Source: a virus
Length of the DNA: 42,732 nt
IMG/VR virus record: IMGVR_UViG_3300027985_000974
Coordinates: 1 to 42,732 of that record
Direction: 5' to 3' (one strand)
Shown here: positions 1 to 42,732 of the stretch, piece by piece
How positions within the stretch are numbered: the stretch's first letter is position 1
How the letters are laid out: the number at the start of each line of letters is the position of its first letter
Translations under genes and position numbers: made by a program
The notes under the pieces: model-generated
What the model was told of the DNA's origin: nothing
Seen by the model: the letters and a program-made list of their open reading frames with translations, nothing else
Database searches by the model: none

Positions 1-144
1 AAGAGGGTTGGCTATAGTTGCGGTCCGTCTCGGTCCGTCCTGTTCGCTCTGTCCGTCCTGTAGACAGGCGAAAAAGAAGCCGTGACACATGTTGCCGCTG
101 TTAACCCTCTGTGAGGGGCCGCGATATGCGCTGGCAAGTCGGCT
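1..144. repeat. Left copy of 144-bp terminal direct repeat
   Basis: Bases 1-144 are identical to 42589-42732. Either the sequence is a circular molecule of about 42,588 bp written with an overlap, or the virion DNA has short direct terminal repeats. The repeat contains the GGTCCGTC motif cluster and several small inverted repeats and has no convincing gene. Confidence 0.97.
21..62 (+). promoter_or_regulatory. Cluster of GGTCCGTC direct repeats
   Basis: Three related motifs lie in tandem: GGTCCGTCTC at 22-31, GGTCCGTCCTGTT at 32-44 and TGTCCGTCCTGT at 50-61. The first two start exactly 10 bp apart, about one helical turn. The 13-mer of the second copy recurs at 1600-1612 in the attP region, and an inverted GGACGGAC core is at 1645-1652. 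The arrangement suggests a protein-binding array (repressor, excisionase or origin protein), but no partner can be named from the sequence. Confidence 0.5.
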
Positions 145-197
145 TGCGAACGGCCATCGGTGCCGTTCACAGTGGAGATCGCCAGGCGAACCTACAA

Positions 198-213
198 CTG
201 TCCCTAGGGACAG
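198..213. promoter_or_regulatory. Perfect 16-bp palindrome, candidate operator
   Basis: CTGTCCCTAGGGACAG is a perfect dyad in the non-coding region downstream of the integrase. A site of this size suits a dimeric DNA-binding protein. Its function is unknown. Confidence 0.4.
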
Positions 214-269
214 GAGAGGGAAAGCAGACATAGGAGTACCTCTCCAATCTTCCGGAGAAACCTCTACAG

Positions 270-292
270 GCTCTGACAGTTCTGGTCAGAGC
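270..292 (-). terminator. Hairpin just after the integrase stop
   Basis: GCTCTGAC (270-277) and GTCAGAGC (285-292) form a perfect 8-bp stem with a 7-nt loop, beginning five bases past the integrase stop codon on the minus strand. The following minus-strand sequence has only a short T run, so it is a weak intrinsic terminator or an mRNA 3'-end stabiliser. Confidence 0.5.
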
Positions 293-296
293 AAGG

Positions 297-1367
297 TCAG
301 GTCACGTCCGGCAGCCGGGCCAGATCACCGAGGAACGCGTGCGGCGCGAGGTGCGCGTAGCGCTGCGTCATCTCGATCGATGCGTGGCCGAGGATCTGCT
401 GCAACTTGAAGAGGTCACCCCCGCCCATCATCCAGTGCGAGGCGAACGTGTGGCGCAGATCATGGAAGGTGATGTAGCCCTCGCCCAGCCCGGCGCGCTT
501 CAAGGTGCGGGCCAGGCCCTCCCGGAAGCAACGCGAGTTGCGCGTGAGCATGTCTCCGCTGGCCCCCGTGAACACGAGCTGGTCCGCCCCGAGCTTGGCC
601 ATGCGCGGCTCGAGGAGAGGCAGGAGCGGGTTGAGGATCGGAACGTAGCGGCTCTCACCGCTCTTGGTCGGGCCGTCGTAGCTGGCCCGCACGGTGATCA
701 GGCGGCGCGCCAGGTCGACCGCGTCCGCCCGCAGGCCGGAGATCTCCCCGAGCCGCATCCCGGTGTAGGCCGCGAACGCGAACAGCGGGTAGAGCTGGTC
801 TCCGCTCGGGTCGTCCTTGGCCGCGGCCAGGAAGCGAGCGAGCTCGTCCGGGGTCCTGAGGTAGCTGTAGTCCTTGTTGTCGAGCTTGTACTTGTCGACC
901 TTCGGCACAGCTTGAAGCCAGCCGAGTTCGACGGCGTGCCTGAGCATCGAGCCGAGCAAGGTGAGGTGGTGGTTCACCGTGTTCGGGGTGAGGTGGGCCC
1001 GAGCCGCCTTGAAGGCCGCGATCTCCCTCGGGCCGATGCTGGCGATGGTCATCGACTCGAAGGCCGGCCGGAGATGGGCCCGAATGAAGCTCTCGTCGGT
1101 CTTGACGCTGCGCTTGGAGGCGCCCCGGGTGGCCAGCCACTCGTCGCACAGCTCACCGAACAGGCGGTCCAGGGGGCGCCCCAGGGCCACTCCCGCCAGG
1201 ACGTCGTCCACGCGCTGGGACTGCTTCCGCAGGTGGGCCTGGGCGTCGCGCTTCAGCTCGAAGCTCTTGCTGTGGCGCCGGCCGTGCTCGTCCTGCCAGC
1301 GGACTTCCCACCGGCCGGTGCTGCGCTGCCTCAGGCTACCCTCTCGCGTCCGACCCACGTCGAGCAC
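297..1367 (-). CDS. int: Phage integrase, tyrosine recombinase
   Basis: Site-specific recombinase that would join attP to the host attB. Counting from GTG 1367 (356 aa), an N-terminal arm-binding/SAM-like region (about 1-160) precedes the catalytic domain. The full catalytic set is visible: R205 (YTGMRLGE), K235, H302 and R305 (FHDLRHTF), H328 (LGHAS) and Y337. The frame is open further upstream to 1721, but that extension translates the tRNA-like attP segment and the arm repeats, so the real start is probably GTG 1367 or GTG 1358; the latter has AGGG about 8 nt upstream. Placement beside attP is standard for tRNA-integrating phages. No inactivation is seen. Confidence 0.93.
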   Translation of the reverse strand: MLDVGRTREGSLRQRSTGRWEVRWQDEHGRRHSKSFELKRDAQAHLRKQSQRVDDVLAGVALGRPLDRLFGELCDEWLATRGASKRSVKTDESFIRAHLRPAFESMTIASIGPREIAAFKAARAHLTPNTVNHHLTLLGSMLRHAVELGWLQAVPKVDKYKLDNKDYSYLRTPDELARFLAAAKDDPSGDQLYPLFAFAAYTGMRLGEISGLRADAVDLARRLITVRASYDGPTKSGESRYVPILNPLLPLLEPRMAKLGADQLVFTGASGDMLTRNSRCFREGLARTLKRAGLGEGYITFHDLRHTFASHWMMGGGDLFKLQQILGHASIEMTQRYAHLAPHAFLGDLARLPDVT

Positions 1368-1381
1368 CCTGCCAGAGAAAG

Positions 1382-1439
1382 AGGGGACGTTCTGGGGATT
1401 TTTAGGGGATGGGCCGCCAGCGCGTCCCCATTTGGGGAT
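1382..1439. promoter_or_regulatory. Candidate integrase arm-type sites (P' arm)
   Basis: A 7-bp motif [T/A]GGGGA[C/T] occurs at 1382-1388, 1393-1399 and 1404-1410, spaced exactly 11 bp apart. It recurs inverted at 1424-1430 and direct at 1433-1439. A further AGGGGAC is at 1642-1648 on the other side of the tRNA-like core. Helically phased short repeats flanking a core are typical of integrase arm-binding sites. They also lie just upstream of int, so they could autoregulate it. Confidence 0.55.
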
Positions 1440-1470
1440 GCTTGGCGTTCCGTAAGTGCTTGTTTTGGAA

Positions 1471-1525
1471 CGGAGACGGAGGGATTCGAACCCCCGTTGC
1501 AGTTGCCCGCAAACTTGATTTCGAA
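1471..1525 (-). other. attP: attP core: 3' half of a tRNA-Ser-like gene
   Basis: Read on the minus strand this is the anticodon loop with CGA (1521-1523), the 3' anticodon stem TCAAG, a long variable arm (TTGC/GCAA), a TPsiC arm with GGTTCGAATCC, and an acceptor strand ending CGTCTCCG. The 5' half is absent: the sequence past 1526 does not pair with the anticodon stem. That is what attP of a phage integrating in the 3' part of a tRNA gene looks like. The long variable arm and CGA point to tRNA-Ser(CGA). A tmRNA end was considered and fits less well. Confidence 0.75.
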
Positions 1526-1663
1526 GCACGGAAGGGGTCAGGGCCTGTTGTGATTTCAACAGGTTGCGCTTACCGCTGGCTCCGTTTCGGGTCTTCTGTG
1601 GTCCGTCCTGTTTCAGACGTGCGCTCATTCCGGAGCAGAAAAGGGGACGGACGTCCTGGTCGC

Positions 1664-1691
1664 TTGACCTTCCCCTCGGTCTGGTTACACT
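1664..1691 (+). promoter_or_regulatory. Sigma-70-type promoter facing the 1780 terminator
   Basis: TTGACC (1664-1669), a 16-bp spacer and TACACT (1686-1691) match the bacterial housekeeping consensus well. Transcription would start near 1697-1699 on the plus strand, away from int. The only thing downstream before a strong terminator is about 80-115 nt of non-coding sequence. Confidence 0.6.
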
Positions 1692-1697
1692 GGTGCC

Positions 1698-1820
1698 GTA
1701 CACGCGGCGGAACGTGTCCATAGCTGCCTCCGTCGCGATGCTGGTCGAGGGTCAGATCTCCACCAGCACCGGGTTTGTGGAAGCCCCCGAACGCGCCAAC
1801 GTTCGGGGGCTTCGTGTTTC
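1698..1820 (+). ncRNA. Candidate small RNA next to attP
   Basis: A promoter at 1664-1691 and a strong terminator hairpin at 1780-1813 bound a transcript of about 120 nt. Its middle can fold CTGGT/ACCAG into a hairpin before the terminator stem. No ribosome-binding site and credible ORF fit inside. Its 3' end is antisense to the last codon region and downstream flank of the 56-aa gene at 1819-1989. A regulatory role in lysogeny is inference. Confidence 0.45.
1780..1813. terminator. Strong rho-independent terminator, possibly bidirectional
   Basis: GAAGCCCCCGAACG (1780-1793) and its exact complement (1800-1813) form a 14-bp perfect stem with a 6-nt loop. The plus side is followed by GTGTTT and the minus side by CCACAAA. 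It would end the small RNA on the plus strand and the 1989-1819 gene on the minus strand, insulating attP/int. Confidence 0.8.
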
Positions 1821-1989
1821 AGCGGCCCTTGATCTTGAGCTCGCGCTCCAGTTCCTTCAGGCCTCGGTCAATCGCCTCACGCATCACCATCTGCCAAGTC
1901 GACTTGACTGGCATGGACTGAGCCACCTCCTGGCAGCGGTTAATCTGCTCTCGGGTGGGCGCCAGCCGCTCGGTGACACGTTCGCTCAC
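1819..1989 (-). CDS. Small ribbon-helix-helix-like protein (56 aa)
   Basis: A 56-codon gene starting at GTG 1989, too short for usual length cut-offs. The product has a short N-terminal strand (SERVTERLAPT), a helix (REQINRCQEVAQ) and a second helix (STWQMVMREAIDRGLKELE) with a basic tail. This resembles the Arc/CopG ribbon-helix-helix fold, whose members are small dimeric repressors. A promoter-like TTGACT (2022-2027) and GATAAC (2001-2006) lie upstream, giving a leader of only about 5 nt, and no Shine-Dalgarno sequence is present. A strong terminator follows directly. It stands alone between the lipoprotein gene and attP, a usual place for a lysogeny regulator. Function is inferred from fold only. 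Confidence 0.6.
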   Translation of the reverse strand: MSERVTERLAPTREQINRCQEVAQSMPVKSTWQMVMREAIDRGLKELERELKIKGR

Positions 1990-1998
1990 AGGAAACCG

Positions 1999-2027
1999 TA
2001 GTTATCTGCGTAACACAGAGAAGTCAA
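1999..2027 (-). promoter_or_regulatory. Promoter-like element for the 56-aa gene
   Basis: Minus-strand TTGACT (2022-2027) is followed by GATAAC (2001-2006) at 15 bp or TAACTA (1999-2004) at 17 bp. The region is AT-richer than its surroundings. The predicted start lies about 5 nt before GTG 1989, so the message would be nearly leaderless. Confidence 0.4.
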
Positions 2028-2066
2028 GCGCATGCTCAACATGAGAATGCAGACCGGTCGGCTCTG

Positions 2067-2507
2067 CTACTGTGCTCCGCACTCGTTCAGGCAGGGGGCG
2101 TAGGCGAGGGAGCATTCTCGGTCTGCCGTGGTCGAGGTGGCAACAGCGCGGCAGCGAAGGGCCTCCGCTGAACAGAACCCGCCGCACTCCTGCCCCAGGG
2201 CCGCGGGCTCGTGCGGGCCGGCTGCGTACCCGCCTGCAACCGGGTCTGCACGGCACGTGCGCCAGCACTTGGCCGCGGTGGCGCCCTGGTCCTCGACACA
2301 CGTGGCGAACGACTCCCAGCACTCAGGCGTCTCACCGGGCGTGCAGTCCGCAGGCTGGGTTGACGCGTAGCAAACGCGCTCGAAGTCGAGGTCCACACAC
2401 TCGGAGCACGTCAGGGCGCTGGTCGTGGACGAGGGCCGCTCACGTGTCGTCCCGCCGCAGGCGAGCGCGGCGAGAAGAAGCAGAGCGAGGGCGAGGTGGC
2501 GGGCCAT
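2067..2507 (-). CDS. Cys-rich exported protein, probable lipoprotein
   Basis: 146 aa. Residues 1-17 form a signal sequence (MARHLALALLLLAALA) ending in a Cys, so export and lipidation are likely although the lipobox (ALAC) departs from the LxxC consensus. The mature part is Ser/Thr-rich at first and then has many Cys residues (CSEC, CWESFATC, CWRTC, CGGFC, CLNEC), suggesting a disulfide-stabilised outer-surface domain. No family is recognised. Such Cys-rich lipoproteins are common in Myxococcota. No Shine-Dalgarno sequence is obvious. It has no evident virion role and sits at the end of the moron cluster, so lysogenic conversion or superinfection exclusion is a reasonable guess. Confidence 0.75.
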   Translation of the reverse strand: MARHLALALLLLAALACGGTTRERPSSTTSALTCSECVDLDFERVCYASTQPADCTPGETPECWESFATCVEDQGATAAKCWRTCRADPVAGGYAAGPHEPAALGQECGGFCSAEALRCRAVATSTTADRECSLAYAPCLNECGAQ

Positions 2508-2539
2508 GGTCTGAGGGTAGCCACGAACGGGGGCGGGGT

Positions 2540-2896
2540 CTACTCCCGGGGGAAGGCAGCGAAGAGTTGATCGCCAGCACGCTTGAGCAGGCCCATGGCC
2601 TTGGCCACCACCTTCTGCAGGCGGACGACCTCGGCCTTGGCCTCGCCGAGCTCGGCGCGGAGTCTCACGTGGGCGTCGGTGCGGGTGCCGGCCTCGATCA
2701 GCCACGCGGACCGGGTGAGGCCGGCCTCGGCGGCGCGAGCGTCTATCTGCGCCAGCTCCTCCTCGGTGGCGCGCAGGGGCACCTGCCTGGACTTCGTCAC
2801 GCCTCGGGCCGCATCCCGCTGCATGGCCCTCGCCATCTCCCGTTCGAAGGGCCCGTCGATCCCGTCCTCGTCCTCGTACTTGCTTCGCTTGCTCAC
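2540..2896 (-). CDS. Ribbon-helix-helix DNA-binding protein with coiled coil
   Basis: 118 aa from GTG 2896, chosen because AAGGAGAC sits 5 nt upstream. An acidic/basic N-terminal 45 residues precede an RHH-like segment (RQVPLRATEEELAQIDARAA, then LTRSAWLIEAG, about 44-78), as in MobC/Arc-type proteins. A heptad-like helix follows (about 80-115). Likely a dimeric DNA-binding protein, either a repressor or a partition/relaxosome-like factor; no relaxase is present, so regulation is more likely. It is separated from the upstream gene by a very stable hairpin (2912-2933). Confidence 0.65.
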   Translation of the reverse strand: MSKRSKYEDEDGIDGPFEREMARAMQRDAARGVTKSRQVPLRATEEELAQIDARAAEAGLTRSAWLIEAGTRTDAHVRLRAELGEAKAEVVRLQKVVAKAMGLLKRAGDQLFAAFPRE

Positions 2897-2911
2897 AGTC
2901 GTCTCCTTGAG

Positions 2912-2933
2912 GCCCGCCCCCGAAGGGGCGGGC
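2912..2933 (-). other. Stable hairpin with cUUCGg tetraloop
   Basis: On the minus strand GCCCGCCCC, loop TTCG, GGGGCGGGC: a 9-bp all-GC stem capped by the exceptionally stable C(UUCG)G tetraloop. No T tract follows, so it is more likely an mRNA stabiliser or partial terminator between two genes of the moron cluster than a full terminator. Confidence 0.6.
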
Positions 2934-2943
2934 TGGTGGCGGG

Positions 2944-3228
2944 TCAGCGGGTGAGGTACTCGACGAGGTCCGCGTGGGTCGCCTCGTCGAGCACGAGGGC
3001 GCCGGTGCTCACCGCGCCCTCGATCCACTCCTCGGCAGCACGCCTGGTGAGGCCGGAGGGGGCGTCCTCGCCCAGGCGCGCCGCCACGTCGGCGATGGCG
3101 GTCAGGGCCAGGATCTCTCCGTCGTGCTGCGCGTCGGCGTGGGTGATGGCGGTCGCATCGTAGTCGGCGGGCGCCTCCACGTAGGCGTAGGTGCCGATGG
3201 TGTGCTTGCTGATCTTGTACGGGCTCAT
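2944..3228 (-). CDS. Hypothetical protein (94 aa)
   Basis: Start ATG 3228 is supported by AGGAGAC 4-5 nt upstream. The product begins MSPYKISKHTIGTYAYVEAP, which looks like beta strands, then an Ala-rich helical part with acidic residues. No family, signal peptide or membrane segment is recognised. It is the second gene after the promoter at 3436-3464 and is bracketed by two stable hairpins. Its location outside the lysis and integration modules suggests a moron, but no function can be given. Confidence 0.7.
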   Translation of the reverse strand: MSPYKISKHTIGTYAYVEAPADYDATAITHADAQHDGEILALTAIADVAARLGEDAPSGLTRRAAEEWIEGAVSTGALVLDEATHADLVEYLTR

Positions 3229-3262
3229 GGTCGTCTCCTATCGGTGGAACAGGTTCAGGGAA

Positions 3263-3284
3263 GGCCCCGCCCGGAGGCGGGGCC
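3263..3284 (-). other. Stable intergenic hairpin
   Basis: GGCCCCGCC (3263-3271) pairs perfectly with GGCGGGGCC (3276-3284) around a 4-nt loop. It lies between the 45-aa and 94-aa genes and is not followed by a T tract. It resembles the hairpin at 2912-2933, so each moron gene is set off by a GC-rich stem. Confidence 0.6.
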
Positions 3285-3291
3285 GGGAAGG

Positions 3292-3429
3292 TCAGTCGCA
3301 CTCGGTCCGGATGAACTGAGGGTCGTCGAAGTAGACCGCCATCAGGTCGTCCTCGGCGGCCTGGCGCATGGCCTCGATCTCGGCGGCGGTCAGGGTGGGG
3401 AGGGTCTCGGTGGTGGTGGCGTCGTTCAT
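3292..3429 (-). CDS. Small acidic protein (45 aa), first moron gene
   Basis: Start ATG 3429 falls 7 nt after the -10 element of the promoter at 3436-3464, so the mRNA should be leaderless; there is no Shine-Dalgarno sequence. The product is acidic, with a Thr-rich N-terminus and one predicted helix (AAEIEAMRQAAEDDLMAVYF), ending IRTECD. No family is recognised. Strong promoter, tiny acidic product and first position are features shared by anti-repressors and host-takeover peptides, but this is inference only. Confidence 0.65.
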   Translation of the reverse strand: MNDATTTETLPTLTAAEIEAMRQAAEDDLMAVYFDDPQFIRTECD

Positions 3430-3433
3430 GTCT

Positions 3434-3443
3434 TGTATATACG
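3434..3443 (+). promoter_or_regulatory. Operator-like repeat 1, TGTATATACG
   Basis: Overlaps the -10 element of the promoter. The identical decamer recurs at 3469-3478, just upstream of the -35. The two copies start 35 bp apart, bracketing the promoter, as expected for a repressor that covers or loops it. Confidence 0.55.
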
Positions 3444-3464
3444 TACGCCCGAGACTGAGGTCAA
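3436..3464 (-). promoter_or_regulatory. Near-consensus promoter of the moron cluster
   Basis: On the minus strand TTGACC (3459-3464), an exact 17-bp spacer and TATATA (3436-3441). It is the best sigma-70 match in the window. The first base of ATG 3429 is the seventh base after the -10, which predicts a leaderless transcript. This uncouples 3429-2067 from the late lysis operon upstream. Confidence 0.8.
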
Positions 3465-3468
3465 GCGC

Positions 3469-3478
3469 TGTATATACG
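3469..3478 (+). promoter_or_regulatory. Operator-like repeat 2, TGTATATACG
   Basis: Exact second copy of the decamer at 3434-3443, placed just upstream of the -35 box. The ribbon-helix-helix proteins encoded downstream are candidate binders. Confidence 0.55.
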
Positions 3479-3518
3479 ATTCGTGTTTTTTTCTGGGGCC
3501 GGTGTCTGGACGCAGTCC

Positions 3519-4310
3519 TCACCACACAACGCTGAGCCCCCACGTGGTCCCGCCGAGGGCCACCGCCGCGCCGCCCGCGCCCAAGGCCACCTCGCGGCAC
3601 CGGGCGTCGCTACAGAGCGCGCCGCCCACCACCGCCGTCGCGAGGCCAGCGCCAGCTACCAGGGCCCCCACCGAGGCCGTGGTGCGCGTGAGGCGCGAGA
3701 CCCGGGACTCGGCGCGCTCCTCTGCCCGCGCGAGCTGGACGCGCACGTGGGCGGCCTCCGCGGCGCCCTCGGCTCGGGCCGCCTCCACCTCCACCCCGAG
3801 GGCCCGAGCCGCCGCCCGTGCGGCACCGACCTGGGCCACGGCGGCGTCCAGGTGGGCAGCTACGGCCTCGGCGGAGGTCTCCCAGCGCGCAGCCGCGCCC
3901 TGCCACCCGGTGGCGGTGCTGGTGGCGGCGGGCGGGGGGCCCAAGACCAGGTGGCGCGCCTCGGCGAAGGCGGCGGCCCGGGCCAAGCTTTCGCGTGCAC
4001 CGGCTACGGTCGGGGGCTGGGCCAGCACTTCGCGCTCCTGGCGCACCACCACCCGCACGCGCTCGACTACCTGGGCCTGGGCCTGCTCCGCGGCGCGCCG
4101 GGCCTCGGCGGCGTCGGCCAGGGCGACCCGGTGGCGCTCCTCGAGGCGGGCCAGGTCGGCGCGGGCCTGGGCCTCGCCGGCCCGGGCGGCATCCACCACG
4201 GCGGCGAGTCGAGCCAGGTCGTGAGCCTCCGCCCGGGCGCGGTAGGCGGCCACCCCAAGCAGGGTGCAGAGCACGAGCAGGACCGCGGTGGCGACGTGCC
4301 AGCGGGTCAC
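3519..4310 (-). CDS. Spanin-like (Rz-type) membrane coiled-coil protein
   Basis: 263 aa from GTG 4310, which overlaps the amidase stop (GTGA). An N-terminal membrane anchor (about 6-24, ATAVLLVLCTLLGVAAY) is followed by a long Ala/Arg/Glu-rich coiled coil (about 25-215), the plan of an inner-membrane spanin placed right after the endolysin. Unlike lambda Rz it ends with two further hydrophobic Gly/Ala-rich segments (about 217-260) around a CSDARC motif. It is also much longer than Rz (about 150 aa). This could be a unimolecular spanin-like variant or an unrelated envelope protein. Last gene of the lysis cassette. Confidence 0.6.
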   Translation of the reverse strand: MTRWHVATAVLLVLCTLLGVAAYRARAEAHDLARLAAVVDAARAGEAQARADLARLEERHRVALADAAEARRAAEQAQAQVVERVRVVVRQEREVLAQPPTVAGARESLARAAAFAEARHLVLGPPPAATSTATGWQGAAARWETSAEAVAAHLDAAVAQVGAARAAARALGVEVEAARAEGAAEAAHVRVQLARAEERAESRVSRLTRTTASVGALVAGAGLATAVVGGALCSDARCREVALGAGGAAVALGGTTWGLSVVW

Positions 4311-4870
4311 GGCGTCACCCCGCAGTCCGAGGGGCCCCAAGCACCCAGCACCACGCCTCGGCCGTCCTCCAGGTCGGCCCGAAGCTGGTCCAGGTCGAGC
4401 AGGTGCCCGGGGCAGTGCTTGTGCGGATCCTTGGTCGCATCGCGCCCGAGTTCGCTGTGGCCCACCACCGCGGAGGCGCCCAGCTCCAGGCGCTCGCAGC
4501 ACCACTGGAGCAGCTGCAGGAGCGCTTGCCGCTGCGCCTCGGGCGGGGCCTCGCGCGTGAAGTCGCCGATCACCGCGATGCCCAGCCCGGGGCGGTTGTA
4601 CTTGCCGGCGTGGGGGCCAATCACATCTAGACCCTGGGTCACCACAACCCGGCCGTTGGCCTCCACGAAGGCCCAGTAGGGTACGCGCTGGCGATACCAG
4701 TACGGCCGCAGGGCGGTGACCAGCGGAAGGGCGAGGCGGGGCCAGTCGGGGCCGCCTGCGCGGTGGACCACCAGGTGGCGAATCTCTGTGAGGTCCCGGC
4801 GCCGGGCTGAGGTCCACCGCCGAAGGGGAACGCGGGCATCGAGGGCGCCCGGGGGCAGGTCGGTCATCAC
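4307..4870 (-). CDS. Endolysin, N-acetylmuramoyl-L-alanine amidase
   Basis: About 187 aa, with no signal peptide. It belongs to the amidase_2/PGRP fold: H36 (LVVHRAGG), the YWAFVEANGRVVV substrate strand, the GIAVIGDF core, H138 (VVGHSEL) and C153 (HCPG) supply the expected zinc ligands. It cuts the amide between muramic acid and L-Ala in peptidoglycan at the end of infection. Start: AGGAGGT lies 5 nt before GTG 4870 and 8 nt before ATG 4867; both fit. Coupled to the receiver gene upstream and the spanin-like gene downstream by overlaps. Lacking a signal, it needs a holin, and candidates lie just upstream. Confidence 0.9.
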   Translation of the reverse strand: MMTDLPPGALDARVPLRRWTSARRRDLTEIRHLVVHRAGGPDWPRLALPLVTALRPYWYRQRVPYWAFVEANGRVVVTQGLDVIGPHAGKYNRPGLGIAVIGDFTREAPPEAQRQALLQLLQWCCERLELGASAVVGHSELGRDATKDPHKHCPGHLLDLDQLRADLEDGRGVVLGAWGPSDCGVTP

Positions 4871-5304
4871 GCAATACCTCCTGCGGCTACCAGGCCGCGG
4901 ATCACGTTCTCCGCCACGTCGCGCAGGACCTCGGGATCGATCACGCGCCGCCGTCGAGCGAGAGCCTGCCGCACCTCACGAACCAGGCACGCCACCGGTT
5001 CGCCCTTGGGCACCACCGCCTCGGCGCCAGCACGAATCGCGGCCTCGTCACGCTCCGGGGTGCAGAGCCCCGAGAGCACCACCACCGGCCGGCCAGGGGC
5101 GGCGCGCTGCACCGCCTCCAGCGTGTCGACCCCGTCGCTGGCCTCGAGGCGGAGATCGGTGATCACCACGTCCACCAGCAGCGCGGCTCGGGGCGGTGCG
5201 GTGGCGGCAACAACCTCGAAGCCGGCGCGCTCAAGGTCGCGGACGAGCGCACGCAGGACGTCCGCGTCGTCGTCAACGATCAGGACTCGGCAGGGACGAT
5301 TCAC
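4867..5304 (-). CDS. Stand-alone response-regulator receiver protein
   Basis: 145 aa from GTG 5304 (GTGA overlap with the previous stop). Residues 4-120 form a complete CheY-like receiver domain: acidic pocket D11-D12-D13 (VLIVDDDADV), phospho-acceptor D50 (VVITDLRL), switch S78 (VVVLSG) and K100 (VVPKGE). There is no recognisable DNA-binding or enzymatic output domain, only about 40 further residues with a basic helix (RQALARRRRV) and DPEVLRDVAENVIRG. All catalytic positions are intact, so it could be phosphorylated by a host kinase. Its position between membrane proteins and the endolysin, inside a translationally coupled cassette, is very unusual. It could time lysis, titrate host phosphorelays or alter motility; none is proven. 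Confidence 0.85.
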   Translation of the reverse strand: MNRPCRVLIVDDDADVLRALVRDLERAGFEVVAATAPPRAALLVDVVITDLRLEASDGVDTLEAVQRAAPGRPVVVLSGLCTPERDEAAIRAGAEAVVPKGEPVACLVREVRQALARRRRVIDPEVLRDVAENVIRGLVAAGGIA

Positions 5305-5771
5305 GGGCCACCCCCCTGCTCCGCGCGGGGCGCGGGCGGAGCGTGGTGTCCGCCCCAGGCGAGCCACCCGCCCCCGAGCCCCACCGCTGCCGCAGTGAGC
5401 AGGCCGGCAAGGGCCATCAACAGCCTCGCCTTGGCGTCGGCGAGTCGGTCCTGAGCACCCTGGGAGGGGCCGGGGGGCGGGGCGGGCAGAGGCCGGGCGC
5501 CCGACTCCTCGGGGCGGGGCGGGCGCGGCTGCAGGGCCTCAAGCAGGACTGAGCTGACCACGCGCTGGGCTACGTCGCTGGCCAACTCGTGAGCACCCTC
5601 CGCCACCGCCATCCGCACCTGCTCGGGGAGTCGCTCCAGGGCCCGGGTCTGCTCGCGCAGGGCCTGGGTCACCTCGGCCAGTCCGTGGATCTGCCCCTCG
5701 AGGAGCCCGGCCAACTGTGTGGCGAGGGCCAGGTGCTCCCCAGAGCGGCTCAGCTTCTCTTGGTCGGTCAC
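5301..5771 (-). CDS. Tail-anchored membrane protein of the lysis cassette
   Basis: 156 aa from GTG 5771 (GTGA overlap). The N-terminal part is predicted helical and coiled-coil-like (about 1-75). A Pro-rich linker (about 80-105) follows, then one C-terminal membrane segment (LLMALAGLLTAAAVGLGGGW, about 115-138) and a short Pro-rich tail. No family is recognised. With the neighbouring two-TM protein it may form the holin/antiholin pair, or it may present its coiled coil to the cytoplasm beside the receiver protein. Confidence 0.6.
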   Translation of the reverse strand: MTDQEKLSRSGEHLALATQLAGLLEGQIHGLAEVTQALREQTRALERLPEQVRMAVAEGAHELASDVAQRVVSSVLLEALQPRPPRPEESGARPLPAPPPGPSQGAQDRLADAKARLLMALAGLLTAAAVGLGGGWLAWGGHHAPPAPRAEQGGGP

Positions 5772-6064
5772 GGGCTGCCGCCCTTCGGGGCTTGAGCCCG
5801 GACGAGCTCGCCCAGCACCTCGCGGTCCACCCGGCCCTGCGCGGTGACCTGCACCCCGGAGGGCGTCACCACCGCAGCGATCAGAAGCACGCCAAAGACT
5901 CCAAGCGCGCCCCAGTCTACGGGCTGGCCGTGCGTGATCTGGTACGCCGCCAGAGCGCAGACCACCAGGGCCAGGGTCAGGGCGTAGCGCGATGCCCGCC
6001 GGGTGGCCTCGGCCTTCTTCGAGTCGGCCGCGGGCTTGTTCAAGGTGTGCAGGACTTCTTGCAT
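5768..6064 (-). CDS. Holin-like protein with two membrane segments
   Basis: 98 aa; ATG 6064 has GGAGAG 5 nt upstream. A basic N-terminus (KKAEATRRASRY) precedes two hydrophobic stretches (about 27-43 and 52-70) separated by a short turn (THGQPVDWG), then a soluble charged C-terminus. Size and topology fit a class II-type holin that would let the signal-less amidase reach the wall. It opens the lysis cassette just after the tail genes. Assigned by topology and position, not by homology. Confidence 0.6.
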   Translation of the reverse strand: MQEVLHTLNKPAADSKKAEATRRASRYALTLALVVCALAAYQITHGQPVDWGALGVFGVLLIAAVVTPSGVQVTAQGRVDREVLGELVRAQAPKGGSP

Positions 6065-6073
6065 TGTGCTCTC

Positions 6074-8164
6074 CTAGTAGACCACTGCGGTGGGTGAGCC
6101 GGTGACGCTGAGCCCCAGCGTCCCGCAGGTGTCCGTGGTCTCAGCGCCGCTCTCGAACTGGTACCACTGGGTGGGCGAGCCCAGGACGCAAAGGGCATAG
6201 CGGTCGGTCGTGACTCCGGTGCAGCTATTTGGCCAGGAGTCGGTGGCGGCCTTCGTGGTGCACCCCACCTGGTCCAGCTCTCCAGCGGTGATGGACCCCT
6301 TCCCTCGGAAGAACACGACCTCGTCCACATCCGTGGTTCCGGTCAGCGCGTTGTCAGGGAAGTTGGTGGCCGTGACCCCATCCATCGCGGTTGCGGTGCC
6401 GAACGTAGTGCCGTTCGCCAGAACGCCATCCACGTAGACGTTGATCGACGAGGCGCCTGCCCCTCCCCCCGGGTAGCAGCACAGGAGGTGGATACGCTGG
6501 CTGGCCGAGTAGGAACCAGAGGCGAGGCGCCCCGTTCCAGTCCCCCCTCCGGAGCCAGAGATCAGGCACCCAGGCGTTCCGCCGCTCTGGCCCAGGAACC
6601 CGCGTTGGTTCGTCACCGGGCGGACGACAGTGTCTCCGGTGGCTTGCGGGATGGTGCCCCACGCGCCCCAGCACATAGAGGTCTCCGATCCGGTGGTGGA
6701 CGCGGTGTAGTAGTTGCCGGTGGTGCTCTGGACACCCTGAAGGTTGGCCGCAACAAAACCTGCATCTACCGAGACGCCGGCGTCGTACGAAACCGAGAAC
6801 GAGCCCGCCGCCGGTGCCACGCTGCACGGCGGAGAAGCGCAAGCCGACGTGACCTGCATCCGTACGTTGTTTCCTCCCGACTTGGCCGCGGTGGGCCCGG
6901 AGAAGCAGTCCGTGTCCCCGCTGTTGTGGCACCCCACCTGCCCCACCTGAACCTCGGTGAAGCTCGGCAGTCCCGACGCGAAGGTGTAGCGCACCGTGCA
7001 GGAAGTGGCTGGCAGATCACACGCAAGGGGGGTGGCTACGGATACTGCTGGCGGCGATACCAGCGAGCCACCGTTCAGGAAGTGGAGCCCCAGCGTAGCG
7101 GCCCCTCCCTGCGTCACCTGGGCCGCCTGACCTGTGGTGTCGACCACCAGTGGCGGGTTGGCGGCGCAGTCGTTGTGGGTGCGGCATGGCGCCGTATAGG
7201 CGACTTCGACCGTCTGGCCATCTACGATGGTTACACCGGTGGGGACGAATCGCGACGCCGCCCCATCGTTGCGAGCCCAAAGGAACGCCCGGCCCAGCGC
7301 CTCGCCGAATGCAACCGCTCCTGCACTTGTGAAGTGGGTGCCGTCCGGCGGGGCCTGCGTTGCCAGGTGGAAGGTGGAGAACATCGGCGCATTGGTGTAG
7401 GTCGCGTAGTACTCGGCCGCGTAGGGCCATCGAACCAGAGCAGTGCTCGGAGTGCCAGGGTGGGCGCCGATCAGGTCGTGGAAGACGAGACTGGTACATC
7501 CGGATGCCACGCCGGACCCGACCAAGCTGGCAAGCCGCGTCTCCGCCGCAGACTTGACCGTTGCCACCGACTCAGCAAACGACCCCACCCCGGAGAAGGG
7601 CAGAGCGCCGGCCTCAGCGTAGTAGTTCCACGAGATGTCGAAGTATCCGATGGGGCAGATCTCTGCGCCTTGTGCATCGGCCCAGGCGGCCGCCGCACTG
7701 ATGTTGGCAAGCAGAGGCGAGGGGTCCGCGGCCAACGAGTCCAGGCCGACGCCCGGCGTCTGGTAGTCGATCAGGACCCACTGCTCACCGGTAGCCGCAG
7801 CGGCGACACGGAAGGCCTGGATGGCGCCGGCCACACCGGCGCGCTCCACCGCCTCGACAACCCCCGCGTCGATCACTTGCCACGTGTTGACGGACCCGTC
7901 GCTGACACCAGCATCCGTGAGGATTGGCGGCGTCTGTAGCGTACCCCCACCCTCGTGTCCGTAGGATGAGCCCGTGAGGAGCACCGCCTGAATGATGGGC
8001 ACGCCCGAGTCAGGAGCGGGCCCGGCATCGCCACCACGCGAGGGTTCCAGGCGAGGCCCCCAGATCGTGTAGCCGTAGCCGTAGCCCCCCACGCTCTGGG
8101 CCTGGACCACCGCCGCCGCCAACAGCCCGGCGGCCAGAGCAACGAGGAGGGCCAGCTTCTTCAC
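6074..8164 (-). CDS. Exported tail-tip protein: SGNH-like esterase plus LamG-like domain
   Basis: 696 aa from GTG 8164, which has GGAGG 6 nt upstream and overlaps the previous stop. A Sec signal peptide (1-22, cleavage after VQA) is followed by an Asp/Gly/Pro-rich linker. An SGNH/GDSL-hydrolase-like domain (about 57-300) comes next: Ser in TGSSYGH (66-67) and the D274/H277 block DGTHFTSAG. Beta-rich segments with several Cys and a C-terminal LamG-like region (NVYVDGVLANG, DVDEVVFFRGKGSIT) complete it. It may deacetylate or cleave surface polysaccharide. A signal peptide on a protein in the tail-fibre position is odd: it may act outside the host cell or be surface-displayed rather than be a virion part. 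Confidence 0.7.
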   Translation of the reverse strand: MKKLALLVALAAGLLAAAVVQAQSVGGYGYGYTIWGPRLEPSRGGDAGPAPDSGVPIIQAVLLTGSSYGHEGGGTLQTPPILTDAGVSDGSVNTWQVIDAGVVEAVERAGVAGAIQAFRVAAAATGEQWVLIDYQTPGVGLDSLAADPSPLLANISAAAAWADAQGAEICPIGYFDISWNYYAEAGALPFSGVGSFAESVATVKSAAETRLASLVGSGVASGCTSLVFHDLIGAHPGTPSTALVRWPYAAEYYATYTNAPMFSTFHLATQAPPDGTHFTSAGAVAFGEALGRAFLWARNDGAASRFVPTGVTIVDGQTVEVAYTAPCRTHNDCAANPPLVVDTTGQAAQVTQGGAATLGLHFLNGGSLVSPPAVSVATPLACDLPATSCTVRYTFASGLPSFTEVQVGQVGCHNSGDTDCFSGPTAAKSGGNNVRMQVTSACASPPCSVAPAAGSFSVSYDAGVSVDAGFVAANLQGVQSTTGNYYTASTTGSETSMCWGAWGTIPQATGDTVVRPVTNQRGFLGQSGGTPGCLISGSGGGTGTGRLASGSYSASQRIHLLCCYPGGGAGASSINVYVDGVLANGTTFGTATAMDGVTATNFPDNALTGTTDVDEVVFFRGKGSITAGELDQVGCTTKAATDSWPNSCTGVTTDRYALCVLGSPTQWYQFESGAETTDTCGTLGLSVTGSPTAVVY

Positions 8165-8952
8165 CGGACCACCTCCGCGTGCAGCGTCTGCGCCACCGAG
8201 CACCGGCACCCAAGGTGCTGGCCCCGGACTGTTTGCTGCGCTCCACCGCGCTTGCTCGCCACCAGCTCGGCGGAGCGCGCCGCCTGCGTCACCAGGCACG
8301 TGGCGCCCGAGGGCGTTCCCGCCACAGCGCTGCACTCCGAACTTGCGCAGGACCCGGACGCGTCCGCGCTTGCCCCGCTGTTGCACTTGCAGCTGGCGTA
8401 GACGTCGAGCCCGTCCATGCGGACCCGGTCGGTGGCGGCGGTGTAGCTCTGCGCGTCGGTGGCGGCGGACCCAATCACCGGCGCCGAGCACAGGCCGGAC
8501 CGGGCCCCGCCCGCACCGAGGCTCAGGAGGTAGCTCGCCCGCATCACGCGTGTCTGGCCGGCAGGGATCAGGAGCAGGCCGCCCTGCAGTGAGGTTCCGT
8601 TGGGCGCCCCTGTCACGTCCAGGATGTCGTTGTTTGCGGCACCGAACGGGTATCCGATCGTCGCGGCGGGCGAATCCAAGAGGGCACACTTCGCGGTGTT
8701 GGTGGAGCTCGAGGTGAGAAGCGAGGTGATCACCACCCGAGATCCGTCGGGCACTAGGAAGTTAGCCGCGTCGCCGGTCTGGCCCTGATCGAACTTCAGG
8801 AAGGTCGTCCCAGACTTAGTGCAGCTGATGTCCCCATTGAAGATGGGGCGCCCGGGCGCCACGTAGGCGTCCTGGTGCTGGAAGGGGTCCACCGGTTGGG
8901 CGAGCGCCACCACCGGGGCCAAGGTCAGAAGCAGGGTCAAGATCGTACGCAT
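8161..8952 (-). CDS. Exported Cys-containing protein in the tail-fibre position
   Basis: 263 aa; ATG 8952 with GAGGAG 4-5 nt upstream. A clear Sec signal peptide (1-18, cleavage after VALA) leads into a beta-rich mature part, ending with a Cys cluster (ASCKCNSG, SCASSEC, LGCRCSV). No family is recognised. It is translationally coupled to the next exported protein (GTGA overlap), so the two probably work together, perhaps as a surface complex or receptor-binding accessory. Phage structural proteins are normally assembled in the cytoplasm, where such disulfides would not form. Confidence 0.65.
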   Translation of the reverse strand: MRTILTLLLTLAPVVALAQPVDPFQHQDAYVAPGRPIFNGDISCTKSGTTFLKFDQGQTGDAANFLVPDGSRVVITSLLTSSSTNTAKCALLDSPAATIGYPFGAANNDILDVTGAPNGTSLQGGLLLIPAGQTRVMRASYLLSLGAGGARSGLCSAPVIGSAATDAQSYTAATDRVRMDGLDVYASCKCNSGASADASGSCASSECSAVAGTPSGATCLVTQAARSAELVASKRGGAQQTVRGQHLGCRCSVAQTLHAEVVR

Positions 8953-8964
8953 GGTTCTCCTCGT

Positions 8965-10251
8965 TCAGTCGTTTTGGGGTCCCGGCAGGCTGGTGAGCAC
9001 CTTCTCACTCGCTCGCAGTTGGCGAACTTCGTTATCAGCGGCGGAGCCTACGGTGCGCTGCATCGTGATCTGCAGAACCACCCACTCCCCGCCGTTGGTG
9101 GCCCCGCTGAAGTCGACGCTGTCAGTGACCTCGGTACCGTTCTCGGCGTCACTGCAATCCACATTGACGGTGATCGTTCCAACGCTGCCCGTGAGCGCGA
9201 ACGACAGGCGCACCGTCTCCCCCGGCTGGCAGAAGCACTCGGCACCGCACTCAATCCCACCGTTCTGCGCGTGCTCCGCGTTCACCCACAGGTCGGTGAT
9301 GATGATCTCCTCGGCGCCGGCCCCAGGATTGAAGTTGAACGGCCCCACAGCGGCGCTTGCGCCACCGCTGTAGTCGTCCCAGCCATCCCCGGCCACGCAC
9401 AGGTTCAGGTGCGTCTCGGGCCGGTAGGCCATCGCCCAGTCCTCCTGCCGGTGAAGCCTGCGCAGGTCCTCGTAGGTCACGTCCTGACCGAGGGAGAGAG
9501 CCAAAGGTGAGAGCGTGGTGCCTCCCTCCGCGGTGTCGACCAGAACGGTGTCGAAGTCATCCATGGCCGCGCGGGCCTCGACCCAGAGCGGCATGAAGCC
9601 AATAGGCTGGTTGAAGGTCTGCGTTCCGTCGTTCCAGCCGTTGGCCCGAGCCTCCACCCGGATCTCGCACTTCCCCGGCTGGTCGGTGGCCACGTTGCTC
9701 AGCGGAACTCGAACCCGCGCCATATGGACTCGGAACGCCCCCAAGAACGGCGCCTCGGCGTCGTACAGCCGGGCTAGGTCGTTCGGTGACCCCTGCAGGA
9801 CGCCTGACGAGGTCTGGGTGCGGGCCGCGCCATCCCGCGCATCCTCGGTGATCACCGTGGAGCTGGTGGCCGAGTCGGTGTTCGTGCTCGCGTCGATGAC
9901 GGTGACCTGCAGGTCAACCTGCGTCTCGCGCATGGTCTGGATCGCGAAGATCACCAGCGCGTCAACGTGGCTCACCTCGAGGGGCATCTCTGCCCAGGCT
10001 CGCCCCACGCCGCCCCACTCGGTGGCCGTCGACAGCGTGAACGCCCGGGTGAGCGACAGGTCCCCGGATAGGTCCTGGGTGTTGTGCCAGTAGGGCTGCT
10101 GAAAGAGCAGCATCCCATGCGCCTGGGTGTGCACGTAGGCCTGGCGCAGGCACTCGGCCACGAGGAAGCTGAAGGGCGCCCAGGGGTGCCCAGCATACTG
10201 TGAGACCCACGCCGCCTCTGTGTAGGCTCGGTCTCCAACCTGAAGCGTCAT
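8965..10251 (-). CDS. Tail-tip structural protein, unknown family (428 aa)
   Basis: ATG 10251 overlaps the previous stop (ATGA). The product is rich in beta-strand-like and aromatic segments, has no signal peptide and contains one Cys cluster (IECGAECFCQPGE, about 334-346). It opens with AYTEAAWVSQYAGHPWAPFSFLVAE. Its position between the baseplate-hub-like proteins and the exported proteins suggests a distal tail or receptor-binding component. No homologous family can be named. Confidence 0.7.
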   Translation of the reverse strand: MTLQVGDRAYTEAAWVSQYAGHPWAPFSFLVAECLRQAYVHTQAHGMLLFQQPYWHNTQDLSGDLSLTRAFTLSTATEWGGVGRAWAEMPLEVSHVDALVIFAIQTMRETQVDLQVTVIDASTNTDSATSSTVITEDARDGAARTQTSSGVLQGSPNDLARLYDAEAPFLGAFRVHMARVRVPLSNVATDQPGKCEIRVEARANGWNDGTQTFNQPIGFMPLWVEARAAMDDFDTVLVDTAEGGTTLSPLALSLGQDVTYEDLRRLHRQEDWAMAYRPETHLNLCVAGDGWDDYSGGASAAVGPFNFNPGAGAEEIIITDLWVNAEHAQNGGIECGAECFCQPGETVRLSFALTGSVGTITVNVDCSDAENGTEVTDSVDFSGATNGGEWVVLQITMQRTVGSAADNEVRQLRASEKVLTSLPGPQND

Positions 10252-11084
10252 GGCGTCGCGTCCTCTCCGTAGACCACCACCGAGAGCAGCTGCACCGATG
10301 GGCTCTTGTACAAAGTGAAGGTGGACCCGCGGGTGCCGTAGCGCTCCGCGTCGCTGCCGAAGTGTGGGTAGATGGCCAGGTCGATTCCGCTCAGCGTGTC
10401 CACGATCTTCGATGGCACATGCCGAATGCCGCCACCCGCGGTAGTGAACAGCACGTAGTGGCCGCCGGTGTGGACGTTGCTCCAGGCCGCTGCGTTGTGC
10501 CCGAACGAGTAGGGCGTGTTGACGGTGTTGACGGTGCCGGTGTTGGGCGTGCCGTAGGTGCCCGTGTCCATCAGCGGATCTTTGGACGGATCCACCAGGT
10601 GCCGCATGTAGATGCTCAGGCGCTCGCCCGGGGGCGCCTGGCAGGGGAACTCGAGGTCAATGACGTCCACATCCCCGGTGCCGGTCTGGATGGCGACCTC
10701 CCCTTGGCTGATGCGCGCGGCCCGGGGCGTCGGGCGGGGCGTGGCTCCAATGAACCAGCTCACACGCTGGTCCAAGGACACGATGGCGCGGATCCTGGCC
10801 CGCAGCGTCCGAATGCCGTGCTTCTTCCCCACCGGCACCACCAGCGAACTCACCGCGTGCTGCCAGTACGGGGGCGCGTAGGCGAGGGCCGCCCCCGGCC
10901 TCTCCCCGGACGTGCGCTGGTCGGCCACCCAACGCGCCAACATCCCCGCCCGGCCCTTGAGCAGGTTGCCGTCTCGCACGAGCTCGCGGACCTTGTGCGC
11001 GGTGACGGGGGCGCCGTCGGCGAAGGCCGCATCGGCCAGGGCCCCGTAAACGGCGGCGACCTCGGGTGTCTTGAATAGGGTCAT
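10248..11084 (-). CDS. Tail protein, unknown family (278 aa)
   Basis: ATG 11084 overlaps the preceding stop (ATGA). The N-terminal 65 residues are helical (TPEVAAVYGALADAAF onward). The rest is beta-rich, with a Gly/Thr/Asn-rich loop (GTYGTPNTGTVNTVNTPY, about 200-217). The longer open frame to 11693 is antisense-free but lacks coding character and overlaps the upstream gene, so the shorter start is used. It is likely a minor tail or tip protein by position. Confidence 0.65.
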   Translation of the reverse strand: MTLFKTPEVAAVYGALADAAFADGAPVTAHKVRELVRDGNLLKGRAGMLARWVADQRTSGERPGAALAYAPPYWQHAVSSLVVPVGKKHGIRTLRARIRAIVSLDQRVSWFIGATPRPTPRAARISQGEVAIQTGTGDVDVIDLEFPCQAPPGERLSIYMRHLVDPSKDPLMDTGTYGTPNTGTVNTVNTPYSFGHNAAAWSNVHTGGHYVLFTTAGGGIRHVPSKIVDTLSGIDLAIYPHFGSDAERYGTRGSTFTLYKSPSVQLLSVVVYGEDATP

Positions 11085-13405
11085 GGCTCGGCGTACCCCC
11101 AGGCCAGATCGGACGAGGCACCGACGGTGCGGGCGGTGACGTCGGCCATCGACACGAACCGCTGGTACTGCTGGGCCACCTGGCCAGCCCGGTCGGTGAA
11201 CTCGAGCACAGCGCCGGCGGCGAAGCTGCCCGAGCCCCCGAAGTTGCCGTCCAGCGTCACCACGTTCCCGGCCACGCTCTGCACGATCTGGGTGGTGGGC
11301 GTGGTGGCGATCGTGGTTCCGGCCCGGTCGGTGAGTCGCACGACGTCGCCCGCGGTGAAGCCGGCCGCATCCACGGTCGGCAGATCGCCTCGGCTGGCGG
11401 GATCGCTGTAGCGGTTGGCTGCCACGGTCACATCGTTGGTCGACACACTGGAAATCATCCCGCTCGGGCAGATGCGCCCGAGCCGGGTGCTCGAGGTGCT
11501 CATGATGAGCTCCCAGTGGATACCGACGAAGTCGTCTCCGATCACCTCCTGCTTGCTCAGCACCTTGCCGGTGAGCTGGGTGACGCCGCGGGTGCCGGTG
11601 GCCAGGTCCGGGAACTGGGCGTGCGTGACCTGCACCAGACTGCCCACCTCGACAGCCTGCTGGGACAGGTCCGTGCTCACGCGCACCCGCCACAGGGGGC
11701 GCCGGTACCGGAAGAGGAGCTGCAGGGCACGTTGCCGAAGCACCTCTGGCTCAGCGCCGGCCGAGTCTGCCCGCACGTAGGAGGCGGAGATCTCGATGCG
11801 CTGGTCCTCCTGCTCGTAGTAACCGCGGGTGTTGCCGAACAGGGCCGGGAAGTCGGCGTCGGTGAACACCGACTCCACCTCGACGCCGCCCGGGGTGCGG
11901 AGCCGGAAGACGACCGAGCCCGCGGTCAGGCTGGAGTCCTGGGCCAGGGACAGCATGGGCCGCTCGACGCCCTCGCTGTCGCGCTCCACCAAGATCACGT
12001 CGTTGTCCCAGACGGTGGTGCCCTCGCCCTCGAGCGGGCTCCGGTAGTAGTCGAGGCCGATCTGGGCGCCGCTCTGGCGCAGGTCGAAGCCGACGATGCG
12101 ACAGATCTCGTTGCAGACCTCGCGCGCGGTCCGGCTCTCGTCGATCACCAGGTGATCGAGCACGAAGCTCTGGGTGCGCTGCCAGACCGCGAAGAACGAC
12201 TCTACGTCGATCTCCGCCACAGGGATCCCGATGCCCACCCCGCCGGGCAGAGCAGAGAAGTTGCCGGTGTCGGTGGCCCAGTTGTCGGGCGTGTCGTGCG
12301 TCGGGTCCGCGGCCGAGGTCAGCAGTGCGAGCAAGAGCACGACCGGGTGGGCGTCAGAGATCCAGGTCCCGGTTGAGAGCGACGAGGTCTCGCCGCCCGG
12401 CGCCTGGTAGCGGAACGAGCCGTAGCCATCGAGCGGGTCCGCAGCGTAGACCTGTCGGATCTCGTCCCCGATCTCGACGGACGTGATCTTGGTGCCGAGG
12501 GCTCCCCGCAAGTCCACCACCTGGCGGCCCAAGTCCACCGGCACCCCCCCAACGACCTCCAACCGGGTGCGGATGATCTCCCCAGACTCGAGCCGGAAGA
12601 ACATCCGGTCTTGGAAGTGCGGTGCCACGTCATACTTCCGGGGCACTCCGGCCAGACCGAGCAGGTTGAAGTAGGTGCCGTCGGTGGAGATCGAACCGAC
12701 GTAGCCCCGGAAGCTGCGCCGGAGCAGGAGCCGGTCCAGGAACCGGAGCTGGGACCGAGCTCGCAGCACCCACGTGTTGAGCCCCTCGCCCAGCGCGACG
12801 CCGTCGAGGCTCCAGCCACCCGAGACCTCGCCCTCAAGCTCCCACGCCACAGTGTAGCCCGGGTCATCGAAGGTCACGTACAGGCGCAGACGGCGCCCGT
12901 AGAGGTGCGGCGTGTAGAGGTGGACGGTGTCGCCGGCCTCGTGGGCCACCGCGTCGGTGCCGAGCGCGCCGCGGGTCACCGTGTACGGGTTGGCGCCCGA
13001 GTCCACCAGGATCGCCTCGGAGCCCACGAACAGCACGGTGGTGCCCGCGGTGATACCGGTGGCGCTATCCAGCGTGGCCGAGGTCCCGGCCGCAGTGATC
13101 GCGCTGGTGAGGCGGGTCTGGGGGCGGGCCTCGGTGCGCAGCTTGGCCAGCAGCGCGTCGTCTACGTCCACCAGGGAGATCTCGACCTCTCCGGAGTCGG
13201 CCACGCCACCGAGCGGGTTGGCCTCCTGGGAGAGGAGCGCGGGGTAGCTCGCGAACCAGTCCTTGTAGAGGGCGCTCGACGAATAGCCGAGGGGGCGCCG
13301 CGAGCAGAAGCGCCACAGGCCCGCGTACTCGCCGATCCCGTCAACGGTGGCCACGACCACCGGCTTGGCGTCGCGACGCGCCAGCATCTGCGCACGGGTC
13401 GTCAC
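11081..13405 (-). CDS. Baseplate hub / tail-associated protein (774 aa)
   Basis: GTG 13405 overlaps the previous stop (GTGA). The protein is long and beta-rich. It contains repeated strand-turn patterns (TSATLDSATGITAGTTVLF; GDVVRLTDRAGTT; GAVLEFTDRAGQV) like those in siphovirus tail-tip hubs that sit below the tape measure. Residues about 100-160 and 660-740 look like small beta domains. No peptidase motif is obvious. Function is inferred from size, composition and its order after the distal tail protein. Confidence 0.6.
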   Translation of the reverse strand: MTTRAQMLARRDAKPVVVATVDGIGEYAGLWRFCSRRPLGYSSSALYKDWFASYPALLSQEANPLGGVADSGEVEISLVDVDDALLAKLRTEARPQTRLTSAITAAGTSATLDSATGITAGTTVLFVGSEAILVDSGANPYTVTRGALGTDAVAHEAGDTVHLYTPHLYGRRLRLYVTFDDPGYTVAWELEGEVSGGWSLDGVALGEGLNTWVLRARSQLRFLDRLLLRRSFRGYVGSISTDGTYFNLLGLAGVPRKYDVAPHFQDRMFFRLESGEIIRTRLEVVGGVPVDLGRQVVDLRGALGTKITSVEIGDEIRQVYAADPLDGYGSFRYQAPGGETSSLSTGTWISDAHPVVLLLALLTSAADPTHDTPDNWATDTGNFSALPGGVGIGIPVAEIDVESFFAVWQRTQSFVLDHLVIDESRTAREVCNEICRIVGFDLRQSGAQIGLDYYRSPLEGEGTTVWDNDVILVERDSEGVERPMLSLAQDSSLTAGSVVFRLRTPGGVEVESVFTDADFPALFGNTRGYYEQEDQRIEISASYVRADSAGAEPEVLRQRALQLLFRYRRPLWRVRVSTDLSQQAVEVGSLVQVTHAQFPDLATGTRGVTQLTGKVLSKQEVIGDDFVGIHWELIMSTSSTRLGRICPSGMISSVSTNDVTVAANRYSDPASRGDLPTVDAAGFTAGDVVRLTDRAGTTIATTPTTQIVQSVAGNVVTLDGNFGGSGSFAAGAVLEFTDRAGQVAQQYQRFVSMADVTARTVGASSDLAWGYAEP

Positions 13406-14868
13406 AGTCCTTGCTCCGCGGCATAGGCCTGGTGATCGGCAAGGGCCATTTCTCCGGGGTACACCGCGAACTCCTGCAAGCGGTTGTTGGCGGGTGTGGC
13501 TGCTCCCGTCTCGTCACAGAGCAACGACAGGTTGCCCGTTGTGCTCACGGCGGTGGGATCCATGGCTCGCGCAAGGTCTGTTGCGCCGAGGTCTGCCCCG
13601 TCGAGGTAGGCCTGGATCTGCGTGACGCCCAATGAACCTCCGGTGGGGCGCACGATCAGGTCCACCAGATGCCACCCCACCGACAGGGTCGGGAGGGCGT
13701 AGGCCAAGACCCCAACGACATCGGAGATCTGCAGGTACACCGTGGCCGCGGACACGTGCTGCACGCTCACGTAGTAGTCGGGGCCTGCGCCGAGGTACTG
13801 GGTCCACCTGCCGACCACCTGACCGCTCGCATCGTCCGTGAAGTAGAACAGCACGCGAAGGGTGTAGGTCGTGGCCGGCCATGAGACAGATCCTACGTAG
13901 CCGCCGCTGGTCACGCCCTGCACTGCCTTGTCGATCTGATCGGCGGCTGGCGTGATCCCGGACGTGGACGCGTTCAGCGTCTGAGCCGTACCAACAGATG
14001 CGAGGCTGGCGCCTACAACCCCGGACCACGAAGAAGCGGTTGCATCTCGACCAACGTAGCGAAGCAGAGCAGTCTCTGCCGCACCAGAGACAGATCCTTC
14101 GATCTCCCTCAGACGCAGGTCGACGGCGTAGCGGAGCTGGATCCGCGACTCGTCCTCAGCCCATGGCCGGGTCAGTTCGGCGGCGCGGCAGACGAAGTAG
14201 GACGAGCGGTTGGTCTTGTCCTCGTAGTAGCGCAGCGTGCGCGAGCAGGCCTCTCCGGTCTCCCACCACCACTCCAGGGCACCGTAGGGATCCGCGGTGT
14301 CTGCGTACTCGGTGAGCACCTTCTCCCGCTTGATCTCGTGCCACCGGATCCTGCGCTCGCCCAGGTCTCCAGAGCCGCTGAGGTTGTAGCTGCGCGACTT
14401 CCCCGAGATGGTCGACGTCATCACGCCACGCACCACCGGCTGCCGACGTGTATCCCGCATCGGTGGCCTGGGGTGGTCATCGTCCACCGAAGGAACCCAA
14501 CAGCCCTGAGCCGCATCAGGCGCTACAGCGCTGGTGGCGCTGGCGGTGTCGCCCACGAACCCGAACAGCGCCGGGTCGACGGTGGTGTTGGCGTGGCTCC
14601 ACAAGATCTGGAACGCGCTGTCCCCGGTGACCGTCACGACGTTGCGAGACGAGAGCGTCACCGTGAAGACGGTGCCGTCGGTGTTGGTGTTGAGCGCGTC
14701 CTCCAGAGCTTGAGCCAAGTCGCCGGAGCCGTTCCCCGACATCCAGTAGTCGGTGTCCGCCGCCACGGTCAGAGTCACGTCCTGCGCGGTGCCGGTGTCG
14801 ACGCGGATCACCGGATTGGCGGAGGTGAACCGCAGAGCCACAAGCAGGATGGGGTCCGCGATGGCCAC
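13402..14868 (-). CDS. Distal tail-like protein with C-terminal LamG-like domain
   Basis: 488 aa from GTG 14868, four bases after the tape-measure stop. The N-terminal half contains a strand-rich segment and a charged region (TLRYYEDKTNRSSYFVCRAAE, about 214-234) suited to a distal tail ring. The C-terminal half (about 270-488) reads like a concanavalin/LamG fold: GWHLVDLIVRPTG, QAYLDGADLG, LSLLCDETG, RLQEFAVYPGEM. Such domains bind glycans, so the protein may contact the cell surface. The domain call rests on sequence pattern only. Confidence 0.6.
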   Translation of the reverse strand: MAIADPILLVALRFTSANPVIRVDTGTAQDVTLTVAADTDYWMSGNGSGDLAQALEDALNTNTDGTVFTVTLSSRNVVTVTGDSAFQILWSHANTTVDPALFGFVGDTASATSAVAPDAAQGCWVPSVDDDHPRPPMRDTRRQPVVRGVMTSTISGKSRSYNLSGSGDLGERRIRWHEIKREKVLTEYADTADPYGALEWWWETGEACSRTLRYYEDKTNRSSYFVCRAAELTRPWAEDESRIQLRYAVDLRLREIEGSVSGAAETALLRYVGRDATASSWSGVVGASLASVGTAQTLNASTSGITPAADQIDKAVQGVTSGGYVGSVSWPATTYTLRVLFYFTDDASGQVVGRWTQYLGAGPDYYVSVQHVSAATVYLQISDVVGVLAYALPTLSVGWHLVDLIVRPTGGSLGVTQIQAYLDGADLGATDLARAMDPTAVSTTGNLSLLCDETGAATPANNRLQEFAVYPGEMALADHQAYAAEQGL

Positions 14869-14871
14869 GAC

Positions 14872-17358
14872 TCAGCCCCCCACCGGAGCGCCGCTCAGGC
14901 GGTCCGCCTTGCGCACGAGGTCCTTCAGGATCCGGCCCACGCCGGCCTCGGTGGTGCCGACCACCGCGCCAGCTCCGAAGTGGAAGCTGTAGCTGTTCAC
15001 CATCTTCTCGCCGCCCGGGCCGCGGCTGAAGCCTGAGGGCAGACCGCCCGAGTCGAGCCCGCCGAGCGTAGGTCCACGAGACGACGTCCCCGAACTCGAG
15101 GACGACCGACCACCGCCGCCTCGAGGCGCGCCCGAGGAGCTGCCCGCCGACGTGCTGGAGCCGCCCTTGATCAGGGCGCCGATTCCCACCATGCCGGCGC
15201 CTACGGCGATGGCCGCCGCGCCTGCAGCGATGCCCGCGGCGCCCCCGGTGGGCGCAGCGAGGAACGGCACGATAGTGCCCAGGGTGCCGCCGATGACGGC
15301 CGCCACGCCGAACTGAATGATCATGGTGCCGATCTGCTGGATCATCCCGCCGATCATCTCGCCCATGGCCTTGAGCCCGTCCTTGCCGCGAACTGCGGCG
15401 TCGACCATGGCCGCGATGGAGCCCGCGATGCCGTTGATGGCCGTGTTGATGACCTGCTCCGTCAGGTTCTGCAGGCCCTCGGAGAAGTCGAAGGTGGTCT
15501 GCAGGCTGGCCTTCATGCTGTCCGAGAACCCCTCGAACATCCCTCCCGTCTCAGACACACGATCACCCAGGTCCCCCACCAGGCCGATGGTCACCTTCAG
15601 GGACTCGTTGGTGCCGTCGATGGGCTCCGCGATGCTGCCTTCCTTCAGCGGGTCGAAGATCCCGAACAGCGTCGCGTTGATCTCGGACGGAGACATGCCC
15701 TTGATGGCCGACTCAAGTCCGCCCGGGCTGCCGCCCCAGGCCGATCCGTCATCTCCTGCCTTCGACCTGGGCGTCTTCTTCCTGCCCTGGTTCGACAGCC
15801 AGTCGAGGAAGCCACCTACCTTTCCGTCAGGGGTGCCCATCCTGCCGAAGGTCGCGTCCCCCGCGGCGAGCAAGCCGTCCTTGAGCCCAAACTCAACTCG
15901 TTCCGACACCGCGCTACGCAGGCGATTGGCGAAACCATCGATGGCCGCGAGCGTGGGATCATCGCTCATCCCCGTGACGAGTCCCCGATCAATACCGTTG
16001 CCGAACGCCTGCTTCAGTGAGGCCTCGAACTGGTCCACGTCGAACAGGCCTCCGAAGGTCATCATGGCGTTGTTCGTCTGGACGATCAGATCGAGGAACG
16101 CGACTACTCGCCCCCAGCCCCCCTCCATCGCTCGCATGAACGAGGTGAAGTGCTCTGATGTGACCGCGATGAAGCCTGCCAGCTTCACGAAGGACACGTT
16201 GACGAACTCGGCAAACTCCGGAGATGAAACGATCTCGGTGATGGACGACAGGGTGTCGTTGATGCTTTTAAGTCCCTCGCGCGCGGCGACGGAGTCGGAC
16301 GCGGTGGACCCTAGGGCCACCTTCAGCGAATCGGTCAGGGCGTTCCAACGGTCGACTTGGAAGCCCAAGGTCTCGGTCATGCGCTTGGCTGCCTCGTCGC
16401 TAGACCCAAGCTTCCCCTCCATGTCGGAAAGGATCTGGTTGACCTTCTGACCGTTGTTCGCGGTCAGGGCCATGACCCCGGACAGCGCCCGGATGTTGCC
16501 GAAGAGCCGGGCCGAACTCTCGTCGGTGAAGTTCTGCGAGGTGACGATCTCGCGCAGGACCGCGTTGAGGCCCTTGGCCCGCACCGCCGCCACGTTGAAC
16601 TCGACGCCCAGGTTCTGGGCCTCCGCCACCGCCTGCTTCGAGGGCTTGAGCAGCGACGCGAGCACCTGCCGGAGCTGGATGACCGCGGTCTCGGTGCTGA
16701 TGCCGTTCGTGGTGATGGCGGCGACCGACGCCGCCACCTCATCGAAGCTCACACCCACCTGCCGAGCCACGCCCACAATCTGGCCGAGCTGGCTCGCAAG
16801 CTCCGAGGCAGTGGTCTTGCCATCACGGATCGCCACGAAGAGCGCGTCGGAGACCTCTGCCGCCTCAAGCCCGGTGCCGCGGTAGGCGTTCACAACGTTG
16901 GTGAGCGCATCCACCGCGGTGGTCATGTCGGTGAGGCCGCCGATCGACAGCTTGGCTGCAGCATCGAGTAGGTTGGTGGCGCCTGCTGCGTCGGTCGTGC
17001 CCGCCGAGATCGTCTGGTAGAGGGCCTTCGCGTTCTGAGTGACGTCCGACCCGTAGAGGTTCGCCAGGTTGCGCGTGATGCCCGTGATCCGCTCGGTGGT
17101 GAACACAGAGCGGTCCGAGATCGTCTGCACCTCGGCCAAGGCCTTGCCGTAGCCAATGGCCGAAGTCGTGAGCGCGGCGAAGACGGCGACACCCATCTTC
17201 AGGGCGCCGAAGGCCTTCGAGACCAGCTCCATGCCCTGGTTGATGCCGGTGACGGTCGTGCCGAAGGACTGGTTGACCTCCTCCAGCCCGCGCTTGACGT
17301 CGGACCTGTCCAGCTCCGCATAGACAGTGAAGGTCGGCCTGTTACTCTTCGTCGCCAC
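14872..17358 (-). CDS. Tail tape measure protein
   Basis: 828 aa from GTG 17358 (GAAGG upstream), overlapping the chaperone gene by 17 bp. Residues about 55-330 match the TP901-type tape-measure core (LANLYGSDVTQNAKALYQTI, the LLDAAAKLSIGGLTDMTTAV block, VGVSFDEVAASVAAITTNGI). Hydrophobic Gly/Ala-rich segments (about 35-60 and 665-760) would form the membrane-inserting part released during DNA entry. A Gly/Ser-rich linker precedes the C-terminus. It sets tail length; 828 residues imply a siphovirus tail of roughly 120 nm by the usual 1.5 angstrom per residue rule. Confidence 0.93.
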   Translation of the reverse strand: MATKSNRPTFTVYAELDRSDVKRGLEEVNQSFGTTVTGINQGMELVSKAFGALKMGVAVFAALTTSAIGYGKALAEVQTISDRSVFTTERITGITRNLANLYGSDVTQNAKALYQTISAGTTDAAGATNLLDAAAKLSIGGLTDMTTAVDALTNVVNAYRGTGLEAAEVSDALFVAIRDGKTTASELASQLGQIVGVARQVGVSFDEVAASVAAITTNGISTETAVIQLRQVLASLLKPSKQAVAEAQNLGVEFNVAAVRAKGLNAVLREIVTSQNFTDESSARLFGNIRALSGVMALTANNGQKVNQILSDMEGKLGSSDEAAKRMTETLGFQVDRWNALTDSLKVALGSTASDSVAAREGLKSINDTLSSITEIVSSPEFAEFVNVSFVKLAGFIAVTSEHFTSFMRAMEGGWGRVVAFLDLIVQTNNAMMTFGGLFDVDQFEASLKQAFGNGIDRGLVTGMSDDPTLAAIDGFANRLRSAVSERVEFGLKDGLLAAGDATFGRMGTPDGKVGGFLDWLSNQGRKKTPRSKAGDDGSAWGGSPGGLESAIKGMSPSEINATLFGIFDPLKEGSIAEPIDGTNESLKVTIGLVGDLGDRVSETGGMFEGFSDSMKASLQTTFDFSEGLQNLTEQVINTAINGIAGSIAAMVDAAVRGKDGLKAMGEMIGGMIQQIGTMIIQFGVAAVIGGTLGTIVPFLAAPTGGAAGIAAGAAAIAVGAGMVGIGALIKGGSSTSAGSSSGAPRGGGGRSSSSSGTSSRGPTLGGLDSGGLPSGFSRGPGGEKMVNSYSFHFGAGAVVGTTEAGVGRILKDLVRKADRLSGAPVGG

Positions 17359-17731
17359 GTGCCTTCATCCTCCGTCTCTGCTCTCGGGCGTCGGCCGCCA
17401 TCATCACGGCCCGGGCCTCAAGCTCGAAGTTGCTCAGCGTCTCGAAATCCTGCCGCGTGATCTCCCGTTGGCCGAACTTCCACGCAGTCCACGTCGTCCA
17501 CAGCTCCTCGTCTTGGGCGAGCGCCGAGAGGGGGTGCAGGCGCGTCCACACGCCCTGTCCGTCCTCTCCGATCCAGCCCTCGTCCGCAGCTTCCACCTCC
17601 TCTTCACGCGGGTCCCACCGCGTGCTGAATTCCTGCCCCGGCTCCAGCCACCCGCACTCGTCGAGCAGCTCAACCGTGGCCTCGTCAGGCGTCGGTGCGT
17701 CCCCCGGCCTCCACGTGGCCAGGATGCGCAA
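17342..17731 (-). CDS. Tail assembly chaperone, frameshift-dependent C-terminal part
   Basis: The frame is open from 17785; the only early start is TTG 17731, with no Shine-Dalgarno sequence. It begins inside the preceding chaperone gene, in the frame reached by a -2 (or +1) shift. The product is acidic then helical and basic at its end (EQRRRMKARGDEE). Position just before the tape measure and the overlapping frame are the lambda G/T arrangement. So it is probably expressed mainly as a 343-aa fusion with the upstream product, although independent initiation at TTG cannot be excluded. Confidence 0.7.
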   Translation of the reverse strand: MRILATWRPGDAPTPDEATVELLDECGWLEPGQEFSTRWDPREEEVEAADEGWIGEDGQGVWTRLHPLSALAQDEELWTTWTAWKFGQREITRQDFETLSNFELEARAVMMAADAREQRRRMKARGDEE

Positions 17732-18371
17732 CAGGAAACGTCTGACTTCGCCGGAGCGTCTGCAGCGAGATGACCTTGGCCATCAGGCGCAGCTGCTCGG
17801 CGAAGTCGAGACCCTCCAGGAACTCCACGATCTCGGCAGTGAACTCGGTGCCCTTGCTCTGGGCCTCCGCGGCGGTGCGGTCCGCCTCCTCCAGCCCCTC
17901 GACACCGTCCAGGTACGCCACGCCCTCAGCGAAGACCATGCCGACCAGCTCCTGGTAGCCCTTGAGTCCCTCCGCGGTGAGCGCGCCCTTGCTGTAGAGC
18001 TCCGGGATCCAGTCCCGCTTTGTGAAGTCCTTCCGGTGCTGGCCCAGGCGCTTGGCCTCGGCGATCTGCAGGCCGCTCTGCGTCTGCTGCCAGACCTGGG
18101 CCTTCTTCGGGCCCACGTAGCGGAGCCCTGCGACCACGTCGCGCAGGTCCTCGTTGGTGGTCACCGCCACCGGCTCGGGGCTGCTCGCGTCCGCGAGGGC
18201 CGCGCTCATCTCCTCGAGCAGGAGGGCGACCTCCTCGGGCGAGAGCTGCTCCTCGGCTTGCGCCTTGGCCAGGACCTCGGCGGCCTTGGTCGGCACCTCG
18301 CGCGTCTTGCGCCCCGCGTAGAGCGGCAGCGGGTGGACGCTGTTCTTCTCCGGTCGTCGTAGCTTTCTCAT
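17685..18371 (-). CDS. Tail assembly chaperone (G-like)
   Basis: 228 aa; ATG 18371 with GGAG 8-9 nt upstream. Predicted soluble, mostly helical and acidic, with a Glu/Ala-rich stretch (EEQLSPEEVALLLEEMSAAL). It lies between the tail tube and tape measure, where the chaperone that coats the tape measure is encoded. The stop at 17685 is 12 nt past a GGGGGA string, allowing a shift into the next frame. In this family a small fraction of ribosomes shift and the ratio matters for tail assembly. Confidence 0.75.
   Translation of the reverse strand: MRKLRRPEKNSVHPLPLYAGRKTREVPTKAAEVLAKAQAEEQLSPEEVALLLEEMSAALADASSPEPVAVTTNEDLRDVVAGLRYVGPKKAQVWQQTQSGLQIAEAKRLGQHRKDFTKRDWIPELYSKGALTAEGLKGYQELVGMVFAEGVAYLDGVEGLEEADRTAAEAQSKGTEFTAEIVEFLEGLDFAEQLRLMAKVISLQTLRRSQTFPVAHPGHVEAGGRTDA
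17699..17705 (-). promoter_or_regulatory. Candidate -2 programmed frameshift site GGGGGAC
   Basis: The upstream gene reads GGG GGA CGC in its frame. Slipping back two bases after GGA gives GAC, which is exactly in frame with the downstream chaperone. The zero-frame stop follows at 17685-17687. The product would be 224 residues of the first protein plus 119 of the second. A -2 shift at a G-run is known for Mu-type tail chaperones. Confidence 0.5.
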
Positions 18372-18400
18372 GGTGGTGGCTCCTTGGTCTCCTTCGCGGG

Positions 18401-19603
18401 CTACGCCCGGCAGAACTGGAAGATGTGCGGCCCGGCGCCAGGGTTGGAGGCCTTGAACTGGACCTCCTGCCGGGCCACGCCGTTGTCATCCGTGCGGGTG
18501 ACGACCATGGCCTGGACCTGGTCGAAGTGCACCGCGCAGGTGTTGAGCACGCCGCCGCTAAGGATGCCGCCGCCGATCTGCACAAGCAGGCGGCCCTTCG
18601 TGACGTTGCGCTTCAGGTCGTTGATCGCGTTTGTGTACTGAGGCCGGATGGTCACCATCGGCGCCTGGAACACGTGCTCATCGCCCGCACGACCCTCAGA
18701 CCCGGCGGTGCTCTGAATCTCCGCAGCCGAGATGCCGAAGTCGATGGTGATCTCCGCGCTGCCGTAGTTGGTCCCGTTGAACCACACCGGCGAACGCACG
18801 CCGCGGATCGGGGTGATGGCCGGCGCCACAACAGCGGCGGGCAGGCTGGCCTTCGACTCAGCGATCTTGGTGTTCCCACGCCAACTGGTGACGAGCTTGG
18901 CGCGGCCACCCCCTGCAGGGATCCGCAGCTGCTTCGAGGTGCATCGGCCTCCAAGCAAGGTATAGTCCTGGCCGGCATCGCGGTAGACGAACGCCATGGG
19001 CAAGCCGCCGTCGTCGTCGAAGGTGTAGCGCTTCACGCCGAACACTACGGCGGCACCGGTGGGCGGCACGGTGCCGTAGTCGGCGAAGCCGGGCGTGATC
19101 GTGTAGCTGTTGTCCGCGGGGTCCACGGTCACGAGCTCCCACTGGGTGCGAGGCAGCGCCGGCACGCCGGCCTCGTAGACGGGCACGAGGTCGTAGAGAT
19201 CGAGCACGTCCCCGTCGAGCGTCATCGCGGTGGCGCCCCCGATGGAGGCCACACCCTCGCCCGGAGTGGTGGCCAGGGTGGCGCCGAACACGTGGGCCAA
19301 GATGTCGTCGTACCAGTCCGCGGTGACGGTCGACGCATCGACCCCATCCCCCGCCGCGGTGGCAAGCCCGATTACTGGCGTCTCCACGCCACTCAGCTCC
19401 CAGCCGTCTGGGCCCTCCTCGAGCCCAGTGTCCCAGTTGTCCCCGGTCTGGTAGGTGGTGGGGATCGGCTCCTTCTTGTCCACGAGCTCCGGCAGCACGT
19501 CGCAGGGCCACGGCTTGAAGCCGCTCCCGCTCGCGCTGGGGTCGGTGTCGTATCCGCCGGTCTGCAGGGCGCCCCAAAGGGCCTTCTTTCGAGTGCGTGC
19601 CAT
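18401..19603 (-). CDS. Major tail tube protein
   Basis: 400 aa; ATG 19603 with GGAGG about 10 nt upstream. Beta-rich, acidic, with repeated strands and no signal or membrane segment. It resembles tail tube proteins in composition and in its place directly before the chaperone pair. Residues 90-330 carry the likely tube barrel. It is larger than many tube proteins, so one domain may be an external decoration. Assigned by synteny more than by motif. Confidence 0.7.
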   Translation of the reverse strand: MARTRKKALWGALQTGGYDTDPSASGSGFKPWPCDVLPELVDKKEPIPTTYQTGDNWDTGLEEGPDGWELSGVETPVIGLATAAGDGVDASTVTADWYDDILAHVFGATLATTPGEGVASIGGATAMTLDGDVLDLYDLVPVYEAGVPALPRTQWELVTVDPADNSYTITPGFADYGTVPPTGAAVVFGVKRYTFDDDGGLPMAFVYRDAGQDYTLLGGRCTSKQLRIPAGGGRAKLVTSWRGNTKIAESKASLPAAVVAPAITPIRGVRSPVWFNGTNYGSAEITIDFGISAAEIQSTAGSEGRAGDEHVFQAPMVTIRPQYTNAINDLKRNVTKGRLLVQIGGGILSGGVLNTCAVHFDQVQAMVVTRTDDNGVARQEVQFKASNPGAGPHIFQFCRA

Positions 19604-19607
19604 CGTC

Positions 19608-20087
19608 CTATCCCTCCTGGGTCGTGACGCTGAAGGTGAACCGGGCGCGCCAAACCACGTCCTGTGGAAGGCCTGCGCCCAAACCAGATCTATCCCTCTC
19701 GGGAGCCTCCTCGGGGATGTCGACGTTCGTCAGCACCGCCTCGGCGACGTTCGTCCCAAGGTTCGGCAGCTGAAGGAACTCGGCCACCAGCGCCTGCACC
19801 TCGCCCTCGATCGCGGTGCACGCCGCAGCGTAGGTCCTCACCACCCCGAGCGGCGCCCGGGCGAAGTACGCCTCACAGACCACGATCCACCGGGTCTCCA
19901 GCGCGACCTCGAGGCGGATCTCCATCTGCCTCGCCATGCGCCACATCAGCTGGCGATGCTGGCCGTTGCCCCGCTCCTCCACCAGGTCGTCGACGAACCG
20001 GTACGCGAGCCCGCTCCCGTCCACGGCCGGCGTGAGCGCCTCCCAGGCCGTCTGCACCGCGTCCTTGAAGTTCTGGAGCACGGCCAT
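19608..20087 (-). CDS. Tail terminator / tail completion protein
   Basis: 159 aa from ATG 20087, four bases after the tail-tube start upstream in order and two bases after the connector stop. The helix-strand pattern (LQNFKDAVQTAWEALTP, then strands MEIRLEVALETRWIVVCE and VVWRARFTFSVTT) fits proteins that cap the tail tube and join it to the head. Function is inferred from order between head-tail connector and tail tube. Confidence 0.6.
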   Translation of the reverse strand: MAVLQNFKDAVQTAWEALTPAVDGSGLAYRFVDDLVEERGNGQHRQLMWRMARQMEIRLEVALETRWIVVCEAYFARAPLGVVRTYAAACTAIEGEVQALVAEFLQLPNLGTNVAEAVLTNVDIPEEAPERDRSGLGAGLPQDVVWRARFTFSVTTQEG

Positions 20088-20088
20088 G

Positions 20089-20547
20089 TCAGTCGTACTC
20101 CTTCGCCATCTGGATGCGCTGCGGCACCTCGGTGGTGTCCAGGTCGGTGAACGACGCCCGGAAGCGGGCGGCGCTGTCGGGCGTGTCCCCGCTCGCGGTC
20201 AGCTCACCACCGAGGCTGGTGGGCCGCACGCGTAGGCTTTCGATGTAGCGGTCCCACCGCTCCCGGCGCACGCGCGCCGCATCGAGCAACTCGGGCCGCT
20301 GGACACCCCAGGCCGCCAGCACCTCGGCCACCGCGTAGTCGACCACCGCGGCCCGGGCCACGAGCAGCTCGTCAGAGCTGGCGGCCAAGGTGGAGTTCAA
20401 GCCGAGCGTGAGAAGCGTCTGCCGGACCTGGGCCTCCGCCACATCCAAGAACCCGTCCACCTCGGTGGAGGACGGGGAGGACGTGGCGCCGATCGTGCCG
20501 TACGCCAGGCGCGCGGCAACGTCGGCGGTGGAGCTCCAGGTCGGCAC
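20089..20547 (-). CDS. Head-tail connector (gp6-like adaptor)
   Basis: 152 aa from GTG 20547 with GAGG about 9 nt upstream. Mostly helical: STEVDGFLDVAEAQVRQTLL, LLVARAAVVDYAVAEVLAAW and VRRERWDRYIESL are the expected helices of adaptor proteins that sit under the portal. Position after the capsid and before the tail terminator supports this. No exact family motif is claimed. Confidence 0.65.
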   Translation of the reverse strand: MPTWSSTADVAARLAYGTIGATSSPSSTEVDGFLDVAEAQVRQTLLTLGLNSTLAASSDELLVARAAVVDYAVAEVLAAWGVQRPELLDAARVRRERWDRYIESLRVRPTSLGGELTASGDTPDSAARFRASFTDLDTTEVPQRIQMAKEYD

Positions 20548-20558
20548 GGTGCGCTACC

Positions 20559-20918
20559 TCAGCCGAGCACCGCGGGGGTGATCGGGTCCGGGACGTCCTC
20601 GTCCTCGCTCTCGGGGGCCTCGGGCTCCTCGACGACCGGAGACGGGGGTGGGGCCACCGCGGCCTTGCGCTTCGCCTGCTTGGCGTCGCGCGCCTCGCGC
20701 AGGGCGGCCTGCTCCTTGTCCTGGGCCTTCTGCTCGGCCTTGGTCGGAGGAGCCTTGCCGTTGACGATCTCGACTTCGCGATCGCCCAGGAAGCGTCCCG
20801 CGATGCTGTTGGGGAAGTAGACGGGCTCCGGGCCCACCTCGAGAATCGGGTCCTCTTGGGTGTTCCCGTCCCTCACGTGGAAGGTATGCCCGCGCGCGCT
20901 CTTGATCCAAACGCCCAT
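20559..20918 (-). CDS. Small head-region protein with acidic tail (119 aa)
   Basis: ATG 20918 with GGAGG about 8 nt upstream. An N-terminal beta-like domain (1-50, VWIKSARGHTFHVRDG) is followed by a charged Lys/Ala/Glu helix (56-88) and an acidic Pro-rich tail (PPPSPVVEEPEAPESEDEDV). Such proteins often lie between capsid and connector genes. No family is recognised. It could be a head decoration or head-completion factor. Confidence 0.65.
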   Translation of the reverse strand: MGVWIKSARGHTFHVRDGNTQEDPILEVGPEPVYFPNSIAGRFLGDREVEIVNGKAPPTKAEQKAQDKEQAALREARDAKQAKRKAAVAPPPSPVVEEPEAPESEDEDVPDPITPAVLG

Positions 20919-20955
20919 GGCGTGATCCTCCAGACGGTGGCTCGTCCAGAACGAC

Positions 20956-20989
20956 GCGGGGCCGGCCAGCCACCAGAGGCCGACCCCGC
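20956..20989 (-). terminator. Hairpin after the capsid gene
   Basis: GCGGGGCCGGCC (20956-20967) pairs with GGCCGACCCCGC (20978-20989), one mismatch in 12, with a 10-nt loop. It follows the capsid stop on the minus strand. No good T tract follows, so it may only reduce read-through and help keep capsid mRNA abundant. Confidence 0.5.
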
Positions 20990-20999
20990 GCGCTCTGGG

Positions 21000-21911
21000 T
21001 CACTTGACGTAGATCGCGCGCTCGGGAAGCCCGTACTCGATCGAGCCGCGCCAGTCGCCCTTGTAGCGCCTGACCCCGTTGACGAAGCCAGCGCCGCTGT
21101 TCGCGGTCTCGGCCACCAGACGGGCGGCGCGCCGTTGCCAGATGACGAACGCCTTCACCACGTGGCTGCTGTTGAGCACCGCGAACCGCGAGGCATGTGA
21201 AAGGTCCATGTCGGGGTCGAAGATGTAGTCGAACCCGAGGCCGGCGAGGCTCGCGGTGTTGGCGATCATGCTGTTGGGGTTGGTCGCCTCGAGGATCTGC
21301 GCTCGCATGGTCGTCGGAGCCACGAAGCAGAGCCTGTTGAGACGGGTCCCGGCCGGCCGGCCGTTCAGAGACCGCATCGCGAGGAAGGCCTCGATCACGG
21401 TCTCCACGTCGGTGCGGGTCGCCGCTGCGGTGGTGCCCGTCTGGGTCACGATGTTGCTGAACGCTGCGCGCTGCTGCTTTGCGGGGTGCGTAGCATTGAA
21501 GAACGACACCCCATCCCAGGACTGGCCCGTCTCGCCGCTGGTGATGGCCGCGATCAGGAGAGCGTTGGGGAGAAGAACCGCCTCACGGCCCATCTCCTGC
21601 ACCTTCTCCGGGAAGGCGCCGAGCTGATCATCCTCCCAGTCGTCCTCGTGGATCTCAACGCCAGCGCCGTAGCGCTTCATGGTGTGGTTCACCACGTCGT
21701 CGAGCATGGGTGAGAACTTCATGGGGTCGTGCTGGTTCTGCAGCTCGAACTTCGGGGCGCTGCCTGCGATCGGGCTGGTCATGACGCGACCAGTGGCCGT
21801 GCGCGGGGTCGCCATGAAGGGGAGGTACGACTCCGGAGCCGCCTCCTTCATGGCCTCGATGTAGAGACGGTTGGCGGCCTGATCGAGCAGGCTCGGGTTT
21901 TTGCTGAGCAT
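21000..21911 (-). CDS. Major capsid protein, Mu gpT-like
   Basis: 303 aa; ATG 21911 with AGGAGG about 8 nt upstream. The middle carries the gpT-type pattern (LLIAAITSGETGQSWDGVSF followed by FNATHP, about 114-140) and later strands (LCFVAPTTMRAQILEATNP; GDWRGSIEYGLPERAIYVK). It should form the HK97-fold shell. Neighbours are a decoration-like protein, a protease with nested scaffold and a portal, the complete Mu-style head module. The phage has no Mu transposase, so the head genes were shuffled into an integrase phage. Confidence 0.88.
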   Translation of the reverse strand: MLSKNPSLLDQAANRLYIEAMKEAAPESYLPFMATPRTATGRVMTSPIAGSAPKFELQNQHDPMKFSPMLDDVVNHTMKRYGAGVEIHEDDWEDDQLGAFPEKVQEMGREAVLLPNALLIAAITSGETGQSWDGVSFFNATHPAKQQRAAFSNIVTQTGTTAAATRTDVETVIEAFLAMRSLNGRPAGTRLNRLCFVAPTTMRAQILEATNPNSMIANTASLAGLGFDYIFDPDMDLSHASRFAVLNSSHVVKAFVIWQRRAARLVAETANSGAGFVNGVRRYKGDWRGSIEYGLPERAIYVK

Positions 21912-21963
21912 CTTGCGGTCCTCCTGACCTTTCCGGCTGGCGCTCCTGCGTCAACCTGTCCTG

Positions 21964-22401
21964 CTACGCGTGCAGGCCCCTCTGCGCGCTGATGGCGGGG
22001 TCGATGTTCACCACCACCTCCGTCGCCGAGACGTACTCGGTGACCAGGCCCAGCGCGAGGGTATTGGTGGCCGCCGCGGCGTCGGTGCCCGCGGTCTGGT
22101 CGTCGTTCGCATAGGCGAACTCACCCACCTGCGCCTGCGCCATGCCGGTGGCCACGCAGTAGATCTCGCCGAACTGCACGTTGATGTACGTGGCGGTAGA
22201 GCCGTCGCTGAGGACGGACTCCAGGGCCACGCCCACGATGCAGCCGGCGCCGGCCGCGGCGGCGGCGGGCACGGCGAGGCCGGCGGAGTTGATCATCACG
22301 TAGCCCCCGGCCCAGATCTGGGTCGAGGCGGCCATCAGGTAGGCTCGGGTCTTGATGTCGCCCCTGCTCTGAAGCAGGTCACGGGCAGCGGAAAGCGCCA
22401 T
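21964..22401 (-). CDS. Capsid decoration / head stabilisation-like protein
   Basis: 145 aa; ATG 22401 with GGAG 8 nt upstream. Small, Ala/Gly-rich and beta-rich (AVPAAAAAGAGCIVGVALE, TATYINVQFGEIYCVATG), resembling D-type decoration proteins encoded just before the capsid. No membrane span is predicted despite the Ala-rich run. Assigned by composition and by its place between protease/scaffold and capsid. Confidence 0.65.
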   Translation of the reverse strand: MALSAARDLLQSRGDIKTRAYLMAASTQIWAGGYVMINSAGLAVPAAAAAGAGCIVGVALESVLSDGSTATYINVQFGEIYCVATGMAQAQVGEFAYANDDQTAGTDAAAATNTLALGLVTEYVSATEVVVNIDPAISAQRGLHA

Positions 22402-22439
22402 GGTTGGTTCTCCTCTTCCTTGTCCTTGTCCTGCTCAGG

Positions 22440-22928
22440 CTACGCCTGGGCCGGGGAGGCCTTCTTCGCCAGATCGAGCAGGCTGAAGCTCTCGGTGGAG
22501 GCCTCGGCGGCCTTGCCGAACATCCGCTCGTGGATCACCTCCAAGTCGCGCTGCTCCTCGGGCGACAGCGTGGTGGAGGCGGCCTCGGGCTCCTTGGTCT
22601 CGGTCAGCGCGGTGGTGCCGGGCTTCACGATCACCGGCGCGCTCGTGAGGAACGCCGCGAGGACCTCCTCGGGGGCGCTGGCGGCCAGGTCCTCGAGCGC
22701 CTTGCGGTTCGCGGGCACCACCTTGCCCTCGGTGGTGGCCTGGGCCAGGAGCGCGTCCTTGCGCTGCTTCAGGGCCTCCTCGGCCTGCGCCTTGGCGGTG
22801 GCCTTCAGGGCCGCGTTCTCGGCCTTCAGGGTCGCGGTGGCGGTCTGGGCGGCCTCCAGGGCCGACGTGGTGTTGGACAGCTGCGCCTCGAGCTTGCTCA
22901 GGCGCTCCTCGAGCTCCTTGGTGCTCAT
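22440..22928 (-). CDS. Nested internal-start scaffold protein
   Basis: ATG 22928 is in frame with the protease (codon 303) and has GAGGAG about 7 nt upstream, a better site than most genes here. It would make a 162-aa free scaffold identical to the C-terminus of the protease fusion: coiled coil (about 3-60), then a helical tail ending LLDLAKKASPAQA. Nested scaffolds of this kind are known in lambda and Mu. A GC-rich hairpin (about 22970-22988) lies just upstream. Confidence 0.7.
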   Translation of the reverse strand: MSTKELEERLSKLEAQLSNTTSALEAAQTATATLKAENAALKATAKAQAEEALKQRKDALLAQATTEGKVVPANRKALEDLAASAPEEVLAAFLTSAPVIVKPGTTALTETKEPEAASTTLSPEEQRDLEVIHERMFGKAAEASTESFSLLDLAKKASPAQA

Positions 22929-23834
22929 GGATGACTCCTCGTGCGCCTCAGGCGCGTTATCGTGGTTTGGGCGCCCCTCCGGGGCGCCTGCCGCCGCAGC
23001 CGCCAGGGCCGCGTCGAGTGTGCTGGTAGCATCGATGAGGCCGGCGCTCAGAGCGCGGCCCGCCGACAAGATCTGCCCCGGGTCGCCCAAGGCCTCCCAC
23101 GCCGCATCGTCCAGGCCCCGGGCCGCCCGCACGTCCGCGTAGAAGAGCGCGGCCACGTCGTCGACGTAGGACTGCAGCGACGCTCGGGCCCCGGCGCTCA
23201 GGGGCTCACCGCGGACTGGAGCGCCCTTCAGGGGGCTGGACCGCACCACCTCGACCTTGACGCCCTCCGCGGCCAGGGCCTTGGAGATGTCCGCGATCTT
23301 CCACAGGGTGCCGATCGAGCCCACCAGCGAGGTCTCGGACGCGGTGATAGTGTCGGCGGCGCAGCAGGCCCACAGGGCCGCGCTGGCCATCGCGCCGTCC
23401 ACGTGCGCGGTCAGGGGCCTCGGAAACGCGGCGACGGCCTGGTGGAGCTCGCGGACTCCCGCGACCGAGCCGCCAGGGCTGTCGACCACGATCACGGCCG
23501 ACTTCACCCGGGCGTCGGCAGCGGCCGCGTCCAGGGCCCGACGGATCCCGTTGGTGGAGGCGAAGCCGAACAGTGCGGTGAGCCAGTCCGTCTCGGGCAC
23601 CATCGGGCCCTCGAGCCGGAGCACCGCGGTCCCGTCCGCCGTCAGCTCGTAGCCGGGGGTCTCGTCGTCCTGGACGCCCCCGGCCTCGTGCACGCTGGCC
23701 CGGAGACCCTCCAGGCCTTCCTTGGCCCGCGCGTGCATCTCCTGCAGGATGGCCTGCATGCGGTCTGGGTCGGAGACCAGCCAAAGCTGGCCCGCCAGGT
23801 CGGCCACCAGGGGCAGCTTGTTACGCCGGGACAC
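22440..23834 (-). CDS. Head maturation protease (S49/SppA type) fused to scaffold
   Basis: 464 aa from GTG 23834 (GGGAGG 6 nt upstream), overlapping the portal end by 14 bp. Residues about 65-240 are an S49-type serine protease: VIVVDSPGGSVAG (oxyanion loop) and the nucleophile S151 in DGAMASAALW, followed by SLVGSIGT. A linker (about 275-300) leads to a scaffold segment with a coiled coil (KELEERLSKLEAQLSNTTSA) and an Ala/Lys/Glu-rich helix. As in lambda C/Nu3 and Mu I/Z, the protease removes scaffold during shell maturation. Confidence 0.88.
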   Translation of the reverse strand: MSRRNKLPLVADLAGQLWLVSDPDRMQAILQEMHARAKEGLEGLRASVHEAGGVQDDETPGYELTADGTAVLRLEGPMVPETDWLTALFGFASTNGIRRALDAAAADARVKSAVIVVDSPGGSVAGVRELHQAVAAFPRPLTAHVDGAMASAALWACCAADTITASETSLVGSIGTLWKIADISKALAAEGVKVEVVRSSPLKGAPVRGEPLSAGARASLQSYVDDVAALFYADVRAARGLDDAAWEALGDPGQILSAGRALSAGLIDATSTLDAALAAAAAGAPEGRPNHDNAPEAHEESSMSTKELEERLSKLEAQLSNTTSALEAAQTATATLKAENAALKATAKAQAEEALKQRKDALLAQATTEGKVVPANRKALEDLAASAPEEVLAAFLTSAPVIVKPGTTALTETKEPEAASTTLSPEEQRDLEVIHERMFGKAAEASTESFSLLDLAKKASPAQA

Positions 23835-25212
23835 GGTCGCCTCCCTTCGCGGCGGTCCGCTCCTTCACCGCCTGGGCCTCGCCCGCCATCTCCCGAGCGA
23901 TGTAGGCCAGGTCGGGCGCGTACTTGGACACCTTCATGACCATGCGCGCGAACTCCTCCAGGTCGCGGTCGGGGGTGATGGCGCCGACTCGGATACCCTC
24001 CCAGATCAACGGCAAGATCTGATCGAAGCGCACGGTGGGCATGTGCCGCACCACGAACTTGGGCACGGCCACGTCGGGGCCGTAGTTGAGCCGGTGCAGG
24101 CGCTCGACCGGGCTCCAGCCGTCGAAGCCGAAGTTCATCGCCTCGTCGAGGAAGTCGCCCCAGGCATCGAGACGCGCCACCGCGTGGCCGCCCTGGACGT
24201 CCGCGAGCGCATAGCTGCCATGGGTGTTGCTCCCGCCGGAGCCGTGAAGCAGGTAGCCGAACCCCTGCGCGTGGAGGATGTCGAAGTTGCAGGCGTCGAT
24301 GGCCTCGCGGATCGCGGTGCCTGGCGAGGTGTTGGCCAGATTCAACGTGTAGCCGAAGGGCAGCATTACCACGGCGTTCTCGTTCGCCTGCCACCGGGAC
24401 ACAGCCCGCACCGCCTTCTCGTCATCGGCGGGGGCCGCGAGCTCGCCCTGGGTGATCACCGGGACGCCCACGTGGTGCTTGTTGTGAGCAAGCACCTCGA
24501 TCTTCCTCAGGAGCCGCTTCACCCACCAGGGCCCGGCGGCGAGCCGCTGGGGCGCGAAGCCCTCAAAGTTGGCGCCCTCCTGCCGCCAGGTGGTGCGGAA
24601 GAGCTGGTTGGCCGGGATGGTCGCGGTGCGCTGGGCCTCGGCGTCGGACTGCAAGATCTCCTGCTGTACCTCGCTCAGCTTCGAGGGGTCTCTCCGGCTC
24701 GGCACCCACGCGTCCACGGTCCGGGGCTGGACGTGGCGTAGGTCGGCGAGCACCACTGCCGAGTCCGACTTGGCGCCCAGGAGCGGGAACCGGTCCTTAG
24801 AGAACGACTCGACGCGCTCGGCCTGTTCCGAGAGCCCGAACCCGTAGGTGAACGTGTCCCGGAGCTGGCGGCCCACGAACCGGCGGAACGCGAACCGCTC
24901 AAACCAGACGTATTGCTGCCAGGCTGCGGCTTCCTTCGCGGCGGGGGTGTCGTCCCCAGCATCGAAGCCGAAGAGGCTCCCCGCCACCAGGTCGACCACC
25001 GCGTCGCGCGAGCTCGAGACGTGCGCGTCGGTGAGCATCTCGCCGGCCTTGCCCAGGACCCCGGGGTACCCGCGCCAGTTTCGGCCCGCGAAGATGGCGT
25101 TGTGGTCGAGGCGGTCGATCTCCCAGTCGGAGATAGGGGTCCCGGCGCCGCCCCGCAGAGAGGTGCGCGGGGCGGCGTCGGGGGCGGTGAGTCTTGTCAG
25201 CGGGGCAGCCAA
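23821..25212 (-). CDS. Portal protein (Mu gp29/DUF935-like)
   Basis: 463 aa, apparently from TTG 25212; the frame closes a few codons upstream and no ATG/GTG follows for a long way. Residues 30-60 and 180-370 follow the portal pattern (KVEVLAHNKHH-type stem helix, GYLLHGSGGSNTHGSYALAD near 310-330, typical of the DUF935 portals). The C-terminus is charged and helical. It forms the dodecameric DNA gate and pairs with the terminase. No Shine-Dalgarno sequence is visible, and a tandem octamer array sits 20 bp upstream of the start. Confidence 0.82.
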   Translation of the reverse strand: MAAPLTRLTAPDAAPRTSLRGGAGTPISDWEIDRLDHNAIFAGRNWRGYPGVLGKAGEMLTDAHVSSSRDAVVDLVAGSLFGFDAGDDTPAAKEAAAWQQYVWFERFAFRRFVGRQLRDTFTYGFGLSEQAERVESFSKDRFPLLGAKSDSAVVLADLRHVQPRTVDAWVPSRRDPSKLSEVQQEILQSDAEAQRTATIPANQLFRTTWRQEGANFEGFAPQRLAAGPWWVKRLLRKIEVLAHNKHHVGVPVITQGELAAPADDEKAVRAVSRWQANENAVVMLPFGYTLNLANTSPGTAIREAIDACNFDILHAQGFGYLLHGSGGSNTHGSYALADVQGGHAVARLDAWGDFLDEAMNFGFDGWSPVERLHRLNYGPDVAVPKFVVRHMPTVRFDQILPLIWEGIRVGAITPDRDLEEFARMVMKVSKYAPDLAYIAREMAGEAQAVKERTAAKGGDRVPA

Positions 25213-25232
25213 CGAGGGGAGTCTGCCTCACC

Positions 25233-25272
25233 TCGCTTTGTCGCTTTGTCGCTTTGTCGCTTTGTCGCTTTG
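25233..25272 (-). repeat. Five perfect tandem copies of an octamer
   Basis: CAAAGCGA (minus strand; TCGCTTTG on plus) is repeated five times without error, at 25233, 25241, 25249, 25257 and 25265. The array is between the portal start and the divergent HTH gene. Uniform 8-bp units suggest either slippage-prone DNA or a cooperative protein-binding array. It is close enough to the portal TTG to affect expression if copy number changes. Confidence 0.9.
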
Positions 25273-25302
25273 CAAGGTATGTCAGATTGTCTTGCACTCG
25301 TC

Positions 25303-25331
25303 TTGAATGTGCTTGTGCAGCAAGCACTACT
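25303..25331 (+). promoter_or_regulatory. Promoter with embedded operator for the HTH gene
   Basis: TTGAAT (25303-25308) and a weak -10 at 25325-25331 (CACTAC or ACTACT) are separated by 16-17 bp. A perfect inverted repeat GTGCTTG-tgcag-CAAGCAC (25309-25327) fills the spacer, the classic place for a repressor operator. The HTH protein encoded immediately downstream could bind it and repress itself. Confidence 0.5.
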
Positions 25332-25349
25332 TCCGACAGTATGTTGGGC

Positions 25350-25550
25350 ATGAGCATCACTTACCGAACACAGCCCAGCACTCAGACCGAATACCTAACC
25401 CCAGCCGAAGTCGCGGACCGTTTGAAGGTCAGCCTAGGAACCGTCCGCAACATGCTGGCGGCGGGCGAGATCAAGGCCCTGCGGTTTCGGCGGCGCGTTC
25501 GAATCCCTGCGTCCGAGATGGTTCGTTTCGAGCGCGAGCAGACGCGCTAG
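25350..25550 (+). CDS. Helix-turn-helix DNA-binding protein, excisionase family
   Basis: 66 aa from ATG 25350 (an in-frame ATG is also at 25341). After a 14-residue polar leader, YLTPAEVADRLKVSLGTVRN forms the helix-turn-helix and ALRFRRRVRIPASEMVRF the wing, the HTH_17/excisionase pattern. It is one of the few plus-strand genes and lies inside the late operon between the portal and a pre-portal gene cluster. An operator-like dyad lies in its promoter. It could be the excisionase or a regulator of late genes; it is far from int, which favours regulation. Confidence 0.8.
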   Translation: MSITYRTQPSTQTEYLTPAEVADRLKVSLGTVRNMLAAGEIKALRFRRRVRIPASEMVRFEREQTR

Positions 25551-25556
25551 CTGGGG

Positions 25557-25865
25557 TCAGTACGGGTACGCCCACCGGCTGGCCTGCTGCGCCAGCCACC
25601 CCAACGCCGCTCGCATCCTGGACCCGCTGATCTTCGGGGCCACGTCGAGCCACAGCGCCACTGCCCGCTCCGGGCGATCGGCCAGCAGGTACTTCCGAAC
25701 GCCGCGCACCATGTCGTCGTGGTTGAGGGCCCAGGTCGGCACCTTCTTGATCAGGAACGCGCGGAAGGGCTCCATGTTCACGGCGTCGCCCTCGCGCTGG
25801 ATGGCTGCAAGCAGGCCTGCACCGTGTTCGATGTCGTCGATGGTCAGAAGCTGGGCCATGGTCAT
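25557..25865 (-). CDS. Hypothetical protein (102 aa) between terminase and portal
   Basis: ATG 25865 overlaps the previous stop (ATGA); ATG 25859 is an alternative. The product is mostly helical and mixed-charge (LTIDDIEHGAGLLAAIQREG, FLIKKVPTWALNHDDMVRGV). No family, signal or membrane segment is seen. Being coupled to two small upstream genes after the terminase suggests a packaging or head accessory role. It converges on the plus-strand HTH gene with 6 bp between stops. Confidence 0.65.
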   Translation of the reverse strand: MTMAQLLTIDDIEHGAGLLAAIQREGDAVNMEPFRAFLIKKVPTWALNHDDMVRGVRKYLLADRPERAVALWLDVAPKISGSRMRAALGWLAQQASRWAYPY

Positions 25866-26083
25866 ACCCTCGTGAACTTCCAGTTCCGGAACGGGGCCAG
25901 CAAGTCCGCCCGCCAAGCCGACGCTGGATCCTCGTCGCCACCATCCGCCTCGGGCCGCGGCGCCATCTTCGGCTCTGGATACCAGGGCTCTGCCGAGCGG
26001 ACCTTGCCGTCGTCCTGCCGCATCACAACGATCCCCGTCAGCCTCCCGTTAGTCACGATATCACCAACCTTTATGACCGGCAT
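25862..26083 (-). CDS. Small hypothetical protein with SH3-like start (73 aa)
   Basis: ATG 26083 has GGTGGAG about 3 nt upstream and overlaps the previous stop (ATGA). The N-terminal 35 residues (IKVGDIVTNGRLTGIVVMRQ, DDGKVRSAEPWYPEP) read like a small beta-barrel/SH3-like module, followed by an acidic linker and a basic aromatic end (FRNWKFTRV). It may bind nucleic acid or protein. No family is named. Confidence 0.65.
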   Translation of the reverse strand: MPVIKVGDIVTNGRLTGIVVMRQDDGKVRSAEPWYPEPKMAPRPEADGGDEDPASAWRADLLAPFRNWKFTRV

Positions 26084-26298
26084 CACTCCACCCCCGCGAG
26101 TCCTCGCAACTCCGCTTTCGATAGCACGTAGAAGCCACCGGCACCACGCCGGGCCGTTCTCAGCTCTGCCTCCGCGCCCCGGGGGCGGACCGCGCCATCG
26201 GCCAAGATCGACTCCGCCCACCGCTGGGCCGTTCTCACCGACACGCCGAGAAGGCTGGCCGCCTCCACGGTCGTGACCTCGTCCTGCTTCTTCTTCAC
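26083..26298 (-). CDS. Helix-turn-helix protein (71 aa)
   Basis: GTG 26298 is chosen because GGAGGG lies 6 nt upstream; the longer open frame runs antisense through the terminase. TTVEAASLLGVSVRTAQRWA is a clear helix-turn-helix of the excisionase/HTH_17 kind, and GGFYVLSKAELRGLAG closes the domain. It directly follows the large terminase in the operon, so a DNA-recognition role in packaging or late control is possible. Confidence 0.7.
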   Translation of the reverse strand: MKKKQDEVTTVEAASLLGVSVRTAQRWAESILADGAVRPRGAEAELRTARRGAGGFYVLSKAELRGLAGVE

Positions 26299-26363
26299 TG
26301 GCTGCCCTCCAGGTGGCTGAAGTCCTTCCCCAACATGACCCAGCGGATCCTCGTCATCAAGCC

Positions 26364-27866
26364 TCAACCCAGGTCCTCCGCCCGCACCCGGCCGAGGTGG
26401 TTCGGCGCCCTCTCCAGCTTCGCCGCCGCGGTCGGGTCGATGCCGGTGGCCAGCTTCGGGAGCGGACACGCGTACTGAACCGCGTACCGGATCACGTCCG
26501 CCGCGTGCTCCAGCCACCGGTCCTTTCGCCGGGTGGCGAGGTACCCACCCAGGGCCTCGACCACGCCCCGGCGCCCCTTGTCCGGCTCGTGGCCCGCGTC
26601 TTCGTCCGAGACGTGGTGGACCCACGGCGCCACGTACAGGCGCTGGACCCCATCAGCGCCGCGCAGGGCGCGCTGTACCGCACGCTCGCCGTTCTCCTCG
26701 CGCATGTAGAAGCCCGAGCGGTGGACCACCGGGCGGGCCTGGAAGCGCTCAGTGAAGTGCCGAACCTGGTCTGCCTTCACGTCGGGGTCGAAACAGATCA
26801 CCGACTCCTCGCCCCGACCGGTGGCGGGCTCGATGCGCCAGCCTCGCTTCGGGATCTGCATCGCGATCTCCTCAGCGTCCATGTCCCGGGGCATCCACTG
26901 GTCCACGATCAAGATGCCCCGCACCGGCTTCTTGCCCGGCACTGGGATTCGCACAGGCATGAACCAGATGACGGCCGCCTTGCGGCCGGGGTCCACCGCC
27001 ACCGAGACGGGCAGGCGCTGCAAGTCGCTCCGGCCCAGCGACTCCATGCCCGGGGGCATGCGCAGGTGGTGGCGGCGCGAGAACGAGGGGTAGAGCGCGT
27101 CCAGGGGCAGGAGCCAGCCGTCCTGGTCACGAGTCCGGCGCTCACCCGAGCGGCCCTGCATGCCCTCGACGTAGCCCGCGGCCAGGTGGTCGTTGTCCTC
27201 CGGGTACAGGAGCACGGTCAGCTTGTTCCCGGTATCGTCGTCGCGCGAGCAGAAGGGCAAGCCGCTCTCCGGGTCACGCTCGGGCAGCTGGAAGGCGTCT
27301 TGCACATGCCCGCGCTGGGCGATGCCCGAGGCCATCACGTTGAGCCATGGGCTGCGCAAGTCGCGCACGCGGCCCTTCAGGTTGTCCCACTGGCCCAGAT
27401 AACACCGCTCCTGGTACTCGTCGGTGGCGATCTGGCAGAGCGTAGGGCCATTCTTCGCGCCGGCCGCCGAGTAGAGGAGGATCTTGTGCCCGTTGACCAG
27501 CTCCCAGTGCTGATCCTGGCCGTACTCGACCTTTCGGGCCACAACCTTCTCTTCGTTCTTCCCGAGCACCCGCGAGAGCTGGGCCAGAGGGCCGCGCTTC
27601 AGGTCGCTGAAGGTCGGCGCCACGAGCCCCGTCATGGGCGGGTTGTCGCCGCTGTGCACCTCGTGGTCGAACGGGTTCGCCCAGGCACCGAGAAGCGTGC
27701 GGACCATCATCGCGTAGGACTTGCCACCCCCGTAGTCACCGAAGAATCCCACGTTATCGATCTGCATCTCGCCGGTGTCGGGATGCCGAGGGGAGCGGAA
27801 GTACACCGCCCGGGCCTGCTTCGGGTGGAGCTCTACATGGGACAGGTCCAGCTTCAGGTGGCTCAC
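26364..27866 (-). CDS. terL: Terminase large subunit
   Basis: 500 aa from GTG 27866 (GGGAGAG upstream, GTGA overlap with the small subunit). The N-terminal ATPase has Walker A GDYGGGKS (43-50) and the Walker B/catalytic pair D149-E150 (CQIATDEYQE). The C-terminal nuclease starts with D292 (SVAVDPGRK) and includes LIVDQW and the C-terminal helix DRWLEHAADVIRYAVQYA typical of TerL. It cuts and pumps DNA through the portal. All key residues are present. Overlap type (pac, cos or DTR) cannot be read from the protein alone. Confidence 0.93.
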   Translation of the reverse strand: MSHLKLDLSHVELHPKQARAVYFRSPRHPDTGEMQIDNVGFFGDYGGGKSYAMMVRTLLGAWANPFDHEVHSGDNPPMTGLVAPTFSDLKRGPLAQLSRVLGKNEEKVVARKVEYGQDQHWELVNGHKILLYSAAGAKNGPTLCQIATDEYQERCYLGQWDNLKGRVRDLRSPWLNVMASGIAQRGHVQDAFQLPERDPESGLPFCSRDDDTGNKLTVLLYPEDNDHLAAGYVEGMQGRSGERRTRDQDGWLLPLDALYPSFSRRHHLRMPPGMESLGRSDLQRLPVSVAVDPGRKAAVIWFMPVRIPVPGKKPVRGILIVDQWMPRDMDAEEIAMQIPKRGWRIEPATGRGEESVICFDPDVKADQVRHFTERFQARPVVHRSGFYMREENGERAVQRALRGADGVQRLYVAPWVHHVSDEDAGHEPDKGRRGVVEALGGYLATRRKDRWLEHAADVIRYAVQYACPLPKLATGIDPTAAAKLERAPNHLGRVRAEDLG

Positions 27867-28552
27867 GTCTCTCCCTTCGGCGCCTGCCCGGCGGGCCAGC
27901 GGATCTTCGGGAGCTCCACCGAGCTGGTGGTGTAGACCGCGCGCTTGCCGCCCAGCTTCTCGACCGTCTGCTGCACCAGGTGGGCGGCCATGGGGCGCAT
28001 CTCGTTCTTCAGCGCCGGCTCCGTCTCCAGCATCGTGAGGACGTTCCGATACGCGAACACCTGCAGCCACCCCACGAGGCCCTGCTGGGTGAGCTCTCTC
28101 GTCTCGGCGTACTCGTCGCCCATCGCCAACTCGCGCAGCTCCTCGAGCTCGTCGAGCGTTGGCTGGCGCAGCTTGCCATCTGGGGTGGGGATCATGACCC
28201 CCGCGAGCCGGGCCGCAGCCTGCACGTCGTTCGGGTGGCGGGCGAGGCCCACCGCGAGCCGGGCCGCGGCCATGAAGTCGAGCGCGGACAGGACGGACGC
28301 CTCCCTGCGCTGGTGTCGGCGCCGCTCGATGGTCCTCGTCGAGCTCGCGCCGGCGATCTCGAGGGGCACGAGCGTCTCGGACTTGGCGTCGCGCTTCTGG
28401 TGGCGCGGGCACCGGCTCGGCTTGCGCCCCGCGCGGTCCGGGTTGTGCCAAACGCCGCGGCCACACCCCGGCACCGAGCACACCTGCTGGTCAGGGCCAG
28501 CGGGCTGGTCGTACTTGGCCAGGCTCGGGTTCGATTTGGCGCGCCTACTCAC
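27863..28552 (-). CDS. Putative terminase small subunit with N-terminal zinc motif
   Basis: 229 aa from GTG 28552 with a weak ribosome site. Residues 25-51 carry C25-C30-C48-H51 (CSVPGCG ... CPRH), a probable zinc finger. A helical middle (about 85-190: SALDFMAAARLAVGLARHPN, LDELEELRELAMGDEYAETR) is suited to an oligomerising DNA-recognition protein, and a basic tail follows. It directly precedes and overlaps terL. A zinc motif is unusual in small terminases and may bind the packaging site or a host factor. Confidence 0.65.
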   Translation of the reverse strand: MSRRAKSNPSLAKYDQPAGPDQQVCSVPGCGRGVWHNPDRAGRKPSRCPRHQKRDAKSETLVPLEIAGASSTRTIERRRHQRREASVLSALDFMAAARLAVGLARHPNDVQAAARLAGVMIPTPDGKLRQPTLDELEELRELAMGDEYAETRELTQQGLVGWLQVFAYRNVLTMLETEPALKNEMRPMAAHLVQQTVEKLGGKRAVYTTSSVELPKIRWPAGQAPKGET

Positions 28553-28669
28553 CTGGAATCACTCACTTTCCAGGCGACGGGCCATTAATTGCCGACATTC
28601 GGACAGCATTGGCGGTGCCTTTAGGCCGGTTTGTCTGGAGCGTGCTCCGCAACTGCGCGAGAAGTTTGG

Positions 28670-28675
28670 TAATCT
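28670..28675 (+). promoter_or_regulatory. Extended -10 element of the first duplicated gene
   Basis: TGG followed by TAATCT (28670-28675) is an extended -10 promoter. ATG 28682 begins seven bases after its end, so the transcript should be leaderless. No clear -35 is present, as is common with extended -10 promoters. Confidence 0.5.
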
Positions 28676-28681
28676 GGGCGC

Positions 28682-28918
28682 ATGCGAGTGCGCATCACGA
28701 TCCCCGTCCTCACCGACCTCGACATCGACACCAAGACCGTCCAGGCAGCCGCAGAGGAGGGCGCCCGGGCCCGGATGCGCCGGCAGGGGCTGTCCAAAGG
28801 AGCGAACCTGCAAGGCGCAGCAGAGGCTGCAGCAGAGGCTGCAGCAGAGGAGACACGTCGCCAGCTGGAGCGCAGCGACGTGGGTGGAGTGCGGCATCAC
28901 CAGGAATCCAGATCGTAG
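28682..28918 (+). CDS. Duplicated small protein, copy 1 (78 aa)
   Basis: This plus-strand gene runs against the late operon. Its product is about 77 percent identical (59 of 77 aligned) to that of 29480-29713. Codons 3-6 differ only at silent positions between the copies (GTG/GTC, CGC/CGA, ATC/ATT, ACG/ACC), and more silent changes follow, so this strand is truly translated and conserved. Order: a beta-like start (MRVRITIPVLTDLD), a helix with basic patch (EEGARARMRRQG), an Ala-rich segment and a conserved C-terminus (ETRRQLERSDVGGVRHH). No family is recognised. The antisense frame 28559-28927 is rejected. Confidence 0.75.
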   Translation: MRVRITIPVLTDLDIDTKTVQAAAEEGARARMRRQGLSKGANLQGAAEAAAEAAAEETRRQLERSDVGGVRHHQESRS

Positions 28919-28923
28919 CACGT

Positions 28924-29127
28924 TCACGATCCTCCCTCGCGCTCTAACCCTTCTGCTGTTCGCTCGTTCCCGAGGGGAGTACCTGGGTCCTCGCAGCCGG
29001 GGGTATTCCGGAATTCTGGCGCCAGCGCACGCACACCTGGTCGCAATCTGGCTTGCTTGCGCACCTCATGCCACAACAACAACAGCGAGGCGTGCATGGC
29101 TCGTTCGATGCTGGTCTGTCGCGTCAT
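28924..29127 (-). CDS. Small hypothetical protein (67 aa)
   Basis: ATG 29127 overlaps the upstream stop (ATGA), the coupling seen throughout this phage, which is the main reason to accept it. The product is basic at the start (MTRQTSIERAMHASLLLLWH) and then Arg/Glu/Pro-rich without recognisable motifs. It converges on the plus-strand gene ending at 28918. No function can be proposed, and a non-coding frame remains possible. Confidence 0.5.
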   Translation of the reverse strand: MTRQTSIERAMHASLLLLWHEVRKQARLRPGVRALAPEFRNTPGCEDPGTPLGNERTAEGLEREGGS

Positions 29128-29387
29128 CGCTCCACCGCCTTCCTGGCGGCCCTCTCGGCCGCCTCTCTCGTGTTCCCCACGCCCTCCACCACCTGTCCCT
29201 TGCTGAAGACCGCCCAGGCCCAGCGGGCACCCTCAGGCTGCAAGCTCACCAAGCACCCCTCGTGCGGCTCGCAGAACAGCTCGCCCCGGGTGAGGTAGCT
29301 CGGCCTCCAGGTCCAGCCGTAGCGCGGCTGGGGTGGTGGCGGCGCGGGCGTGGGCGCCGGGGCCCAGAGGGCGAGCTGCTCGGTCAT
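29124..29387 (-). CDS. Hypothetical protein (87 aa)
   Basis: ATG 29387. A Pro/Ala-rich start (APAPTPAPPPPQPRYGW) is followed by a compact domain with Trp/Tyr/Cys (TWRPSYLTRGELFCEPHEG, ARWAWAVFSKGQVVEGVGNT) and a helix (REAAERAARKAVER). The latter half looks like a double-stranded-RNA-binding-like or beta-alpha fold, but no family is named. Coupled to the next gene by an ATGA overlap. It belongs to the accessory island. Confidence 0.6.
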   Translation of the reverse strand: MTEQLALWAPAPTPAPPPPQPRYGWTWRPSYLTRGELFCEPHEGCLVSLQPEGARWAWAVFSKGQVVEGVGNTREAAERAARKAVER

Positions 29388-29479
29388 CGCTTGGGCTCTC
29401 GCGCGGCCTTGAGCGCATCTCGATGGCGTGCCTCTCGCTGCTCCACTACTGCCTTGGCGCACATCCGAATGTTCGTGGC

Positions 29480-29713
29480 ATGCGAGTCCGAATTACCACC
29501 CCACAACTCACCGACCTCGACCTTGACCTGAAAGCCGTCCAGGACACCGCAGAAGAAGCTGCAAGGGCCCGCATGCGCCGCAAGGGCATGACCAAGGGCG
29601 CGAACTTGGAGGGCGCAGGGGAGGCTGCAGCCCAGGGTGCTGAGGAAGAGACCCGGCGCCAGCTCGAGCGCAGTGACGTGGGTGGCGTACGTCACCATCA
29701 CGAAACCCGCTAG
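29480..29713 (+). CDS. Duplicated small protein, copy 2 (77 aa)
   Basis: This is a paralogue of 28682-28918, same strand, about 800 bp downstream. The start MRVRITTPQLTDLD, the EEAARARMRRKG helix and the ETRRQLERSDVGGVRHH end are conserved, while the Ala-rich middle varies. Silent differences dominate the start of the alignment, indicating selection on the protein. No good promoter is seen directly before ATG 29480, unlike copy 1. The stop TAG shares the palindrome CTAG with the stop of the small minus-strand frame ending at 29710. Confidence 0.75.
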   Translation: MRVRITTPQLTDLDLDLKAVQDTAEEAARARMRRKGMTKGANLEGAGEAAAQGAEEETRRQLERSDVGGVRHHHETR

Positions 29714-29829
29714 CCCTCGGCCTCACGCACGATCTCCACCAAGCGCTCGATCATGTTCAGTGCCTCGACCGGCCAGGTGTCGAGGGCCACAAGATCCCCC
29801 ACACCCCAACCCAAGCCATGCAGCCTCAC
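29710..29829 (-). CDS. Possible small protein (39 aa)
   Basis: A short minus-strand frame from GTG 29829: VRLHGLGWGVGDLVALDTWP followed by an amphipathic helix ending LVEIVREAEG. It ends at the CTAG palindrome shared with the plus-strand gene. The ribosome site is weak, and a stop closes the frame about 14 codons further upstream. The protein-like C-terminal helix is the only support. Confidence 0.3.
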   Translation of the reverse strand: MRLHGLGWGVGDLVALDTWPVEALNMIERLVEIVREAEG

Positions 29830-29912
29830 CTTCAGCTCGGCCAGGTCTGATGACCCCCTCAGCCAATGTCATCTTCCCTCTGCTACCCGTCATGTCACCC
29901 GTCGCCATCTAG

Positions 29913-29961
29913 TCTCTATATAGTATATAGATCACGGATCATCATTGATGATCTTGTTTTT
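29913..29961. promoter_or_regulatory. AT-rich early/late boundary with palindrome
   Basis: This AT-rich patch follows the last early gene. It holds CTATATAGTATATAG (29915-29930) and the dyad GATCATCATTGATGATC (29937-29953) followed on the plus strand by TTGTTTTT. Two readings fit: a plus-strand terminator for the 29480 gene, or a minus-strand late promoter with -10 TATACT (29922-29927) and the dyad covering the -35 (CATCAA), hence activator-dependent. Confidence 0.45.
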
Positions 29962-29978
29962 CAATCCGAATTTGAACT

Positions 29979-32084
29979 CTACGGGTTACGGGTAGCAGGT
30001 GGTGCAGAGTCAAATACTCCAACAATTACACCACCCATCAGACTACCCGTCACACCTGGCAAGTACCAGATCTTGGCATTCACCCCCTCGATCCTCTTGA
30101 TGGTTTTCCGCAAATTTTTTTCTCTCGCGATTTTCCCGAACTTCCTCGCGACCCCCATTGGCACCTCCAGGAGCGTCAAGTAGCCCAGGACGGGTAGCAG
30201 GTCTTTGAGGGTAATCCAGCCTCGATCAATGATCTTGGTGTCGGCCATCAGTTTGTCAATCGCGCTTGCAATTGCCTGCTCCTCGGGGTCCTCGTCGGTG
30301 TACCTCTCCTCGGCGATCTCGGCCCTGATCTGGTCCTCCTCTGAGGTCAACCACCACTGAACACCGGCCCGATACAAGGCCACCGCCTCGGCCCAGAGCT
30401 GGTCCCTCCAGGCCTCGACCAGGTCCAGGTTCACCGCCTTGCACTCCACCACCCACTGGCGTCGGGAGCCCTCAGGGTCCCTCAGGATGCCCTCGATCGG
30501 GTTCACGGTCCCCACCAGCACCGCTCGGCGCTTGAAGGTCTGGTTGACCCTGCCGTAGGGCGGCCGGAACGAGTCCGAGAGCGTGGACATGAACGTCCGG
30601 AGCGCAGCGATGTCCGTGCGCTTGTAGAGGCCCTCCCACTCCCCGTACTCGACCACCCAGAACCGGCTCATCATCTCCCTGGCGTCCTTGTGGCTCAGGT
30701 CGTGCGGCAGGCTGTCCGTGTACAGGTCAGGGTCCGGCATCAGGGCCCGGAAGAAGGTGCTCTTGCCGATGCCCTGGAGCCCCTGCAAGATCAGCGCGGT
30801 GTCGACCTTGGCCCCGGGCTCAAGCCCCCGGGCCACCGCGCCGACGAACCAGCGCCTGACCATGACCTCGGCCAGCTCGGCGCACTCCTCGACGCCCAGC
30901 ACCTCGCCCGCCACCCGGCTCAGGCGCTCCTGACCATCCCAGGTCAGGCCCTCGAGGTAGTCCTGGATCCTGTCGAAGCTCCTGCGCTCGCAGACGGCCA
31001 GGACGGTGTCGACCACGTCGGCCTTGGGCAGAGCCTTGAAGCCGTAGCGCTCCACGATGTCCTTCCTGATCTCGGTGAAGTCCACGTCCCTGATCTCGGC
31101 CCCCCCCAGCACGGGCGCGCCCTTCACTACGTCGAAGCTCAGTCGGTCCTCGTACTCGCGGTCCTCGCGCAGGATGCGGTCCAGGACGTCCACCGAGTAA
31201 GCAGGCCGGCCCTTCTCGTCGACCGGCACCAGGACCATCCCCTGCTCGCGGAACCGCACCAGGGCCGCCTCGAAGCGGTCCCGGAGCTCGTCCTCGGACC
31301 AGGGCCGGGCGCGCTTGGCGTTCCACTCCTTGCTCGCGAGCAGGAACGACTCGAACGAGGTGATGCCGAGGCGGATGGCCCGGGCCGCAACCTTGATCAA
31401 GGCCAGGCTCCCGTCCTGCTCCCCCTCGGCCGCCATCGCGGCCAGGAGCTTGCCAACGTCGCTCTTCGGCGCCTCGTAGGCGCTGGCCGCGTCCTCGAAG
31501 CTCAACAGGTCCTCGGAGCGCCAGGTTGGAACCGTGCCCACCAGTGGCGTCTCGGTGCGCTGCTCGCCCTTCACAACGGTGCAGGCTCGGTACATGAAGC
31601 GCGCGAGGTCCTGGGCCTGAGCGTCGGCGAGGTAGCCGTTGACCGGTCGCCCGCGCTCGTCTCGGTCAGCGAGGGCCCCGGCCTCGGCCAGGGCGGCGTT
31701 GACCAGTGCCCCCGCGGACCGAGCCAAGCGGTGCATCAGCTCCGGGTCGGTCACCGGCGCGTGGAGCACGAACACGAACCGAGCCCCGCGCGGGGTCAGG
31801 TAGGCGAGCGAGCAGGGCACTTGGGCCAGGTCCAGGGCCCCGGGTCGCTGGGCGTGCTTGCCCACCACGTCGTGGTAGTCGACGTCGGCCATGACCACCT
31901 GCGAGGACTGCCACTGAACCGGCCGGGCGCGGCTGTCGCTCTGCCACAGGTGGCCGGACCACCAGCCCTCGACATCGGTCGGGTCCCGGGTGAGGACCTG
32001 CGCGAGCTCCTCGACGCTGGTCAGGGTCAGGCGCTGTCCGTTGGTGGAGCGGTTGCCCGCGCCGATCGTGATGCTGAAGGTCAT
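29979..32084 (-). CDS. Primase-helicase, VirE-type
   Basis: 701 aa from ATG 32084 (ATGA overlap). The N-terminal 200 residues resemble an archaeo-eukaryotic primase, with a D67-x-D69 pair (VVMADVDYHD) and a core strand (ARFVFVLHAP). The C-terminal half is the virulence-associated E / SF3-like ATPase: Walker A GLQGIGKS (435-442), an acidic WVVEYGEWEG strand, and the GTVNPIEGILRDPEGSRRQW block typical of VirE proteins. It would open the origin and prime synthesis for the phage polymerase. Last gene of the early block. Confidence 0.85.
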   Translation of the reverse strand: MTFSITIGAGNRSTNGQRLTLTSVEELAQVLTRDPTDVEGWWSGHLWQSDSRARPVQWQSSQVVMADVDYHDVVGKHAQRPGALDLAQVPCSLAYLTPRGARFVFVLHAPVTDPELMHRLARSAGALVNAALAEAGALADRDERGRPVNGYLADAQAQDLARFMYRACTVVKGEQRTETPLVGTVPTWRSEDLLSFEDAASAYEAPKSDVGKLLAAMAAEGEQDGSLALIKVAARAIRLGITSFESFLLASKEWNAKRARPWSEDELRDRFEAALVRFREQGMVLVPVDEKGRPAYSVDVLDRILREDREYEDRLSFDVVKGAPVLGGAEIRDVDFTEIRKDIVERYGFKALPKADVVDTVLAVCERRSFDRIQDYLEGLTWDGQERLSRVAGEVLGVEECAELAEVMVRRWFVGAVARGLEPGAKVDTALILQGLQGIGKSTFFRALMPDPDLYTDSLPHDLSHKDAREMMSRFWVVEYGEWEGLYKRTDIAALRTFMSTLSDSFRPPYGRVNQTFKRRAVLVGTVNPIEGILRDPEGSRRQWVVECKAVNLDLVEAWRDQLWAEAVALYRAGVQWWLTSEEDQIRAEIAEERYTDEDPEEQAIASAIDKLMADTKIIDRGWITLKDLLPVLGYLTLLEVPMGVARKFGKIAREKNLRKTIKRIEGVNAKIWYLPGVTGSLMGGVIVGVFDSAPPATRNP

Positions 32085-32344
32085 TCCCACGTCCTCGTGC
32101 TGTCCTCGGTCTGGAGGTTGAAGGTCTTGCGCCCCTGCCAGCCCCCGGAGCCGGTGCTGTTGTTGACCACGGCGCGCATCGCCCGGGCGTGCTCCATGGC
32201 TTCTCGAAGTGCGTCCTCGCCCACCTGCTTGCGCAGGGTCTTGAGGGAGCAGCCGAACGCCTGGGCCACCAGGGCCGGGGGCTGCTCGTTACGGATTCTG
32301 TCCAGGGCTCGGGCTTTCTCGGCGTCGGTCAGTGGGCGTCTCAT
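32081..32344 (-). CDS. Small helix-turn-helix protein (87 aa)
   Basis: ATG 32344 overlaps the upstream stop (ATGA). DAEKARALDRIRNEQPPALV and AQAFGCSLKTLRKQVGEDAL form a resolvase/Fis-like helix-turn-helix (about 6-45), followed by a helix and a polar tail. Expected to bind DNA; in this place between helicase and primase genes it may help origin recognition or control the early operon. Confidence 0.65.
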   Translation of the reverse strand: MRRPLTDAEKARALDRIRNEQPPALVAQAFGCSLKTLRKQVGEDALREAMEHARAMRAVVNNSTGSGGWQGRKTFNLQTEDSTRTWE

Positions 32345-32646
32345 GCCGCTCGCTCCTTCTCCAGCCACTCGCGCACGGTCTGGCGCCAGGACGGGTCGCG
32401 CATCATGTCGTTGGCCAGGACCCACTCAGAGCGGGCCATGGAAGAGAGCAGGCTACTCTGCACCTCGCAGCCCCCGGCCTCGCGCATGGCCTGGAAGCTC
32501 GCCTCGGTCGAGTCGCCGAGCACGAGACAGGCAAGTGCGGTTGCGCGCAGGGTCCAGCGCTGGGGCTTGGGCCAGCGCCGGGTCTCCGCGTGCCGGGCCA
32601 TGTCCTCGATCAGGTCCAAGATCTCGATGGTGTGCGGGTCGTTCAC
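32341..32646 (-). CDS. Hypothetical helical protein (101 aa)
   Basis: GTG 32646 overlaps the helicase stop (GTGA). All-helical with many Trp and Met residues (IEILDLIEDMARHAETRRWP; WVLANDMMRDPSWRQTVREW). No family is recognised. Its tight coupling to the helicase upstream and the HTH gene downstream suggests a role in replication, perhaps as an adaptor. Confidence 0.65.
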   Translation of the reverse strand: MNDPHTIEILDLIEDMARHAETRRWPKPQRWTLRATALACLVLGDSTEASFQAMREAGGCEVQSSLLSSMARSEWVLANDMMRDPSWRQTVREWLEKERAA

Positions 32647-34343
32647 CTCACCCCTCCCAGTTTCTGTCGATTGCCCAGCACCTGCTCCACGAACTCGGCG
32701 TCTGCCCGCGCGCGTTCCACCTCGGCAGGGAACGCCACCCTGTAGGTGACCACGGACGCGTTCTGGCCCGGGCGGTGGTGCCGGCCCAGGAGTTGCTCCC
32801 AGGTCTTGCCGTTCGGGATCCCGCCCAGCACCAGGGCGTCACACCAGGCCTGCAGGTTGCGCCCGGTGCCGTGGGCGGGGATCGAGCAGACCACCGACCG
32901 ACTCCCGTCCTCGGCCAGGAGCCCGGCCACCGCCTTCTCGCCAGCGCCGTAGTACGGAATGCCTGCGGTCCGGGCCACCGCGCGCCCGACCTCCACCACG
33001 TCGGTCCAGATCACGCAGGGACTCTGGCGCGAGATCTGCGCCGCCCAGACCACCACCTCGTCCGTGAGCCACACCCACTCCCGGCCTGGGGCCGCGATGC
33101 GTGCGCGGACCTCATCCCAGACCCGCAACATGGTCTGCATCGAGAGCCCGCCCAGGCCCTTGACTTTGCCCGCGCGCACCGCGGTCTCGATCAGCCCGGG
33201 AGAGTCCAAGCCGGGCCGGGGGCGCTTCAGCGCATCTCGCACGACCGCGGCCCAGTCCCGGCGCGCGGCCTTGTACTCGCGCACCTGGGCCTCGGTCACG
33301 TCCTCGGGCCAGACCTCTCGGTAGTAGCCCCCGAGCCGGAGCTGACGGGCCACCCGCGAGATGTCCATGGCCCAGAGCAGCTCTTGGCCGTCGGGCGTCG
33401 ACCAGGTCTTGTAGAGGGCCCGGCAGGCGTCGCGGATCTGGACGGGGCACGGCGGCTCGACCTCCACCACCTCGAGCCGAGCCAGGCACGCCGCGCCCGC
33501 GGACGAGGCCACTACGCCCCGGGTCGCGCGCAAGCGGCGTTGCCACGCCTCACGCACCGGCTCCCCGTGCCGGCACAGGCGCTGAAGCTCACCCGCGGGC
33601 CGGGGCCGGGTGTCGGGCGCGGGCACGTCGAGGGCCTCGGCCCAGGCGGTGAGGTCGGGCCAGTGCAGGGGCAACGGCGAGCCCTCGCCCAAGGCCCAGG
33701 CCAAGAGCTTGGAGAAGTCCTTGATCGATCGTTGAGCCATGGTGCCGGACAGGAAGCAGCACCGGGTCTCGGGGTGGTCCTTCAGGTAGCGGGCGAAGCG
33801 CCGGGCCCGGGCTGAGTCGCCGTCGAGGGTGTGGGCCTCGTCGGCCACGATCAGGTCCGGGGCCAGCTCGTCCAGGAGCCCCGTGCCGGCCTGGGCCGAG
33901 AGCGTGGAGTAGGGCACCCAGCGCACGTCGTCGCGCACCAGGAAGCTGCGCTGGTAGGTGGCCATGAGCGCTTCGGCTTCGCGCACCAGGCCGGGGGTGG
34001 TGAGGACCACGGGGCGCTCGCAGTGGAGCAGTGTGGGGAGCAGGCAGGCGATGAGCGTCTTGCCCGCGCCCACCGCGATGGGGCCGAACAGCCCCCCGGC
34101 CTGGAGCGCCTCGAGCAGGGCCTCGGCCTGGAGGTCCCAGAGCGCGAGTTCGGCCCCGGGGCGGGTCACCGCGGCCCGGAGCGCGTCCAGGTCCTCGGGC
34201 GAGGGCGTGGCGCGAAGGGGGAGGTTGAGCACGCGCTCCAGGTCCTGGGACCAGCGCACGGGGTCGAGGGGCCGGTGCCCCTCCGAGAACGCGGGGCCTT
34301 GGGACCCGAGCTGGCGCAGGGCCTGGAGCGCGTGCAGGTCCAT
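32643..34343 (-). CDS. SF2 (DEAH-box/SNF2-like) helicase
   Basis: 566 aa; ATG 34343 three bases after thyX ends. Motif I GAGKT (92-96, GPIAVGAGKTLIA), motif II DEAH (168-171, LIVADEAHTL), motif III-like LSGTMAQR (about 193-200) and a motif VI-like LLGRHHRPGQ near residue 530 define an ATP-driven superfamily 2 translocase. A Cys-containing middle segment separates the lobes. It likely acts in replication or recombination together with the RuvC-like and PD-(D/E)XK nucleases of this block. Confidence 0.85.
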   Translation of the reverse strand: MDLHALQALRQLGSQGPAFSEGHRPLDPVRWSQDLERVLNLPLRATPSPEDLDALRAAVTRPGAELALWDLQAEALLEALQAGGLFGPIAVGAGKTLIACLLPTLLHCERPVVLTTPGLVREAEALMATYQRSFLVRDDVRWVPYSTLSAQAGTGLLDELAPDLIVADEAHTLDGDSARARRFARYLKDHPETRCCFLSGTMAQRSIKDFSKLLAWALGEGSPLPLHWPDLTAWAEALDVPAPDTRPRPAGELQRLCRHGEPVREAWQRRLRATRGVVASSAGAACLARLEVVEVEPPCPVQIRDACRALYKTWSTPDGQELLWAMDISRVARQLRLGGYYREVWPEDVTEAQVREYKAARRDWAAVVRDALKRPRPGLDSPGLIETAVRAGKVKGLGGLSMQTMLRVWDEVRARIAAPGREWVWLTDEVVVWAAQISRQSPCVIWTDVVEVGRAVARTAGIPYYGAGEKAVAGLLAEDGSRSVVCSIPAHGTGRNLQAWCDALVLGGIPNGKTWEQLLGRHHRPGQNASVVTYRVAFPAEVERARADAEFVEQVLGNRQKLGGVR

Positions 34344-34345
34344 GG

Positions 34346-35032
34346 TCAGACCTCCTCGAACGCGGCCATGGCCGCAGGGAAGAGCCCTCGCAAGTCGTCA
34401 CGCATGGCCTCGGCCACGCGCCTGATCTCCCACTGGGCGTGGGCGTCGAGGCGCTGGCGCAGGAAGCCGAAGGCGTTGTGCAGGCTGACGGTGCCGTAGT
34501 AGCTCGTGTAGAGGTTCTGCGGCAGCACCATTCGGGCCTGCTCACGAGCCACCCCTGCAGTCAGCAGCGCGTGGTAGACCGCTTTGGACTTCAGAACAGC
34601 GTGCCGCACGATGTCGGAAGCACATCCCTGCAGTGGGCTGATCCAGGGGTTGAATGCGTCCTCATTGCTCGCCTGGCGGTTCTTCTCGTGCTGCGACCGG
34701 AAGGTCTGCGGCAGATAGAACTCCAGCTCCTCCGACGTGTAGCGGCGGCTGACCTCGTTGTAGGCCCACGTACGGTGCCGGTGGTGCTGGCTCCGGACGA
34801 AGAGCGGCACCGTGAAGCGCCACGTGATAGAGCAGTGCTCGAACGGGCTCGTGTGTCCGTTCGTCAGCAGGTACTTGATCAGCTTCGTGTCACGCTCCGG
34901 GTCGAACGGCTCGTCATTGTCCTTGCCGAACGACACCCGGGCCGCGTTCACGATGCGCTTGTCATCGCCCATGTGGCTGATGAGGTCGACGCGTCCGATC
35001 TGGTCGCCGACGTCGGTGTAGATCAGGGTCAT
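34346..35032 (-). CDS. thyX: FAD-dependent thymidylate synthase ThyX
   Basis: 228 aa from ATG 35032 (ATGA overlap with DUF3310). The diagnostic RHR-x7-S motif is exact at 85-95 (RHRTWAYNEVS), with FEHCSITWRFTVPLFVRSQ before it and RMVLPQNLYTSYYGTVSLHN after, all ThyX signatures. It methylates dUMP to dTMP using methylene-tetrahydrofolate and reduced FAD, raising dTTP during phage replication. Length is normal for the family. Pairing with DUF3310 is a common phage nucleotide-metabolism set. Confidence 0.95.
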   Translation of the reverse strand: MTLIYTDVGDQIGRVDLISHMGDDKRIVNAARVSFGKDNDEPFDPERDTKLIKYLLTNGHTSPFEHCSITWRFTVPLFVRSQHHRHRTWAYNEVSRRYTSEELEFYLPQTFRSQHEKNRQASNEDAFNPWISPLQGCASDIVRHAVLKSKAVYHALLTAGVAREQARMVLPQNLYTSYYGTVSLHNAFGFLRQRLDAHAQWEIRRVAEAMRDDLRGLFPAAMAAFEEV

Positions 35033-35262
35033 GTGGTGGCCTCCAAGCGCTGGATCTCTCGGTCGAGGTACCAGCGCGCCTTCTTCAGGTCCTTGAGCAG
35101 CCCCTCGCCCGGCTTCTTGCCGGCCCGGACGAGGTACTTGACGGTGTTGCCGAGGCAGAAGCCGAGACCCCACGCCTCGATGACCTTGATCGCCTCGTAG
35201 AGGTCGTCTTGGCCACCGTAGTGGGCGGGATGGTCTACGGCTTCTGCCTCCCCGACCTGCAC
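35029..35262 (-). CDS. DUF3310 protein (nucleotide kinase-like)
   Basis: 77 aa from GTG 35262. DHPAHYGG, YEAIKVIEAWGLGFCLGNTV and KYLVRAGKK ... DLKKARWYLDREIQRL match the DUF3310 pattern along the whole protein. Members occur widely in phages, often annotated as nucleotide kinase or SaV-like, with no settled biochemical role. Coupled to thyX by overlapping stop/start, which fits nucleotide metabolism. Confidence 0.88.
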   Translation of the reverse strand: MQVGEAEAVDHPAHYGGQDDLYEAIKVIEAWGLGFCLGNTVKYLVRAGKKPGEGLLKDLKKARWYLDREIQRLEATT

Positions 35263-35264
35263 GG

Positions 35265-36845
35265 TCAGGCTCCCATCTCGATCGTGATCTTGACCCCGAG
35301 CCGCTTGGCCAGGTCCGCGAGCGAGGCCAGGGACATGTCCTCACCCACGGTCACGCCGAAGGCCTGCGAGACCTGATCGATGGTGTAGCGCTCCGAGGTC
35401 GTGGTCTGGCCCACCTCGGTGATCTCCCGGCCCGGCTCGCCCAGCGCCTCCTCGGGCACCGGCGCCGCACCGAGCACGCTCTGAGCGGCGGCCTTCATGA
35501 CCTCGATCGTCGAGGTCTCGGCCACGGTCTCGTTCTCGCGCGGGCGCAGGGCGGCCTGCGCCTCGGCCAGCTCCGCCACCACCTTGGCGCCGCAGCCCTC
35601 CACCTCCGCAGCCCGACCCGGGTCCATGGCCTCGAACGCCTCCAGGGTCACCACCCCGAGCGTGCGCAGGGCCCGGACCGCGCGGGTGCCCAGGTCCAGG
35701 GCCTGGAGCTCCGGCGCGAGGTCGGGGAGCGGGGCCGGCTCAGTAGTTTCGTTCTTCTTGGCAAGGGCCAATAGGTTCTCTGCCGCGGCCGTCGCCGCCA
35801 CGGACTCGGCCAGCTTCTGCTCGACCTGGGCCGGGGGCGTGGGCGTGGGCGTGGGCTTGGCCGGCTCGGGGGCGGCGCCGCCCTGGGCCTTGGCCCGGAG
35901 CGCGGCGAGTCGATCAGCGATGTTCACGGGAAGGGTCATCTCGGGTACCTCCTGGCCCTGTAGGGCCGCATCGGGTGGGTTGAACACTCCAACCTCCTGT
36001 CCAAACTGTGCTCGGGTGCAGACCTCGGAATGAGGGCACCCGCCGAACTTGCCGCAGGACTGCAGGTTGACCTGCACCTTGCGGACGTCACCGAGCGCGC
36101 GAACGCGCTCCATCTCCTCGATCAGGTCCTGTATCTCGGCCCAGCGCTCGGCCACCTCGGCCCGGGTCAGGACCGCGCGCACGACCCGGCGCTCGGGCAC
36201 GCCGCGGGTGGTCACGTAGCCGTGGACCACCTCGACCTCGTCCACGTCCGGGAGCCGGGCGAAGGCCCAGTGCGCGTAGACGACCATCTGCAGGTCGTGG
36301 TGGAGCTCGTGCTCGCTCTTGGCCCACTTCAGGTCCGCGGTCGTCTTGTGGTCCCAGACGATCGGCCGGAAGCCGGGGATGGTCAGGTCGAGGAAGCCCT
36401 GGATCCAGGGCCGGCCGGGCTGCCCCGGCCAGACCATGAACTTGACGTGGCCCTCGACCGTGAGGTCCTCCCGCGCAAGGTCGATGCCCTCCAGGTTCTG
36501 GAGCAGGAGCTCGGCCAGGGGGGACTCGGGCCACGTGCCGTCCTTGATGTACGCCTCGACCTGCGCGTGCAGTGCCTTGCCTCGCTCCGCGGCCTCGCTC
36601 GTGGGCTCGGGGTAGTCGAGGACCTTGGCGAGGAACCACTTCCGGGGGCAGTCGTGGTAGGTCTTGAGCTGGCTCGCGCTGTAGACCCAGGGCGCGGGCG
36701 TGATCTCGGGCCCAGCTTGGCCGAGGACACGGAGGTGGCCCAGGTGCTGGTCGATGCTGCTCTTGCGCAGGTACGGGTCCTCAGCAACACCAGGCCGGTT
36801 CCAGGGACGCATGGCGGTGATCTCGGATGGGGTCGGCTTGTTCAC
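35265..36845 (-). CDS. Cas4/RecB-like PD-(D/E)XK nuclease with C-terminal HhH
   Basis: 526 aa from GTG 36845 (GTGA overlap). Residues 55-285 are a PD-(D/E)XK exonuclease: D153 (IQGFLDL), D165 and K167 (WDHKTTADL), and Q186 (DLQMVVYAHW). The four cysteines C66 (CPRKWF), C264, C270 and C276 are placed as in the 4Fe-4S cluster of Cas4/AddB. A Pro/Ala-rich linker follows (about 320-375). Then come about 55 residues like the RNA-polymerase alpha C-terminal helix-hairpin-helix (LGTRAVRALRTLGVVTLEAF ... VEGCGAKVV), and a last acidic segment. No CRISPR genes are nearby, so it probably processes ends in phage recombination. Confidence 0.85.
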   Translation of the reverse strand: MNKPTPSEITAMRPWNRPGVAEDPYLRKSSIDQHLGHLRVLGQAGPEITPAPWVYSASQLKTYHDCPRKWFLAKVLDYPEPTSEAAERGKALHAQVEAYIKDGTWPESPLAELLLQNLEGIDLAREDLTVEGHVKFMVWPGQPGRPWIQGFLDLTIPGFRPIVWDHKTTADLKWAKSEHELHHDLQMVVYAHWAFARLPDVDEVEVVHGYVTTRGVPERRVVRAVLTRAEVAERWAEIQDLIEEMERVRALGDVRKVQVNLQSCGKFGGCPHSEVCTRAQFGQEVGVFNPPDAALQGQEVPEMTLPVNIADRLAALRAKAQGGAAPEPAKPTPTPTPPAQVEQKLAESVAATAAAENLLALAKKNETTEPAPLPDLAPELQALDLGTRAVRALRTLGVVTLEAFEAMDPGRAAEVEGCGAKVVAELAEAQAALRPRENETVAETSTIEVMKAAAQSVLGAAPVPEEALGEPGREITEVGQTTTSERYTIDQVSQAFGVTVGEDMSLASLADLAKRLGVKITIEMGA

Positions 36846-37078
36846 GCCGCCACCGCCTTCCCGATCTCACAGACCTCACGCCAGTCCAGCACCGGAGGCA
36901 GGACGGGCGCGTCGAAGTTGACCTGCCACAGGACCACGCCCCCGTTCGGCGTGGCCCAGAGCTGGCGCTGGGCCTTGTCCCAGACCTTGCGCCGGCCCTC
37001 GTCGTCCTTCTGACGCAGGTACTCGGCCCAGAGCCCGAGCAGGCGCATGATCTTCTCGGGGTAGATCGTGTCACTCAT
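36842..37078 (-). CDS. Small hypothetical protein (78 aa)
   Basis: ATG 37078 overlaps the RuvC-like stop (ATGA). A helical start (MSDTIYPEKIMRLLGLWAEY) is followed by WATPNGGVVLWQVNFDAPVL, where strands are likely. No family is recognised. It sits between a RuvC-like and a PD-(D/E)XK nuclease in one coupled run, so an accessory role in recombination is plausible. Confidence 0.65.
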   Translation of the reverse strand: MSDTIYPEKIMRLLGLWAEYLRQKDDEGRRKVWDKAQRQLWATPNGGVVLWQVNFDAPVLPPVLDWREVCEIGKAVAA

Positions 37079-37554
37079 CCCATCCTCCCCAACCGCCACA
37101 GGCCGATGCCGATGGCGTCCCAGACGTTGTGCTGCAGCTTCTCCGCCCGGGGCAGGTCCACCGCCGCGAGCTCATCCGAGGACAGGGCCGCGCGGGCCCG
37201 GGCCTCGGTCACGCTCTTGGGCGTCTGCCCCTTCCACTGCCAGGGCTCCACGTGCAGGATCGCTTGCGTGTATGGGGCCAGGGCCTGGGTCAGTGCGCCC
37301 ACCAGAACGGCCAGGTCCACGATGTCGCGCTGGTCCCCCTTCTGGTGCTGCGCGTCGTAGATCTTCGGCTTCTCGATCACGACTGTGTCCAGGGCCAGGG
37401 TGTTGGCCACGTGCACGATGGCCGGCACCGGCTCGAGGCAGGTATGGACCTGCCCGCCTTCACCTCCGAAGAGCTGCGCGTGAACCAGCTGGCCCTCGTA
37501 CCAGAGCGCGGCCGCGGTGCGGACGCCCGGGTCGATGCTCAGGAGCAGGGTCAT
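37075..37554 (-). CDS. RuvC-like Holliday junction resolvase
   Basis: 159 aa; ATG 37554 (ATGA overlap). RNase H-fold acidic residues are all visible: D8 (LLLSIDPG), E61 (TVVIEKP) and D146 (HNVWDAIGIG). The LSIDPG start and WDAIGI end are the usual RuvC-family signatures and the length is typical. It would resolve branched recombination or replication intermediates before packaging. Confidence 0.85.
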   Translation of the reverse strand: MTLLLSIDPGVRTAAALWYEGQLVHAQLFGGEGGQVHTCLEPVPAIVHVANTLALDTVVIEKPKIYDAQHQKGDQRDIVDLAVLVGALTQALAPYTQAILHVEPWQWKGQTPKSVTEARARAALSSDELAAVDLPRAEKLQHNVWDAIGIGLWRLGRMG

Positions 37555-37910
37555 GATACACGCTCCATGGCCGCGCAGATCTCGTCCACCGTGTAGCCTT
37601 TGGCCATCAGCACCCTCAGCGCTTCGACTGCCTCGGGGTCGTGGAGGACAGCGTCGGCCTGCACCTCCTGGCGAATGACCACCAACCCCCAGCGATTGAA
37701 GCCCTCACCTTTTGCGGCCAGTGCGACGGTCAGGCCTAGATGAGGTGCCATTGCCTCCCATCCCCACAACTCATCGCCGCCCATTGGGCCGTCCATGTCA
37801 TCGCCGTTGTCGTCGGTGAACCATCCCCGGTCACCATTGCGGATGACCTCGTCCTGACTAAGCACTCGCCACCCCGACGGAACACTCTTGATGCACTCGT
37901 CGCGCCTCAT
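37551..37910 (-). CDS. Hypothetical protein (119 aa)
   Basis: ATG 37910 has GGGAGG 7 nt upstream and overlaps the previous stop (ATGA). The protein is rich in Asp, Gly and Trp (NGDRGWFTDDNGDDMDGPMG, ELWGWEAMAPHLG). A C-terminal segment (DPEAVEALRVLMAKGYTVDEICAAM) looks like a small helical domain. No known family is recognised. Confidence 0.6.
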   Translation of the reverse strand: MRRDECIKSVPSGWRVLSQDEVIRNGDRGWFTDDNGDDMDGPMGGDELWGWEAMAPHLGLTVALAAKGEGFNRWGLVVIRQEVQADAVLHDPEAVEALRVLMAKGYTVDEICAAMERVS

Positions 37911-38488
37911 CGCCGACCTCCCGCGCGCCAGCCCTCGGTCACGAGCAGGGGCGTGGTTCCGGGCGCCCACTCGAACGGCACCGGCTCCTGCGGTGGGCAG
38001 GGCGCGACGTAGCCGACAGGGGTGTGGTCGACGTGACCGCCGCGTTCATCCTTCAGGTTCGCCAGACCCCGGAGCAAGTCCCTGAGCCGGACCAGGTCGG
38101 GCGCCTCAGTGTCCCCGTCCAGGTACCGAACCAGGTCCGCGGCCAGGCGCGCGATCTCCTGGTAGTTCTCAGGCGGCTTCTCCAGGAGATCCTCCTGGTA
38201 CTCGATCAGGCGGTCGATGACGCCCTCGGCCTGGCCCTTGAACTCTTCGACGGCCATGAAGTACGAGGACTTGGCCTCATGAACGCGGTCCGCTAAGTCC
38301 TCTGGCAGAGCCTCGGTCAGGTTCTTCAGCGCCCGCTCCACATCCTCGAACTCCCAGTCCAGGTGGTCCTCACCGACCTGCCACTGACCGGGGCTGTCGT
38401 TCCTGGTGTGTCCCTTGAACTTGTTCTCGATCCCGCTCTTGGCCAGAACCTTGGCCGCGTCCTTCGCGCTTTGTTTCTTCCCCTTCAT
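37907..38488 (-). CDS. Hypothetical coiled-coil protein (193 aa)
   Basis: ATG 38488 overlaps the polymerase stop (ATGA). A Lys-rich start (MKGKKQSAKDAAKVLAKSG) precedes a long acidic helical region (about 45-150, with LKNLTEALPEDLADRVHEAK, IEYQEDLLEKPPENYQEIAR), then a Pro-rich tail. No family is recognised. Immediately downstream of polymerase, it may be a replication accessory or ssDNA-related protein. Confidence 0.65.
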   Translation of the reverse strand: MKGKKQSAKDAAKVLAKSGIENKFKGHTRNDSPGQWQVGEDHLDWEFEDVERALKNLTEALPEDLADRVHEAKSSYFMAVEEFKGQAEGVIDRLIEYQEDLLEKPPENYQEIARLAADLVRYLDGDTEAPDLVRLRDLLRGLANLKDERGGHVDHTPVGYVAPCPPQEPVPFEWAPGTTPLLVTEGWRAGGRR

Positions 38489-40311
38489 GACTTCGGCTCC
38501 CATACCTGCAACCGGCCCTGCGCATCGCGGACCGTCTTCGCGCCCTTGAACCAGCGTCTCATCAGCACCGGTTCGGCCTTGACCTTCACGTCCGGCATCC
38601 ACAGCGAGGCCGTGTCGATCATCAGCTGAGCCAGGGCGTCGCCCATCTCGGGGGCGTGGTCCTCGGGCGCCTCGGCGATGATCTCGTCGTGGATGAACGC
38701 CACCGGCCGGCACCCGTAGAGAGCCTTGGCGGGGTTCACGTAGCAGGCCTTGAACAGCTCCCAGAGCGTGTGCTTGGCGGCGTCGGCCACCAGGCCCTGG
38801 AACAGGGTGTTGGCCCCGTCGCAGAAGCCGATGCCGCCCCGCACCCGGCCCGAGACCTGTTGCTCGATCTGCTTCGGGCCCATGTCGCCGGTGATGACGC
38901 TGATGTACTCGAAGTACCTGCTCATCTCAGGCCACGCGCCCATCCACGCGCGCTTCAGGCTCTCGCCCATCTCGGTGGAGATGGTCCGGCCGTAGCCCCG
39001 GGCGTAGTCCACGAACGTGGCCGCGCCCATGCCACCTGCGTAGCCGAAGTTGGCGATCTTCGAGAGCTGGCGCAGGTCGGCGATCATCTCGTCGCCCGCG
39101 TCGTACCGTCGCTTGGCCTCGGCGTAGTCGATGCCCGCCAGCTTCGCGGCCACGAACAGGTGCGGGTCGAGGTCGTCGTTGAGCGCCTCGGCCAGGCGCG
39201 AGACGCCGAACAGGTTGAGGCAGACCTGGGCCAGGGCCACCATCTCGATGGCGCTCCAGTCCGCGCTCACGAACAGGTGCCCGGGCCGGGGTACGAAGCA
39301 CTCCCGCACGCCGCCCTTGCGCGGCAGCTGCTGCATGTTCGGCCCACCGCACGAGGTCCGGCCGGTGGAGACCAGGACGTTGTAGCGGGCGTTGATGGGC
39401 GTCGCGGCCCCGCCCCAGAGCACCGGCACGAATGTTCCCAGAAGCTTGTCGTCGCCCTGGTACTCGCGCAGGAGCTGGATGGCGTAGTCGTCCACCCGGG
39501 CCAGGGTGTCGTCGTCGGTCTTGGTGGCGCCCTTGTCCGTCTTCGGGGCGAGCGCGCCCAGCGCGCCCTCGACCCGGGCCTTGATCGCCTTCATGTCCTT
39601 GGACACGCCGCCCTTGGACTTGGCCTTGAGGATGCCGGCCTGAAGCAGCTCCGCTCGCTTCGCGAGCGTGGCCTCCAGCAGGTCGATCTCCAGCGCGGCC
39701 ACCGCCTCGGGGTCGGTGCGCATGCCCCAGGCCGAGAGCGCGTGCAGGGCCATGTGCCCGCACACCTGAAGGTTGAGGTCGGCGCAGCCGTGCCCCTCAC
39801 CGCCCTGGGCGAAGAACACGCGGTAGGTGACCTCGGCGTCGCGCTGGGCGTAGGCCACAGCATCAGCCGGCCACCGCTCCAGGGGCACGTCCCGGAGCTC
39901 GCCGTAGCGCGTGCGCCAGGTGTCCTCGCCCTTGGCCAGGTCCTCGTTCAGGTGCTTCGACGCCATGCTTGCGAGCGAGGGTCGGGGGTTGCTGTGCAGG
40001 GTCCCAGCGCGGATCAGCTGCAGCTGCTCGATGACCCCCACGTCCACGATGCGGCCGGCCTCGGGGAGTTCCACGAGCGGCTCCAGCAGGTCCTCGTCGT
40101 GCTCGATGAGCACGGCCAAGTCGTAGGGCGCGTTGTGGAAGATCAGTCCCACGCCATCGGTCGAGGCCAGACCCTTGATCAGGTCCGCCGCGCCCTCATG
40201 CGTGATGACGCCGGACTGGTCGTGAGTGGCCCACGAGACGCAGACCAGGCGTGGGACCAGGAGCCCGGGCTTGATCTGTTCGGTTTCGGTGTCGAGTGCG
40301 AACCAGTGCAT
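38485..40311 (-). CDS. DNA polymerase, family A, with 3'-5' exonuclease
   Basis: 608 aa from ATG 40311. The exonuclease domain (1-180) has D7-x-E9 (LDTETE), D64 (HNAPYD) and Y154/D158 (YAQRD), so proofreading should work. The polymerase domain has motif A at D351 (VSADWSAIEM), the O-helix R414/K418/Y424 (LRQLSKIANFGY) and motif C H541-D542-E543 (FIHDEII). There is no 5'-3' exonuclease domain, as in many phage PolA proteins. This is the phage replicative polymerase. Confidence 0.95.
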   Translation of the reverse strand: MHWFALDTETEQIKPGLLVPRLVCVSWATHDQSGVITHEGAADLIKGLASTDGVGLIFHNAPYDLAVLIEHDEDLLEPLVELPEAGRIVDVGVIEQLQLIRAGTLHSNPRPSLASMASKHLNEDLAKGEDTWRTRYGELRDVPLERWPADAVAYAQRDAEVTYRVFFAQGGEGHGCADLNLQVCGHMALHALSAWGMRTDPEAVAALEIDLLEATLAKRAELLQAGILKAKSKGGVSKDMKAIKARVEGALGALAPKTDKGATKTDDDTLARVDDYAIQLLREYQGDDKLLGTFVPVLWGGAATPINARYNVLVSTGRTSCGGPNMQQLPRKGGVRECFVPRPGHLFVSADWSAIEMVALAQVCLNLFGVSRLAEALNDDLDPHLFVAAKLAGIDYAEAKRRYDAGDEMIADLRQLSKIANFGYAGGMGAATFVDYARGYGRTISTEMGESLKRAWMGAWPEMSRYFEYISVITGDMGPKQIEQQVSGRVRGGIGFCDGANTLFQGLVADAAKHTLWELFKACYVNPAKALYGCRPVAFIHDEIIAEAPEDHAPEMGDALAQLMIDTASLWMPDVKVKAEPVLMRRWFKGAKTVRDAQGRLQVWEPKS

Positions 40312-40877
40312 CAGAGCCCCCCGGCCTCGGCCTCAGCGCGGGTGCAGAAGAAGTGGATCCCGTGCGTGCACTCAACGCGGATGTCGTCGTCGTAGCTGTC
40401 CGGCACGACGGTCTGTCCGAGGCGGTAGACGATCTCCGTGCCGTTGGGCGCAATGTGCAGAATTTCTTGCTCATTACTGCCGTGGAACCGCACCACCTCG
40501 GCGAACTCAGCGCGGCACTTTCGGCCCACAAGGCTGGCGGTGCGCTTCGCCCTGTATGGGATGCGGAGCTCGACGATCACGCCGCCGGCGATCTTCTTCC
40601 ACGCGACGAGATCCCCATCGGGGATCTGGAAGTGAGGCAGGTTGGCGCCCTCCAGGTTGGCGCCCTCCAGGTTGGCGCTCCGCAGGTCGGCGCTCCGCAG
40701 GTCGGCGCTCCGCAGGTCGGCGCTCCGCAGGTCGGCGCCCTCCAGGTTGGCGCTCCACAGGTTGGCGCCCTCCAGGTTGGCGCCCTCCAGGTTGGCGCCC
40801 TCCAGGTTGGCGCGCTTGCCATTCGTGGAGTCTTTCAACCACTCGGCGTGATCGCGCAGGATGTCTTGCAGATCCAT
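40311..40877 (-). CDS. Pentapeptide-repeat protein with DUF5758
   Basis: 188 aa; ATG 40877 with AGGT 5 nt upstream. Residues about 22-80 are pentapeptide repeats ([10 protein letters not shown]), which fold as a right-handed quadrilateral helix resembling DNA. The rest (about 88-185: [45 protein letters not shown]) matches DUF5758, which usually follows such repeats in phages. Pentapeptide proteins can mimic DNA and shield gyrase, but no target is known here. The repeat-coding DNA is built of near-identical 15-bp units. Confidence 0.85.
40641..40805 (-). repeat. Eleven tandem 15-bp units in the pentapeptide gene
   Basis: Eleven consecutive units of GTTGGCGCCCTCCAG or GT(C/T)GGCGCTCC(G/A)CAG (plus-strand view) encode five-residue steps [10 protein letters not shown] or ANLWS. 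Blocks of identical units suggest recent expansion by slippage or unequal crossing-over. Confidence 0.9.
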
Positions 40878-40967
40878 ATGCTACCTCCCCAGGTAGGTGC
40901 GGGGGTCCCGAACCGGCAGGGGGCTACCGGTCCGAGTCGAGTCAGGCGCCCCCGCGCGCCTGGGGGA

Positions 40968-41444
40968 TCAGGCCGCGGCGCCCGGCGCGGCGCTCACGTG
41001 CTCGAACTTGCTCTTGGACATGTCCTTGCCGGCCCTGGTCTTGCCCGCCACGGTGTCGATCTTCACCACCGCCCCGACGAAGGACAGCTTGCCCTCCGCC
41101 GTGGTGGACGCGTTGAGTAGCTGCGAGTCCACGTCCTCGAAGTTGATGCCCAGAGCCGCGGCGGCGATGGCCTTCGCGTCCTTGATGCCGAACAGGTAGG
41201 GGTCGGGCTGGATGCGCGCCATGAAGGCGCAGACCTTGGCCTGGTCGGGGCTGGTGTGCTCGATGGTCTCCAGCTCCCAGACGTGGAACATCTTCCCCTC
41301 CCGGTCGTTGTCCACCAACTTGACGTCGGTGATCCGGAAGGTGCCGGAGCCGGGCAGCACGTAGCTTCCGGACAGGCTATTGGGCGTCGCGGCCTTGGGG
41401 TCGTTCGCCTTGTCGAAGGGGTTCTTCTTGTTGTTGTCGCTCAT
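40968..41444 (-). CDS. Putative ssDNA-binding protein (DUF669-like)
   Basis: 158 aa; ATG 41444. KKNPFDKANDPKAATPNSLS precedes a beta-rich body (GSYVLPGSGTFRITDVKLVD, GKMFHVWELETIEH). The NPFD start and G-Y-x-x-P-G-x-F strand are common to phage SSB-like/DUF669 proteins. An Ala-rich acidic middle and a short Ala/Pro tail follow. Likely coats single-stranded DNA for the polymerase and recombination nucleases. The call is by pattern and by context before polA. Confidence 0.6.
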   Translation of the reverse strand: MSDNNKKNPFDKANDPKAATPNSLSGSYVLPGSGTFRITDVKLVDNDREGKMFHVWELETIEHTSPDQAKVCAFMARIQPDPYLFGIKDAKAIAAAALGINFEDVDSQLLNASTTAEGKLSFVGAVVKIDTVAGKTRAGKDMSKSKFEHVSAAPGAAA

Positions 41445-41467
41445 GTCCTTGTCCTTGTTGTTCTTGG

Positions 41468-41665
41468 TCAGCAGGTGCCGAGGACCAACGCGACCACCAC
41501 GGCCGTGATCAGTCCCAGCACCAGGTTCTCGGCGTGCCCAAGTCGGCGCTCGCGCCGCTCGTGCTCAGCCCAGATCTCGTCCCACTCCCTCTTAGGGAGC
41601 ACCGCCACCTTGCCCGTCCTTGGGTCCACGCCCTGCAGCAGGGCGGGTTGCTTCAGGGCCATCAT
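41468..41665 (-). CDS. Small C-terminally anchored membrane protein (65 aa)
   Basis: ATG 41665 (ATGA overlap; ATG 41662 is the second codon). A soluble charged part (KREWDEIWAEHERRERRLG) is followed by one membrane helix (NLVLGLITAVVVALVLGT) at the extreme C-terminus. An early membrane protein of this size could be an exclusion or host-takeover factor. No family is known. Confidence 0.65.
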   Translation of the reverse strand: MMALKQPALLQGVDPRTGKVAVLPKREWDEIWAEHERRERRLGHAENLVLGLITAVVVALVLGTC

Positions 41666-41928
41666 CGGATCGTCCTCCCGCTCAGCAGCTCCGCCCCGAG
41701 CCGCGCCTTGACGACCTGCGCCGCCTCGGGGCCCGCGGTCTCCAGCACCACGGTCAAGGCCTGGGTCTCTCCGTGCGCCTCGGCTTCGATGAGCGCCACC
41801 GCCACGGCCTGGCGCAGGTACTCGACCGAGGACAGGAGCCGCCCGAGCTCGGGCGCCCACAGCTCGGTGCCGGGCTCGAACGCCTGGATGGCCTGCACGT
41901 GCTTTTGAAAGGCCTCGTCGATGTTCAC
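41662..41928 (-). CDS. Hypothetical helical protein (88 aa)
   Basis: ATG 41928 overlaps the previous stop (ATGA). Predicted all-helical (IDEAFQKHVQAIQAFEPG, LRQAVAVALIEAEAHGE). Acidic and Ala-rich, with no recognisable family. Early operon, second position after the HTH gene. Confidence 0.65.
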   Translation of the reverse strand: MNIDEAFQKHVQAIQAFEPGTELWAPELGRLLSSVEYLRQAVAVALIEAEAHGETQALTVVLETAGPEAAQVVKARLGAELLSGRTIR

Positions 41929-42146
41929 GTCACGCCCTCCTCAAGCCGGTTCCAGTTCAGGGCCGCCTCCACCAGGCGCTCGACCTGGTTCGGCTGGTAG
42001 CCGCGCGTGCACCGGGTGGTGCTGCGGATCCCGGCCCGGTGGTGGAGCAGATCGCTCGCGTGGTGGTAGGCGCAGGTCCGCTCGCCCTCTTTCTGGAACA
42101 GGCGCTGGGCGATCTTCAGTGCCTGATTGGTCAGGTCGTTTGACAT
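41925..42146 (-). CDS. Small hypothetical protein (73 aa)
   Basis: ATG 42146. The body is helical and basic (LTNQALKIAQRLFQKEGERT) with several His and Cys (CAYHHASDLLHHRAG). A metal site is possible but not established. No family is recognised. It follows the first early gene. Confidence 0.6.
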   Translation of the reverse strand: MSNDLTNQALKIAQRLFQKEGERTCAYHHASDLLHHRAGIRSTTRCTRGYQPNQVERLVEAALNWNRLEEGVT

Positions 42147-42220
42147 GACGTGCCTCTCCGTTCGCAGGCGAACCTGCGCTCATACGGCGGGCCCTCGGGC
42201 GGCCCGCGCTCTCGGTTGTT

Positions 42221-42481
42221 TCAGTTCGCCTGGGCGGCGGGCTCAGTCTCGGTGGACCCCTCGGCCATGAAGCGGGCGAACCGCTTCAGCTCGGCGCCGG
42301 TGAACAACACCGACGTTCCCGCGATCTCCTTCGGCGCACGGCGCAGCGTGCCCTTCTGCGCCAGGTCGTAGGCCCTGCCTCGCGTAAGGCCGAACAGTTC
42401 GACCGCGACCTTGATGGTGTAGAGGCGATAGTCTTGGAGTTCCTCCAAGGACTTCGGCATATCCTTCTTGCTGGCGTTCAT
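42221..42481 (-). CDS. Helix-turn-helix protein, first early gene
   Basis: 86 aa from ATG 42481, chosen because AGGGGGA lies 4 nt upstream; the longer open frame to 42676 runs through the control region. IKVAVELFGLTRGRAYDLAQ is a helix-turn-helix and GTLRRAPKEIAGTSVLFTGA a wing, the excisionase/HTH_17 type. As first gene after the putative early promoter it may be Xis or a Cro/anti-repressor-like switch. It is on the far side of the control region from int. Confidence 0.75.
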   Translation of the reverse strand: MNASKKDMPKSLEELQDYRLYTIKVAVELFGLTRGRAYDLAQKGTLRRAPKEIAGTSVLFTGAELKRFARFMAEGSTETEPAAQAN

Positions 42482-42520
42482 CGCGTCCCCCTGCCTTGCC
42501 CCACCACGTTTGAACGAGAT

Positions 42521-42529
42521 GCTATAGCA
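42521..42529 (-). promoter_or_regulatory. Extended -10 early promoter
   Basis: Minus-strand TGC-TATAGC (extended -10, hexamer 42521-42526) lies 40 bp before ATG 42481. The -35 position does not match consensus and is covered by the palindrome at 42538-42555, so binding there could control it. Confidence 0.45.
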
Positions 42530-42537
42530 AGGCAACC

Positions 42538-42555
42538 TGCACCGCGCGTGGTGCA
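42538..42555. promoter_or_regulatory. 18-bp near-perfect palindrome at the early promoter
   Basis: TGCACC, GCGCGT, GGTGCA: the 6-bp arms and the inner CGCG pair, with one mismatch. It occupies the -35 region of the early promoter, which is where an operator would block or activate it. Confidence 0.5.
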
Positions 42556-42557
42556 AG

Positions 42558-42569
42558 TTGTCCTGACAA
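42558..42569. promoter_or_regulatory. TTGTC/GACAA dyad
   Basis: TTGTC-CT-GACAA, 12 bp, lies three bases beyond the larger palindrome. Possibly a second half-operator. No partner is identified. Confidence 0.35.
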
Positions 42570-42588
42570 GTGATTTGATAGTAGTCCG

Positions 42589-42732
42589 AAGAGGGTTGGC
42601 TATAGTTGCGGTCCGTCTCGGTCCGTCCTGTTCGCTCTGTCCGTCCTGTAGACAGGCGAAAAAGAAGCCGTGACACATGTTGCCGCTGTTAACCCTCTGT
42701 GAGGGGCCGCGATATGCGCTGGCAAGTCGGCT
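42589..42732. repeat. Right copy of 144-bp terminal direct repeat
   Basis: Identical to bases 1-144 over its whole length; the true left boundary of the identity cannot be seen because the window starts there. It means no gene is missing at the ends and the control region reads continuously from 42482 into 296. Confidence 0.97.

What the first reader, a model, noticed from the sequence alone, without database searches (positions are those of the whole stretch)
4867..5304. Intact CheY-like receiver gene inside a phage lysis cassette
A full receiver domain (D11-D13, D50, S78, K100 all present) with no known output domain lies between two membrane proteins and the amidase. Start/stop overlaps couple it to both sides, so it should be made in fixed ratio with the lysis proteins. 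The phospho-relay chemistry is established for the family; a link to lysis timing, host phosphorelay titration or motility control is inference.
Basis: partly seen in the sequence, partly recalled or inferred. Interest (0 to 1): 0.78.

Follow-up and report, generated by a model that had tools for sequence, protein, structure and literature searches.

The report
Signal receiver inside phage lysis genes
This bacterial virus carries, between its membrane lysis genes and its cell-wall-cutting enzyme, an intact copy of the switch protein bacteria use to read phosphate signals, and unrelated viruses carry the same kind of switch at the same place, suggesting that some viruses let the host's own signalling influence when to burst the cell.

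Summary
Observation confirmed. The minus-strand gene at 4867-5304 encodes a stand-alone receiver (PF00072, E 4e-14) with the full active-site set. It is joined by 4-bp GTGA overlaps to a membrane coiled-coil gene upstream and an Amidase_2 endolysin downstream, in a complete phage genome. With a 69-sequence alignment AlphaFold2 gives a confident receiver fold (pLDDT 87), with helix alpha2 almost lost and one extra C-terminal helix.

The lysis neighbourhood is not a one-off. Nine cultured Alteromonas phages in five lineages (R9Y1-3; R8W, H4/4; PB15, XX1924; V22; A5) carry stand-alone receivers; in the seven whose neighbourhood I read, the receiver lies among holin, spanin or endolysin genes, directly downstream of a membrane coiled-coil protein. 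R9Y1 matches the window's order and its 4-bp overlaps. The papers found call such genes auxiliary metabolic genes or PhoB and do not link them to lysis. The R8W-H4/4 receiver shows dN/dS 0.16. Five of 12 metagenomic viral receivers with a recognisable endolysin lie within 5.2 kb of it. Catalytic residues are kept in 14 of 14.

Best reading: a phosphorylation-gated partner of the membrane coiled-coil protein that tunes lysis to a host phosphorelay. Recurrence is shown; mechanism is inferred. 'Fixed ratio' is not supported.

The parts
4867..5304 (-). Stand-alone CheY-like receiver, 145 aa, active site D11 D12 D50 S78 K100
   Evidence: PF00072 E 4e-14; AF2 pLDDT 87, receiver fold; PDB fold matches to receiver domains E down to 5e-9
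5309..5317 (-). Strong ribosome-binding site of the receiver (AGGGGGGTG, 4 nt before the GTG)
   Evidence: anti-SD duplex -11.4 kcal/mol, background 5th percentile -9.5
4307..4870 (-). Amidase_2 endolysin (N-acetylmuramoyl-L-alanine amidase), overlaps the receiver stop by 4 bp
   Evidence: PF01510 E 3e-15; phrog_1493 endolysin E 1.2e-12
4875..4883 (-). Strong ribosome-binding site of the amidase (CAGGAGGTA) inside the receiver 3' end
   Evidence: anti-SD duplex -11.6 kcal/mol
5301..5771 (-). Membrane coiled-coil protein (TM2): N-terminal helical part, C-terminal TM segment at residues 117-135; overlaps the receiver start by 4 bp; candidate partner
   Evidence: no family match
5768..6064 (-). 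Small membrane protein (TM1), holin-like candidate
   Evidence: TM segment 53-71, hydrophobic stretch about 27-45; no family match
3519..4310 (-). Membrane coiled-coil protein with N- and C-terminal TM segments, spanin-like candidate; overlaps the amidase stop by 4 bp
   Evidence: no family match
6074..8158 (-). Upstream tail-fibre-like gene region (exact start not determined); the cassette begins 9 bp after its stop
   Evidence: weak phrog_4201 tail fiber E 0.0026
297..1721 (-). Tyrosine integrase (temperate phage)
   Evidence: phrog_1 E 2e-71; PF00589 E 2e-30

Best explanation
4867-5304 is a phosphorylation-competent single-domain response regulator that belongs to the phage's lysis cassette. 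Most likely it is phosphorylated at D50 by a host histidine kinase (the phage has none), and its phosphorylation state changes its binding, through the alpha4-beta5-alpha5 face, to the cytoplasmic coiled-coil part of the membrane protein made from the gene just upstream (TM2, 5301-5771). That protein would act with the holin, so the complex would advance or delay lysis according to a host signal. Shown here: intact gene, predicted fold, active site, overlaps, strong ribosome-binding site, recurrence of the receiver plus membrane coiled-coil pair inside lysis cassettes of unrelated phages, and purifying selection in one close pair. Inferred: phosphorylation, the partner, the direction of the effect and the signal.
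For: Window. Cultured phages: R9Y1 tail fibre - TM/coiled coil - receiver - lysozyme - small gene with ATGA overlaps at each junction; R8W and H4/4 class II holin - TM/coiled coil - receiver - membrane protein - terminase, 4-bp overlaps on both sides of the receiver; PB15 XhlA-like coiled coil/TM - receiver - M15 endolysin - 3TM holin; XX1924 same with a different gene in the endolysin slot; V22 and A5 TM/coiled coil - receiver - Rz-like spanin - 2TM protein, syntenic between a myovirus and a Schitoviridae podovirus. The TM/coiled coil and receiver pair is shared by R8W (Autographiviridae) and R9Y1 (siphovirus) with different lysis genes around it. dN/dS of the R8W-H4/4 receiver 0.157. All catalytic residues kept in 14 of 14. 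L033: receiver, coiled coil/TM protein, histidine kinase and endolysin in one block. L029: receiver fused to a predicted coiled-coil and TM segment. Endolysin proximity in metagenomic viruses 5 of 12, p 0.004 binomial, 0.03 Fisher. Precedents: EpsW acts by binding a membrane enzyme in Myxococcus (PMC12802240); phages proposed to time lysis through host CtrA (PMC9437464).
Against: No close relative of the window's own cassette was found, so selection cannot be measured on it. The lysis-located receivers are not one clade. Seven of 12 metagenomic receivers with a recognisable endolysin are not near it, and a crude small-membrane-neighbour test on the whole metagenomic set was not significant (p 0.17). 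The window's alpha2 is truncated and its membrane proteins match no known holin or XhlA family. Membrane coiled-coil proteins also occur in cassettes without a receiver (L003).
Confidence: 0.5

Rival explanations
1. The receiver acts on the host, not on the lysis machinery: made late in infection, it drains phosphoryl groups from, or blocks, a host histidine kinase or phosphorelay (stress response, motility or cell cycle). It sits with the lysis genes only because they are late genes.
For: The phage has no kinase, so it must use host signalling; strong ribosome-binding site suggests abundant product; V22 and R8W authors class theirs as auxiliary metabolic genes.
Against: Does not explain why the membrane coiled-coil gene is the constant neighbour in seven of seven cultured cassettes read, nor why the pair is kept when endolysin or holin genes are exchanged.
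Confidence: 0.25
2. Cargo gene at an insertion hot spot: the junction between tail and lysis genes accepts accessory genes, and receivers, abundant in bacteria, land there by chance and serve some unrelated use or none.
For: Sporadic distribution: no close siblings found for the window, L005, L006, L014, L029, L033 or L147; not a clade; enrichment in metagenomic viruses is modest.
Against: Genes interleaved inside the cassette with 4-bp overlaps on both sides; low dN/dS; catalytic set intact in 14 of 14; conserved block between unrelated Alteromonas phages.
Confidence: 0.17
3. The receiver is used as a phosphorylation-independent binding module, for example an antiholin-like inhibitor or scaffold of the membrane coiled-coil protein.
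For: Truncated alpha2, Lys-Gly in place of Lys-Pro and an extra C-terminal helix in the window protein.
Against: The phosphorylation residues are kept in every lysis-located receiver examined, including very divergent ones, which a mere scaffold would not need.
Confidence: 0.08

Closest known systems
Receivers in lysis cassettes of Alteromonas phages R9Y1-3, R8W, H4/4, PB15, XX1924, V22 (MN877442) and A5 (OP481051)
   Same: Stand-alone receiver with complete active site, among holin/spanin/endolysin genes, membrane coiled-coil gene directly upstream, overlapping genes
   Different: Only 19-25% identity to the window receiver in the core; other endolysin families; no alpha2 deletion seen; annotated as hypothetical, CheY-like, PhoB or hybrid kinase, and the V22 and R8W papers do not link them to lysis
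Single-domain response regulators of bacteria (CheY, DivK, Spo0F, EpsW)
   Same: Receiver fold and catalytic residues with no output domain; EpsW works by binding a membrane protein (PMC12802240)
   Different: Encoded by a phage within its lysis genes; short alpha2; no cognate kinase in the genome
XhlA-like proteins (phrog_937) and holin partners
   Same: PB15's partner gene matches phrog_937 (labelled hemolysin); the window's TM2 has the same layout, a helical part followed by a C-terminal TM segment
   Different: The window's TM2 has no sequence match to that family
CtrA-controlled phages ('lytic deferment', PMC9437464)
   Same: Host response regulator proposed to set the time of lysis
   Different: There the host regulator acts on phage promoters; here the phage encodes its own receiver with no DNA-binding domain

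Membership tests
Receiver domain / single-domain response regulator | Significant match to Response_reg over the whole domain | tested here: met
   PF00072 E 4e-14, positions 1-107 of 111
Receiver domain / single-domain response regulator | Five alternating beta/alpha units | tested here: met
   AF2 pLDDT 87; five strands and alpha1, 3, 4, 5 formed, alpha2 reduced to 3 residues, extra helix 124-140; Foldseek PDB E down to 5e-9
Receiver domain / single-domain response regulator | Acid pair, phospho-acceptor Asp, Ser/Thr and Lys | tested here: met
   D11, D12, D50, S78, K100
Receiver domain / single-domain response regulator | No output domain | tested here: met
   No other Pfam family over its cut-off
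Receiver domain / single-domain response regulator | Phosphorylated on the Asp by a kinase or small phosphodonor | not testable with these tools
   No HATPase_c domain in the phage
CheY (chemotaxis) | Binding to the flagellar switch, phosphorylated by CheA | not testable with these tools
   No sequence evidence for CheY rather than any other receiver; best PDB sequence match is DctD
Phage lysis cassette | Endolysin present | tested here: met
   Amidase_2 4307-4870
Phage lysis cassette | Holin present | tested here: inconclusive
   Small membrane proteins TM1 and TM2, no holin family match
Phage lysis cassette | Spanin present | tested here: inconclusive
   3519-4310 has TM and coiled-coil character but no family match
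Phage lysis cassette | Genes contiguous and overlapping | tested here: met
   Five genes chained by 4-bp GTGA overlaps
Lysis-cassette receivers of Alteromonas phages | Same gene order: membrane coiled coil, receiver, then lysis gene, with overlaps | tested here: met
   Matches R9Y1 and PB15
Lysis-cassette receivers of Alteromonas phages | Common descent of the receiver | tested here: not met
   19-25% identity. The tree did not include the cultured phages; there the metagenomic lysis-located receivers needed 7 changes
XhlA-like membrane protein (for TM2) | Sequence match to phrog_937 | tested here: not met
   Not found for 5301-5771; only the layout agrees

The most novel reading that the evidence does not exclude
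Phages of several unrelated groups carry their own two-component receiver paired with a membrane coiled-coil protein as a phosphorylation-gated lysis timer, so that host signalling (or, in L033, the phage's own histidine kinase) decides when the cell is burst: a form of lysis control not described in the papers found.
Probability: 0.42. Interest if true: 0.9.

Novelty: new variant of a known kind. Interest (0 to 1): 0.74.

Why it matters
Lysis timing is generally explained by holin accumulation and a few inhibitors such as T4 RI (general knowledge). A receiver fixed inside lysis cassettes of several phage groups would mean that phages can read a host phosphorelay when deciding to burst the cell. 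Because cultured examples exist with named hosts (R9Y1 on Alteromonas macleodii ATCC 27126, H4/4, PB15, V22), the question can be tested directly. It also suggests that 'auxiliary metabolic gene' and 'PhoB' labels on such genes should be reconsidered: R8W gp48 is 153 aa, barely longer than a receiver, too short for a PhoB-type DNA-binding domain.

Tried and rejected
(1) Close homologues of the window receiver: none in INPHARED phages at 1e-5, none in viral contigs with the single sequence; bacterial best hits 26-42% over many phyla, so a recent host capture is not supported. (2) Close relatives of the phage by its head maturation protease: none. (3) Single-sequence AlphaFold: poor, pLDDT 48, not used. 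(4) Small membrane protein as operonic neighbour across all metagenomic viral receivers: 5 of 37 against 28 of 371 elsewhere, p 0.17, so not claimed as general for that set. (5) Several viral-contig hits set aside as host-type regulators or host DNA beside a prophage (L004, L007, L009, L031, L032) and most INPHARED hits as probable host contamination, unverified. (6) The 'Receiver domain' of phage N4 gp63 (PMC12642591) is only a name, not a response-regulator domain. (7) Truncated phage Spo0A homologues lack the receiver (PMC10294663), the reverse of this case. (8) Considered but not pursued: histidines in the coiled-coil proteins as phosphotransfer sites; ordinary in coiled coils and not conserved in the alignment.

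Full report
OBSERVATION. The window is one complete phage record: 42,732 bp, 68% GC, 144-bp direct terminal repeat, with tyrosine integrase, major head, portal, head maturation protease, tape measure and primase-helicase genes. It is chained by GTGA overlaps to a membrane coiled-coil gene upstream and an Amidase_2 endolysin downstream; in all, five genes (6064 down to 3519) are chained this way. The receiver and the amidase each have a strong ribosome-binding site, stronger than 95% of background positions, while the membrane genes have weaker ones. The gene is therefore very probably translated, but a fixed product ratio does not follow.

STRUCTURE. AlphaFold2 with a 69-sequence alignment of bacterial and viral receivers gave pLDDT 87. 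Strands beta1-5 and helices alpha1, 3, 4, 5 are formed; alpha2 is reduced to three residues, matching a 5-residue deletion in the alignment, and an extra helix spans 124-140. Foldseek finds receiver domains throughout. From general knowledge, kinase specificity rests mainly on alpha1 and output on alpha4-beta5-alpha5, so the alpha2 deletion does not argue against signalling.

ORIGIN. No phage in INPHARED has a close homologue. The bacterial relatives found are 26-42% identical and scattered over many phyla. The record has no histidine-kinase ATPase domain. The gene is thus not a recent capture from any sampled host, yet its catalytic set is intact.

NEIGHBOURHOOD IN METAGENOMIC VIRUSES. Receivers found in IMG/VR were not chosen for location. 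L006 lies next to a membrane coiled-coil gene, 1.0 kb from an Amidase_2; L014 has a GTGA overlap with a membrane coiled-coil gene and lies 0.4 kb from an Amidase_2; L033 has receiver, coiled coil/TM, PAS-GAF-histidine kinase, small gene and Amidase_2+SLT endolysin in one block; L147 lies 3.2 kb from a GH108 endolysin; L005 lies next to a membrane coiled-coil gene and close to a papain-like hydrolase, 5.2 kb from an Amidase_3; L148 sits between two small membrane genes before the terminase; in L029 the receiver is fused to a predicted coiled-coil and TM segment. Over 12 records with a recognisable endolysin, 5 have it within 5.2 kb at less than 10% chance each (binomial p 0.004; Fisher p 0.03), and 7 do not. 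The threshold was set after seeing the data, only five endolysin families were searched, and not every family was searched in every record, so this is suggestive only.

CULTURED PHAGES. The viral fold library pointed to a 149-residue receiver of Alteromonas phage V22, whose paper lists it as a class II auxiliary gene, two genes after a papain-like amidase (PMC7289586). Following it with tblastn gave nine cultured phages in five lineages; I read the neighbourhood of seven. V22 (myovirus) and A5 (Schitoviridae) share a syntenic block: fibre chaperone, TM/coiled coil, receiver, Rz-like spanin, 2TM protein; in A5 the gene after that block is annotated endolysin. PB15 has an XhlA-like coiled coil/TM, receiver, M15 endolysin and 3TM holin; XX1924 has the same except that a DUF5675 gene replaces the M15 endolysin, while the receiver (62%), coiled coil/TM (88%) and holin (94%) are kept. 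R8W and H4/4 (Autographiviridae) have class II holin, TM/coiled coil, receiver and a membrane protein before the terminase, with 4-bp overlaps on both sides of the receiver and receiver dN/dS 0.157. R9Y1 (siphovirus) has tail fibre, TM/coiled coil, receiver, lysozyme and a small gene with ATGA at each junction, the closest match to the window's layout; its receiver and TM/coiled-coil protein resemble those of R8W (50% and about 34% identity) although the rest of the cassette differs. R9Y2 and R9Y3 have receivers with the same 47% tblastn identity to R8W's; their neighbourhoods were not read. In all seven cassettes read, the gene directly upstream of the receiver encodes a membrane coiled-coil protein. 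These receivers are only 19-25% identical to the window's, and the acid pair, phospho-Asp, Ser/Thr and Lys are kept in 14 of 14 lysis-located receivers.

INTERPRETATION. The constant unit is receiver plus adjacent membrane coiled-coil protein, inside a lysis cassette, retained while endolysins and holins change. The simplest reading is that the two work together and that the receiver's phosphorylation state alters the membrane protein and so lysis timing. EpsW in Myxococcus is a precedent for a single-domain regulator acting by binding a membrane protein (PMC12802240); CtrA-dependent phages are a precedent for host signalling setting lysis time (PMC9437464). Phosphorylation, partner binding and effect on lysis are not shown. 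A decoy acting on host signalling, and cargo at a hot spot, remain possible.

LIMITS. The cultured examples all infect Alteromonas. The window phage has no close relative, so selection was measured on another member. 'Coiled coil' is judged from sequence by eye and hydropathy, not by a dedicated predictor. The metagenomic scans used a short acid-pair motif and sample only part of the receivers. The window's host is unknown. Many INPHARED hits look like host contamination but were not checked one by one. Absence of earlier reports refers only to the open-access library searched.

Noticed in passing
L033:6824-10910: Metagenomic phage record (86.9 kb) with a full two-component pair: receiver, PAS-GAF-HisKA-HATPase kinase, with an overlapping coiled coil/TM gene and an Amidase_2+SLT endolysin, directly after tail fibre genes.
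   Followed up: partly
L103:6983-7675 and L116, L117, L118: A viral receiver family fused to C-terminal hydrophobic segments (membrane-anchored receivers), in four contigs; not near a recognised endolysin in L117.
   Followed up: partly
L018:7010-7661: Viral stand-alone receiver followed after 1 bp by a KaiB-domain gene (PF07689 E 4.5e-9).
   Followed up: no
L161:10436-10897: R8W gp48, published as PhoB, is a 153-aa protein little longer than a receiver; V22 ORF30, annotated 'hybrid sensor histidine kinase', is a 149-aa receiver.
   Followed up: yes
L157:6960-7370, L005:4912-5520, L006:3521-4102: phrog_1128, labelled 'enoyl-CoA hydratase/carnithine racemase-like', matches phage permuted papain-like (C92) amidases beside lysis genes; the label looks wrong.
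   Followed up: partly
L131, L143:5630-7381, L154, L138: Large viral contigs carrying PAS-kinase-receiver hybrid proteins.
   Followed up: no
window 1-144 and 42589-42732: 144-bp direct terminal repeat: the record is probably a complete genome.
   Followed up: no
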